From positions 13,020,001 to 13,084,000 of the forward strand of contig CM038915.1 in assembly GCA_021904315.1 (NCBI GenBank): a DNA stretch of 64,000 bases, given 5' to 3'. Shown here one piece after another: positions 1 through 64,000 of this stretch (positions within the stretch are counted from its first letter, which is position 1; the number at the start of each line of letters is the position of its first letter). A program made the translations under genes and the position numbers. Under the pieces are notes generated by a model. It searched no databases and was not told the DNA's origin. It worked only from the letters and a program-made list of their open reading frames with translations. This stretch comes from Sphagnum magellanicum. Taxonomy: Eukaryota; Streptophyta; Sphagnopsida; Sphagnales; Sphagnaceae.

Positions 1-724
1 ATCCTAAGTCTATATGATAGTGCAATGACAGCCCCCACAAGAGCATGTGAACCCAAATCTGATAAGGTTTTTCCTAGCTAGTCAAGCAATTTGGGGTGTC
101 AACTATCTACTGGGACTCCCAAGAATCTGGCAAGTAGAGAGGTGTGTGCTATGTGCTGTTCCTCACCTTTGATTGGGGCTCTGCGGTTCACCTCTGATGT
201 ACCTAGAAATTGGCCAAAGTTGGTATCCCTACACTCTAGGGTTATGAAAGTCCAAACAGAGACATTTCCGGCGTAATTGAAGGACCCACTTGGACTACTT
301 CAACATGCTAACCACCAAGTGTTTCCAATTTTTTTATGTTTGATATTTATCATCCTTATTGATATCATTTGAAGGGTAGAACCATTATGTGTCAAGGCTC
401 TTGTGCTATTTTGTGGAAATAGACTCCAGATCCCAATGATTCCAGGTTATGACTTATGACAGGTTATGTCATCTTTTGCTGTTTGACTACTTCTATCAAT
501 TTGTTATCATGACTAGGATTGAAAGTACTCTTTTTTATTTCTTCAGCTATATTCTTCCTGCACATTGCACAGAGGATCACGTTGGTAATTCCCTTGAACC
601 TCTCTGAAATTCTTAATTTTTTTGAAGAGCTTTTTCTTTTTTCTTAAAAAACTCAAATCATTTATTTCCATTATATTGTCTACATTGGTAATGATTCTTG
701 CTCACACCCCTGCCTTTTTGTAAG
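1..724. other. Intergenic, nothing recognised
   Basis: Mixed-composition DNA with many stops in all frames. I see no coding, RNA-gene or repeat signal here. Confidence 0.5.
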
Positions 725-862
725 AGCAGCTCCACCCATGCTCAGTATGTGGCCATGCACAAGTATTTCTCACGTAAAAGTTTAGTTTTTTCGAACCTCA
801 CCCATAAAACTGAAACTGGGACTGCAAAATGAGGGAGACTACTAATACAACCCTTTTTTTCC
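725..862 (+). repeat. Dispersed MITE-like repeat, copy 1 (5' part)
   Basis: Begins with GAGCAGCTCCACCCATGCT and contains AACCTCACCCATAAAACTG. It aligns with the first 140 bases of the fuller copy at 47353-47690. Only the left half is present. The start resembles the common plant MITE end 'GAGCA-CTCCA'. No transposase is encoded. Non-autonomous DNA transposon is an inference from size and ends. Confidence 0.6.
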
Positions 863-1615
863 TGGTGAATCAGTGCCAGAATTTGGCCTCTGCTGGGTTG
901 ATGCAAATAGACATAGGGCACTTAGTTTCACCAGAGACTACCTTGGATGTGGATGAAGGTTGCTGATTCACAACCTCAACAGCCATCCCTTTCTCCATCT
1001 CCCCCCTTGATTATGTGATGGTGGGGATTGTCCCATCGTTGATGAGCACTATAAATCTTTTCACCTCTTTTGTTGTAGAATGTAGGGTTCTGAAGTGAGC
1101 TTGCACCATGAAGCTTCCTCCCATTGCCATGTTTTGCAACAAAGGTGTAATCTCTTTTTTAGATTGTAGTTGAGCGACTAAATTAGGATTGCTAGAATCA
1201 GATCTGGTTGTAGAAAGTTATCACTAAAGCTTAATGGGTGGGGGGGGGGTTAATTGCACTAGTCATTTTGGAGATTTCTCGAAGTTGTTAAGGGCATGCG
1301 ATTTGTACAGCAATGGCAGTGATATTCATTGTGAAATTGCAAAGGTGCGCAAGCTTGTTCGACATTGGCTTCAAGGTTCAAGCATATCAAGAAACAAGTG
1401 CATTGAACTTTTCCTCTTTTGTGTTTTTTCTATACATTCTATTGTGTTAGGGTTCTTCCCAATAAGCTGTGTTCTCCATCATCCTCTTGCAATGGCTTTT
1501 TCAAGATTACATCAATACTTTAATTTGAACATTTAACTAGTCCATTACTTGTTTCAAATTCCACCATGTTTCCCCCTTCCTTTACATCCTCTAATGGTTC
1601 GATATCAATGGCTCG
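863..1615. other. Intergenic, nothing firm
   Basis: Contains a G10 tract at 1240-1249 and an open frame at 1234-1536 that begins at a non-ATG codon and shows no recognisable domain. I find no supported gene. Confidence 0.4.
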
Positions 1616-1619
1616 ATAT

Positions 1620-4600
1620 CAATTCTTGTAGGAGCTTGGAGTCCATCTCCAAATTGTGTTGATAGTGTTTTTGATCTAGTTGCAAATGATTTAGTTGCAC
1701 TTCTACCACAAACTAAAAATAGTCCAACTCATGTCTTTCTTGGTCTTGTTATTCTAGCCGAAAATGGTCTAGCTCTTGTCATAGTTAATCTTGCATCCTT
1801 TATTAGTCTTGCTAGTCTAGTTCCTATCTTAGTTCGTCTTCCATCCTTTGCTAATTTAGTTGATCATGTTAGAGATCATCTTCATGACTTTGAGGTCATT
1901 TTTAATGATAATGTTATTGAGTTATCTAATCCTTAGTTTGACAACCCTCTTTTTGTTCCACCTTGTAAGAAGCAAAACAAAGAATGGAAGACTCAAAAAA
2001 AGTCTTATGATAACATTTGTAAATTTCAAACTGATTGGGTAACTTGTAGGCCATGGGCAAAAGGCTTGGTGTCTAAGGGAGGGTTTATAAATGTGATGAA
2101 GTGCAAAGTGTGTTCATTGATTGAGAACAAAGAAAAAATCATTGGTTGTAAGTGGGACACATTGACAAAACACCAAGGTTATACAATTGCATTGTGGGAT
2201 ATGCCAAAGTTGGGTGTGAAAAAAGGTGAAAAATACATTGCACATGATTGTGCTCACTTGAAGAACATGAAATTGTATGCTCATAGGGGTCCTAAGTCTA
2301 TTTTGGCACAAGTAAATAGACCTACATGTGAGGGGAATTGATTTTTTTGCAAATGAAATATATTCTGCAAGTTTTGTTTCATGGTTGTGTAATGTTAAAG
2401 TATGAAATTATATTAACTCTTTAAGAACTTAAGGGTCCCGAACAATCCAAGCATGCATTGGTTTGATATTATTGGTTGGGTCCTTGTTGAATTCATGTAC
2501 ATGCAAGTTCAAGATGCCATTTTCAAAGCCATTAAATCTACCATATTCCTAACTTGTTCATGTGATGAGGTTACAACCATTGATAATGGTTCATGGATAT
2601 GTGTTCATGCTTACATGGTTGATTCTTGGTTTAGGGTTCTTATTTTGCTTTGTGTTGAGAAGATTGTGGATTGGTTTAACTCTAACAATCCCATGAAGTC
2701 ATCATTGTTGCATTGATGAAAAGTGGGGGCTTGATTAAGGAGGATGTTGCCAAAAAGTTGTGTTTTACTACGAATGAAACTTTTGCTTTTCTAGGGGGTA
2801 AAACAAGAGTACAAAACAAATTAAAAGAACATCGGCACCATTTTCAATGGGTGTCCATTATATTGTTTATAGGAGTAACCTTGCAATTTAGTCTTTACCT
2901 AATTTGATTCTCATTGCCCACATTGAGGCATTCATGGTAAACCTATACAACTATTTCAACCATTCATCAAAACAACATTTGGAGTTCCAAAAACTTGCTA
3001 CAATCATGGAAACCAAGGGGAATAAGATCATAAAAATTTGTTAAGATTTGCTGGATGTCAATGTTGGGGCCTTGAAGTGAATTATGGCTAAGTATAGGCC
3101 ATTACTTGGATTCATGCAAGTTGATTCAATTTTGTCCAAATAGCAAAGGTTTACAATTGTAAACCTATTTTTTTGTTTTCCAATTTTTTTTCTTGTCCAT
3201 GTAGCTAGTTGGTTTATTGGATTCCTTGTGATTCTAATTAAACCAAAAACATTATATGTTGACTTCTGCATAGTTGAAGTGGGCACAAATTTTATATATT
3301 CGAGTTCTTTTACCATTATTGTGATTTTGATTTTGTATAACTGAAGTGAGCAAAACCTTTTGATTAACACCAATCTACTTGAATTTGATGGCAATAGTGC
3401 TTGAAATAACAACTTATGTTGAATTTATGCAATTGAAATGAGAATAACCTTTTATTTCATTTAGGGTTATTGCTACTAGTCCTTTGAATTCAATGGCCTT
3501 TGTGCCTAAACAACATATGTTGTTTATGTACAATTAAAGTGAACTTAAAACATGTATAGAATTCTATATCAATATTAACAAAAATGGGTAGAAAACATTT
3601 CTTCATTTTGGGTCCTATAAACCAATGTTGTGATTTTGATTTTGTTTAATTGAGGTGAGCAAAACCATTTTTTTTCATTTTGGGTTCTTGATACCAATCT
3701 CCTTGAACTTGATGGCATTTTGTGGTTGAAACAATGAATGTTGAATTTATGCAGTTGAGGTGAAAAGAACATTTTCTTTCATTTAGGGTTCTTGATACCA
3801 TTCCTTTGAATCTAATGGCATTTGTGCCTAAACAACATATGTTGATTATGTTCAATTAAGGTGATCTTAGAATAATAGCATTTTGCATTAAAACAATCTA
3901 CCAAAGATGGGCCGAACTGATTTTTTCATTTTGGGTCCTTTTCACCAATATTCTAATTTTGATGGCATTTGTGTTTCTATTGTGGAAGGGAACATGAAAA
4001 TTTCTAATGGCATTCTTTTTATTATTCCAACCATACTTTTCAATGGCATTTTTTTGTGGAGAATGTGGCATTTTGTTGCAAGTCAATTTGGGCTTCTTAT
4101 AGACATTCACTTAATATTTGGGCTTGATGTTGTGTTTCCTTTGATGGAGGCAATGCAATCCTTTTTGAAGTTTTCTCAAAGGAGAGTTGCATTCATTTGT
4201 GATTTCATAACTATTATGAAAGTTTGCCAAGGCCAACTGTATAACCTATACTGTGATAACAATTCATCCTTCCAAGGTGACAAATTATAGTCCTTCCATG
4301 GCTTGATTCAAGGTGACCATTAGCAAATCCACACGAAGTGGGTCATTGATTATAACTTAGATTCTATTCAACACCTAGGAAATGTAAGCTTCTACCTCTC
4401 CCATGTTTTTTTTATTAGAACCAATTAATTGGATGCATATTGTACTTGTTCAAATTCAATAAATAGTATTGGGATCTTTTTGTTTTTTTCTAACTATAAA
4501 GGTTTTTTGATGGGTTGAAGCTAGAAATGGTAGAAGCTGCTATAGGCCTCATTAAGGAATTAGATGTTTGATTTCTCGAACAATTGGTATTAGATGTCAT

Positions 4601-5160
4601 GGGAGTTTTTTATTTTCAATATTGGTTGCAAACATATGCATATAGTACCTTTCCTCAACACTTAGAGGTTTTGAAAACCTTCTATCACACCCCACGTCCA
4701 TGTGGAGTTACAATAAATGACAAATCAGCTCTAATGGTGCTTGTTATTCTTTCAACCTGGGATTTGGATGCACAACAAGGACTTTTCGAGCTTACCATGA
4801 AATTGATCAATGTTACTCAAGCAATGGTAGAAATGGTGGCCCTAACAATTGATAAGGCATATACCATGGTTGTTAATGCCCTCACTTGTTTGTGGCATGT
4901 CATTAACACATTTTAGCTTTTATTTCATACTTTTCCAAAATAATTGAAGCTAGTGGAGATTACCATGATTCACGTTTTTGGATTTGTTGAAGAGTGTTTT
5001 AGTTCAAAATTTTTTTTAAAGGGCAAAGTTCATAATTGTTTGAATTTGCATTTGTAATTAATTGTTGATATGTATGCACAAAGGTTCTTCACACTTGATA
5101 ACTTTCCATATGTACTACCTTTGAATTGTGGGCCAATGTTTAGACAACAAATGGTAAAGG
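1620..5160 (+). pseudogene. Decayed hAT-type transposase (ZNF862/DUF4371-like), interrupted
   Basis: Relic of a hAT-superfamily transposase or a domesticated ZNF862-like relative. In order I see: an N-terminal region (1700-2040); a BED-like zinc-finger segment with C-x2-C (KCKVC) and a downstream LTKH (2085-2180); the catalytic-core stretch CDEVTTIDNGSWICVHAY (2557-2610); a helical stretch with NLYNYFNHSSKQHLEFQKLA (about 2940-3000); FICDFITIMKVCQGQLY (about 4193-4245); and a C-terminal hAT-dimerisation-like part with MYAQRFFTLDNFPY (about 5070-5110). Many in-frame stops (for example TAG near 1936) and frameshifts show it is dead. The coding path stops near 3138 and resumes near 4071, after a tandem-repeat block. 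The family call rests on remembered motif similarity. An ancient host gene copy is the alternative. Confidence 0.7.
3139..4070. repeat. Tandem array inside the hAT relic
   Basis: A block of diverged tandem repeats splits the transposase relic. A higher-order unit of about 310 bp is seen by comparing TGTGATTTTGATTTTGT at about 3318 with its copy at about 3629. Inside it are ~100-bp submonomers sharing the words CATTTAGGGTT, TTGAA-TTGATGGCATTTGTG and AACAACATATGTTG. No coding meaning is seen. Confidence 0.65.
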
Positions 5161-5169
5161 TCAGTATGA

Positions 5170-5500
5170 ATGATTTATGCAACATTTGTCATGGCCTTGG
5201 TTTGCATGATTATAGTAAGTTTTGGATGTTACGAATTTTTTTCAAGTCATATTTGCATAAAATTTCACAAAATCATGTTTCTTGCCAAATTATTAGGACA
5301 AGATCAATATCCATAGTCGAAAACCAACAAGGCTGGAATTTCATTAGCTATAGATTTAGATGTAATAAAATGAGTAAGTGCTAGGATGAACTTCGTACGT
5401 ATTTTCAAAATTGCCCAAAGGCAATTTGAATACATGCCACCTATGTTATTAATGACTAAATTGTTTTGCCATCTATGCTAGAAGTTGAAAATGAAAAAAA
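5170..5500. other. Flank of hAT relic, nothing recognised
   Basis: An open stretch continues downstream of the dimerisation-like region to about 5384 but holds no motif I recognise. It is probably transposon 3' end. Confidence 0.35.
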
Positions 5501-5504
5501 AGGT

Positions 5505-5725
5505 TGTACTAATAGTTAGCAACCCACTTGAACCAATCAAATTATCTTGCTAATCAAGAACATGCGTTAGGTTGTGTTGTGCCTTTTGCCAACCTAAACA
5601 TCCTATTCAATTTTTTTGGGCCAAAACCACTTTGATGAGCAAAACTAACATGTACTAACCTTTTTTCATCCAATATTGGATGTACATTACATTAATGGAA
5701 TTACTTTAAGTTGGTGGACATCATT
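5505..5725 (+). repeat. Dispersed MITE-like repeat, copy 2 (3' part)
   Basis: Matches 47470-47690 through AGCAACCCACTTGAACCAATCAA-like and GGGCCAAAACCACTTT-like words. It is complementary in coverage to the fragment at 725-862, so the two fragments together cover the full copy. Decayed and non-coding. Confidence 0.6.
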
Positions 5726-5919
5726 TCTACTTTTGATTGGATCACACCTCCTTAGTCAAACCTCATTATGTTTAGATATTATATATGTAATTGAATTCAT
5801 TTAATGGGGAGTTGAATTCATTTCAAGTCACTTCTATCAAGATAGCCTTTGGGGTCATATTGAATACACCTACTCCAACATTGGGTTCCATAATGTGTAT
5901 TTCCTCCTTAAATTTGGGT

Positions 5920-6535
5920 TACCATAGGTCAGGCTTCATAAAACCTGGCATTCTATTTTTAGATGCCAACTTTGCCAGAATTAATTTCACCAAAGTGCCA
6001 TAATTAAGTAATACACTTATTAAGAGCATCCCCACCGCAAGTCACTAAAACGGTCACTATCACTACTTTTTGGTAGTCAGTCTGAGCCTCTGAGGGCCAA
6101 AATAGTGATTTGGGTGTAGTCATTTTTGTGGTTTCCCACCGCGGAGTCATTAAACTGAAATCATCAGATTTAAGGGAGTCGTTTTTCACTCCCGTAGCAA
6201 CTTGACGAGTCTGTCCCTCGCGGGCATTATGCACGCGAAGCAGTTCGAGCAAATCAAAATGATCAAGCGCCAAGCTTTCGCTTGAATAACAGTGCGAATT
6301 TGTCTCCATGTCCATTCCATTCAACATATTTTTTGCCTAATCATGTTCCGTTTGCAATGGCCGCGAGAATGGTAATATCGGTGTCTGTTTTGATTTTATT
6401 TTCTAGTAGGGGGAAGCTTGTTACGGAAAATAAAACATATGCCAAATGTACTAGTATTAAGGTGACAAATGTGCCAGAATTAATTTAATTCTCGCAAAGT
6501 TGGCATTTGCCAGGTTTTATGAGGCCTACCATAGG
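5920..6535. mobile_element. Fold-back / MITE-like element with ~70-bp inverted ends
   Basis: Left arm 5925-6000 and right arm 6466-6530 are inverted copies. The left has CATAAAACCTGGCA and GCCAACTTTGCCAGAATTAA; the right, reversed, has CATAAAACCTGGCA and GCCAACTTTGCGAGAATTAA. The 470-bp centre starts with AAGAGCATCCCCACCGC and is more GC-rich than its surroundings. No transposase is seen. It is probably a non-autonomous DNA transposon, possibly with another small element nested in the centre. Confidence 0.6.
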
Positions 6536-6661
6536 TGGCAAATTTGTTTATTGAAAAATATCACACACGGCAACTTTTATTAGGTGGAAAATTCTTGCAA
6601 GATGGTGAATTTTAAGTATACAATTGGGCTATCAATATTTTTCACACATTTGACTACAACC

Positions 6662-6930
6662 GGGTGAAAATCCTTTAAGGTGTACCACACATGACAAAAA
6701 GGGCCTAGTCCTTATTGTAGTATTTTTTTACCTTCTATTTTTGTCCCAATAAAAAATAATGAATCAAAATTTGTCAAAAATTTCGAAAGGATTATATTTT
6801 AGACCAATTCTTGATTCAATCATAATCATCCATAAATGTATATTTACATGGTAAAAAAGGACTATGTAAAAAAGACATAAAATGGTGACGTTGTGACAAT
6901 ATTTTGGTACACCTTAAAGAATTTACACCC
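6662..6930. mobile_element. MITE family A, copy 1 (TIR CTTTAAGGTGTACC)
   Basis: About 265 bp bounded by inverted repeats: left GGGTGAAAATCCTTTAAGG, right, reversed, GGGTGTAAATTCTTTAAGG, both followed inward by TGTACC. The body matches 29337-29604 over its whole length (shared ATTTTAGACCA, ATCATAATCATCCATAAATG, TTACATGGTAAAAAAGGA). Non-coding and non-autonomous. Confidence 0.8.
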
Positions 6931-7635
6931 AACCAAGTTTGGTGAGTGCCTATGTATAGTTGGTGAAAATCCTTGGGAGCATCCAAGTCTACAAGGCACA
7001 AATGCACGTACAATGTCAATGCCCACATCCAAGGGAATTGAACCTTAACCTTTACATGCATTGCCCTTTACAATTGGTGTGTGCATGCACCCATACAACC
7101 CACCCAAACAATTAGCATGCAAAAAAAATAGAATAGTAGAAAATATAGCCACCCACACACACTTAAAGTGACATGACCCAACCTTGCTCCTCTGCAAAAT
7201 ACAAATATTCGTTGCCTAGTGCCCAACCTCCAAAGGCCAAGGACATTGAACAAAATCCAAATTGTAACAACAAACTTGTTGCCTTGAAAGTTGGTGCAAG
7301 TAACACATGTCACCTACAATCATAGAAAACTTGAACCACACAACAACCAACTAGCATTTTGCAAAAACTAAACAAAACCTTCATGTGTTATAACAATACC
7401 ATTCCTTGGCCTTCTTCCAAGAAAGAATGATATCATTGTAAGGCAAAGTTTTTTAATGTAAATTTATTTTGAACATGCATGTGCACTACTAAATTTAGGT
7501 GGTTAATAAGCCTATTGTGTGACTTACTTTTCATGAAGGATGATGTAGAACAACATTTTCAATCTTCCACATTTCCAATCACTTGTGCAACAACAATTTT
7601 TATTACCTTAATATACTTTGAAATCAAAATGTAGG
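6931..7635. other. Intergenic, nothing recognised
   Basis: AT-rich DNA with no open frame of interest and no repeat I can place. Confidence 0.4.
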
Positions 7636-7639
7636 ATGA

Positions 7640-7885
7640 GGCTAGATTCCAATTACCATGATTTAGTGGGAAGGTTCAAATCACACAATTCCTTTAATGC
7701 AATTTTTGCATTGTTCTTCATGGTGGTTTTTGAAGATCCAAGTGTTGTGGATTCACCAAAGTTGTGGAACACATGGGACTTGAAAGTCATACTTGGGTTA
7801 ATATGCAAAACATAGACATTCCCTTGGCATATTTTGATTACAACAATGAAATCACACACAAACATTAGAAGAAAAATTGTCATTT
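7640..7885 (-). pseudogene. Second hAT transposase fragment, - strand
   Basis: On the - strand the stretch FVCDFIVVIKICQGNVYVL (about 7860-7800) corresponds to FICDFITIMKVCQGQLYNL of the hAT relic at 4193-4251 on the + strand. The open frame runs on to about 7650 without recognisable motifs. It is a short, oppositely oriented piece of a related element. Confidence 0.5.
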
Positions 7886-8129
7886 ACACCAATTTTTGCA
7901 ACTAAAAATGTTGTTTATAATAAAAAGAAGTAGTTGCAAACATTTTCAATTACAAAAATTGGTTACAAATGACAATTTTTTGTATAATGGAAGATTTTTT
8001 AATTCACTACAACAATATGCATCCAAATTCACTATATGTTTCATTAGATTTTGAATGAAATTGAATAAATTTACCATGGTGAGAGTGGGCAACCCTTTAA
8101 TAAATGGGGATGAATTCACATTTTTATAG

Positions 8130-8262
8130 ACACATGAATTCACTAATAGTTAATTGAATTCACCAATAATTAATCAAATTCATTAATAATTAAATCATTA
8201 ATAATATATTCAGTAATAGTTAAATCATCAATAATAATAAATTCACTAATAATGAATTACAA
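8130..8262. repeat. Short AT-rich tandem repeat
   Basis: Imperfect repeats of a 15-20 bp word like TTCACTAATAATTAAAT. Non-coding. Confidence 0.5.
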
Positions 8263-8494
8263 ACCTACCTATGCACCTAAGTTACCTAGCCTAAACTAAA
8301 AACCTAGCCCACTTAGACATTTAGCCCAACAACCTAGTGTGCAAGTGTGATGGTCACCTCCTTTTGCCTCCATGTTTAAAAAATAAATCCTTAATTATTG
8401 AACCATTATTTAAATGAATGATATATATTTTTTTATCACATATTATTATGCACATTTTTCTTACCTTAAGTTATTTTTGGCAAAATTTTGATTA

Positions 8495-9235
8495 TTCTAC
8501 CATAAGTTAATATATATTATTTTATCGTAGGCCATTGTTGGCTATTCCACAATATTTTACCATAGGCAATTGTTGGCTATTCTAGACTATATTATCATAG
8601 GTTATTCTTGGTTATTTTATCATAAGTTATTATTAATTATTTTAAATTATTTTACCATAGACTTTTGTTGCCTACTTTAAGTTATTTTACCATTGGTTAG
8701 TTTAGGCTACTTACCATAGGTTTTTTTGGTTATTTATCATAGGTTATTGTTGGTTATTATATTGTAAACTATTGTTGATTATTTTAGGTTATTTACCATA
8801 GGTTATTGTTAGTTTTATAGGCCATTTACCATATGTTGTTTTTGTTTATTTTATCATAGGATACTGTTGGCTATCCAATGTTGTTTACCATAGGCTATTA
8901 TTGGTTTTTTTTTTATCACATGTTATTGTAGGCCATTTTGGGCTACTATTGGCTATTATTATCGGCTATTCCATTGTAGGTTGTTCTTGATTATTCTATG
9001 TTATTATTGGTTATTTTATATTATTATACCTTAAAATAAAATAAAATATAATAACTTAAAGTATAACGTTTAGTTATAACAAGTTCGAATGCCTTGCAAT
9101 AAAATAACCAATAATAATTTAAGGTATAACTTTGGGTATAATAACTTATAATGATTTATAATAATTTTAAATGACTACGGTCCCCTAAAATAACATAGGT
9201 ATATCCTAAAATAACATAAGGTATTTAAAACAACA
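8495..9235. repeat. Imperfect TTATT-rich minisatellite with inverted right end
   Basis: From 8495 to about 9025 the words TTACCATAGGTTATTGTTGG and GGTTATTTTA recur every ~30-50 bp. From about 9030 the same words appear in reverse orientation (AAAATAACCAATAATAA at 9103), so the two halves can pair. No coding signal. Confidence 0.6.
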
Positions 9236-9650
9236 TTTAAAAAATTATAGTTACCATAGTATATTATAATAGTGAATTATGTCAATTAATAGTGAAACAT
9301 GATGTTTACATAGTGACCCTACATTCAAATAACTTAAACCAAGCTTAAATCATTAAGGTGAAGTGAACTTATTTCATTTTTAAAGTCCCATAATGATTTA
9401 GGCTAGTGAATTATAACCCACTTTTGTACTAGTAATTATTTCTCCAAGCTAGATGTTGGCAAGAACATTGATGCTATATTCATAGTCAAGCTTGACATTC
9501 CTCAACTCATAAAATGGCTATAAGTTAAACAAAATGGAAGATGGCTACATTCTAAAGGTTCCTATCAAATGGCAAAAAAAAAAAAAAAACATGGCAAATG
9601 GATGTAACTACCCACAACATCACCCAATTCACATCCAACTTTGTTAGGAG
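9236..9650. other. Intergenic, nothing recognised
   Basis: AT-rich sequence with an A17 tract near 9574. No gene signal is seen. Confidence 0.4.
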
Positions 9651-9924
9651 TTTTATTATAGTTACAAACTTTTATCCTATTTACTACAGTTAATTTGGGG
9701 TAAGTAAATTTGGAACCATTTTTAGTGTGAACAAAATTCTAACTTTTTGGTGTTCATGATAAGTGGGATAGTGTGTGATTAAAATCTAATTTTCTAGATG
9801 TTGAAGCACACTATAGCTATGTTGTGTCCAATGTGTTTATGTGTTTTTATTATGCAAAAAAATTATTGAGGTTTTTTGTAGGTATTTAGATTATTGTGTT
9901 TTGCAAGTGAATAGAACTTTGAAA
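9651..9924 (+). repeat. LTR-like segment, copy matching 25113-25396
   Basis: Matches the 3' LTR-like region at 25113-25396 over ~275 bp (shared AATTTGGGGTAAGTAA, TGTTTATGTGTTTTTATTATGCA, GGTATTT/GGTACTTGGATT). It lies upstream of the gag relic in the same orientation, so it may be a remnant of the 5' LTR, or a separate solo fragment. The block that starts the 3' LTR is missing here. Confidence 0.5.
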
Positions 9925-12235
9925 TCCAAAAAACTTATAATTGATTTAGCTCGATAGTGCTAAAGCTAGATTTATGGTTGATTGCATTGAATTCTTGGTT
10001 ATTTTGTTTGTTGTTGCACAAGATTGTGGTGTTTGTTCTTTTGAGCTTTACCTGGGCATCGGATGATGTGATCTTTTGTGTCTTGTTTGTACTTATTGCA
10101 GCTTAGTGTGAGTGCACAATGTTACCTTTCCTCTTATGTTTTATTCTTCGTGCATTTGCAAGAACAACGACAATGGTGGTAGCCATAACTACCATCGCCA
10201 TCATTCATGTGCAAGAATAGCAATGTAGCAATAACTTGAGACACCATCACCATTGCCAAGAGTTGCAACAATAAGAGTTGTAGTGTAAGAGGAGCTACAA
10301 CATAAAGTTGTAGTCCAAGGAAGAAGAAAGAGAAAAAGGAAAGCAAGGAGGGAGAAAAAAAAAAAAAAAGGAAGGGGGGAACCCAACAGCACGTGTGGCT
10401 ATAGTGTGTAGTTAGTGAATGGCGCTGCAACATGGCAATGCATTCACGTGTGCCATGCAAGCCATCGAACTCCCATGGCCATTGTCAACAAAGTTTCAAC
10501 TTAGCTGAGGTGCAGGCCGAGCTTGCCAACTTAGCAAGGTGCTAGAGGCTCACTAGGCTTGGGCAAGGCCCATGCAGATAAGGCTAGGGGCAATCCAATC
10601 TAGATTCGCCTCAAACCACTTTTATTTTTATTTTTAAAATTGAATTTTTGAACTTGAGGTTCAAGGGCTACATGGTGGCTAGGGGTAGGTGTGGGTGGGG
10701 GGGGGTCTGTTCGGGTTTAATCCAAACATGTTATTTATTTTTTATTTATGTTTTTAAACTTCATAATTAGGTTTGACACTAATCCAAACTTGGCACGCAT
10801 CAAAAATATATAATTTTAATTTTTAAAATTTATTTTTTCAGTTTCATTCAAGTGGAGGGTTTTCATCCTTCTATTTTTCTTTTTTTTCTTTTTGTCATCC
10901 AAAGTTGGATGAATAGTTTTCATCCATCCGTGATTTTCGATGAGCCATATCTTCCACATATGAGCTCGGATTACAACATTTCTTGTGTCATTGGATTTGT
11001 CTTGGCAAGCTTTAGGCAATAATCAACTTGCAACCACTTTTGGAGATTTTGATTTTGGAAGTTTAGAGAATAGTTTTCGTATTTTTGGGATCTATTTCAC
11101 ATAAAATCTTGGAAATTGATATATCTTGCCTATTTTGAATGCCATCTTCACCATTGCTCTTGTGGTGAAGGAGGCTATCATTTTTATTGGCAAAAGGCCA
11201 TTTCCCAACGTTTTTTTTTGTGGTGTGGCACAAGGGGCATAGGTAGGCGTGAGGTGCATAGGAAGGCACAAAGCACAAGAGCAACACACATGTGACTTAC
11301 CTGTAAGTACTTTTAATACTAACATGTGGTGGAGTGCTACACCATCAAGCCACGTCATCAACTTTTGAATTTCTGCATAACTGTTATTGTAAGTTTTTGA
11401 ATGGAGTTCACAAGGGTGGAGGCGTGTCTATGTTAAAAAGTTCTTCCCCCTTGTGTTGTGGGTTTTTGCACTTGTTTATTGTGTTTGTGTTTAAGATTGT
11501 TAGTTTTCTATCAAGGGGTAAGGAAATATGTTAGGTTGTGTGCCTTCAGGCTACATCACAGGGCGAACACAATTTCGTGTGATGACCTCCTATAGATTTA
11601 TGCATATTTTTCAACAAGAAACTCTAAGTATAAGGCTACAAGTCTTCCCACATGTGCCGATTCTAACACACAATGAACCCAGAGGTTGTAGTTGGCTTGG
11701 TTAATGGCCGGGTATGGGACAAGGCTACCACCCAATTGTGACTACTAAATAGGTCATGCTTGACCTTTGAATTGCCTAGACATAAATATTAGGGTTTGAT
11801 CGTGGGTAGGTTGTACATGGTGCTTGTCTTTGTTGTTGGATGAAATTGGGTTGATGACCAATAGACTCGTTGTGGTGGTGAGACTAGAATAATGATTAAT
11901 GAGATCGCATTTGTTGTTTTACGGTTATGAAGGCCCCAAGTGCGTGTTTGGCCTAGTAGAACATTTTTGTGGATGTAGTGCCCCAACCATACAAGTGCAA
12001 CAACCCCGGTCACCATTTTGGTTTGGGGGATTTTAAGGTTAGGGAAAGTTGCAACAAGTCAACATCCCTATAAGATTAGTTAAGTCGATACAAGTGTAAT
12101 AGTCCTTGTCATAGTGGGGCTTCAGGGTTATAAGGTTTCAAGGTTATAGGATTCTAAGGTTACAAGTTACAGGTTTTTAAAGAGACCCGAATTAAGGTTA
12201 AGGTTTCATCATGAACAAGTGTTGAGATTTGGATT
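9925..12235. other. Possible untranslated leader of the gypsy element
   Basis: About 2.3 kb between the LTR-like segment and the gag relic. I see no intact ORF, only A-rich and G-rich runs (G10 at about 10697). It may be the retroelement leader plus decayed insertions. This assignment is positional only. Confidence 0.3.
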
Positions 12236-13480
12236 TTGGAGGTATGTTTGTCAAAAGATTTATTAGGTGGGGGGCATGTTTACGACCACCTACCCCACCT
12301 ACATTATAACTTGAGGGGATTCTTTGAATTTTGGAACAGATGTACCAGTAGTAGTGTCATTACCATTTGTGTGGGACATGGAGGACATGTATGGCACCTC
12401 CAAAAGGCCTTGACAATTTTTGGGGGCGGTCGGCACCATCAAATTAGATGATTTCATTTGGGAATTCGATATTTAATGTGATATGTAACAATTGTGGAAT
12501 CCATAACACCTTTTTTAGCATGGAAAGGTTTATTCCAGTATTTAGAGGGACTGCCCATGGATGATTATCACAAGTGTTGTGATGCCCATGAGGTTGACAT
12601 TGAGGAGTGGCATCAATATTAGTCGCCAAATTAATTTTCCATCACCAAGGGTTGACTGGTTATGTCAATCCCTACTCCATCGACCACTATCACAAGGGCC
12701 AATGTGGGTCCTTCTATGCTGGGGGCAATGGTAGCGATCTGTATGTCAGGGCATGGGCTCTTCCCACTTTTAACCCTGTCACTGAATTTTTTAAGGAGCT
12801 TCACACTAATTACTAAGGTGTGAAGACTAAAAAATTTCGTACATTATAGGAGTTTCAATGCCAACCCCATGAGAGTTTGCAAAAAGCATACATGTGAATG
12901 CAGAAGTTGATGAATGTGACCAAGGGGGTCATAGAGGCCCAAGCTATCCAATTTTGGTATGGGATCTTGGAAAAGGACTTGAGGCGATGGGTGTGAAACA
13001 TAGTTTTCACCCAACTTACCTAGCCCACATTGGCATTGGTTTTCCAAATATCTGAGCACATTGAGCTCAACATGGTGGAAAAGAAGGTTGTTGCCCTAGG
13101 GTTTAATAAGAAAACCCTAAAACCTTCTCCTACCTTGTCAACTCAACAATGACGCGGTCAAACATCAAAAACTACACCACAAAAGGGCAAGGGGCCCAAA
13201 TAGGAACTCGATGGGGGTTCTCATCCTACACTGTTGAACAAGGGAGAGAACATAAGTGTTGGAGGTGTGGTGGGTTGCATTGAAAGAAAGATTATCCTAG
13301 TCCTTTTCAAGCGACCACCTCCAGCCCCAATCATAGCCAACTTTGTTCCGATTGCAAGGTATATGGCCGTGATGTACACCATTACTTCATGTTTCATCCA
13401 GAGTTGTAGCAAGGTCAATCCTAAACGGGAAATGTCGGGAAGTCCCTAGGTTTTAGCAAAGGCTAGAAGGTGAAATGTGC
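12236..13480 (+). pseudogene. Ty3/gypsy gag relic with CCHC zinc knuckle
   Basis: Nucleocapsid/capsid precursor of the retroelement, decayed. A capsid-like stretch runs from about 12540, with EFFKELHTNY at about 12787-12816, QFWYGILEKDLRR at about 12950-12990 and ISEHIELNMVEKKVV at about 13051-13095. It is followed by a zinc-knuckle-like KCWRCGGLH then KKDYP (about 13257-13300), where the last Cys is Tyr and one codon is a stop. A second Cys-His cluster (CSDCKVYGRDVHHYFMFHPEL-like, 13349-13410) follows. Several TAA/TAG/TGA codons and at least one frameshift before the knuckle make it non-functional. It lies directly upstream of the protease, apart from inserted LTRs. Confidence 0.7.
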
Positions 13481-13601
13481 GGCCAATAAAGGGTCGGCCA
13501 CTAAATCAGCTCCAAACCAGTTCCCAATGTCATGGAGGCAGGGTGTGCACGTTTGGATGCGTTGGTGACAAGTATGGCATCCAGCATGGTGACATAGATG
13601 A

Positions 13602-14513
13602 TGTCGCAACCTTAGCCTTAGGCTCATGACTAAGGCAAAAGCTTGCAAGGGTGTGGGCCAAGAGTGAGCCTAGGAGTCACATTTCATGTTCCCAGGAGTG
13701 CAAAAGAATGTGAGGGAATGAACCTTCACATTCCTAAGTGAACTCCATTTTGGGAGTTGAAGTCCCAATGGACTCCCGAATTTCTAGAGGGCGATTGTAG
13801 GGGTCAAAATTCATTGGATTGACACATCTTTATATCATTTGAAAGATCTTGGAACGCAAATGCCTGAAATGAGCTCGTATGACCCATTTGGATACCTAAA
13901 ATACAAGTTATGGCCAAAAGAAGAATTGGGAGTCAAATTGGCAATTTGACTCCCAACCACTAAAAGTCAAGAATCAACCCAATTTCCTTGCGTGCAGGTG
14001 ACATGCAACATATTGTTAGAAAGCTCTGGATGAGGGCTACAACTTTGCTTAAGACCTCATTTCGATCGGAGGTCTGCACACAAAATTATGGGCCCCCAAA
14101 GTCGCAGGAGTCCCAAGTTTGGGAATTTCGGGACTCCCATTTGGGAGTCATGGGACAAAATGCCATTTGGATGTGGGCCTCGTGGAGAGGCACATAGTAT
14201 ACTATAAGGGGGAAGGTGGTGGCTTCCCCTAAGTCCGAGCCATGGTGAGTCTTGTGAGTCCAAGTTTGCCCGTGGCTCATCTTAGCACCAAAAGTGCTCC
14301 AATTATGCATTAACCAATTGGTTGCTTGGTTTGTGCAAGTCTATGTGAGTGATTGAAATGCTTGTCAATCTTCCTAGTCCCATCCCGGAGCTCTAGCATG
14401 CCCCTCTACGCCCGAAGTGTTGTGAGCTAAGGAACGTGTTTAACTTCCTATTATTTTGTTATTTCATCTTAAATTCACATTTGAGTCCATTGAGGAGGTT
14501 GGGAGTGCGTCTA
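13602..14513 (-). mobile_element. LTR family B, inverted copy
   Basis: A ~912-bp repeat in inverse orientation to the copies at 14781-15693 and 16769-17644. Read on the - strand it begins TAGACGCACTCCC near 14513 and ends near 13602 in GCTAAGGTTGCGACA, matching the TGATGCAC...AACA ends of the others (first G mutated to A). It probably inserted independently into the gag-protease region of the gypsy relic. Non-coding: open frames inside it are incidental. Confidence 0.75.
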
Positions 14514-14780
14514 ATGAAACCCATAACACCCATGTTAGGTGATTCTTCAACTTAAGGTTTCAACCTTGGACTTTTTTGTGGGGTTAGATTTTTAGGGCCA
14601 TTAAGTTTAGATGAGATCAAATTGAGTATTCCCGATGATCATGTTTTAAAAGCAGTGGGTGACCAAACCCTAGTTAAAGTTTTGACAACTACACCAATTA
14701 GTAGGGCAAATGTTTGAATGCAAAAACCACGAGGTGCTAACAAAATATTAAATCCTCAACGTGGGGAAGCCTAGTGTTAA
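14514..14780. other. 267-bp spacer between head-to-head LTRs
   Basis: Unique sequence between two inverted LTRs whose 5' ends face each other. It carries no recognised motif. It would be the loop if the arms paired. Confidence 0.4.
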
Positions 14781-15693
14781 TGATGCACCCCCAAGCTCCT
14801 CGATACATTCAACTACGAGTCCAAGGTGAAAACAATGAAAGGATAAAGCGTTGGGGTACGTTCCTTAGCTTGTAGCACTTCGAGGGTAGAGGGGCGTGCT
14901 AGAGCTCTAGGATGGGGACTAGGATGAGTGACAAGCGAGTCAATTATTCACACAAACTTGCACAAACCAAACAACAAGTTGGTTAGTGCATTGAAACATT
15001 TTTGGTGCACGGACGAACCACGGGCATACACGGACTCACAAGATTCATCATAGCCCGGGCTTGGGGGAAGCCCCCACCTTCCCCCTTATATTGTTTTCTA
15101 TGTCTAGCCATGGGGCTTGCACGCAAATGTCATTTTGTTTTGGGACTCCCAAGTTGGGAGTCCCGAAATTTCTGAAATTGGGATTCCTACAACTTTGGAG
15201 GCCCATAACTTTTTATGCAGACCTTTGATTGAGTGAGGTCTAATGCAAAGTTGTAGCCCTCATCAAGAGCTTTCCAATGATATGTGGAACGCCATTTGCA
15301 CACAAGTAAATCAAGGTAATTCCTGGTTTTTAATGGTCAAAAGTCAAATTGGTAGTTTGATTCTCGGCCCTTCATTTGGCCATAACTTATCTTTTAAGTA
15401 CACAAATGGGTCATGCAAACCCATTTCAAACATCTACGCCTCAAAAGATTTCCAATAATGTAAGGAACTTTTCGATCCAATGAGTTTTTACCCCTACTAT
15501 TACCTTTTAAAAATTCAAAAGTCCATCTAAACTCCAACTCCCAAAGTGGGAGCCCACTTGGGAGTGTGTGGGTTCATTCCCTCACTCTCTCACACTCCCG
15601 GGAGCATGAAATGTGACTCCCGAGCTTCACTTTTAGCCCGCACCTTTGCAAGCCCTTTACCTTTATCGCAAGCCCAAGGCTAGGGTTGTAACA
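14781..15693 (+). mobile_element. LTR family B, direct copy 1
   Basis: Starts TGATGCACCCCCAAGC and ends GGCTAGGGTTGTAACA, giving TG...CA ends typical of LTRs; length 913 bp. It contains a perfect hairpin GGGACTCCC-AAGTT-GGGAGTCCC (about 15139-15161) and many other ACTCCC/GGGAGT words. A clean target-site duplication is not seen at this copy. Confidence 0.75.
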
Positions 15694-16768
15694 ATCAAAT
15701 TCGTCTGCCATAATCCTTCACGTTGATTGACATAATCTGCACCTTGATGGACGCATCCAACCCCAATAGGGGATCGATTATGACCACTAGATTATCTGAT
15801 TCCACTTCAAGAGTTCAAGCACCCAATAGTCTGTTCGGGGTGGTCAAGTTGGTGTGCCAAACACCATTGTTTTTTGTTATGACTTTGGCAATGCCTAACT
15901 TCCGATCGGCTATAGTATTTCGGATGGCAACCACATGATGTGATTAGGTGGATACACTAAGGATGGTGGCTACATTTGTTGAAGATTTCCAAGAAATCTT
16001 ATTCAACCAACCATATGTTGGCCAACCACTTGTTATGGCGGTACCACCTTGGCATGTCATAGTAGTCAAACTCCAAGAGCTTCTAGCATGCCCACCCATT
16101 GATTAAATAAGAGTTCTACCTGGTGTAATGGTGGTGTGGAATCAGGAAAATGTTTTTCAAATGAAGGGGGCTTCAAGATGATATTATCACCCCAAAGGAT
16201 ATTATTGGATTCAAGAACACAACCTTTGATGTTGGGCAAAGCGATATTGGAGGGTTTAAGGTTGACCGATGCTAATTTGGAACCATGTTCGTACCAAATC
16301 TTGACGTCAATGGGTGGGTCAAAGAGAGCTCAGGGGATAACTAAACATAAGGTTGTCATTAAGGTTAATCATGTTAAACCTATAGATTATACCATGGTCC
16401 ATGTTAAAACAATGGTTACAAAGGCTACATCGTATGCTGTGCTAGTTAGGGGGGTAGTCTTGTACCTATTGGGAGTCACTTGGATTTATGGGAGGAGATT
16501 GTTTATTATCAACTACGATGGCAAATAAGAGATAATTGTAAGGCTTTTTTGCCAATTACTTTCATTGGGGGGCATGTAGGAAAATATAACAATATAACAA
16601 TGTTAACAAGATTTTCAAGGCTTCCTGATGGTTTTGATTTGTTGGAGGGCAATGTCCATGCTATGGATAGCTCCCCTACTCATGAGTTGAAGATGCGAGG
16701 TGCTCAGGTTGGGCCATTCATTTAGGGTTCATCACGTGATCCTCCACCATCATGGGGAACGTTGTTGG
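15694..16768 (+). pseudogene. Retroviral-type aspartic protease relic (gypsy pol)
   Basis: Retroelement protease that would cleave the Gag-Pol polyprotein. The diagnostic stretch is ILLDSRTQPLMLGKA (about 16199-16245), corresponding to the family's LLDSG active site with Gly replaced by Arg. Downstream PCSYQILTSMGGS (about 16290-16325) and YAVLVRGVVLYLLG (about 16433-16473) fit the flap and C-terminal ILVG-like part, followed by GFDLLEGN (16630-16655) in a linker. It is inactive through the Gly change and frameshifts. The relic continues after the solo LTR at 16769-17644. Confidence 0.65.
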
Positions 16769-17644
16769 TGATGCACCCCAAGCTCCTTGATGGACTCAAC
16801 TACGAGTCCAAAGGTGAAGACAATGGAAGGAGAAAAAGTTGGGGCATGTTCCCTAGTTCGCAACACTTCAGGGGTAGAAGGTTGTGCTAGAGCTCCAGGA
16901 TGGGACTAGGAAAAGTGACAAGGAATTCAATTACTCACATGGACTTGCACAAACCAAACAACAAGTTGGTTAGTGCATAGTTAGAGCACCTTTAATGCAC
17001 AGACAAACCAAGGGCAAACACGGATTCACAAAACTCACCATGGCCCAGACTTGGGGGAAGCCACCACCTTCCCCCCTTACAGTATATTTTATGTTTGGCC
17101 ACATGACCAACACCCAAATGTCATTTTGTCCCAGGACTCCCAAGTGGGAGTTTCGAAATTCCCAAAATTGGGACTCCTACGACTTTGGAGGCCCATAACT
17201 TTATGTGTGGACCTCTTATTGAGGTGAGGTTTAAAGCAAAATTATAGCCCTCATTGAAAACTTTCCAATAGTATGTGGCACAATGCCACATGCATGCAAG
17301 GAAATCAAGGCGATTCTAGACTTTTAGTGGTTGGGAGTTAAATCGGAAAATACTCAAATGGGTTATGCAACCCCATTTTAGACATCTACGTTCCAAGAAA
17401 TTTTTAATGATATAAGGAACTTTTCAATCCAATGAGTTTTGACCCTTGTAATTACCCTCTAAAGATTTGGAAGTCTATTGGGACTCCAACTCCCAAAGTG
17501 GGAGCTCATTTGGGAGTGTGGGGTTCATTCCCTCACACTCTCTTGCACTCCTAGGAATATGAAATGTGACTCTTAAGCTCACTCTTGGCCTGCAACTTTG
17601 CAAGCCCTTGCCTTGGTTGCGAGCCCAAGGCTAGGGTTATGACA
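16769..17644 (+). mobile_element. LTR family B, direct copy 2 (solo LTR with near-TSD)
   Basis: 876 bp, TGATGCACCCC...GGTTATGACA. The 5 bases before it are GTTGG (16764-16768) and the 5 after are GTTGA (17645-17649), a 4/5 match consistent with a 5-bp target-site duplication. Reading across the gap suggests insertion into the protease-methyltransferase linker. No internal region accompanies it, so it is best read as a solo LTR. Confidence 0.75.
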
Positions 17645-18790
17645 GTTGAAACTTTAGGCTGATACAAGACATTATTTTCATAAGGCTTAGTGCATTCTAC
17701 CATCACCGAGCCCACAAGTACCTATAGATCCATGCCATGGACCACTTGGTTTATAACTTTTGGATTCTAGGGTTATTTAATGGCATATTTTCAAGGATGG
17801 GATTTGTCTAGTAAAGTTTTTTGGAGGCATTAATTTCGGCCTTGCAATGGTCCTTCAATTGGGCATCATGGTTCACTGATACCATTACGTGGAGAAGGAT
17901 CTTCAAATTCGGCAAGTCTTCATGCACCATATTATGATGTTGCGACAACAACATTTTCGGTTGTTGCATGCATCAGCAGTCCAAAGTTACCAACGCACCT
18001 TATCAAATAACATCACATTGTTAGGGGTGCAATATTTGGATAGGATCGAACTAGTGGACTTGGTCATATTAGGATGTTGTGTTAGGGTTTATCACATGGC
18101 ACAGGTCAAGGACTTTCATACCCCAGATCAGGGTTATTTTGGGAGTTAATTCGAATGCTATAATATTTGCAAACCTTTCAATTACATTCATGTGCATATG
18201 TGTTGGAAAATGTCCCACCTTTGGGGGATTATCGGCCAGTTATATTGGCAACATGGAAACAAATTAAAGCTTGGATTGGGAAGTTAGTGCAAGTGGATGT
18301 TGCAGCTGTTGGTTCATGTGCCCACCACTTTCAATGGCTATGGACTAACCTAGCTTTGCCAAAGGTATTTTAGAGCGCATATCCATTCATTTCAAAGTCA
18401 CCCACATGCTTGGTGGATGATATTTTGGATCCAAGATGACATTTTTCAACCATTCAATATGATGATCGACCGCCTTTAGCTATGGTCAACAGGGTTGGCC
18501 TACCTTGGGTAGCACTACTTACTCTTTTGAGTTTTTTGTGTTCTCACACATTTCAGGATGGCAGTCCAAGCATGATTTGGGACGTTAATTCATCCAAGAT
18601 GGAAGAGCTCAATGCTGATGAATGAGAATGAGCTATGGGATTTTGCACAAACACCATAGTTGTGCAAGGGATTTTCGAAGGTGCTCGTAGATGGATATTG
18701 GGACAAGTTATGGATCTTACCTATTTCACATGGATATTTAACTTTTGTTGGGTTGAACAAGTCTGATTTGCATAGTTTTTCCCTCCAACC
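17645..18790 (+). pseudogene. C5-cytosine DNA methyltransferase domain inside gypsy pol
   Basis: A DNMT-like domain that in life would transfer a methyl group from S-adenosylmethionine to cytosine C5. The motifs appear in canonical order: motif I FFGGINFGLAMVLQLGI (17817-17867, SAM binding); VDLVILG just before motif IV (about 18054-18074); the catalytic Cys codon TGT at 18080-18082, followed by a stop in place of the usual Gln and then GLSHGTGQGLSYPRSGLF; motif VI LENVPPLGD (ENV at 18206-18214); a motif VIII-like AHHFQWLWTNL (18320-18352), where the two expected Arg are His and Gln; and a motif IX/X-like AMGF...ILGQVMDL (about 18632-18717). A one-base deletion at about 18078 shifts the frame right before the catalytic Cys. 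Motifs IV to X stay in a single frame. The order of motifs looks closer to DNMT3 or bacterial types than to the rearranged DRM order. It sits between protease and RT of the same element. Confidence 0.8.
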
Positions 18791-18844
18791 CACCTTTGCT
18801 CTACTTTTGTTACACCTACATCTGGGTCAGCTATGATGGTGCAA

Positions 18845-18868
18845 GGGGGGGGGGGGGGGGGTGGGGGG
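18845..18868 (+). repeat. Poly-G tract
   Basis: 17 consecutive G, one T, then 6 G, in the methyltransferase-RT linker. A likely slippage site and a possible cause of the frame change between these domains. Confidence 0.9.
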
Positions 18869-19079
18869 AAACATCCTTGGCATTTATGGGATCATGGATT
18901 TATGGTAATGGGAAGGAGGTTTTTGATGTGGGGGCGCTAGGGCATTATAGTGTTACGCCACCTTTTGCATAATAATCACAAGCTTCACCCTCAACCTTGA
19001 TTATTGGGGATGTGTTATCATTTCAACGCAAGGTATAAGAGATCGTAGAGTCATGGGAACCATATATTGGTCCTACAGT

Positions 19080-20085
19080 TACAAAATATGAGGTGCAAGA
19101 AATACAACGGCTATTGCAAGATCATGTTGGTTGTTTGCTTTCAGTTTGAAAAAATTAAAACAGTTGAGAAAATAAGAGGTCCAAATTGTATTGGAGGATG
19201 ATTATCCTATTTTTAAATGACCTTATAGGTTGAATGAGATGGAGAAGGCCTTAGTTCAAGCTCGGACAATAGAATTCTTGGATGCAAGCTTGGTGGAACT
19301 ATTAAGAGGTGATTATGCTTTAACCATTGTGATGTTAGCTAAAAAGGATATTTTTGGCAATTGGACGGAGTGATGCATGTGTGAGGATTATTGCCCAATC
19401 AACAAGCGCATGCATTTGAACAAGTATGCCATGCCCTTTCTGTAAAAGACTTTTGATACCCTTGGTCAAGCTAAGGTTTTTAGTACCTTCGACTTGACAT
19501 TTGGCTACCATCAGTTGGCATTGAGGGAAGGTGACAAGGTCAAGATGGCATTTTGGGGAATCGATCCTCATGGGAAAGATTGTTTGTACCAATGGCAATT
19601 TTTGCCATTTGGTTTAAAGAATGCCCCTGTAGAATTTTAGAGGGTGATGGATCAGGTGTTAGTAGGACTTGGTTTTGCCAAATGCTACATCGATGACATT
19701 ATCGTCTTCAGCCCAACAATAAAAGATCACGAACATCATCTCCAGGAGGTACTTAGAAGACTTAAGGATCATAACCTTAAGTTTCATCTAAGCAAGCATT
19801 GGTTTTTCCAAACACATGTGGAATACTTGGGTCACATGATTTATCCTGGTGGATTGGGGGTACAAAAGGCCAAGGTTGAAGCCATTTCATAGGTACCCCA
19901 GCCAACAAATGTCAATCGGTTATAAGCCTTTTTAAGCTTGTGTAATTATTACCAGAGATTTGTTAAATGATTTAGTAGCATTGCTAAACCTTTAATTAGG
20001 TTGACGTAAATTGACTAGGAGTATGTTTGGGGTGAGGAGCAGGAGCAGGCATTTTAGGAATTGAAGGCCAGGCTTTCCTTAGCCC
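19080..20085 (+). pseudogene. Ty3/gypsy reverse transcriptase relic
   Basis: RNA/DNA-directed DNA polymerase of the retroelement. Seen in order: STFDLTFGYHQL (first catalytic Asp, about 19480-19515), LPFGLKNAP (about 19602-19628), the active-site box YIDDIIVFS (about 19686-19712), YLGHMI (about 19827-19845), and connection-region residues YYQRFVK (about 19948-19968). Gypsy rather than copia is indicated by YIDD with this spacing and by the RT-RNaseH-IN order. In-frame stops occur (TAG after APVEF near 19637; TAG near 19890). Confidence 0.88.
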
Positions 20086-20089
20086 CCAA

Positions 20090-20525
20090 CTTGAGGCGAC
20101 CCATTCGAGGATGTCTTTTTTAGTTACATACTGATTAGAGTACTTTAAAGCTAAAAGTCATGCTTACCCAACTAGATGATGATGGTCGAAAGTTTGTGGT
20201 GGCATATGTTAATCAATCCAACAATAAGACAAAGGTGAGGTATAATTCATATGAGGGGGAATGCATCACTATTGTTTGGGCGGTTTCTTATTTCCAGTGC
20301 TATTTGTATGTTAGCCCATTTATCTTTCACTAGCCCTTAAAGTTTTTTATGGAATGAGATCGACTCACAGGCGAGTTGGCTAGGTGGGCGCTTATCTTAC
20401 AGGAGTACGATTTTGATATTGTTCATAGGGTTGGTAGGGTTAATTGAAATGCCGATGGGTTGAATCAAAACCCAAGTTCTAGCAAGGAGGATACCACATG
20501 TGCCAGGTGGCATGGAGAGGTGAAT
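20090..20525 (+). pseudogene. Retroelement RNase H relic
   Basis: RNase H domain following RT in the same frame. It shows the LHTD-x-STL start (about 20125-20150), DDDGRKFVVAYVNQS (about 20175-20220), YNSYEGECITIVWAV (about 20241-20285), and the tail LARWALILQEYDFDIVH (about 20377-20428), typical of gypsy RNase H C-termini. Stops interrupt it (for example TAG near 20339). It would degrade the RNA strand of the RNA/DNA hybrid. Confidence 0.8.
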
Positions 20526-21195
20526 TTGGAGGCTATGCCATGATGGCATGCTTTTACATACCCATGTACTTTGTTGGGATGTTATGGGGATGTACCTTAG
20601 GGCAACATGGGTGGTGGGAATTCCCAAAGTGATGATGACGAGTTAGAAGGCAATAGTGCCATGGACATCCATCTAAATTTACATGTTATTGCATATTTAC
20701 AAGTCGGTGAGGTTTCGGTGGGATTGACATCCAAGGAATGAGATTAGGTTGTCCACATGGCAAAATTGTTTCGATGGGAACGTGATTCAATATTACGGGT
20801 GTAGATAGATCAGCACGTACAGGTAGTACCATGCCCAAAGCAATGTGAGGGCCTTGTACAACATGCTCATGAGGAGTTGGGCCATTTTGGGGTTTGACAA
20901 ACCTATAGTTTGTTCTAGGCACATTATTGGTGGTGTGGGATGCAACTATAGGTTAAGTAGTTTGTTTTTTGGTGTGTGGTGTGTGATCAAGTATCAACAT
21001 CATTCAAAACACTAACACCCCAACTACAACCCTTATTAATTATGGGGTTGCATTATCGATGGAGCTTGGATTTTGTTGGCCCATTCAGTTTGACACTTTG
21101 ACATAATCGTTATGTTTTGGTTATGATCGAGCATTTCTCCAAGTGGTTGGAGTTGATACCCTTGCCATATCACAATAATGAAAAAGTTGCATGTG
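20526..21195 (+). pseudogene. Integrase relic, N-terminal part
   Basis: Integrase N-terminus of the same element. The zinc-binding HHCC module is visible as HEELGHFG (about 20860-20895) and CVVCDQV (about 20974-20995). The first catalytic Asp lies in SLDFVGPF (about 21063-21090). The frame is the same as RT. The coding path breaks at VAC (21186-21195), where a 2.66-kb insertion begins. Confidence 0.8.
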
Positions 21196-21710
21196 AGCCA
21201 TGGATTATAGCTCAATAGTTAGTTAAGCCTTAGTTCCGTAATTTTCTTTAGTACTAATGATTAGAATGCTTATAAGCCTCCAAGTAGTGATTATTAATAG
21301 TTGAATTAGCCTTTGTGATATTTCGAGGCATATAATACTTTCGTTATTTTAGTTGATGTAACGTTTAATCAGTTAAGCACCTAGTAAACCTTTTAGAGTA
21401 CATTATCCCTTTTATGTTGAAGAGAAGGGAAAGGGGATGTAGAATTAGATGTGATTTATTAATAGATAGGAAATACAAGCCATAATTAACAATAATATTT
21501 CGCCATGACAAGGTTAAGTTACTCTGTAGAAGAATCTTCAAACACTAATGATGTACTTGTAAGATTGTTAGGATGTAGTCTTAGTACATCTTTATTTAGT
21601 TTCATTTCTATCAGTCTTCTAAATAGAATTAATTCAAACTTAAGTATTAAACACTTCCGCCTGAATAGCCTCAGGTGAATTACAACTGAATAACTGACTT
21701 AAAGGATAGA

Positions 21711-22123
21711 TCACAGTTGTAAAAAATCTAGGATGCGGCGAATGGTGCGAGCGAGGTACTCGGCTCGATGCTCCAGGGGAAGTGGGTTGATCGGGCCTCG
21801 TAGCCAATGATAATGGCCATCACCGGGAACCCACGTTCGACAATGGAGATGGACATCATCATCTTCGCATTGGCACTCTTCAAATCTTTCTGGCGCGGCT
21901 CCACGAGTAAGAACAAACTCTAAATAAATTGCTAAAACACATGGGTTAGGAGACAATCGACGATCCCACACCGAACGAACGACTTGAGTGCGCACCACTC
22001 TCCTGGGCGGTTCTTCTTCGCGCGGCCGTTGAGAAACATTCAAATCGAACGGTGCTTCTTCAAGTTCTTCTTGTTATACAGGTGTGACTGGAGGATTTGA
22101 AGGCGTAGTGTCATCGTCCGCCA
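21711..22123 (-). pseudogene. Small unknown ORF with early stop, inside the insertion
   Basis: Starts at ATG (22123-22121) as MADDDTTPSNPPVTPV, then a TAA, then an uninterrupted 121-codon stretch to 21711. It is Arg/Glu/Pro-rich at first (RPREEEPPRRVVRTQVV), then has a denser segment with Cys and His (CQCEDDDVHLHCRTW). Local GC is higher than the flanks. I do not recognise the family. It could be a transposon ORF or a captured host fragment. Confidence 0.4.
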
Positions 22124-23029
22124 TGACTAATTGCGCCTACATCAACAAAAAACCAAGGAGGTGCAAACAAGGTGGTACTTGCGTTCAAAAAAGGGTCGAG
22201 GCCTTTTTATTTAACAAATTAGGGTAGGCGTAAAGTGTGGGAATGACGGCGGAACTTCATCAAAACTCGAACACCTTAGATCTAAGGGATTCATCAAACC
22301 CTAAATTCAACGGTGGATCTAGAAGTGTGTGAGAGTTTTCTTTTGTGATGCAAATTGTAATTTCGATTTACTATGTACTACATAGTTAATTAGTGCATAA
22401 TAAAGTAAATAGGTAGGGAATATCAAGGAGTAAATATTACACGGAAATGTTACTTCAACCATTGAATTAGTCAAGTAAGAACTCAAGGACTCTTCCTTGT
22501 TACTACCGATAATTTATCCTAGTAGTTAGTTATTTGAAGTAATTAGGATGAAGAAGTAGGATGTGAGGGTCAACGGACGGAAAAGATAAGGATCAAGCAA
22601 GAGACCTCATCAAGATATCCAAGATAAAGGGGAGATTGGATCCTCCAATCCCATTAGTCATGAGGATTGTTATCCTCTTTGATTGGAGGATGAAATATCT
22701 CTTGTGTTCCATTGGGCCCAAGGATTCTCATCCTAATTTCAATTGGATGGCCATTCATTCTCAAATTCTCATTGGCCCTTGAAGGATGAGGAGGCCATTG
22801 ATTGGTGCAAAGGGATTTCAAAGCTTTCATTGGACAAAGGGAACAAGCTCAAGGAAGGTCATGGAGGCTTACCAAGGCGGAAGGCATTGTGTGTATGTGA
22901 AAAAAAGAGAAGGAAGAGGAGAATGAAGTGTGAGAAAGGTTGTTAGTTCTTGTGTGTGGGAGGTGTTCATGGAAAGGTTATGAAAAAATGAAGCATGGAA
23001 TGGAGTTGTGTGTAGCAAGTATTGTAATG

Positions 23030-23605
23030 AAGCCTCTGGACTTTGGTTTAATTAATTGTTCTTCTCAAATCCACCGTTGGATTTGTCTCAAAATTAGATC
23101 AGTGTTAGTTCAAAAGGTGTAAAAGCTCCTCCCAAAAATTCAGCGCCATCGGTTTTGCTGTGAGGGAGTTACAATTGTTGAAAGTAGAGGGTGTTGAAGT
23201 GGGTTTCATGGAATGATTTCCATGGGGAAGCCTCTGGACTTTTGGTTTAATTAATTGTTTCTCTCAAATCCACTGTTGGATTTGTCTCAAAATTAGATCA
23301 GTGTTAGTTCAGAAGGTTTAAAAGCTCCTCCCAAAAATTCAGTGCCATCGGTTTTGCTGTGAGAGAGTTACAATTGTTGAAAGTAGAGGGTGTTGAAGTG
23401 GGTTTCATGGAATGATTTCCATGGGAAAGCCTTTGGACTTTTGGTTTCATTAATTGTTTTTCTCAAATTCACCGTTGGATTTGTCTCAAAATTAGATCAG
23501 TTTTAGATTGAAATGTGTAAAAGCTTCTCCCAAAAATTCAGTGTCATCGGTTTTGCTGTGAAGGAGTTACATTTGTGAAAGTAGAGGGGGTTGAGTTGTT
23601 GTTTT
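23030..23605. repeat. Three tandem ~195-bp repeats
   Basis: Three copies beginning near 23032, 23230 and 23430, each with AAGCCT-TGGACTTT-GGTTT, ATTTGTCTCAAAATTAGATC, CTCCCAAAAATTCAG and ATCGGTTTTGCTGTGA. The first two copies are more alike than the third. Non-coding, within the 2.66-kb insertion. Confidence 0.85.
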
Positions 23606-23853
23606 TTCCCTCAATCTAAACAAGTGATTTTTAGTTTCGGGCTTAACTTTTGGTCAAAGACATAAATAAAATAAAATAAAAAATAAAATAAAATCATGAG
23701 ATTTGGACACAACACATTAGATTTTTAGTAAAGTTCATTACTTACCTTGAACCACCTAACTCGTTAGACTTGAACTACATAGTAGTTCCACTTGTAACCG
23801 GGTTTTTCGTGAGTGCATATCTTAGTGGTGGAAGTGTGCAAGAAATCCTCACA

Positions 23854-24620
23854 TTGCATATGCATTTCTAAACAAAGTGCTTAATGGGTTTGGTGCTCCA
23901 GCAGAAGTTCTCATCGACCAAAGTACGAAATTCCGAAGGGATTCCTAGGATTTGTGTGAGAAGGCATTAATAGATCATTGGACTACTTCACAATATCATC
24001 TAGAAGTAAACGGGTTGTCGAAGGAAGGTTACAGATTGAAGGGAAGATTATGGAAATATGGCCTTCAAAAAAACCACAATCAAGATTGGGACTTGTAGTT
24101 ACCATGGTTGGCCATGGGATATAGGTTTAGTTGGTAGGCCTCATTAACATATTTTTCATTTTATTTTATGTTATTCGGTCGAAATCTTGAACTACCAGCC
24201 TCTATTCAACATGATGCTATGACTATAATTAATCTTAATGATCCTGTAGTGTGGGTTCAGGCATGTGAGCAATGGGTTGTTTTGTTCAAGCGGGTGATGC
24301 CTATGGCTATGGAAAATCTGGCAATTTTTTAGCACCAAGATATTCTTCAATATGCCACAATTCAAGGAAGAGGTTATTGACCTTGGGTTCGTAGGTTTGA
24401 GCTAGGGGATTGTGTTTATTTATAACAAACAACAACCACCACATTTGATGTGATTACAAGTAATGTGATTTTGCATGTTCAAAAGGTCCTACCTTTTAAA
24501 GTATTGTTGTTGGAAGGATGAAATGGTCACAAATGGAAGGACCATGTGTGTAATTGTGCACCATGTCATCTTCCCAATGTGGATGGCCAAATTGACCCAT
24601 CCTTGGCCATTATATTTGTT
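23854..24620 (+). pseudogene. Integrase relic, catalytic core and C-terminal part
   Basis: Continuation of integrase in the same frame as before the insertion. It shows FGAPAEVLIDQ (second catalytic Asp codon at 23916-23918) and NGLSKE (catalytic Glu codon at 24024-24026); exactly 35 codons separate them, the D-x35-E signature. A C-terminal domain follows with RRFELGDCVYL (about 24390-24425) and KVLPFKVLLLEG (about 24483-24518). Stops are present but no frameshift. It runs directly into the PHD finger. Confidence 0.82.
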
Positions 24621-24626
24621 GGTTTA

Positions 24627-24770
24627 CGATATATGTTGTGTGGGTAGTCCATAGGAACTACCATTATGTTGGTTTATGACCAGTGTTCAAGAGGATGGCA
24701 CATGGCATGTTTGACATTGCCCTTGGACCAGGTACTGGTTGGCAAATGGTTTTGCCTTCGGTGCACCCAA
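24627..24770 (+). pseudogene. PHD finger at the C-terminus of gypsy Pol
   Basis: A C4HC3 zinc finger in the same frame as integrase, with no frameshift between them. Pattern seen: Y-x2-C (24630-24641), 11 codons including one stop, Y-x2-C in YDQC, then SRGWHMAC (C-x4-H-x2-C), 14 residues, then WFCLRC (W-x-C-x2-C). The two Tyr sit where PHD fingers have Cys; both are TAT, one transition from TGT. The W before the last Cys pair and GWHMAC are hallmark PHD positions. Many PHD fingers read histone H3 tails; a chromatin-targeting role, analogous to the chromodomain of chromoviruses, is inference. TAG at about 24768 ends the frame. Confidence 0.78.
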
Positions 24771-24995
24771 TAGATGTGGTTCCCATAGTTACATAATAGG
24801 ACTAATCTAAGATTTTTCCTTAGGATGTCTCATCTTTGGTTGAGGATTTAAAGGATTCCATATAGGCAATTAACGATGGGGTTCACATTTGCACCCAGTT
24901 TAATGATCTTTTTACTTTAGAATTGAAGGATTCACCTTGGTGGATTACTGGTGGTAGTTCTATAATGTTATTCAACTTCAAGGGACCTAAGTCCC

Positions 24996-25016
24996 AAATA
25001 GGGGGGCGGTTTAAAA
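24996..25016 (+). promoter_or_regulatory. Polypurine tract candidate
   Basis: AAATAGGGGGGCGG immediately upstream of the LTR-like start TGTGGTGTACC. This is the expected position for plus-strand priming in an LTR retroelement. Confidence 0.5.
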
Positions 25017-25495
25017 TGTGGTGTACCATTTAGGGTATTTTTATGTAATTTGTTGTGAGTATGGTGACATCAATAGTTGTACGCGTTGACCTTGGAACAC
25101 ACAACAATTGTCAAAAGTTTTACTATAATTATAATTTTTTTATCTTAATTACTATAAGTAATTTGGGGTAAGTAAGTTTGGAACCAATTCTAGTGTGAAT
25201 GGGATTCTAGCTTTTTGGTGTTTAGGATAAGTGGGACGGTGTGTGATCAAAATTCATTTTTTTGGATTTTGAAGCACACCATAGCTTTGTTATGTTCTAC
25301 TATGTTTATGTGTTTTTATTATGCAAGGAGTTTGTTGAGGTTTTTTTGTTGGTACTTGGATTCTTGTGTTTTGCAGGTGAATAAAACTTTGGTTTGGATG
25401 TGGTGTACCAGTTAGGGTATTTTTACATTATGTGTTGTGAATATGGTGACAATGATAGTTATAGGTGTAGACCTTAAAATGCACAGTAACTTAAA
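25017..25495 (+). repeat. 3' LTR-like region of the gypsy element
   Basis: Starts TGTGGTGTACCATTTAGGGT just after the purine tract. The first ~80 bp recur 382 bp later at 25399 (TGTGGTGTACCAGTTAGGGT), and the part in between (25113-25396) matches 9651-9924. It is either a partial tandem LTR or an LTR with an internal duplication. The boundary at the 3' end is unclear. Confidence 0.5.
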
Positions 25496-25984
25496 GGTTA
25501 AAGATCCTCCTATTGTTGCCCTCATGGGAACATGCATTATGTTTGAGGTTATGGGGATAGTTTCCACTAATGTAAATGATTGGGGAAAACACACTTGGTG
25601 CCTAACCTCCTCGCTTTAAAGGTCAAGTCCCTTATCAATTCCACATGGCTTTGGAGCCTAGGCATGTGACATGTAATTGTAACTATTGGTAATGAATCTA
25701 CTTCAAGTGGATTGAAAAAAATAAAACGATGTTTCACCCGTAAAGCATATATGTGTATCATGGGTAACATTAATGGGACCAACACAAATCATGTTTCATG
25801 CAAAAGAATCCCAAATAAGGATTTGATATCGAATATGTAAACGCACTTGTGGAACTTGGTGTTGTCACATTCTTCTCCTCCAAATTTTAGCTTGTCATGT
25901 AGGTGATCAATTTTTGCAATTGAATAAATTGATCTTATGTATTGGCCATGCCACCACCTTGGCCTTGGTCATTGGCCTTACTTG

Positions 25985-26970
25985 AGGCAAGTTACTTGTG
26001 ACTTTGTTTCTAGTTTGAGATATGTTGCTTCCCCCCACATCCCCTTTTGCCTATACCATCCTTGTTGTTGATAGATTTGTTGAGACGGAGTTTTAAATGC
26101 AATGTTGAATAACAATGGTCAATGTCATGACCCTCAACACCACAATGCTCAAATTTTTTATACTTGAAGATGTGGGTTTGGATCATATACACACCTTGCT
26201 TTTGTTTAGGCACTCCTTTTTCATGTGAGGTCTTCTACAAGTTCAACCCACAACTTGTTGGCCTTGTTTTTTTTAAAAGGAAAAAAAAGGTTTAAATTGA
26301 CCCTATGTTTGAACCCTTTTAGCCTTCCCACTCTAAATGGATGTTGATTCCTCTTTCTTGGAATCCTTTTTGGGTGGTCATGGTGATGGCAAGTTCATTA
26401 ACGTCCACCAAGCAAAATCCCCAATGAATCTTTTCCACAATGTGGAATGCCTCTTGTAATGTGGCACGACCTTCATGTTTAATGATGAGTTGAAGTTATG
26501 CTATCCTTTGCACCTCCTTGTCTTGCTTGGACATGTACAATTGCACCAACTTATACCATTTTGTGAAAATATCACCACTTGGCAAATTGTGCCAATTTCA
26601 TGTGCATGGTAAGTGGAGTATCATTTTTTTCCCTTTTGAGATCTTGGATCTTTTGCATTAGACCTTTGTGAATGCCCCCATAATCCAATTCCAAAAACTA
26701 GAAATTTGATCCAAGTTATCAAATGGTGGTGGGTCCCCAATGCTTGCAATGGCACCCAATGTTGTTCAAGAAATTTGTGACATAAAATATGTGGGATCTA
26801 ATGGGTTCACATGAACTTATAGACCCATGGTGGAGGAACCTACTAAATCATGTAGGGAAGTAGTGTCGGGTTGATTGGGTTTTGGCCCCCAACATTATTG
26901 CCCCTTCCTTGAGAGTTTTCATGACACTATTACAAAATGTGTCTTAAACCAATGTGCATTCCACCCATTT
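25985..26970 (-). pseudogene. Second retroelement gag relic, - strand
   Basis: On the - strand there is a capsid-like stretch (IIKHEGRATLQEAFHIVEK, about 26500-26430) and a zinc-knuckle-like FEHCGVEGHDIDHCYSTLH (about 26155-26098), where the first Cys is Phe and C-x4-H-x4-C is kept. Stops and frameshifts are frequent. It is oriented opposite to the methyltransferase-bearing element and abuts its LTR side. Family not determined. Confidence 0.55.
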
Positions 26971-26999
26971 TGGAGTGGAAGCCCACAAAACCATTAGAG

Positions 27000-29335
27000 T
27001 GATTTCAAACTTGCACATTGTGGATTACATTAGGAAATGGGTTAGGTCATAAATAATTCCATTCATTTTCCATATGACCATCTGTATAATGGTTGTTTGG
27101 TGGTTTTGGTTTTATTTTGAATTTTGTTCATTTTTATTTTTGAATTTAATTATTTATACCATACCTTTTTCATATATTATTATTATTATTTATTAGTATA
27201 TATATTTTTTCTTGTTTTATGAATCAAAATATAATTTGTATATGGTCAATGTACGTTGTTGATAATATTGTCAACATACGTTGTTGATTATTCAATTTTT
27301 TTTTATTAATAAAAACATGTTTCACACAAGTTCAATGCACACCATTGACCAATGAAAATCAGGTTTGAACCTTGGTTTCTAAGGTGGGAACCCATTGTAC
27401 TTGCCATCCAACCATTTTATTTTTTAAAAACCAAAGGTGGTGGTCATTTGATTTATTATGTTGAACCTCCAAATGTTTCATGAAAGCAAACTTTAACCAT
27501 TTATATTATCTTTCACATATTTTGTCCAAATGTTAAAGCCACTCAATGAACTACCATGTTCTTGATGTGACAAAATGGGGAATAGAAAACAAAATCTTTT
27601 TCTTCTCCTTGGATATGCTAAAGCATTGAATTTTTTTTTTTTTCAATTTAGTAAGACAAAATTCATAAATCTTATATAGAAACAAATCTAAAGAAAATAC
27701 AAGTAAAAAGACCTTGCCCAATAAGTAAATACTTGTAGCATACTAAGAAAGAAAATAAAACAACTAGTATGAAATTCCACATACAAAAAGTATGACAAAA
27801 AGAGTTATTTTTCTTCCAAAAAAAACCCATGTGCAGTCTTCAAAGGTAAACGACCTCAAGTACCTTCAAGCAAACTACTATTAAATGGTGGAATAAATAG
27901 TTAGCTTGATACCAAAAATTTTGGTTTTAAATTTAACATTCAAATTCAATAAGGAAATCCAATCAACTACAAAATTTGGTCAAGAGTTTCAGTAAGAAGA
28001 ATCCAATAACAAGTATTAGCTGTAAGGAAATCCAATAATCAATTTTGATAATAAAAATTTGGTAATCAATTTTGGTAAGAAATAAAATTTGATAAAATGT
28101 TTTGGTAAATTTTTACCTTCAACACCAAATGAAAAACTTTAAACTTCATTCATAAATATCTTTCCAAGATGTACACAACTATAATTTTAGGATAAATAGA
28201 TAAACCAAGTAATTTGATTAGAAATTCATTAAAATCTTGTTATTTAATACATTTCAACAAGAATGTTTTGAAAAAAAATACAATTATCTTATAACATAAT
28301 TTGTAAATAACTTTAATTAAAATCAACATTGAAAATCGTTTGTGAAAAGTATTATATCTCCCACACATTTTAAATAAAATATATAGATCTCCCCACATTT
28401 AAAGTATATATTTAATAAATAAAATTAGGTGTAATATATTTATTTGTAATGCATTAACTAGTAAAATTTAATTTAACAACATGATATATAATTTATTGAC
28501 ATGTACAACATTTTTTTAATGTTATGCAAAGTATGTTGATTTTAATATGATTAATTTATACGCATATATTAAAATAAATATCATATATATATGTACACAT
28601 ATATTGTCCATTTCCATTAAAACCTTCCACCCAACTATTTGTTGGGTGGAAACATCATCGCACAACAATGTGAATTTCCACTATGATGGGTTGATTGAAA
28701 TTCATTCAAATGTGATGGGTCGATTGAAATCATTTTTAACTAATCAATTATTCCATGGACTGGCTTCACATCATGTATGTTGTGATCTTTTGTTGTGCCA
28801 CGTCAAGTTATAAAACAACATGGGTACATTCCAACTTTCATTTGGTTAGTAGACCTTGTTTGTCAACTAGCCAATTGGTTCACATTAAACCACATCTACC
28901 TAGTTCAAAATGCTTAATCACACGCCCACCTTGTTTGATAAATAGTGTGGATGGAAATAAATTCATTCAAATTATGGGTGATTAGTTTTCCTCACAAATG
29001 AACATTTGGAAAAAAAAAATGGTCTTAAACCCCAAGCCAATGACTAAACAAAACTCTTGAACTATGTGAAGCTATGTAATCTCCAAACCTAGTTCGAAAG
29101 TTTGGGGTGATGGCAAACATCACCACCATTGACAACACAAGTTCCATTGAACGTTTGGTGATTATGGTGCTTGAACTTGTTGTAACATTCCTTGACGTTG
29201 TTGTTATTTTACACTTGCCAATGTCCATAGAAATAACTTTGTTGAATGTTCCAAAATGCTTCCCTTCTTGCATTCCCTTACCCCCAGCACATGCATGCAA
29301 TGACAATTGCTTGTTGTTGCTACTTAACAAGATGG
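27000..29335. other. AT-rich intergenic DNA
   Basis: Low-GC sequence with runs of A/T and no convincing ORF. It contains a perfect 11-bp hairpin (28625-28651) and a short duplicated word GATGGGTYGATTGAAAT (28683, 28716). Confidence 0.45.
28625..28651. repeat. Perfect 11-bp hairpin
   Basis: TTCCACCCAAC, loop TATTT, GTTGGGTGGAA. No T-run or gene end nearby gives it a terminator role. Function unknown. Confidence 0.85.
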
Positions 29336-29336
29336 T

Positions 29337-29604
29337 GGGTTGAAAATCCTTTAAGGTGTACCATAGAGGACAAAAAGGACTTTATTATATTCATTTTTAC
29401 TTTATATTTTGATCCCCATAAAAACTAATGAATAAAAAATTATCAAATATTTTAGAAGGACCATATTTTAGACCATTACAATTCTAGATTCCATCATAAT
29501 CATCCATAAATGTGTTTTTACATGGTAAAAAAGGATAAGGTAGAAAAGACAAAAAAAGGTGACATTGTGACAAGATTTTGGTACACCTTAAAGAATTTGG
29601 ACTT
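29337..29604. mobile_element. MITE family A, copy 2
   Basis: Second full-length copy of the 6662-6930 element. The ends are AAATCCTTTAAGGTGTACC and GGTACACCTTAAAGAATTT (inverted repeats with one mismatch). The interior aligns throughout. Non-coding. Confidence 0.8.
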
Positions 29605-32600
29605 GATGGTAGTGACAGTGGTGATTGCCATTTATTGTTATTGCTTTGGTTTGTCGTTCACTATTGTAGTTGAAGAATAATAATAATGGGATGACGAGGA
29701 ATGAGATGACAATCACAATGACTTGCATGCACCCCCCCTTGCTATTGATTCCTGAAGGGGTCATTTTTATTAAAAATTAAAATAAAAACTTTCAATTTAA
29801 AAAATTTCCAAAATAAACTTCAAGCCAAATAAAATTTTAAAAACTTAAATTACAATGGATAAACATGAGAAAAAAAAGAATTTATAGTTGTGAAAACATT
29901 CAAAAGAAAGGGCCCAAGAAAATGATTTGGCCATTTTTGGTTCCTTAACCCTTCCTTGAGGTGGTTTCTAATGGTACCACCTAAGGATGGGTTCGCCCTA
30001 AGTTCAATTCCCAAGGGGGTGACCATCAAAAGGGTGAAAGTACATTACGAATGACTACATAATCTTGTCACAACTTGATTATTGACCATGGAACCAAAAG
30101 AAAATGAATACAATATGAAAAAGACTTGATAAATAATATTTTATAAGAAATGATCATATCACATGAATTTCATGAATGGGTTTTGAGTTGCCATAACATA
30201 TTGGACTTTTGAAATGTTATAAAATTGCATCACAACCCATATTACATGATTATGGATTCTACATATTTATTACAATTGCTTAGTTGAGTGATTTTTTTTT
30301 GACATGGAAAGTATTGTGATGCCATTGAAATAATGGAGGAAATTTGTGAAATATTTTGATGACCATAATATAAAATATATGATAAAATATGATTTTTAAA
30401 TTTTGAAGTCATTTATTTAATTTAAAATAATAATTCAACTTATCATTTTTCAAATGTTGAATTATTAATTAATACAACTACCTACCATTGATAAAATCCT
30501 AAAAGAAAAAAACATGTGTTTAGCCTTGCCATATGATCTATGTAATATAATTATCTTGCTTACAATGTATTTACAATGTTATTTTTGTTATTTTTAACAC
30601 TATTATGGATTCCACATATGTTGGAAAGTACTACACCTTAATGTGCTTTTGCCCAAACAATAAAACCAAGACACCAAAACCACTTGCAAAGTAGACCAAG
30701 TTCACATCCCAAAATAACTTTTACTTTTAGCTATTAAAACTTCCCTACTACAATTTTTTTTCTAATGCAAAAATAGAAATAAATCTAGAACACTACCATC
30801 AGCTAGATGTCCCAATTATGAATTAGACAAGTTTTTGCTTGTCTCAATTTCAATCCTTTTCATACCAAGATGCAAAGTATAGAATCCCTTGCCATACTTG
30901 CATAGACAACCTTGTTTTGAACAAGTTGGAAGGCTTTAAAAAATAAAAACTTACTTGCTTACACACCTTTTGTTATGACCTTTGCCCTCTTCTTTCCAAC
31001 ATGTTTGGAAGGTTGTCAACTTAGGAACAAGCAAATTTTCCCTGCTCAATGAGAAGAACAAGGGATCAAAGCATGTGTGATTAACAATCCACAATGTAGG
31101 TCCCACTAACTAGGAAAACTCGATGGCAACATTAAACTCCAACCACATGTGATGCGCAATTATAATCAATACATGTCCAAGGAACACACAATTGTAACAA
31201 GAAACCAAGGAATGGAAATGTCAAGCACAAATTATAAACAACAAAAGTTCAAAACACAATGTGATTTCAAAAACAATTAAACAAATTGCAAGCCAAAAAC
31301 CTACAATGCTTTAAACTTGTATAATGTGCAAAATGACCAATGAGTTGTTGACTAAAAAAAATTAAGATTCAATTGTTAACAACTTAATTAAAACATTGTA
31401 AATTACAACATAGCTTCAAGGCTGCATAATGCATTGTTGCAACAACTTGCAATGATATCAAATCCCATAACCTAGTGAACCCATTGGCTCAAAAATAAAA
31501 GGCATGACCCCCATTCACATTTTTAAAAAAATTGGAATATGAATGCAACATTGGAATTAATGATTTGACAAAAGAAAATAGAGGATGTTGGTGAAGTGCT
31601 TGAAGAAAAGAGTAATGGATTTAACTACATGGTGAAACAATAGGTTGCAAAATGTTGATGAAAAGATATCTTGGATGTTGTGTATTGAGGGTGATGCCTT
31701 CAAGCAACAAGGTGATTCAAGGTGACATGGTAGTGGGTTATGTGTGTTGCTTGCTATGAAATTCAAGGGATGTAACATCTATTGGCTATTTTCAACCATT
31801 CAATCTAAATGATAGGGTGATTCTTATCAAAAGATTGTCTATGTAAAGGAGTAGTATAATTACTTGTTCATCAACCTAAATGTCACAACCCTTTCTTTGA
31901 GTTTATGACAAAGGCATGAAGAAACATGAAATCATATTAATAAAAGAGTGGAAGCTTGGTTTTCAAGGCTTGATGGGTTTTAAACAAGGGCTTGTTGAAA
32001 AAGTCCCATGATAGCAATGAGGGAATTGATCCTTCTTTTAAATGGGGGAATGTTTGGCAACCCTTGTTCTTTCAAATGCATGACCAACTCCCTTTATGAG
32101 CAAAAAAAATGTCCTTCCCAAAATCAAAGAAATAAAAAAATGACATTTTGAAGAAGGTTGAATGCAAATCCAAAATGTGATGTGAGGCTCATGAAATGAA
32201 GCAACAATTCCACATAAGGTATGAAATGTTTTGTAATTAAAGGGTGGCACCCTAGAAGACTTTTAATGTAACTTACATTTGGGAGTTAGGACTAGTGTTG
32301 GCAAGTTTTGGGATATAGGTAGGTACATGTTCAAGTTACGGTCAAGTTATAGGGTCTTTAAACTAAAGGTTCCAATTTTTGTTGAAACCATCATTGGAAT
32401 TTAATTAAGCTATCAACTTGTTTTTGAATCTTGAATTTAAACTTGAACATGGAGTGTTGCCCTATTTTAAACAAGTTGAAGTACTTTAGGTAGATAAGTA
32501 CAACTTCACAATAAAAATATAAGCTTGGTTTTACATTTGAAGTAAGTTATTGCATTTGACTGGTTGTGGATAATTAATATTATATAATTTATAGCTTGAA

Positions 32601-33050
32601 CTATGTACATTAGTTGAACAAAATAATATTACTTAAAATTTGTTTTATTCTATGTAATGGAAATGGATTGCTTTAAGATAAAATGGAGCCTTGTTTTAAA
32701 TTAGATTAATTTAAAATTCTTTGTGAAAGTGACCAGAACCAAAGGTTTTAGAAATCAAAAGAATTGGTTTGAGGATTGGACTAAAGGTTCCATTGAAAAC
32801 AAAAACAATTGTTAGAAATAGGATTACCATTGGTTAGGACTCTTGGAAAACCCCCAATATTTAATATGTTATATGAGGGATGAAATCATCTCCCAATTAA
32901 ATGATCTCTTTAGTTTGTTGAAAAGATTTCAAGTTCAAGTCAAGGTTGTCAAAACCAACATGATGCACCCATTTTGTGTTAGGCGTCACAACAACGTTTG
33001 TTTTAACATGTTAGTTGTGTCCATGAAAACTAATGCATAAAAAATTTAAT
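29605..33050. other. AT-rich intergenic DNA
   Basis: About 3.4 kb with no recognised coding, RNA or repeat feature. Frames are short and broken. Confidence 0.45.
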
Positions 33051-33054
33051 TACA

Positions 33055-35050
33055 TTTAGACTGCACTTGTTACGTATGGTGACCGAAAATAGATTTGGTC
33101 GCCACAAGATTGCTAATTGGAAATTTTTGGTCGCCAACTTTTGGTTGTCATAATCGGTTGCGATAATTGGTTGCCACCTTTCGGTCATTAGCTTTTGATG
33201 GCCATAGTTAATTTTGGTTGCCATCCAATGATCAAGGTTTCTTGGATGGCAATTGAAACCCATTTTCAACTACCATTCATATGGCAACTGAGAACTTTTG
33301 GTCACCAATAGTTTGGTGATTGAAACTTTTTTTCGGTCATTATTAATTGCATTTTGTAGTTGCTAGCGACCAAGTCTTTGGTTGCCTTTGGTTGCTTTGT
33401 GTAGAGATTGACGAGAGCTTTCCAAAAACATATGACATATCCCTTTTCCAAATTCAGTCGTTGGCAATCGAAAAATTTCAATTGCCATCCAATGATCTAG
33501 ATTTCTTGAATTGCAATCAAAACCCATTTTCTATCACCATTCATATGGTGATCAAAACCATTATTTCAATTGCTAACAACTACTATAATCTATTATTGGT
33601 GATTAAATTTTGGTTACCTTTGGTCACCACGCATAAAACTTGATGAGAACTTTCCAAAAACATATTGCATGCCTTCTTTTCCAAATTCAATTGTTAGTGA
33701 TTGAAATTTTTTGATCACCATTGCACGATCAAAAGTTTTTAGATGACAATAAAAAAATTTGGTCATCAAGAGTAGGGCGATTGAAACCCTTTTTGGTTGT
33801 TAGTGATTTTTATTTTTTGTCACTAGGGATTACATTTTTGGTCGCCTTCGGTCGCCACATGTAAAGTTTGATGAGAGCTTTCCAAAACCTTATTACACAC
33901 CCCTTTTCCAAATTGAATCGCCTACCATACCAAATTTTTAGTTGTGAAAGTGGGTGAAAAACATTTTAGTTGTTGATTATGGCGACCAAAAGTTGGTGAG
34001 TGAATTTTTCAAGCATTGCCATAAACATTTGGGCATCAACCAAAATTTTTTAGGCATCAATTTTTTTTTCCAACTATTATATAATGTCCATTTTTTATCA
34101 AATGATTTGAATCTTTGGGTAGCTCGTAAATTTGAGCGAACCAAAAAAATTTGGTCACCGTTTGTGGTGACCGAAAGTTAGCGACCAAATGCTTTTGGCT
34201 TGTAACATTATTTTGGAAAACTCTCAATTAACACTATGCATGGCTATTGAAGTTGGTCAAAAATTTAGTCGCCAACAATAAAAGAATTTGGTTGCCATAC
34301 AAAGGGTGACTAAAAATGGGTTTCAATTGCCATGTGAAAAATCTTAATCATTGGATGGTGATTGAAAATGGGTTTCAATTGCCATTTGAGAAATTTTGAT
34401 GGATAGTGAATTTTTTTGATTGTTAGCAATTAAATTTGGAAAAGGCAGCATGTAATATGTTTTTGGAAAGCTCTTGTCAAACTCTATGCACAATGACCAA
34501 AAATTCAGTCACCAATAATAAAAAATAATAATTGTGGGCAACCAAAAAATGGTTTTGATCTTTTTATTGTTGGTGATCAAATTTTTTTGATCCCCATACG
34601 AATTGTGACCACATATTTTTGGTCACTGTACAAATGGTGACCAAAACTGGGTTTCCTTTGTCGATCGAAAACTTTTGATCATTGGATAATGATTGAAATT
34701 TTTTAATCACTAGCAAATGAATTTGGAAAGGGGGCATGTAATATGTTTTTGGAAAGTTTTGGTCAAACTTCATGCGTGGAGACCAAATGCAACCAAAAAT
34801 TCAGTGGCTAGCTATATAATAAAAACATTAGTTGGCGACTAAAAAAAGGTTTCAGATGCCCAATAGCTAGTGATTGAGAACTTTAGGTCAATCACCTGAA
34901 GTATGGTGATTGAAAATGAGTTTTGGTTGCCATATGTAAGGCAACCGAAAGTTTTCAAGTGCCAACTATTTGGTGATTGAAATTTTGTGGCAATTAAAAG
35001 ACCTTTCAATTGCCATAGGGCTTATGACGACTAAAACTACTCCCTTGTCA
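33055..35050. mobile_element. Fold-back element with tandemly repeated arms
   Basis: A module with GAGCTTTCCAAAAACATAT and CTTTTCCAAATTCA occurs on the + strand near 33416, 33644 and 33866 (spacing ~225 bp). It occurs in reverse (TAATATGTTTTTGGAAAG) near 34452 and 34739. The words GGTCGCC/GGTTGCC/GGTCACC fill the left side and GGCGACC/GGTGACC-type complements the right. Long inverted arms made of tandem units are typical of fold-back transposons. No transposase is present. Confidence 0.6.
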
Positions 35051-36360
35051 GTTGCCTATGAACTTGTTCTAGGCACCCAAAATGACCTTTGACTTAAGTT
35101 GACCTAAATTGACCCTATACTTATGTGATGTAAGGTTGCATTTGTGTATAGATGCATTCATTGCATTGTGATGGATGCACAAATGTGGTGACATCCTTGG
35201 TTCAAATGTGATGGGTTCACATTTTCAAAACAAACACAATGGCTTGAAATGGGGCGAAATTCAATTTTCCATCCAAATTGGGGGTCAAACAAAATTCACT
35301 CTATGTTTGAATGAGGAGTGTATGCATTTTCTTTTTGCAAGGTTTACAAGTTTTCAAGGTTTTGGTGGATAGAAGGGGGACATTAGGGGCCAATTTTCAA
35401 CCTTTTCATGCAAGAGGTATGTGTGTGTGTGTGTGTTTTGACAAGGTTTGATGACATTGGTATGTGTTTGTCCTTTTTGAAGAAACAGGTAGAAAAGAGT
35501 TTCAAAACTTTTTTTTAATTTAAAAAAGAGCACACTCACTATTTTTTGTGGTTTTACAAGATTGTTCTATGTTATTGTAGAAAAGAGCTTCAATTTGTGT
35601 TATTTTGAAAAGAAAGTTAGAAGAGAATTTCAATTCCAATTTTATAAAAAAAATTTAGGCAGATTTTTTGTGTTGTTTTGAATAAAAAGGATATTAAATT
35701 CAATTGATTTGAAGAACGCTGTTACAAAATTTTGCAATCCTATGCAAGGTTGGTTCTTGATCATGGTGTCCACTATACAATCATTCTACTCATATATTGC
35801 AATTTTTTTTCATGCAAAAGAAATTGTTTACATCCTAAAATTAATTTGTTACAAACAAAAGGGTTGTTACTCAAGTTGTTTAACCTACTTTAAAGCACTT
35901 CTTTTCAAAGGAGCTTAATTATTTTGGGTTGAGGCTTCAATTTTGATTTTGTATGTGTGTGGTGTTTTGTGGAAGATACATGTTGTTAGAGGATTTAATT
36001 GTTTCTAGGAGTGGATGCAAAGTCTACATACTAATCATTTTATAGGGGTTGGTAGACATGGCATTCTTTGCAAGTATGATTATGTACCTATGTAACTTGG
36101 ATTAAACATTGCATAGTTATGTTTCATGATTCATACAAAATTATCATGGATCTTTTTAGGGATTGATGGTTTTGACCTACTTTAGACCATCTGAAATGGG
36201 AAGATCATGATAGTGTATGCAATATTAGATGTTGAGATGTCACACAATTGTTCTTTTCATTGTTGTGATTTGAATATAAGGCAAATGGGCAAGATTATGT
36301 CTATTTCTTTCAATACATATTTAGTGTATTGAAGTTTGAACATGTGCTAAATTTTACAAA
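35051..36360. other. Intergenic with a (GT)n run
   Basis: Contains a (GT) microsatellite near 35417-35436. No gene recognised. Confidence 0.45.
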
Positions 36361-36364
36361 TCTA

Positions 36365-36740
36365 TTTTTTGCATTATGGTTTGGTTTTTTTAAGGTTTAT
36401 GTGAAAGGTTTTTAGGGTTTTGTTTCTAGTTTAAAAGGCTTGTCATTGGGGTTTAGGTTTTATTAGCTTTAATTTTATAGTTTTAGGGGTTTTGTTTTGG
36501 GTGTAGGTATTTGTCATCAGGGTTTTTATATTTCAAGGTTTGCCTTTAAATGTTTATAGGGTTTAATTGTTTATTGATTAAGTCATAGGTTTTTTGGTAT
36601 GGTAAGGTATGTTTATGGGTTTTAAAGGTTTATTGGGGTCTATTTAGGTTTTCGGGGTTTTCCATGAAGGTTTAGGCTTTTTTGAGGATTTAAAATGCCG
36701 ATGTTTAGGGTTTTAGTTTTTTAGGGTTAGGATTGTTGAT
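36365..36740 (+). repeat. Degenerate telomere-like (TTTAGGG) minisatellite
   Basis: Repeated TTTAGGGTTTT, GGGTTTAGG and GGGGTTTTG-like words across ~375 bp on the + strand. They resemble decayed plant telomere repeats but not in perfect 7-bp register. Non-coding. Confidence 0.5.
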
Positions 36741-37890
36741 TGGATATTTTTAGAAATATACATAATCTGCTTTAAATCTCCTTTACAAGCATGGTATTGG
36801 TTTGGCCGTTTACACTTAGATAGATTGGGTTTTTGAGAGGTTTATTTTACGTAAAATAAGTAAGCAAAGCCTTTGTAGGCTTTGTTTTTTATATATAATT
36901 TTCACAGTTGACAGAAAAGTTATACTAATCATGTAGAACAAATGCAGTCGTGCCAAGCACTCATCATGGATTTCTCCACAAGATGCATGATGCATTGTGT
37001 TTAGTTTGATATCAAATATGGAACATTTTAATTTTCTTATGGAATCACAAGCAAGTGCCACACATCAACATTAAATTTATTTCAAGTTTTATAATTTAAC
37101 AACTAACAAAGGTAATGAAAAAATAGAATATTCATTGACTTCTTGTTCAATCATTGCATTTTAGTTGGTTGGTTGTTGCATACAATGTGAATTTTGGTGT
37201 GTACAATTCAAGGAGAAAGCAAATTACACAATTTATACTAAGCATTATCTAAAAGAATGTTGACATGACTTACAAAGTGGAGTACCTTATTCATTGTTCC
37301 AAGAGGAGATCTTGAAAGACTAGCTACAAAAGACATTGAAGGTATTGAAAATAGAGATTTTGAATGTAGTTGACTTAGGTATGTATGTGTTATAGTGTGT
37401 TAAAGTCTTGACACAATTGAAAACCACTGATGGACATGCACATGAAAATGTGCTAATTAAACAAAGGCCAAGACTAATTGATGATTCTATGTTCTCATTT
37501 CTTGTTAACCTTTCTCATGTTAGTTCTTTTCTTGAAGACGATGTAGTTCGATTAAGTAGTCGTCATTCAAGTTTTGTATTTGGTTGTGAGTGTATCAAAT
37601 GAACCCCTTTTAAAGAGGCTGGAATATATAGACCAAGGCTAAAATGATGCAACAACAATATAATAACATTATAAATATGGCCAAATAATTGAAGACAAAT
37701 AACAATGAGTAAGATGCATTTCTTATGAAGCAAGATGCATTTTTTTTGCTCCTTTAAACTAAATCTTAATCATGAAAAACACAATGTTGCAAAGATCATG
37801 AATCTTACAATGAGTAGATATCTAGGTTGCATTATCAATGATGAGTTCAAGCAACAATTGTAGGCAGTAAATGTTTTTGTAACAACACTC

Positions 37891-38184
37891 CTATTTACAA
37901 AACCATGCATTATCACCACTATCTCCATTGTTGTTTTGGACATGCTCATAAAAATACCCATCAAAGCTGGGCTCCAAGCTTTGGCTCCATAGGTCATTGC
38001 TTCTGTCTCTATTGTTGTGGACATGCTTAGAAAAACACACACTGAAATTGAGCTTCAAACTTTGGCTTTTCATTTGTGGTGCTTTGCTAGTGATGCTCAC
38101 ACATTGTAAAAGATAAAGTGATAAAAAGAAGTGTTTGATTGTGTGAAATAGAATTTGCCTCACAGACCTTTTTGGAGCTTTCAT
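37891..38184 (-). CDS. Doubtful 97-aa ORF with an internal two-fold repeat
   Basis: ATG at 38184-38182, stop at 37893-37891. The translation starts MKAPKRSVRQILFHTIKHFF and ends with two related ~27-residue units: one has QSLKLNFSVCFSKHVHNN, the next QSLEPSFDGYFYEHVQNN. A TATA-like CTTTATAAAAAG sits only ~20 bp upstream, too close for this ATG if used. I do not recognise the protein. It may be an exon (a GT follows TGGTTTT), a duplicated non-coding word that happens to be open, or a small species-specific gene. Confidence 0.25.
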   Translation of the reverse strand: MKAPKRSVRQILFHTIKHFFLSLYLLQCVSITSKAPQMKSQSLKLNFSVCFSKHVHNNRDRSNDLWSQSLEPSFDGYFYEHVQNNNGDSGDNAWFCK

Positions 38185-38299
38185 GGGCTTTGGGTTTGGG
38201 CACTTTTTATAAAGACAAACACATAGTGTTATTGTGAAATCTTGGAAAAACTTTGGAAACCTAAAAACCTTGTTGAAAAAAAACACACACACACACCTA

Positions 38300-40030
38300 C
38301 CTCTTGCTCGAAAAAGTTGAAAATCTGTTAGTGCTAAGTTGTTTGATTAACCCTAGTGATTTGTTTGGAGAAAACTTTTGCCTTATCATGGATTTTAAAC
38401 TTTGTAATATATTTTTCAATTTGACCAAGATGGGAATGTCTCAAGAACATTGTACAAGCTATATTGGTTGACATTGTGCATGTTCTTTGGTTGATAATTC
38501 ATTGGCATGCTTAGCAATCACAAACCCATAAAATTATAACATGTTGAACAAACCATTTGATTACATGTTAAGCCAACATTCAAACTCCCAAGTGGCCTGA
38601 TTAAGTTAGTTTCCAGGATTTATACTTCAATTATGTCTATTCTGCGCCTTTTACACAAAAATAAATATTCTTTTTATTGACTTGTACATCACAAGAGTTG
38701 CACAAATTTTGATAAATACAAGAGACTAAAAGAGGTCGTCAAGTGAGTTAAGACATTGACAAAAATGGAAGAAATCTCTTTGGTTGGACAAGTGCATTGG
38801 TATCGGCTTGAAAATGTTGCCTTTGACCAAATTTTATTATTACAATAACCTTTTATATCACTTTGAATTGTTTAATAGCATTATAATCTAGGACCAATGT
38901 TAAACAAATAACCTTAAATTTGACATCTGGGTGATTGTGAACAATTTTTGGAAGGTTCTATCTGAAAATAACAAGGTATAGAGGTGTTGAAATGCTCACT
39001 AGGTCACCATAACTTAACAAAACTATACATGTTTTGATATGTTTGAAGATCATGATTAATAAATTAAAAGGGTTAATTCATGCTGAATTCAATTGTTGTT
39101 GTGATTCAAAGATTAATTTGAAGAAATTGAGTACAAAACATTCACTAACAGCTGTTGAGAAGTTCAAACAAAAATCATATTATGTATCAGAGGGGATAGT
39201 GTGTAAGGAGAAAAGAACTCTGTTGTGTGGATGTTGTCTGGTCATAGGCAATCTTGGGTTTTAGGAATCAAGTAGGAGTTAAGAGCAAAAGAAATTTTGC
39301 TTCTTGAACAATTTAATTGCATTTGGATTGCCAAATAGCCTTTCAACATGAATGTTATTATACATTAGTGGGAAATTGGTTTGTAGGTGTGGATTTGAAG
39401 CAAACGACTTAAGGCATAATAAACAGCCTTTGTGTAAGGTCAGGAGGACACATAGATTGCAAGCACAAAACATTCTACAAAACATACATTTTCTAACACT
39501 ACCTATCAAAATGGTTTGAACATTGTGTCTTGACCAACTTCATAATAAAAAGTGCTTAATCTGCCCATACTCTGGGTGTGTTTACTGGGTTTTAGAAAAA
39601 GATAAGGATCACCAAGTGATTGCATGCTTTTCGAATACCAGAACATTTGCATTACAGACTCTAGTGGCACGGACCATCATCACATTAGACACTCAGCCCG
39701 TGACCCTTGGAAGGCCTACAACAACACGACTATTCAAGGAATGCAACCTTGACATGATAGGAAATCTTGACCTCAACTTCTAACTGAATGCAGCAAGTGC
39801 AGAAAATGCTGTGAACACTTTGAACACAATTTGAACACTGAGATGTGTCACATTGAAAGGGATGTGAAATATGCACAGTACCTTGGGGCCTCAAACATAA
39901 AGTTTGGAAGAAAACAAACATCCTCAGGTTGTTGTCATCATGAAAATGTTTCCAAGACTCCTGCCAGAGTTGCAACATGGTACTTGGTTCCCACATTAGG
40001 CAATGAAGAGCAAAATTATGGCTGAACTTG
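38300..40030. other. Intergenic downstream of the bZIP gene
   Basis: No recognised domain in any frame. Open stretches such as 39034-39264 (+) lack motifs. The 3' end of the bZIP transcript may reach into the upper part, but I see no clear AATAAA on the - strand. Confidence 0.35.
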
Positions 40031-40356
40031 GCAGAATGACATCTGGTTTGGAAAGAGGACCCAATAACCCACCAGGCTTATCAGACTCTGACACTGACTC
40101 ATTATCAATCTGCACAGTACTTCACAGTTCGAGGCACTCAGATGCTAACATTGCCAACAGCTGAGGAAAGACTAACTAATCAAGTAACACCAATTGCTGT
40201 TGCTGCTATCCATGTACATCATCATCAAGCTGTCATCTTAGAGCAATGGGTTCTAAAATTCCTGCGCTGGTAATACTGGCATCCAGGCCTCAACATTCCA
40301 GACTTCTTGAAAAAGGGCATTCAATAATGGAGCCACTGAGAGAGCTGAGCAGAAAG
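40030..40356 (-). other. Likely 3' UTR of the bZIP gene
   Basis: Lies directly downstream of the last exon, has gene-like base composition and no repeat. The poly(A) site is not identifiable by eye. Confidence 0.35.
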
Positions 40357-40395
40357 CTACAATGAAGGAATTGGAGAAAGGGGTGGGAGCTGTTG
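40357..40395 (-). other. In-frame fourth C-terminal repeat after the bZIP stop
   Basis: Beyond TAG (40398-40396) the same frame reads QQLPPLSPIPSL and then TAG (40359-40357). LPPLSP repeats the start of the preceding C-terminal units, so the first TAG probably arose from CAG by one transition and shortened the protein by 13 residues. Confidence 0.7.
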
Positions 40396-43205
40396 CTACT
40401 GGGAGCCCAGATCCACCTTGCTGAAATGCTGTAGTTGTAGCTCATAGCCTGTTGGAGAAAGTGGTGGGAGCTGCTGCTGCTGCTGATGATGATGGGCACC
40501 CAGATCCAGCTTGCTAAATTGCTGTTTTAAAAGTTCATAGCCTGTTGGAAAAAGAGGTGAATGCTGCTGCTGGGGCCCCAGATCCCACTTGCTGAACTTC
40601 TTTTGTGGAATGTCAAAACCTGGTGGAGAGAGAGGTGGCAGCTGCTGCTGATGTTGGTATGATAGTCTCTCCACCTCCTTCATCAAGGCTTCACTGTGAG
40701 CTGCAAACAGAAAAGACACATGCTCAGACAATGTTTCATAACTTTCACATTTGTCCATGAGACTAATGTCCCAAAAACCAAAACCTTCATTGAGTAACAA
40801 GGTGATAAAGTCTACAGGAAAGTCTGCCTCTAAAGCCAAGGACAGAGCTTGGGCATGGATTGAAGATCTGAACCCAAGCACTTTCCTGCAAGCAACAAGC
40901 TGTCATGAGACTGCAGAATACAAAATACAAAAAAATACTCACCTTCTTTGATCCGTTGGGTTTGTCCAAGAGTTGCCAACTTTTGTTTCAGGATAACGTT
41001 TTCAGCAGTCATCACTGCTCTCCGATGATCATACAAACTGAGCTGCTGTGAAAGAGAGGTGACCTCAGTCTGCAATCCAGGAGAAGCATCCTCAGGATCA
41101 AAAATAATATAGATTCAACTTGACCACACCTAGGTTAGAATCAAAACTACTGCACGTATATTCTTCAAGGTGATGGTTTGCATACCTGTAGTGCATTCAC
41201 ACTCATTTCTAGCTCAGAGATATACTGCAACTTCCTCACCCGCGATCTCTGAGCTGATTGCCTGTTCGCAAGAATCCTGTGAAAGAATGCTGCAGTCAAA
41301 TCAATTATATGCTCTAAAGACCATGCTGCATGGAACCCAAGCCAGCTCACAAGTACTTAGCATAGTAATCATTGCCAGAAATGAGGACAATTTACCAGAC
41401 TCAGAATCCTAGTCAGCCCAGATATACTACCCTTGAGGGCAAATTGCACATCAAAGGATCACACATTAGAACAAGCAAAAATGGGCTGTACAAAGTACAA
41501 AACCATGTCAAAAGAGTGACAACAGATACAATTGAAGTGATGAGCAAGAATGGCCTTTCCCCATATTCACAATAGAAGTGCCTGTTCATAAACAATCTTG
41601 TCATCTGAGAGACACAACTCAGCTGGCTAGAATCACTTCATGTTCTATACATTCCAGGAAATTGGAAAAGTTTCCCTCTTTAACCAATTCACAACCCTTG
41701 AGGGAAGGCCAGAAACACTACCCTTAAAGCAAAATGCACCCCAAAGGATCACACATTAGAATAAGCAACAAAGGCTTTACAAGGTACAACATTATGACAA
41801 AAGAATGAACATTACATTGAAGAGTGACAATTTAGCCATCTTGACATTAGAAATCATACTGTACACATACAAATATAGTCATCTGGGATCCACAATCAGC
41901 TGGCTAGAATTTCACAAACCTAGCTTAATAATATTTGACTAATCAAATTCCAGACCATCAGAATGCTGGTTGCAGCGGCAATTACAAAAGAGGTCCTGTC
42001 CTGTAACTGATTGCCAGAGTTAGCAAATAACTGTACATGAAACTCACCGCTTTGCTTTCTTGGGATCCAGACTCGGATCAATCTGCTCAGATGTTGTTTG
42101 TGTATCCTCCTGTTGTCCTTGGTGAGAACAATCACCCTCCCTCATGTTTGGAACTTGAGCCTCACTTTTACACTTCCCCAGGCTTACTCTCTGCTCATCA
42201 TTGGATCCTTCACTGTGGCTATTACTATCAGAAATACTCTCAGCATTTACATTGGTTGGCTTTTGTTTTCTCAAATTTTCCCAGACTACTGTATTGTTTG
42301 AAGAGCCATGGAGTGAGTTCCTAAGCAGATGTCTCATGCCCCTCTCCAAGGTCCAGTTGTCACCAGATGAACTGGGTCTCACTGCATTAGCAATCATAGC
42401 CCTAGAGGCCACAGTACCCTCAGCTCCCTGCTTGGGTTGCCTCTGGAAAGGTTCCATCTTGGCAAGCACAGAAACAAGCTGTTCTTCGTCCAGCCTATTA
42501 ATGCTGCAGATAAATCAACCCATCATGTCAAAATTCCATTGAGCTCTATATTGCAAGCCCTCTGAGATTTGGAGAGACCCAGAGCCTTCTCACATACCCA
42601 GCACAATGTAGACTGCATCTGCACAGAGTTGGTAATTCTTTTCTGCTACAATGCCAAATTTGCTTGAGGTTTTTATTGGAACCCAGGTCTATATTTCCTT
42701 GCAAATAATGAATGTCTGCTGAGATGGCTCACCTGTTGTAGTCTGGAATCACATTCCTCAACATATGAGCACCACGAGCACCACACACATATTCCTCCTC
42801 AGCAGTGGATTGGCCTGCAACAATGCTTTTGAAGTCATAAGGGCTTTCCTGGAATGCAGCTGAATCACTAGAAGATCGCCGATGTGAGCCCTTCTTAACT
42901 GTAGCAACAATATCTCCATCAGGTGACTCCAGAATCTCCTCCAACCATGGACGCTGCAACTGTGGTAGATACCCAGCAGAAGGGGTGCGTTTGTGGCTGC
43001 TGCCATGAGATGGGAAGCTTGAATGCACATTGAATATGTTACCACCTTCAAACAAGCTTGATCCCCCAAACATTGAGTAACCAGGGCTTTTCGGCGGCAA
43101 GTGTGCTGAATTGCTCATGGGATGAGACCAGTCGATCGATCGTCCCTCCCCTCTTCCTGAAGAAAGGCTATCCATGCTGATAGACAGATCGCGACAATGG
43201 GGCAT
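40396..43205 (-). CDS. bZIP transcription factor, plant group E-like (five exons)
   Basis: Nuclear DNA-binding regulator. Exons on the - strand: 43205-42733, 42503-42048, 41276-41186, 41069-40943, 40700-40396; 1452 nt, 483 aa. All four introns are GT-AG and phases close exactly. Domains: LPPK (36-39) and PWLEEILE (86-93), as in group E/I N-termini; HKRTPS (71-76) and HRRSSS (108-113), both HxRxxS; basic region DPKKAKR then ILANRQSAQRSRVRKLQYI (304-329) with N314-x7-R322; zipper positions L332, L339, L346, Y353, M360, L367, L374; then AHSEALMKEVERL (383-395). AQRSRVRKLQYI points to group E (Arabidopsis bZIP34/bZIP61) rather than group I. The group E zipper Pro is Gln348 here. The C-terminus is a three-fold repeat (403-483). 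Start: ATG at 43205 chosen; ATGs at 43175 and, in frame, 43349 are alternatives. Confidence 0.93.
41400..41915 (-). repeat. Tandem duplication inside bZIP intron 2
   Basis: 41425-41632 and 41690-41912 share, in order, CTACCCTT-A, AAAGGATCACACATTAGAA-AAGC, TACAA-GTACAA, and the end CAGCTGGCTAGAAT. Copies are diverged with small indels. The intron is 771 bp, much longer than the other three (229, 116, 242), because of this. Confidence 0.7.
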
Positions 43206-45940
43206 ACAACCTGTCCAGCAGCAGAAGTTGATGAGAATCAGTAGAAGAGAGAAGCAGCAGCTGGAGGATTCGAGTGCTCCATGCCCTCCTCCTCCAAATC
43301 TGATAAACAGTACAAATGAAAGTCTAACTAAACACTCTTGGAGTATCATGTACAGTTTCTATGCAAAGCAAAGAGTCCATCAGGCATATGATCACCAAAT
43401 AACAAGTCTGTGCACCATTTGGTCAGTCTACCTGGTGTACAAGCAATAAAACATGACACAAAAGCAGCAATATGAAAAATTCTAAAAACTGAAAACATAC
43501 AGAAGTTGCTTGCAAATCACAATGTTATTACAGCTTTTTTCTCATGGCATACATACAGAGAACAAGGCAGCATGTGTAGATGAAACTGAAATTAGGTCAG
43601 CAATCAGCAAATTCCATAAGCTTCAGCAAAACAAAAGCTGAACACATGAAATGGTGAAACCCCCACCCAGCCACCCACACACAGCATGCAGTTGGAGCAA
43701 GCAACATCACCTTCCTCTAGTCGCTGAATTTTGCATATTGGCATTTTGCAAAGGCAGAGGAGGAATGGCTTGTGCAGAGCAAATACAATCAGCAGCTATC
43801 ATTACAAGTAAGGATCAGGAACATGAAAGTGGAGCATCCCCAGTCTGTTGCAGTAGTCACTAACCTTGTGATAAAGAGGCAGATCAACACAAGAGTTTGT
43901 GTTGGGTCAGATTGAAAAGAGAGAACTTGGACAGTCTGATGATTGATTAGAGGGAACTTTGATCAAAAAGTGAGGTTCCACTCTTCTCTTGTTGCTCCTC
44001 CATGCAAACGCCAATACATACAATAATCGCTATTTGGTGAAGCAGCATTTTCTCTTTTGTTTCTTCTTCTTGCAGGCATGCAATCCTTAGAATGCTTGCT
44101 TCCGTGAAGAGCAGCGGCTTAGTTTCTCCAGTAACAGATCCCTTCAACTGTAATCACAAAGAAAGAATCACTCCTGCTTTGGATTTATGCCCTTTATTAT
44201 CTGATGCGCGCTGCATCCACATGCAAAAACGTATGCTTCTATCTTGATAAGATTCACAATAATTCAGGATCGACATCTTGGAAGACACCCTTGGCAGTCA
44301 TCACCAGTAGTCCGTCCCCCTGAGGAGGCAACAACAAGACGCCCGACCGAGAGAAGCTGAAAGCGCTCGACCTGCGACGACAATTGTCGGAGGATCTATT
44401 GCTTGCCCGTATGTGCTACTGCAGCGTGTCTGGATCGATATCAGCGTTGTTTCTTCTGATCATCACCTCCGCTTATTCATCGCCATCACTTTTTCTGCAG
44501 ACTAAGTTTCACGAACGACGCTGTCTCATTGTTCTAATCAGAAGAAGCTTCCAGCATCAGCCACTGAAGAACAACAATATCATAATACGAGGAGAACACT
44601 TCTTCCAAGGACGAGAGAGAGAGAGAGAGAGAGAGAGAGGTGTTGGCAACAACGCCTGGCTTGGCCGAGGGAAGAGAGAGAGAGAAAAGAACCATCGGCG
44701 TTGTGTTATCGTTGCATCCCAAAATTGTGAACTCTCTTGTTCCAGAAGACCGTTATTCCTGGCGGAAGTCTTCAAATGTACGCGTTCTTTCTCTAATGGC
44801 TGTGCTTGTCGTTGTCGCTATAGAAGAACTGCAGCGGCAGCGAGAGACGCTGTCTTCTCTCTTCTCTCCAACATGAAATTGCTACTTGTAAAAGACTACG
44901 TAAGAACGCAAACGAACAAACGGGCGCCACGCGCATACACAGACGAAGTGCACAAGCACTTCAAAAAATCAGCTCAGCACTACACCAAGTTCTCGATGTG
45001 CATCACACATGAAGAAGACATCTCTATCTCTCTCCCCCCCCGCTGCTTCCAGTGACTTTCGAGAAGAAGAAGAAGCAGCTCCTCCAATGCCACGAACTGA
45101 ACTTCTCAAAGACTACATTTCTAGCTAAAACCTCGAACATCGATCGCGCAACAAATGAAGTAGATACTTAATCTTCTTCAAAATCGTCTATACAAAGGTC
45201 GTCCTACCAGCAGCAGCAGCAACAGCATCGGATCAGTTGTAAAACCTGTCGTCGCCACAGCTCCTCCATACCTCACTAGATCAACATCGTCATCGTCATC
45301 GTATATTAGTACTCCGATCGCCTCCTCGCAATCATCAAGCTGTCCTCGTCATTGCTCAATGGCCTCAGAGACGACAACAGAGACACACTACTGCTACATA
45401 CACACACCAGTAACAACAAAAACAAAATCACGAAAGAAAGAAAGAAAGAAACGCCTAAAACTACAAAACCTCCCACTAACTCTTCTTCTTTCCTATTTCA
45501 TCAAGCCTTTCCAAATCTTCCTCCTCGTCAGGAAGAAAGAGAAGCCAAAACCACGACGCCTCCTCCTCCTCCTCCTCAATCCCTCCCTCAACAACACTAC
45601 GTCTCACCTCCTCAAAGACCTTTGGTAAGAGAAACAATCGCATCGAATCCCTCTCTCCTACTTCGCCTCCTCCTTCCACAACCAGGATTCTTTCTTTCCC
45701 CAAACCTCAAGCTGCCACTCCCACTCCATCACGACTTCCAACACACTACTAGACTCTCTCCTTACCCAAAAAGCTCTCAAAATCAGCAACACATAAGAAG
45801 AGGAGAGGAGAGGCGACAAGACCACTCACAAGCATCAAACCAAGGCAGAAAAACAGGAAAGGAGGAAACAGAAGAAGCGACAACAACGCTTCCCTCTCCA
45901 CTTCCTCTCCAGAAAACAAACCAAAAAAAAAAAAAAAGAG
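43206..45940 (-). promoter_or_regulatory. bZIP leader/promoter region, pyrimidine- and purine-rich
   Basis: Higher-complexity DNA than the rest of the window. A (GA)n run at about 44614-44639 reads (TC)n on the gene strand, common in plant 5' leaders. From about 45400 to 45900 the + strand is rich in CTCC/ACAAC, suggesting a divergent leader or simple-sequence bias. Long open frames here (44384-45055 and 45352-45948, +) start at non-ATG codons or are low-complexity, so I do not call them genes. No clear TATA box on the - strand. Confidence 0.4.
43238..43282 (-). promoter_or_regulatory. Candidate 14-codon upstream ORF of the bZIP mRNA
   Basis: ATG (43282-43280) gives MEHSNPPAAASLFY then TGA (43240-43238), 33 nt before the chosen start, in a different frame. 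It counts as a uORF only if the mRNA 5' end lies upstream. A good acceptor (TGTTTATCAG) just upstream at about 43300 suggests a 5' UTR exon begins there. Confidence 0.4.
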
Positions 45941-45944
45941 TAAA

Positions 45945-46286
45945 ATGAAGGAAACAGCGGAAGAACATGGGTTTGACAAGAAGAAGAAGCTCCTTCTTCT
46001 CCTCCTCCTCCTCACCTTTGCAATGTTTGTTTTTTCCTTCGCGACAACTGTTCCTCGCGAGACAAGCGAAAAGCGCGCACACAAAACCCACAACGCACAC
46101 AACACTACTGTAGCTCAGCGTTGGTTTTTTACAGGCGAAATTTTATTTTCGTTTTTTCTAATTTTGGCGAAAATCAATGGATTGGGGACGGTTTCAATCG
46201 CCAAATTTGAGAAAAACAGTAAAATTGCCACATCTCTATACCTAGTTGGTTTTTCAGTGTGCCTGTGGGTTTGTAGCCAGATTTAG
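45945..46286 (+). CDS. Doubtful 113-aa ORF with signal-anchor-like start
   Basis: ATG at 45945 after a CT-rich stretch and an A15 tract. It starts MKETAEEHGFDKKKK, then a Leu8 run continuing TFAMFVFSFATTV: a lysine cluster followed by a hydrophobic segment, as in signal anchors. A second hydrophobic segment lies near the end. The Leu run is coded by a CTC/CTT repeat, so chance openness is likely. No family is recognised. It would be divergent from the bZIP gene. Confidence 0.22.
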   Translation: MKETAEEHGFDKKKKLLLLLLLLTFAMFVFSFATTVPRETSEKRAHKTHNAHNTTVAQRWFFTGEILFSFFLILAKINGLGTVSIAKFEKNSKIATSLYLVGFSVCLWVCSQI

Positions 46287-46429
46287 CCGGCTAAATCTAC
46301 TTAGGAATTATCGCCATTTTTGTTACATCTTTTTATGGATGATCGCCACTTCAGCTTCATTAAATAAATTCCTGAAAAAAAAAACACTGCTGTAGCTGCT
46401 GCCCTATCCCTTTGTGTACACGCAAGCGG

Positions 46430-46860
46430 CAGCAGAGCTACTATACAATACGGTGTGAACAGAGTTGGCGTGTTTTGTTGGCACAAATATTAAGGTACCG
46501 TGAGACTGATCTACTACGAAAGGTGTGAACGCAGTTGGTGTTTTCAATTTGCTGGCACCAAAACAAGAGAAGTACGACAGTGTGAACAAGAGAAGAGATA
46601 TGTTGTCACAATTAGGTACCTGGAGACTATTACCTACAGTGTGAACGCCGTTAGGGGTTTTGCTGGCACCAAATTAAACGCAACAGACGTACTACAATGT
46701 GAACAGAGTTGGAAGATGTGCTAGCTGGCCCACAAAAACACCTGAGCTACTGCAGTAGTGCACAGAGTTAGGTGTTTTTATTTGCCACAAAAACACCTGA
46801 GGTACTGCAGTGTGAACAGCGTTTGGTATTTTTTTTTTTGGTCTCAAAAGGTTTGTCCAG
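46430..46860 (+). repeat. ~60-bp minisatellite (GTGTGAACAGAGTTGG unit)
   Basis: Seven diverged units with GTGTGAAC at 46453, 46523, 46580, 46639, 46697 (ATGTGAAC), 46757 (degenerate) and 46810. Most are preceded by CTACTACAG/CTACTGCAG and followed by GTTGGTGTTTT and GCTGGCACCAAAA. Non-coding. Confidence 0.8.
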
Positions 46861-47350
46861 TGCTGAAGTTTGTTTGTAGGGTAATTTTAAATAAATAAAT
46901 AAATAAATATAGGGATTTTTTAAAAACCTGAAAATGGGGTTTGAAAAATGCAGATCTAAAAAAATACACTACCATAATTTTACCAATGTTTTTTTTCACT
47001 TTTGTGGTTTTGATTTTTTTGGAAAAAAATTACAAAATTGAAGCAATTTCTTTCAACTTTTCTTGTCACCACAATGCAAAAATTCGCCAAAAATAAAATA
47101 AAATGAGTACTCACCCATACCTTGTTTACTACTATTATTTTGAAAAAGAATTAGCACGAAGGACTTACTTTTACTCTTTTTGATATTGTGTGCATGCAAG
47201 TGTGGGTGCATGAGTGAGAGTGAACACCAAATTACATCAAGGATGTTTTTGGTTACTATTATTCTTCTTGGTGTGTTTTTGGTTGATACTTGATTTTGTG
47301 ATGATTCGATTCCATTGTTTCATCCAATTGATCACATAATTTGATAAGTG
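46861..47350. other. Intergenic, nothing recognised
   Basis: AT-rich; contains (AAAT)5 near 46891-46910. No gene signal. Confidence 0.4.
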
Positions 47351-47352
47351 GT

Positions 47353-47690
47353 AGAGCAGCTCCACCCATGCTGAGAATATGGCCCTGCAACCATATTTCT
47401 CACATCTAACATTAATTATTTACTTTTTTCCCAACCTCACCCATAAAACTGACACTGCTAAGGATGGGAACTAATAATAGCAACCCACCTGGACCAATCA
47501 AGCCATCTAGCCAATCGCTAGTAGGTGTTAGGCTTTGCTGTGCCATTTGCCAGCCTCAACATGCTGTGCAAAAGCGCTGGGCCAAAACCATTTTCCTAAG
47601 TCAACCCGGCATGTTTTGACTTTTCTTCATCCAAAGTTCACTATACAGTGCACACCAGTGGAGTTGGTCCAAGAAGCTAGTAGTATCACT
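47353..47690 (+). repeat. Dispersed MITE-like repeat, copy 3 (fullest)
   Basis: About 340 bp from GAGCAGCTCCACCCATGCT to CAGTGGAGTTGGTCCAAG. Its left part matches 725-862 and its right part 5505-5725. The ends are weakly inverted (CAGCTCCACC versus, reversed, CAACTCCACT). Non-coding. Confidence 0.65.
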
Positions 47691-47699
47691 ACAACACAA

Positions 47700-49910
47700 C
47701 TTGATTTTTAATACTTTGATTGTGTGCAAGCAAATTGTGGATGGAAGATTGGGTGAGCACCATCCTCAACTTTTTGGTTGTTGATTTTGATAACTGTTGA
47801 TTGTTTTATCAATTGTTGCATCATTTAGGTATTCTATCAAATAGTTAGCTACAAACCAATTCTTCCCCTACTAACCCATTCACCCTATACCCAAAACAAC
47901 CCTAAATTACCTTTTTCCATCTATAGCTCCACCTTTGCTTTCTTTTCTCATCTTGCCCACACATCATCCAGTTATGAACTCATATACAAGAATGAATAAT
48001 CTATCTATGAATGAAGGTAGCTTGTTTGTTTTGTTTGCCAGGTTGAGATCTCCCAAACCACATCAGCTCTTTCACAGTCTTGGTATGATTGGAAAGCCCT
48101 TGATGAGTAGAATTTAAGGAAGAAAATTGGAAATTTTTAGAACTAAGGTGTGAGAAATATTGAAATTTGAGTAAATTTTGTTATTAAAAATTCAATTAAA
48201 TTACAAAAATGGTTTTGAAAGGAAAGATTCTTTGGGTAACCCAATACACACCTGGGCCAATGTCGCAAGTTACACTAGTGATGATGATGCAAAGGATGTT
48301 GTTAGCAATTTAGACAACAATAAATAGGGCAAGCACAAAGGGGTGACTATGAGCCTTACACAAAACACCTACAAGCCCATACAAAACATTTGACTATAAA
48401 TAATATGAAGACATGATGCACTTCAATATTCGGTGACCAAAATTTTTTCTTTCCTTTTTTGTTAAAATGCTTGGAAGTTGGGGGCAAGTTAGTGGATCCA
48501 TCTCTTAGGTGACACTTGTTCATGTCTTATTAATGTTGCAAGCCCATAGCTATATGGGTGGGGACTATATGTGATATGTGCATAGCTACCTATGAGGTAA
48601 AGTAGTTTTTGGTATTGTCCAAACAGCTACACTGTTATGTTTGGGAAACTTGTTAGGGTTTAGGGTTTTCAGGTCAATTTTTTTTTACCAACCATCAAGG
48701 TTCCTAAGCGAATATGATTAGGGTTTAGGACTAGAAGTTATTGGGATTTTTCACTTGCAAATTAGAGGAATTTTTTCAACAAATTCGATGTACCAATCTA
48801 GGTATTGAGTTGAAAGCCCCTGTAACAAAAGAAAAACTAGTTCGTATATTGTATGTTGGCCGATTAATTGCATCACCTTGTTGGAATGGTGTGAAGTGTA
48901 ATGTGGTAGTAGAATTTCATTTGTAGAATTACAAAGGCAAGAGTGGCAAGGAGCATTAAATTCTTTGTCAATTGAAAAGAAAAACTCAAAAGTGGTAGTT
49001 CCTTTATTGTTAGTAGCTTGGCCAATTATTTAGGTCACATCATGTTAGCAAATGTGCATTTTCCATAGATATTTGTACACACTCATATGTTCCAACTTGC
49101 TACAACTACTTACAACTCAAGTATGTGCAATCAAATTGCCCAAAATCCCCACCTCAAAAATCTTGTGGTTTTTCAGAATAAAGACTCCTTGGAATAAATA
49201 GTTTCAATTTCTTTGAACCTCATGGGCATCATTCCTCTTTGTTTTCCTTTTTCAACAAAGGGAAGTCTAAGACTTATATTCAGGAAGCTAGAGAAATATG
49301 TAATAACCTACAAAAATACCTACTGTAGCCCTAGGGTCAGCTTTCACAATGAAAAAATGAAAAGTTGAATTTTATTATTTCATGATTTATAATAGTGCAC
49401 TATGATATTGTCATATGAAGTAATGAAATTATTCATGTTGTAACCTAAGATAATTATGATGGTTTTCAACAGTTTAACATTATATTCTCACCAAAAAATC
49501 TTTTGACTATTTAAAGGATTAATTAATTATGAAATTGACCCTAGGGCAAGGTAACATGTGATGCATAACATCCCAAGGACTCATAATGTTCCAAGGCCTT
49601 CAGTGGTAATGTGATAGTCAGCATATTTTATTACTTACCAACTAACAACCTGCTTGATAATTAGTTTCAAACATCAAACCAAAGGGCTCACTACCATCGA
49701 TGCCAATTAAGTTTTACAAATTACCGATTAACCATTGCAATTTGATGTCCCAAATTACCCTTTGGTGATCAAATTACCATGATCCTTGCCCTCTGGAAGG
49801 GGTCATTAAACAACACATGCCACACCACTTTGGACACGCTATGGCCTCAGCTTCAAATTTCATATTTTCTAGAGCAGCTTGTCAATGCATTGGAATGCTA
49901 GTCAGCTTTC
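47700..49910. other. Intergenic, nothing recognised
   Basis: No convincing ORF. TTTAGGGTTT words occur near 48655-48670 and 48720. Confidence 0.4.
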
Positions 49911-49914
49911 AAAC

Positions 49915-50540
49915 ACCAGTCTCTTGGATAGTAGTATCTAGTGTGACCCAGATAAGACACCTTTCATGATATCATCCGTTCAATTGGGTTTTTAGGGTGT
50001 ACGGGACCAACTGGAGGTTTTTGCCTTGTTATGACACCTTTCATGATATCATCGGTTCAATTGGATAACAGTTCTCTTGGATAGTATCCAGTGTGGCCTG
50101 GCTATGACGACTCTCATGATATCATCCATTTAATTGGGTCCAAATTAGGGTTTATGACCCCCGCTGCTGGTTTTGCCTTGCTATGACGACTTCTCGTGAT
50201 ATCATCCGTGTAATCGGGTTTAAGGTTTATGACCTCAGCTGCTGGTTTTGCCTTGCTATGACAACTTCTCATGATATCATCCCTCTAATTGGGTTTAGGG
50301 TTTATGACCGCATGCAGCTGGTGGGTTTTGCCTTGCTATGACAATGTCTCATGATATCATCCATTTAATTGGGTTTTAGGGGTCCAACAGGTGGTTCTGC
50401 CTTGCTATGATAACGTCTCATGATATCATCCATTTAATTGGGTTTTAGGGGTTTTGGGGCCCAACTGGTGGTTCTGCCTTGCTATGACAACCTCTCAGGA
50501 TCTTTATCCATTCTCTTGAGTTTTAGGGTTTAAAGGTGTG
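49915..50540 (+). repeat. ~75-bp minisatellite with TGATATCA core
   Basis: Eight imperfect units of 65-90 bp. Each has TCATGATATCATCC, then TTTAATTGGGTTT-AGGG, then GGTTTTGCCTTGCTATGAC. Core positions are near 49965, 50040, 50114, 50194, 50269, 50349, 50417; the last (about 50506) is degenerate. TGATATCA is a perfect palindrome in each unit. Confidence 0.85.
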
Positions 50541-52213
50541 TGACTAGTGGTTTTTTTTTTGCCTTGGCTTGTGGACAACAGGCCAAACACAAAGAGACAA
50601 ACACAAAGAGCCAAAAGACCATGAAAACACTGATTGCAGACAGTCTTTTCTAAACTGTTCTTTTTGCAAAGGCCGCAAACGCAAAACAGGATTTTGCATG
50701 CTTTGATTGACAGAGCCCCCCATATGTCATGAAATTCTTAGGTGAGGTTGGGTGCTAATGTCATAACAACCGAGCTCCCAAGCTCATTTGTACACACAAG
50801 CATAAATGAGCACATTATTGTTTAAAGTTTGTTTCAATGAGGAGGAAAATCTACAATAGTTCGGTAGCTAGTTCCTTTTTATAAAAAAATCCATGACAAA
50901 TTGGGTAGGTTTTTTTAATTAAAAAAAAAACATGGATTGGGAACCACCTAAAGGATGCACGTAAAGCACCCATAGCTGACAACGAGTTGGTCACCTATCA
51001 CCTTGTTGGACATGATTCTATGCATGTGTGAGTACTGGCAGTTACCTATGATCTAATAAGTATCTGGGGACGGACGTGGTATGGCCACAACAAGTCTCTA
51101 TATAAGGTAGTAAGGCTAAATTGCATCCACATAAACTCACTCTCTCTTTGAAAGAAAATATGTACGTAGTAGTTAAAGCTCCTCAACCCCATTTGTGTGA
51201 ATATGAATGTTTGGAGTTTAGGGTTTAGTGATGTTGCTAGGGGTTAACAATATATAAAAAAACACTAAATTCTTTTGTGTTTATAAATTAGCCATTAGGG
51301 TAAGCCCCTTGTCCTCAATTGGGTTTTAGGTCTAGGGTTTAGTTTTAGAGTTTATCCGTGCGACAAGTAAAAAAAAAAAGAATAGATATTGTTGAATGAA
51401 AAGAAGCATTAACAATTAAACCTCTCAAAGGTTCATGAATATAAGCTTTGTTAAAGGACAAGGCAAGTGAATTAGTGACCAATAAGCAATGATGCCTCAT
51501 TTGGGACATTGGTTTTCTTTTTTGGTTTTATTGAAAAATTACTATCAAACAACATTGGTTTCATGGAATGTTGTGCAAATGGTTCTGCAATTGCTTTTGC
51601 ACATCATAGTCTTTACATTTCTATTTTTTTGTTGGGTATAATATTGAAGTCACACTTGAATGATTTGTCTACAGATATATAATTATATACCTCACTTTTA
51701 AAAAATTGTCATGTTTAATAACATTGGGCTTCAACAACATCTCAATCTCGAAACCATATCCATGCTTTGCTTTTGAAACTATTGCTAGATCCATTTGCAA
51801 CATGAAACTAAGGTTGTCCTTTTACAATGTTGACATTACCCTTTTGTAGTATGTTAAAATGGTGACAATCTTTAGTTATTTAACACATGGCAAGGTGGGG
51901 GAAAAGACAATTTTCATCTAATTCATGAAAGGCATTCATAATCTTCTCATTAAAGTATTGATATATAATTATTGTATATAATTATTATGTTTCTCCTTGC
52001 CATCCAACAACGTGGCTTGGGGTCGAAAGTGTAGTTACATAAAATTAAGTTTGCATTCAATATAATCACAGTGCCTCAAAAAGGGGAAAAAAGAAAAAAA
52101 AGGGACTAAATTCATTAAAATGTGATTATGGGAAATTGATCCAATTAATGTGTTTAAATTTTCATCTTTTAAAATCCAACTTTTTACTTATGATTTATCA
52201 AATAATGATTGTG

Positions 52214-52260
<47 letters not shown>

Positions 52261-53227
52261 AAAATTAAAAATGTTGATATGAGTATTTTACAAGTTAAAA
52301 ATCTGACCATATATTAAACCATAATGGATTGATCAATAATGTGTTAATAAATCTGAATGTGGATGATAATAGGTCCTTGATGCATGGAACTTAACCTACC
52401 TATCACAAAACATTAACTAAAATTAATCAAATAAAATAAATCTCAATCATTTAAAATTCTGAAATATAAGTGTGTGTAAATATGTGTCATACAAATATCA
52501 AGAGCACATACACACAACACAAATTACAATGGTATACATATTCAATTAAAATATTTAAAAAGTAATCACATGAAAAAAAAAATCAACTTAATATTTAAAA
52601 TACAAATAAAATCTACAATTATAGATTGAGAGCACAATATTATTATATGTAGTTATACATATTGTATAAGCAAGTAAATTAAAATCTGAAAATGAAATTT
52701 AGTCACCAAATTGGTCGATGACTTTAAGGCCTCAATTCACTAATGTCTTTTAACATTTTTATTTTAGTTGACCATCATCATCATCATCATCATCATATAA
52801 TATAACTCACTAATATAACTAAAAATGAAAATAAGGAAACCTAAATTTGGAGGATCCCAAATTCCACCAAATTCTTAAAATCCCCATGAGACAAAAACTT
52901 TCATATATCTGTTGACTATTATATTTCCATATAAATAAATAAATAAATAAAAATATAATAGGTATTGGCCAAAATGAAAAAATAAAATTTTAATTTTAAA
53001 AAAGCGTCAGGCAACTGTATTGTACGATAATAACTACTAGGTATCGTACAATATACGTAGGTAAAAGTAATGATGAGTTTTCTGTTGAGTTAGTAAATAG
53101 TTAAAAACAGTTTTAGTTACCTGCATCGACTACCTACCTACCTATTGGACAACGGGGTTGACAGTTAATAATTACTTACCGTTCGTAATTTATCAAAATG
53201 ACTGACGGACAGGGAGGCCTGCGGGCC
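50541..53227. other. AT-rich intergenic DNA with simple repeats
   Basis: Holds (GT)n then T25 at 52211-52252, (CAT)n near 52774-52795, and (AAAT)n near 52933. No coding signal is seen. Confidence 0.5.
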
Positions 53228-53420
53228 GGGGGGGGGGGGGGGGGGGGGGGGGAATAAGTTTAGGAGCGTAATTAGTTACGCCTGGTTGGCGACAGCTAAG
53301 CGCCGTCCCGTCCTGCACCCGGCGCGTGCCAACGGGTGGGCCGCATAAGACAGATTGACACCCGGGCTTGGCTTACTGGACCGGTGCCGCCGGTTGCTGA
53401 GCCCACCCCGGTTATATAAA
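53228..53420 (+). other. GC-rich island starting with a G25 tract
   Basis: 25 consecutive G (53228-53252), then ~160 bp of GC-rich, CpG-containing sequence in an AT-rich neighbourhood. It ends near a TATA-like TTATATAAACTCATC at about 53412. It could be a promoter or an inserted fragment. No ORF follows convincingly. Confidence 0.5.
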
Positions 53421-54228
53421 CTCATCATTATTACCTGGAACCGCACTATTTATATATATTCCATTTTTAAAGCTTTTAAAACAAGTTTTTAAAAATCAAT
53501 TGCCCCTAATCAAACCTCACTAATGGCCTGGTGCGTTGCGCCCATTTAGTTACCAGGGTAAAAATGTAATTAAATTAAGTAACTGGCCTTCAGCCCCACT
53601 TAAGTTGGAAGTGGGCCATGCACCCCTTAAGTGTATAGTAGGACGCTAAAAACTTGTGTTGGTTGGTTACCTATTAAGGTTTGACCTGGGTACCCGGTAG
53701 GGGCCGGTTATCAATAACCTATCAGCTGGTTTCTGAGTTTTCAAGAAACTGGTTGATAACCTGCCTGGATGATTGGAATTTTCAGGTGCTGCTGCTACAC
53801 TGGAATTTCATCTTTCATCCCGTGCTACTACACACATACAAAGGATTCTTGTGGGAAAGAATGCGCCAAAGTTGGCATAAGAAAAAGATCTGAAATTGCC
53901 ATATTTAAGAAAATAGGTTTTGAGCAGGTCCCCATAATATAGCACAATTCTTAGAAGGTTCTACAGGCCTCTCTGTCCTGTAGCCAAATTTGGCTAAATT
54001 CCTCTTGTGGATGATGATGTGTGGTTACATCACAAAATTGAAAGAACAAACCCTCCAAAACCCACTTCACCCATAAAGGTGGGCTCTTCTTTGAGGGCTT
54101 TACCCCAATAAGGGCCCCATGAGCCAAAGCCAAACACAGGCCCAATTCCCTAAAGCCCATCCCCCTGACTTACACAATGTAAAACTAGCTGTTCTTTTTT
54201 TTAATAATAAAACACAAATTTCTGCTGA

Positions 54229-54388
54229 TACCCAGTGGGTATACATCATATACCCGCTGGGTATATTGGGGGGGGGGGGGGGGGGGGAAACCCCCATTGG
54301 TGGGCGTTTTCATTCAAAACGGAAACGCCCACCTCAAAACAACAATTGGCAGCATCAGAGCACATATTAGGTGCGCCTTGGAAGGCGC
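54229..54388. repeat. Cluster of three hairpins around a G20 tract
   Basis: Hairpin 1: TACCCAGTGGGTATA (54229-54243), loop CATCA, TATACCCGCTGGGTA (54249-54263), 15 bp with one G-T. Then G20 (54268-54287). Hairpin 2: GGTGGGCGTTT (54299-54309), 13-nt loop, AAACGCCCACC (54323-54333), perfect. Hairpin 3: GCGCCTT-GG-AAGGCGC (54373-54388), perfect. No gene is recognised next to them. Confidence 0.85.
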
Positions 54389-54399
54389 CCTGCAACTAA

Positions 54400-55955
54400 A
54401 CTACCCAAAAAAAAAGCACCCAGGTTTTAACAAATACCAATAACAATTCTGTTGGAACGAGGGTATAGCCAAAGGGAGAAAAACCCATGTGGGCCACTTG
54501 GGAACCCCCTAAACCCTAGATTTGGACAAGTGGTACCTAGTGCTATAGTATTATTAGACTTATTATCCACTTGGAATGGACAGCACAAAGGGTTTAGGGT
54601 TTACAAAGACATGTACATATATATACATACATACATACATATATACATGCAGACAGAAAAACACAAACAATTCCAACTGCTTTGCACCCATCCATTAGCC
54701 ATAAAAGTTAAATGAAGAATGGGGCCTGATTTAAGCTTTGTCTTCTTCCTATACTTGACCCTACCCTACATCACTTAAGGTGAACTCCATTCCAAGTGCA
54801 TTCCATGTCTCCCCTAATTTCTCTAAGCATATATTGAAAGGTTTTGGTGTCTTATTCAAGTACTACAATTTTAATTTTAATTTTTTAAAAATTATTTTTG
54901 TGTGGGATGGGTGGTCATACAATGCTAGTAGATTCACTTTTGGTTTTGCCTATTCAGCTTGTGATATGGACCATTGGACTAACCTTTAGCTTTTTAGTGA
55001 TTAGAATTTAGTTTTCTTGCCCATTATTATATGTAGTTCCACGTGCAATTAAAGTTTAACCTTTGGACAAAGGATATGGGGGGTGGGAAATGACTGCCAA
55101 AAAAAATGTCCTTTCATTACCAAGGGGACCTTATTCTATCTATGTCTTCAAGAATTACAAGGCACCCTTTCCAAATTCCCAAGTGTCCTCCTACTTACAT
55201 GTTTCCCAAGTCCACTATGCCAAACCCTTTAAGTGCACATTGCTATTAAGTTGCTCAGTTGACTTCACCCATTTGAATTTTTGAGCATGGCAAATATTTT
55301 TCTTGTGATAGGGTTTAGGGGGTTCCCAAGTGGCCCACATTTCTTCAAACTATGAAGCCGGGATTGTGAAGAAAGAGTTTGATCAAGATCAAGGCTAGTA
55401 GGGTTTAGGGTTTAGTACAGGTAGCCTAGTGTTCTGAACTTCTGAATCTTAGTGGTTCATTCCATGGGGATATCCTAAGTTCAAAAACCCTCATCATCAT
55501 TGTTGGCCACTGTGTGCTGCACTTTGCATTAACTTTGAGTTTTTTTTGGCTAATTAACTCAATAGGTTAAAAGTGGATATGTGGCATACATAGGGTGAAC
55601 AAGCACCCACGTTGGTGGTACCTTCACCTTTTTGAGTGAGGCCTCTCTTACTTGGCCATATTAAGCCCCCAAAAAATTATTAGATTTGAACTCAGAGACC
55701 CTGATTTAGTCTACGCATGGGGTGACATTTGTAATATTTTGAAATAATTTAAATGGATTTTGGGATTTCTACCATGGTACCAACATCCAGGTGTGCAGGT
55801 TCACCCAAGGCATGTGAGGGGTTTGAGGTTTGAGCCCTAGGAATGAGGTGGGTAGCCTGAGTGAAGAGGGCCAAGGACCTGTGAGGCCCTGTCCTTGTCT
55901 CTTATTCCCTTGGTAAAGGACTCCATTTGTGTCTCCTATACCCTAATGGAACTAA
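54400..55955. other. Intergenic, nothing firm
   Basis: Short frames only. (ATAC)n-like repeats near 54612-54645. Telomere-like CCCTAAACCCTAG at about 54508. Confidence 0.4.
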
Positions 55956-55959
55956 CCTA

Positions 55960-56050
55960 AACTCTAAAGACCCCAAACCCTGTACCCTAATACCCTAATC
56001 CTAAACCCTAAAACCGAACCTGAAACCCTATACCCAAATCCTAAACCCTA
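55960..56050 (-). repeat. Degenerate interstitial telomere-like repeat
   Basis: About ten variants of CCCTAAA (ACCCTAATACCCTAATCC, CTAAACCCTAAAACC) on the + strand, i.e. TTTAGGG on the - strand. Consistent with plant-type telomere repeats in a decayed internal array. Confidence 0.7.
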
Positions 56051-56059
56051 ACCCAGAAC

Positions 56060-56350
56060 CAAGTGTCCCTCCCGTTAAGTGGGGGCGTCGACCGCCCTCC
56101 CTCCCCGCGAGCGAGCTCGCGGGCGATGACGAAGAGGAAGAAGCAGGAGGGGTTTGTGGCGGTGCAAGCTCATGCGTGGCGTTGCAAAAGTAGCTGGTGT
56201 TGTAATTCACAAACGCCAGCCAGCCAGAGAGATGAAGCCTGTCATCATCAACGCTCCAGCCACGACGTTGGAGACGTGGGTGGTATCGCCACGGAATCGT
56301 GGCCAGCCAGCGGCTTTCCAGGTCACACAAAGGCCCGGCAAGTAATAACA
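56060..56350. other. GC-rich patch with open frames on both strands
   Basis: GC-rich and CpG-containing. It starts with the hairpin CCCGCGAG-CGAG-CTCGCGGG (56104-56123). An ATG frame on the + strand begins MTKRKKQEGF at about 56126. A - strand frame also stays open. I recognise no domain. It could be an exon or leader of an unidentified gene, or an old insertion. Confidence 0.3.
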
Positions 56351-57195
56351 ACAGATTGATGCTTGCACTTTGTCCGAGGACACCATGAACAAAACCCCAA
56401 AATACAATAAACAAATTTACTCAACAAACAAACAATTGGAGCATAGATGACAGGCAGTAGCACAGGCACTGTAGCTGCAGCAGAAGCAGCTTGCACGACC
56501 TACGAGGGTAGTAATTAAGTAGCTAGTAGCAGCTGGTTTTTTGACAGACCCAAAGCTTCTAATTATGAAACTCCCGTAAGGAAAGCTAATTAGTAGTCAG
56601 TCAGTCTCTGATCTCTAGTCTTTTTCTCTCTCCCTCTCGTCACTGTCATGTCATGGGCAAAGGCAGCGACAGAGGGTGGCATTTTGTGGTCAGCATTTTT
56701 TTTTCTTCCAAATTGGTCAAAATTTAGTGTTTGTTTTCTAGTCGCCAAATTTTCCCAAACAATTCCAAACTTTGCAGCAGGTAACCAAAATATAAGAAAA
56801 GATGCTCGATATTTTTCTTCTTAAGTACTTTCATATTTCCTTGTCGACAAATCTTGCGAAATCTTCTCATGGATGATCGATCACCACTTTTGCTCCACTT
56901 TTGCTCCACTTTTGCTCCATCACAAAATTGGAAAAGGAAAGAAAACAAACAAAACACACCTGCTTGTAGGTCTTTGTAGGAGTCATTTCTTTCATTGCTT
57001 TTAGTCCTAGAATGTTAAATTCAAGGCAGGGACGGAGCCATACATCGAGGCAGGAATGATTGGATCGTGAGTTGTCATGATCTGATATCACCCATCTTTA
57101 TTTGCTACCTGTTGCCTCTCTCTGCTGTTGCTGCTTTGGTTCTCGGGTTTTGCTAAAATGCGTTGCAGAGAAAGAGATGTCAGAAGATTTTCTTT

Positions 57196-57242
57196 AGGTG
57201 CGCGCGCGCGAGAGAGAGAGAGAGACGACGACGACGACTTAC
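57196..57242 (+). repeat. Compound microsatellite
   Basis: (CG)n, (GA)n and (CGA)n runs in succession. The neighbourhood (56.4-57.3 kb) is of mixed composition and may be gene-proximal, but no exon is recognised. Confidence 0.8.
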
Positions 57243-57296
57243 AGAGATGATGACGACAACACAACTTTGAAGTCTGTGAGGGTGGAGGAGGCACAA

Positions 57297-58095
57297 GATG
57301 ATATTACTTATACCTTAAATTCTAATGCTTTTCGCTTGTCAACACATGGAGATGATGCAGATCAAGCTGATTTTCTAAACACCCCTCCAAATATCCTCAA
57401 CAACGAGCTTTGTCTGATGCATTTTTGGGCTTGTCTTTTGCGGGCTTGTCTTTTTGTTTTTGGGTGATTCTGTGCAGAATTGCACAATAGATGATATTAC
57501 TTAATATCTTAAACTCTAATGCTTTTCATTCGTTGGCCTTCCCTACCACCAAGGCCAACAAACCCTAAACCCTACCAAGGCAAGGCTATTGTGTTTAGGT
57601 ATAGTAGCTTAAGGGATTTTGTCCCCTAGGTAGTAGGTCTATTTTTATACGACTTTTTGAAAGATGATATTTTGGCTTGTGTTCAAACTTGAGATTTACT
57701 TATACAGTTATGATATCTTGAAGGATTTTGGTTCGTTTAGAGGATTTTTTTGAAGATTATATTTTTGCATGGTGAAATATTTGAGTTTTTATAATTCTTT
57801 TTTTTCTTTAAGATACTTTTTAATGTAAATGGCAAGGCCATAGTGTGACACACCCCTTGTTAACATATGGAGATGATGTGAATCAAATCGATTATATAAA
57901 CATCTTTTTACAAACATGTAATACAAAATATCTCCAACAAACATGAAATTTTACAAACACGCAAAATCACACATTAAATGAGTATATATATATATAATCT
58001 TTCTTTTGTTTGTCAACATATGGACATGAAATGCAAAATATCCCCCTAGCAAGCTTTATCTAATGCATTTTTAGGCTTGTATTTTTGCATTCTTT
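57297..58095 (+). repeat. Locally repeated, diverged segments
   Basis: GATGATATTACTTATACCTTAAA (in part) at 57297 recurs at 57490. TTGTCAACACATGGAGATGATG at 57335 recurs as TGTTAACATATGGAGATGATG near 57858 and again near 58010. GAGCTTTGTCTGATGCATTTTTGGGCTTGT recurs, diverged, near 58045. Transposon remnants or local duplication; non-coding. Confidence 0.6.
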
Positions 58096-58099
58096 TAGC

Positions 58100-59740
58100 A
58101 TGGTTATATGTAAAAACACTAAGTGGTTTTGCTTGTTCTACATGTTTTGTTGTCCCACATTATTTTCAAACCCATTACTTTGAAGAGAATGTGAGAACCA
58201 ACCAACAACATAGTTTTTCATGTTGAATAATAATTATTTTATTTTATATATAAGCAAAATAATGGTCAAACTCATCAAACCTTATTATAAAATCATGTGA
58301 TTTTATGGTTTAACCATGTCGACCAACAAATGCATTGCACAAAGTTCATTGAGAGATGTTTAATGTCTTCCTCTACAAACTTTGCAAATCATGTCAATGT
58401 GCATTATCCTACCACAATTGCACAATTCAAGATAAATGTCAATTATGTAGTTCATGATTAACATCTTGCATAATTGCATAATTGCACAATTCATAATCTC
58501 CATTATCACACTTCTTGTCTTACATGTCTTGCAAAACATATAATTGTTCACCAATTTCAAACCCAGAACCATTAAGAGATAGGCTAGATACATACTTGTA
58601 GCCTAATTTCATCCATTTGAATGTTGTGGCATTCTAATTTATTGACTTATTACAACATTGACATTATTTAAACCTTTCAAACCTCCATCATACAATTCAC
58701 ATGAAATGATGGGCTTTAATGTTTTCTAATCCATACAATTGTTTATTTCATAACAAACAAAATGCACATGAGTTCCAAATCTTTAGTAAACTAGGATTGT
58801 GAATAAACATACTCTTTGTTTGAGTAGGGTTCAAAATTGGTGTTAGATTCTTGTGCCAAATCTTCTTGGGTATAAGGTTGGTTATCCTTAACCATTAAGG
58901 GTACATTCACAAAATAAGGAACTTGGGGTGCACCCTTAGTAAGGATTTTGGCGACTATTTATTTTGAAAGATTTTGGGTATATATTAATAATATTCCATT
59001 TGTGAGTTGCAAAAAGTCATAAGAAAGTCCTTTTGACTAAAAAATATGTTACATTATACTCTTATGTGAATATGTGTTTAAAAAGTTTCTCGAAAATTAT
59101 GTAATTTTCAAGTCCTTTAAGAGTCATTTATGAGTTTTTTCAAGTAATAAAAACATTGTGAAACATTGGTTACATTGATTAATCAATGTTTTTGAGAATT
59201 CAAATTTCGTTAGATTCATTTCAAATTATTGTACATGTTTCCACGATATATTATAAACATTATTATCAAAACATATAAAAAAAAGTTCAATATCAATATA
59301 AATTTTGACACAAAAACATTGCTTACAATTCTTATGGTTCCTATCTTTGTGAATGTACCTTTAAACATTAACAAAAGACAAATATGCATTGAAAAGTGGA
59401 TCAAATTGGTTTGCCATGACATTTAAGGGTTAAAGTTCATAACCATAGTTCTCAAAATGATCAAAATACCCAATTTTTGATATATGTAACCACCGTGTTC
59501 ACCACAATCAAAATGCCTAGTTTGATGTATGACCATAGTTCTCAAAATTCAAATACCTATTTAATATGTGTAACCATGGTTCTCAAAAACATCAAATACA
59601 TAGATGATTTGTTTTACTACTATTGGTTTTTTCATGAAACTCAACAATTTTGAGGTTTTTGAAATAATTGGACTCCAAGTGGCTAGAACCCAAACTTTTC
59701 CTATTTTTTTAATTTAATAGTAAAGCAAGCCAAATGATGC
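58100..59740. other. AT-rich intergenic DNA
   Basis: No feature recognised. Near 59450-59590 the phrase CATAGTTCTCAAAAT recurs three times with CAAAATACC, a weak ~65-bp repeat. Confidence 0.4.
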
Positions 59741-59741
59741 A

Positions 59742-60192
59742 ATGAAAGCATTGATCTTTGAAGGTAGTTATGGTAGATCCAAGGTTGGCCATGTACAACA
59801 CTCTTTTCAAGGTGCATACCTTTTTGAAGTTAGAAGCAGGGACCAGTGGCAGAAGATAAGGAAAAGGAATGCTAAATGGAATGAGTTCAAGGGGGAGCTC
59901 AATGCCATTCTAAATATTGTCGCTTTCCTTCCATTGGCAGATGAGGCAACTCACTATCAATAGTTAACAACATATAAGAAAGCCTTCCATAAATTCAAAA
60001 TTGAGGGTGCTTGGAACACATCCAACAACTTTGACGACAATAATGCAAATGGTATTTCCCACCAAGAGCTCACCTTCCAAACACCAAAGGCATCCCTAAG
60101 ACTTGAGGAAGAATATTGAACCTTTGAAAGTGTTGGTTCTCCTTCTAAGATGATAGGCAATAACACAATTTTAGAACCTCAACCCACACAAT
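59742..60192 (+). pseudogene. Unknown decayed coding segment
   Basis: One frame reads from about 59742 to 60192 (the base before is part of an ATG-rich stretch) with only two stops (59961 and about 60117). It has normal-looking composition: VRSRDQWQKIRKRNAKWNEF, then after the first stop TYKKAFHKFKIEGAW and SHQELTFQTPKASLRLEEEY. Charged and polar with no motif I recognise. Probably an exon of a dead gene or a transposon ORF. Confidence 0.35.
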
Positions 60193-60254
60193 AAAGAGTA
60201 GGAGTCCATGTAATCCAAAGTAAAGGGGGGATAATGTTTAAGGGGTAGAAATTT

Positions 60255-60500
60255 CTAAATTAGTTAGTACCATACGCATCCTAATAACTAATAATTATTA
60301 ATGGTAGACTTACCATCCTTTACCAAAAGGGTGAAGCTAGTGGGATTAAATAGTTCATGTTAGTGATTGGTTGGGAATAATCTACCTAATCATCTAAGAT
60401 ATTCATAATCCGATAAATCTTTAGACTGGTTAATACCATAGACATCCTAGTAATTAATAATGGTAGACTTACAATCCTTTATCATAAGGGTTAGGTACAT
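60255..60500 (+). repeat. Direct duplication of ~70 bp
   Basis: 60262-60335 and 60428-60495 share ATACCATA-ACATCCTA-TAA, TTAATGGTAGACTTAC and AATCCTTTA-CA-AAGGGT with small indels. Confidence 0.65.
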
Positions 60501-60712
60501 AAACATATATTGTCATGGCTAAATGTATATTTGTAGTTTGTACAAAGGTCAAACATAATTTTGAGTAATGATGTTGGAATAAAATATGTTGTCAAATTCA
60601 GTGATTATTGGTCAATATTTTCCTTCTTCAATGCATTGCCCAAATCTAAAATCTCTATAGTCATAAGTGCTTCTCTTGCAACCTAAAAATATTTTGGATG
60701 TTAGGGGGTATT

Positions 60713-60960
60713 AGCAATATGTAACATGTTATGCAAGGTATGTCACAAGTATGTAGGGGTATGTAACGTGGTATGCAAAGGTTCTGTAACATATTATGCA
60801 TGTGCAAATTGGTATGTGGGGGTATGTCACAAGCATGGAGGGGTATGTAACGTGGTATGTAGATAGAATGTAACATGTTATGCATGGCTAACATGGTATG
60901 TAGTGGGATGTAACATGCTATGTAGGGGGTGTGCAACATGCTATGTAGGGGTGTGTAACT
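60713..60960 (+). repeat. Short-unit minisatellite (ATGTAACATGTTATG)
   Basis: About 12 variants of an 18-21 bp unit with ATGTAACATG/ATGTAACGTGGTATG and GGGGTATGTCACAAG. It also keeps the reverse frame open, giving a false repetitive peptide. Confidence 0.8.
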
Positions 60961-63650
60961 TACGCATGGTGTGGAACCCTATTATTAAGGTAGAAATCAT
61001 AGGTAGGTTTTTTAAAAATAAAAAATTATGATCTATTTTGTCATGATCCAAACTCCCAACCCATGGCACCTTGCACCGCACATAGTCCAAACTATGGGAA
61101 ATGATGAATATGTATTCAATTCTAAGGTAGTGTAAAAATAAAAAAAGGTCAAAACATGTATACAAATTGAAGTTCAAATCCTATTCACATTTATGGCATA
61201 CAAGGATTTATGTTACTATATATAATCTAGCTTGTTTGTACAATGGCAAGGTAAATTTTGCCTATTAGCTTACATTCACAAGCTTGTTGCAAATTGAAGT
61301 ATAATGTTGATTGAGTTTGTTAACCATATTTCCACTACATGTAGGAAGCATGCTCCATACACCGTATGCATTTTCCTACATCTAAAAATGTTAACTTTTT
61401 TCAAAACATATATAATTTGAACTTCCATTCAAACATTAGCACTGATCCTTTGTCTACCAAACATGTCCAAATAGTTGATATATGTAACATATACAAAAAA
61501 TACAATTATATGTAGGTTATATAGTTCAATTTTTGCCACAATACCAACCATCCATAGTCTAGACTTGCTTTTATGTTTGTATTTATTAACTTGTCACTTA
61601 TGTACATAACATATTCTATATGTCTATTCATTGGTATGTTATTTAGATGACACTTTTTTGATGCAAATCTCATTCCTATGGGGACTAGATCTTCCCTATT
61701 TCTCAAAGGAACTATGGAGCACCATGGTGCAACAATTCGTAATTCCTTAACAATAAGAAGGTTTTAAATGCAATCAAACCCAAATCGAACAAGAATAAAA
61801 TCAAATGAGATGCATAACAATGGAGTAGATTTCTTTGAAATAAGTAAAATATCAAATCAATTGCTTGCCTTTACCTACTACTTGTAGTGCTTTAAGTTCA
61901 AATTACTTTTAACTTTTAAAATCAAGTTCTGAGTTATTAAGTATTTTATATGGATGTGTTTGAAACTCACATATTTTTGTTCATAATGGCCGAGCTATTT
62001 CTAGCATTAAGGTGTTGTAAACCCAAGTGAATGTGTAGTCCATGGACCAACAAAATCTTGTAAGATGATGATAGAAAGGGACCCATTTGGAGCCCTTCTC
62101 TTCTACACATGGATGGCTAAATCTGACAGTATTCCTGAGACAGAATCTGGGTTTTCTTTCCCCAATTTTGTGGTATTGAAAATTTGGCTAATTTTTCACA
62201 AAAAAGAAAGAAAAATTAGTCAAATATACACTAGTAAAACAGAAGTTTCTCAATTTTTGTGTGGAAAAAGCAACAGGAATTTTGTCAAAAAACAATCAAA
62301 AGGCAGAAATGCACCTCTATATTCCACTTGCTTGAGAGTGATCATATTTTGCTTGACTTTCGATTGAGATGGAGGTAAGGATGTCGATAGGTAACACCTT
62401 GGCAGCAGGGCATAACACCTGCAAACCAACCGAGGGCAGAACTTGAGAGGTCTATCAGTGTAATGCCCTGGCAGACTGACCATAAAAGAAACAAGCCACT
62501 CCAATCCTCTTCTTCTAGTATGGTGGGAATCACAAAGTGTAATTCCTGCCATACTCACTTTGTAACTCCCACTATATTGGCGAGAGAGCTGGCCAAACAT
62601 GACTGCCTAGCACATGACTCTTCTTTGAAACAGAACATGCATGTGTTGTTGAGCATTTTATGTGTAATGTGAAATCCCCAAGGAGGTGTACTTGCTCAAA
62701 ATCAGAGGCCTAGGACAAGGTAGGAGCTGAATCTGGACCTGTATTGTGAGAAGCCCACCAACTCTATATGTTCCACCCATCATAAAGCATGAGGCGCACA
62801 TGATCATAAACCTTAAGATATCTCAATCATGAGACCCAGGAGGGTTCTTACACCTAATGCTCAAGAGTTGGAGCACCTCTAAGTAGGCATTAGAGGTGTT
62901 CTCCACTTATTCTTAAGGAGTAGGCAGAAGATCACATATATTACAAGGTGCCCACCAAATACACCAAGAAATTTCTCAGGGTGCTTTACGTGTAGGTAAA
63001 CAATCAAGAATGAGGCTGTTCTGGGAATGAGGGTCTCGCATGTGAGGGTAGGAGCTAAGCATGGGACTCAAATTCCAATAACAGCCCCATTCGAGGTCCT
63101 TACCTAGCATAAAAAGACACACTGAATTTTGCATGTTCTTCTTCCCTTCCAAACCGTCACATGAAAGCTAGCCAGAAATTCATTAGGCAGCAGCCAATCG
63201 AGAATTTCTAATGAAGAGAAACAACTTGAACTATATAATAACTTCATTTTAACTTTTAAAATTAAAATTAAATTCATCGTTTAAATATTGAGTTGTCAAT
63301 TGATTTCTGCCTTTCTAGGTATGATCCACTCGACCAGAATGATGAATTTGAAACACAAGCGAAGCAGACTTCACCTAGCCTACCACCCAACTAGCAAAAC
63401 ACAAATTCTTTAAGCCTGTAAACAGCTGTGGCAATATAGTATGTAGTGGTATTGGATGTACAACAAACTTGTACAATGCTGGACATTGAGTGTATGGCTG
63501 AAAGCATTGAGTAGTTTTTCAGTTGTTGGAACTGTACTAAAAGACCATGTTGTGGCCAACTATAATACAAATGCCAAAAACATGATGTAAAACTCTCTCC
63601 CTACCACAAAATATGGTTTCTTCTACAACCAAAGTGTGGCACATATTAGG
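60961..63650. other. Intergenic, nothing firm
   Basis: 62.05-63.2 kb is less AT-biased and may be transposon-derived. It includes a near-perfect hairpin GAGCACCTCTAA...TTAGAGGTGTTCTC at about 62871-62904. No coding domain recognised. Confidence 0.4.
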
Positions 63651-63654
63651 CACC

Positions 63655-64000
63655 CTCATGTCAAACTATGGGAAATATTGCATATTATTTTACATCCAAA
63701 TGGCTTGATATTATACTAAAGTCCAACCACAAAACATTTTATGTTGAAATGGGTTGATATTATGGTCAAGTCAAACTACAAAATATTTTAAGTTTAAATG
63801 GTTTGATATTACCCTAATGTCAAACTATCATGAAATATTACACATGTTTTACATTAAATATTTAATATGATGCCAAAGTCAAATTAAGATTTCTTTTGTT
63901 GAAATTGGTTGATATTACTGTAATGTTAATCTACGATAAAATATTACACATATTTTACATTGAAATAGTTGATATTATGCTAAAGGTAAAATACGAAACA
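63655..64000 (+). repeat. Satellite-like tandem repeat running off the window
   Basis: Six or so units of ~60-65 bp with TCAAACTA, AAATATTACACAT, TTTTACAT, TGAAAT-GGTTGATATTA and CTAAAG. The last unit continues past 64000. Confidence 0.75.

Follow-up and report, generated by a model that had tools for sequence, protein, structure and literature searches.

A 64,000-nucleotide window of the Sphagnum magellanicum genome, the whole stretch of DNA analysed here, almost certainly holds a dead gypsy-type (DDE-integrase) retrotransposon whose polyprotein comprised gag, protease, a DNMT3-type methyltransferase, reverse transcriptase (RT), RNase H, integrase, and a PHD finger, and which belongs to a family of streptophyte elements in which the methyltransferase is a regular component of pol. 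Judged from its sequence, the stretch 17748-18763 is what remains of a DNMT3-type cytosine methyltransferase between protease and RT. A sequence-only reading had proposed such a domain at this place in a gypsy element, and several lines of evidence now uphold the proposal: homologues, domain order, a target-site duplication flanking the element's ends, relatives with open frames in this genome, and the DNMT3-like predicted fold of a relative. The features of the window copy are as follows.

9638-9641, plus strand: target-site duplication, left copy, ACTT (4 bp); an identical ACTT, read by eye, comes after B2
9642-9921, plus strand: terminal repeat A1, starting with TG, the element's left end; 81.7% identical to A2 over 284 bp
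12414-13128, plus strand: gag remains in three frames; tblastn with the S2-lineage gag of L019, E 2.4e-36
13602-14511, minus strand (relative to R2 and R3 only): nested repeat R1, solo-LTR-like, foreign to the element; opposite in orientation to R2 and R3 and 75-77% identical to them
14775-15693, plus strand (relative to R1 only): nested repeat R2, solo-LTR-like, foreign to the element; 75-77% identical to R1
16136-16761, plus strand: aspartic protease remains (LLDSRTQPLMLGKA) and the adjoining stretch after it, two frames; tblastn with relatives of both lineages
16763-17644, plus strand (relative to R1 only): nested repeat R3, solo-LTR-like, between protease and methyltransferase; 75-77% identical to R1
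17748-18763, plus strand: broken C5-cytosine methyltransferase domain of DNMT3 type, split between two frames (17748-18074 and 18080-18763) and with in-frame stops; profile HMM and homologues
19131-19898, plus strand: RT remains; PF00078 in two pieces, 57% identity to the L019 RT, E 1.4e-93
20151-20600, plus strand: RNase H remains, ends approximate; PF17919 and PF17917 on 20139-20330, tblastn
20601-21191, plus strand: integrase remains, first part, start approximate; L019 integrase 64% at 20961-21191, L023 RT-to-integrase protein through 21191
21192-23852, no strand assigned: sequence of ~2.7 kb interrupting the integrase, whose matches end at 21191 and restart at 23853
23853-24494, plus strand: integrase remains, second part; 53%, E 1.3e-59
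24486-24767, plus strand: PHD finger remains; 59% to the S2-lineage PHD of L019, E 3e-35, with PF00628 in the S1-lineage relative L009
24999-25009, plus strand: G-rich, polypurine-tract-like tract before B1; a similar tract lies ahead of B1 in the inspected S1 and S2 copies
25016-25106, plus strand: terminal repeat B1; self-comparison
25109-25391, plus strand: terminal repeat A2, 2 nt beyond B1; self-comparison
25398-25488, plus strand: terminal repeat B2, the element's right end; self-comparison
25489-25492, plus strand: target-site duplication, right copy, ACTT (4 bp), by eye

The Ty3/gypsy pol order of protease, RT, RNase H, and DDE integrase was recovered in the tblastn map of the window and by Pfam on relatives; Pfam gave no match on the protease pieces of the window. 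The Jukes-Cantor distance between A1 and A2 is 0.21, which indicates an old insertion. The stretch 16763-17644 does not belong to the element; it is the later nested repeat R3, one of three repeats of ~900 bp. R1-R3 look like solo LTRs of another family: as repeats of the element itself they were rejected on their mixed orientation and 75-77% likeness, and R3 moreover divides the remains of protease and methyltransferase, which are neighbours in relatives. The 5-bp duplications around them are approximate (4/5 for R1 and R3, 3/5 for R2, by eye). Another pair, 6662-6924 and 29338-29598, was rejected as outer LTRs, since the ends of each copy are mutually inverted; these MITE-like copies, 82% identical and with inverted ends, flank the element. 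A 199-bp tandem repeat in 2.9 copies occupies 23029-23594, within the sequence interrupting the integrase. Elsewhere in the window, exons on the minus strand at 40396-43358 resemble a host bZIP transcription factor gene, with PF00170 on a 42-residue piece and no Pfam match in the three adjoining open stretches, and a tandem array at 50096-50532 has a unit of ~75 bp with GGGTTTAGGGTTTAT-like sequence. Neither Rfam families nor tRNAs were found in the 64-kb window.

The methyltransferase domain of the window copy was located by a profile HMM of 32 relatives, which in the six frames of the window matched this one place only, at 17748-18074 (profile 61-169, iE 1.7e-25) and 18080-18763 (profile 172-400, iE 6.5e-76); the best E among 500 shuffles of each piece was 4.2. 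The domain starts and ends slightly before the span of 17800-18790 given by the sequence-only reading. The landmarks it had listed (FFGGI, GLSHGTGQGL, LENVPPLGD, AHHFQWLW, AMGF, and ILGQVMDL) can be read in the translations; for the catalytic-Cys region that it had also named, the Cys codon is there, yet motif IV is broken by a frame change, and the second frame has a stop after that codon. A search with PF00145, which had been suggested as a check, had a divided outcome: a Pfam scan of the two decayed pieces gave no match, but the cut-off was reached by three of seven scanned relatives of the second piece (P0022, P0016, and P0015). PF00145 being blind to the decayed pieces, the claim for the window copy rests on its relatives. 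Used as a protein query, the second piece (18080-18763) matched 27 proteins with E from 7.8e-69 to 2e-13. Motifs I, IV (broken in the window copy), VI, VIII, and X follow one another linearly and the best match is DNMT3, as expected of a DNMT3-type C5-cytosine methyltransferase, and a relative is predicted to have a DNMT3-like fold. A rearranged (DRM) methyltransferase was rejected, because the family profile aligns DNMT3A linearly in three stretches of the same order, and DRM only in its last part. The observed/expected CpG ratio of the domain (0.37) is near that of the whole window (0.33), so that the domain is nothing special in this measure.

Relatives were sought in the same genome (439.0 Mb, 31 contigs). 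PF00145 gave at least 124 matches (123 of 387 candidates scored), part of which are possibly host genes, and the second piece of the window gave at least 151 (150 of 936 candidates scored). Among the 150 matches listed for the second piece, 69, the window included, were at least 50% identical to it, 35 were 38-49% identical, and 46 were 30-37% identical, 17 of the last group being without a stop. Stops occur inside the match in all 69 of the closest group except one 121-residue fragment, and the window's own lineage therefore looks dead, among the copies scored. Two other lineages, S2 (~44%) and S1 (~32%), retain open frames. Intact relatives exist in this genome, where the sequence-only reading had advised looking for intact copies, and relatives with open frames bear the domain between protease and RT: in L009 (S1), a single frame of 2379 aa holds protease, methyltransferase, RT, RNase H, integrase, and PHD finger by Pfam. 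In L019 (S2), the methyltransferase lies in an 846-aa frame, with breaks elsewhere, such as a stop in the PHD finger. Arrays of short repeats, open in several frames, were seen 5' of gag in S1 elements (L010, 8500-9903; L011, 8940-10000).

The ends of the element depart from the Ty3/gypsy pattern in one respect: the fixed-length target-site duplication is present, at 4 bp, but split repeats in a long and a short form take the place of two full-length direct LTRs. The long form, A-internal-B-A-B, was found in the window, in six S1 copies (duplications TAGG for L010 with L033, CAGC for L012, GTTC for L014, CAAT for L015, ATAT for L020, and GCAC for L021), and in two S2 copies (TTTC for L028/L029 and GCCT for L030/L023). 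The short form, A-internal-B with nothing beyond, was found in three S1 copies and one S2 copy among those with both ends visible; 4-bp duplications flank L009 (CTCT, S1), L018 (GGTT, S1), and L019 (CTTG, S2), and no matching 4-bp duplication was seen at L017, a diverged short-form copy. The right side of L013, L016, and L024 is also short, ending after B1, with the left end absent or partial in view. The 4-bp duplication is thus kept in the window, in eight of eight long-form copies, and in three of four short-form copies, with flanks read by eye. The blastn comparison of the window's end repeats with four S2 stretches gave no match. Taken together, the two forms imply that the integrated unit has A (TG) at its start and B (CA) at its end, and that there is no ordinary LTR pair.

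Split direct repeats of the order A1 ... B1 A2 B2 occur in PAT-like DIRS elements. DIRS/PAT-like elements have a tyrosine recombinase in place of a DDE integrase and are not known to make target-site duplications. The present family shares the split repeats and is set apart by a DDE integrase, by duplications of 4 bp, and by a second form that lacks the additional A-B; assignment to the DIRS/PAT-like elements was rejected, as relatives encode an rve and H2C2 integrase and 4-bp duplications are present. Because integrated copies start with A and finish with B, the joined B-A ends of a circle are probably used in integration. The integrase would open these joined ends in circular element DNA, and B1-A2 would be a copy of them, required for a terminally redundant transcript.

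The S1 copies allowed selection to be gauged. Pooled pN/pS was 0.211 for the methyltransferase, 0.286 for RT (12 copies), and 0.119 for the PHD finger (11 copies), with median Ka/Ks of 0.203, 0.289, and 0.101, respectively, from pairs that are not independent and with stops, present in 4 of 12 methyltransferase domains, skipped. The S1 methyltransferase is at least as constrained as RT. For S2, three copies giving three pairs with few changes yielded Ka/Ks of 0.51 and 0.60, values that speak neither for nor against constraint. Motif IV reads GWECQG in all 12 S1 copies (L009-L018, L020, and L021) and GWPCQG in S2. Of the 160 homologue stretches in which both columns are occupied, 152 read Pro-Cys, 2 Ser-Cys, and 6 Glu-Cys, the last being P0177, P0178, P0186, P0187, and the Closterium proteins P0194 and P0196. 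Since Glu-Cys is common to Sphagnum and Closterium elements, the change looks old; to go by the sequences, Glu for Pro in S1, the lineage with the best-preserved copies, may lower or alter catalysis.

Retrotransposon-captured cytosine methyltransferases were reported in 2018 from dinoflagellates (Symbiodinium) and one charophyte, Klebsormidium, according to PMC5890265, and the sequence-only reading had named this precedent correctly. The closest described system is KnitGypsy-Dnmt3 of Klebsormidium nitens, with DIRS-like repeats and gypsy domains (de Mendoza et al. 2018, PMC5890265). By its description there, it resembles the moss elements in its gypsy pol, in an unrearranged Dnmt3-type domain in the Pol frame together with DIRS-like repeats, and in having the domain under purifying selection, with a reported Ka/Ks below 0.2. 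The present family differs from that description in its land-plant host, its A-internal-B-A-B or A-internal-B ends with TG/CA borders and 4-bp duplications, a polyprotein that ends in a PHD finger, and the coexistence of several lineages, one with ECQ; in the main text of PMC5890265, neither PHD nor moss nor Sphagnum is mentioned. Our protein matches included no named Klebsormidium sequence. SymbioDIRS-Dnmt3 and SymbioLINE-Dnmt of dinoflagellates are likewise C5 methyltransferases on retrotransposons, unlike ours in belonging to the DIRS and LINE classes, and the captures are held to be independent in PMC5890265. As described in the same source, the SymbioDIRS-Dnmt3 domain methylates CG in yeast and its authors argue for cDNA methylation, and the KnitGypsy-Dnmt3 domain gave no methylation in yeast, a result that they graded inconclusive.

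The PHD finger suggests further comparisons. Chromoviruses are gypsy elements with a chromodomain behind the integrase; they share with the present family a chromatin-reading module in that position and differ in that a PHD finger is found here, along with a methyltransferase in pol. Animal DNMT3A and DNMT3B resemble the family in motif order and, by prediction, in the fold of the catalytic domain, and differ in that here the PHD finger closes a retrotransposon polyprotein. Among the scanned relatives, Pfam revealed no further partner domain of the DNMT3 type.

A possible mode of action follows, to which, as a whole, we give a nearly even chance: the methyltransferase in the particle marks new DNA or the insertion site, and the PHD finger picks the site. 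The methyltransferase would enter the particle within pol and remain with RT and integrase, 5-methylcytosine would be placed on the element's new DNA or on insertion-site DNA, and the new copy would thereby begin methylated and be tolerated. By tethering the complex to a histone mark, the PHD finger behind the integrase would select the site. What the sequences themselves show is anatomy, kinship, and, in open relatives of one lineage, constraint on the domain. Self-methylation of element cDNA was the function that the sequence-only reading had suggested, and here too it stays an inference. Counting against the overall picture are the yeast result for KnitGypsy-Dnmt3, Glu for Pro throughout S1 with stops in 4 of its 12 domains, the S2 Ka/Ks of 0.51, the missing duplication at L017, and, as described below, the RT loci where no domain was detected and the P0093 and P0190 arrangement.

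It is unlikely, though it deserves real weight, that the domain is retained for binding DNA, RNA, or reverse-transcription products instead of for methyl transfer. The Pro-to-Glu lineage is the clearest case for such a role, given that ECQ replaces PCQ in every S1 copy and in the six homologue stretches named above and that the S1 domain is constrained all the same; against it, motif IV keeps its Cys and Gln in 32 of 32 aligned rows, Pro-Cys prevails among the homologue stretches, and motif order and predicted fold match those of active DNMT3 enzymes. We consider it improbable that the domain works for the host or as a brake on the element, such that methylation of its own copies limits transposition, lessens harm, and favors persistence. 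This role is among those proposed in PMC5890265 and agrees with the coexistence of several lineages in one genome, but selection for self-restraint within an element lineage is, as a general argument, hard to sustain. The preferred reading remains that the enzyme marks new DNA or its insertion site.

The domain extends well beyond Sphagnum magellanicum. With P0022 as query, 112 proteins were matched, and with an own-genome copy, 63 among the best 8000 candidates scored; 20 of the 63 are from Marchantia polymorpha (more than one assembly), and other named sources are Calypogeia fissa (2), Closterium (2), Sphagnum troendelagicum (1), and S. fallax (1). The domain stands ahead of RT and RNase H in P0148 and P0171 (Marchantia) and P0194 (Closterium), and P0196 (Closterium) has a zinc knuckle, protease, and then the methyltransferase domain. 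By sequence, the element family takes in these proteins from Marchantia, Calypogeia, Closterium, and other Sphagnum species, and this kinship bears out the extension to land plants that the sequence-only reading had foreseen. In P0093, the end of RNase H comes at the start and the methyltransferase domain follows, and P0190 has RT aligned over 2-192 and the methyltransferase domain over 513-857; the domain thus seems, from these arrangements, to have moved within pol in this sub-lineage, and a position beside the protease is not essential. One protein of the family, P0040, is labelled DNA cytosine methyltransferase from a Candidatus Obscuribacterales genome bin, and our guess is plant DNA contamination of that bin. 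No plasmid was matched by distant blastn, and a search of viral contigs with P0022 gave 8 pattern matches and no relatives.

A first tree held the 56 sequences that passed a coverage cut, drawn from 136 proteins and 9 own copies, with 10 DNMT3-like outgroup proteins; an 84-row tree joined 30 of these 56 to 54 of 60 new sequences, six being lost to coverage (P0196 among them). In the latter, 77 of 84 rows form one clade apart from 7 DNMT3-like outgroup proteins with support of 100/100, a placement of the kind that the sequence-only reading had called for, and the Marchantia, Calypogeia, and Closterium rows fall inside. The window groups weakly (81/73) with rows of S2, Calypogeia, Marchantia, and other Sphagnum, and S1 sits elsewhere; in this tree, with its long branches and weak deep forks, the places of S1 and Closterium are provisional. 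A single clade of all eight Sphagnum rows, a group picked after the tree was seen, was rejected (p-AU 0.00096), which means that Sphagnum has two or more coexisting lineages. That Sphagnum acquired the domain recently and separately, from a DNMT3 gene of its own, in place of an old family trait, might be entertained as the tree rows include no host DNMT3, but it is made very improbable by that rejection and by the single clade, 100/100 apart from the outgroup proteins (10 or 7) and inclusive of Marchantia, Calypogeia, and Closterium.

How regularly the family carries the domain was examined from the RT side, in a genome search with the S2 RT that gave at least 140 matches (140 of 3652 candidates scored). 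A listed methyltransferase match lies upstream on the same strand at 96 of the 140, 775-2083 bp away (median 1121). Among the remaining 44, the first 8 were checked with 2.4 kb of upstream sequence: the domain was found in 5 and was undetected within that distance in 3. These counts mark the domain as a regular part of the family, and they are the contrary of intact relatives lacking it, which would have spoken against the early claim. Chance juxtaposition of a host methyltransferase fragment inside one degenerate element, for which nothing more than the decay of the window copy speaks, is refuted by the similar distance at those 96 RT matches, besides the one open frame spanning protease, domain, RT, and integrase and the domain-RT or protease-domain order in Marchantia and Closterium proteins, and is practically out of the question.

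DNMT3-bearing gypsy elements are a kind known since 2018, extended here to bryophytes; searches of open PMC papers brought up no account of them from land plants. As far as those searches show, what is new is their presence in mosses and liverworts, the regularity of the domain in the family, resolved ends with two forms, the PHD partner, and the ECQ branch. We tentatively put forward, as a synthesis about which we remain somewhat doubtful, that a streptophyte retrotransposon family (Closterium, liverworts, and mosses) has had the methyltransferase as a fixed gene since ancient times, forming with the PHD finger a writer-reader pair that sets the methylation and site of insertions; that the family gave up ordinary LTRs, with a DDE integrase inserting DNA opened at joined B-A ends; and that one branch changed Pro-Cys to Glu-Cys and retained its domain under selection, from zygnematophyte algae to peat moss, for a second, altered function.

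Related copies with open frames occur in mosses and liverworts and suggest an old and lasting place for this gene capture in land-plant mobile DNA. Such capture would amount to a lasting strategy, given a land-plant family with its several lineages, its open frames, and its constrained domain. DNMT gene counts in bryophyte genomes may include element copies. Sphagnum and Marchantia are genera amenable to methylomes and genetics, and whether an element gains from methylating DNA itself becomes a testable question.
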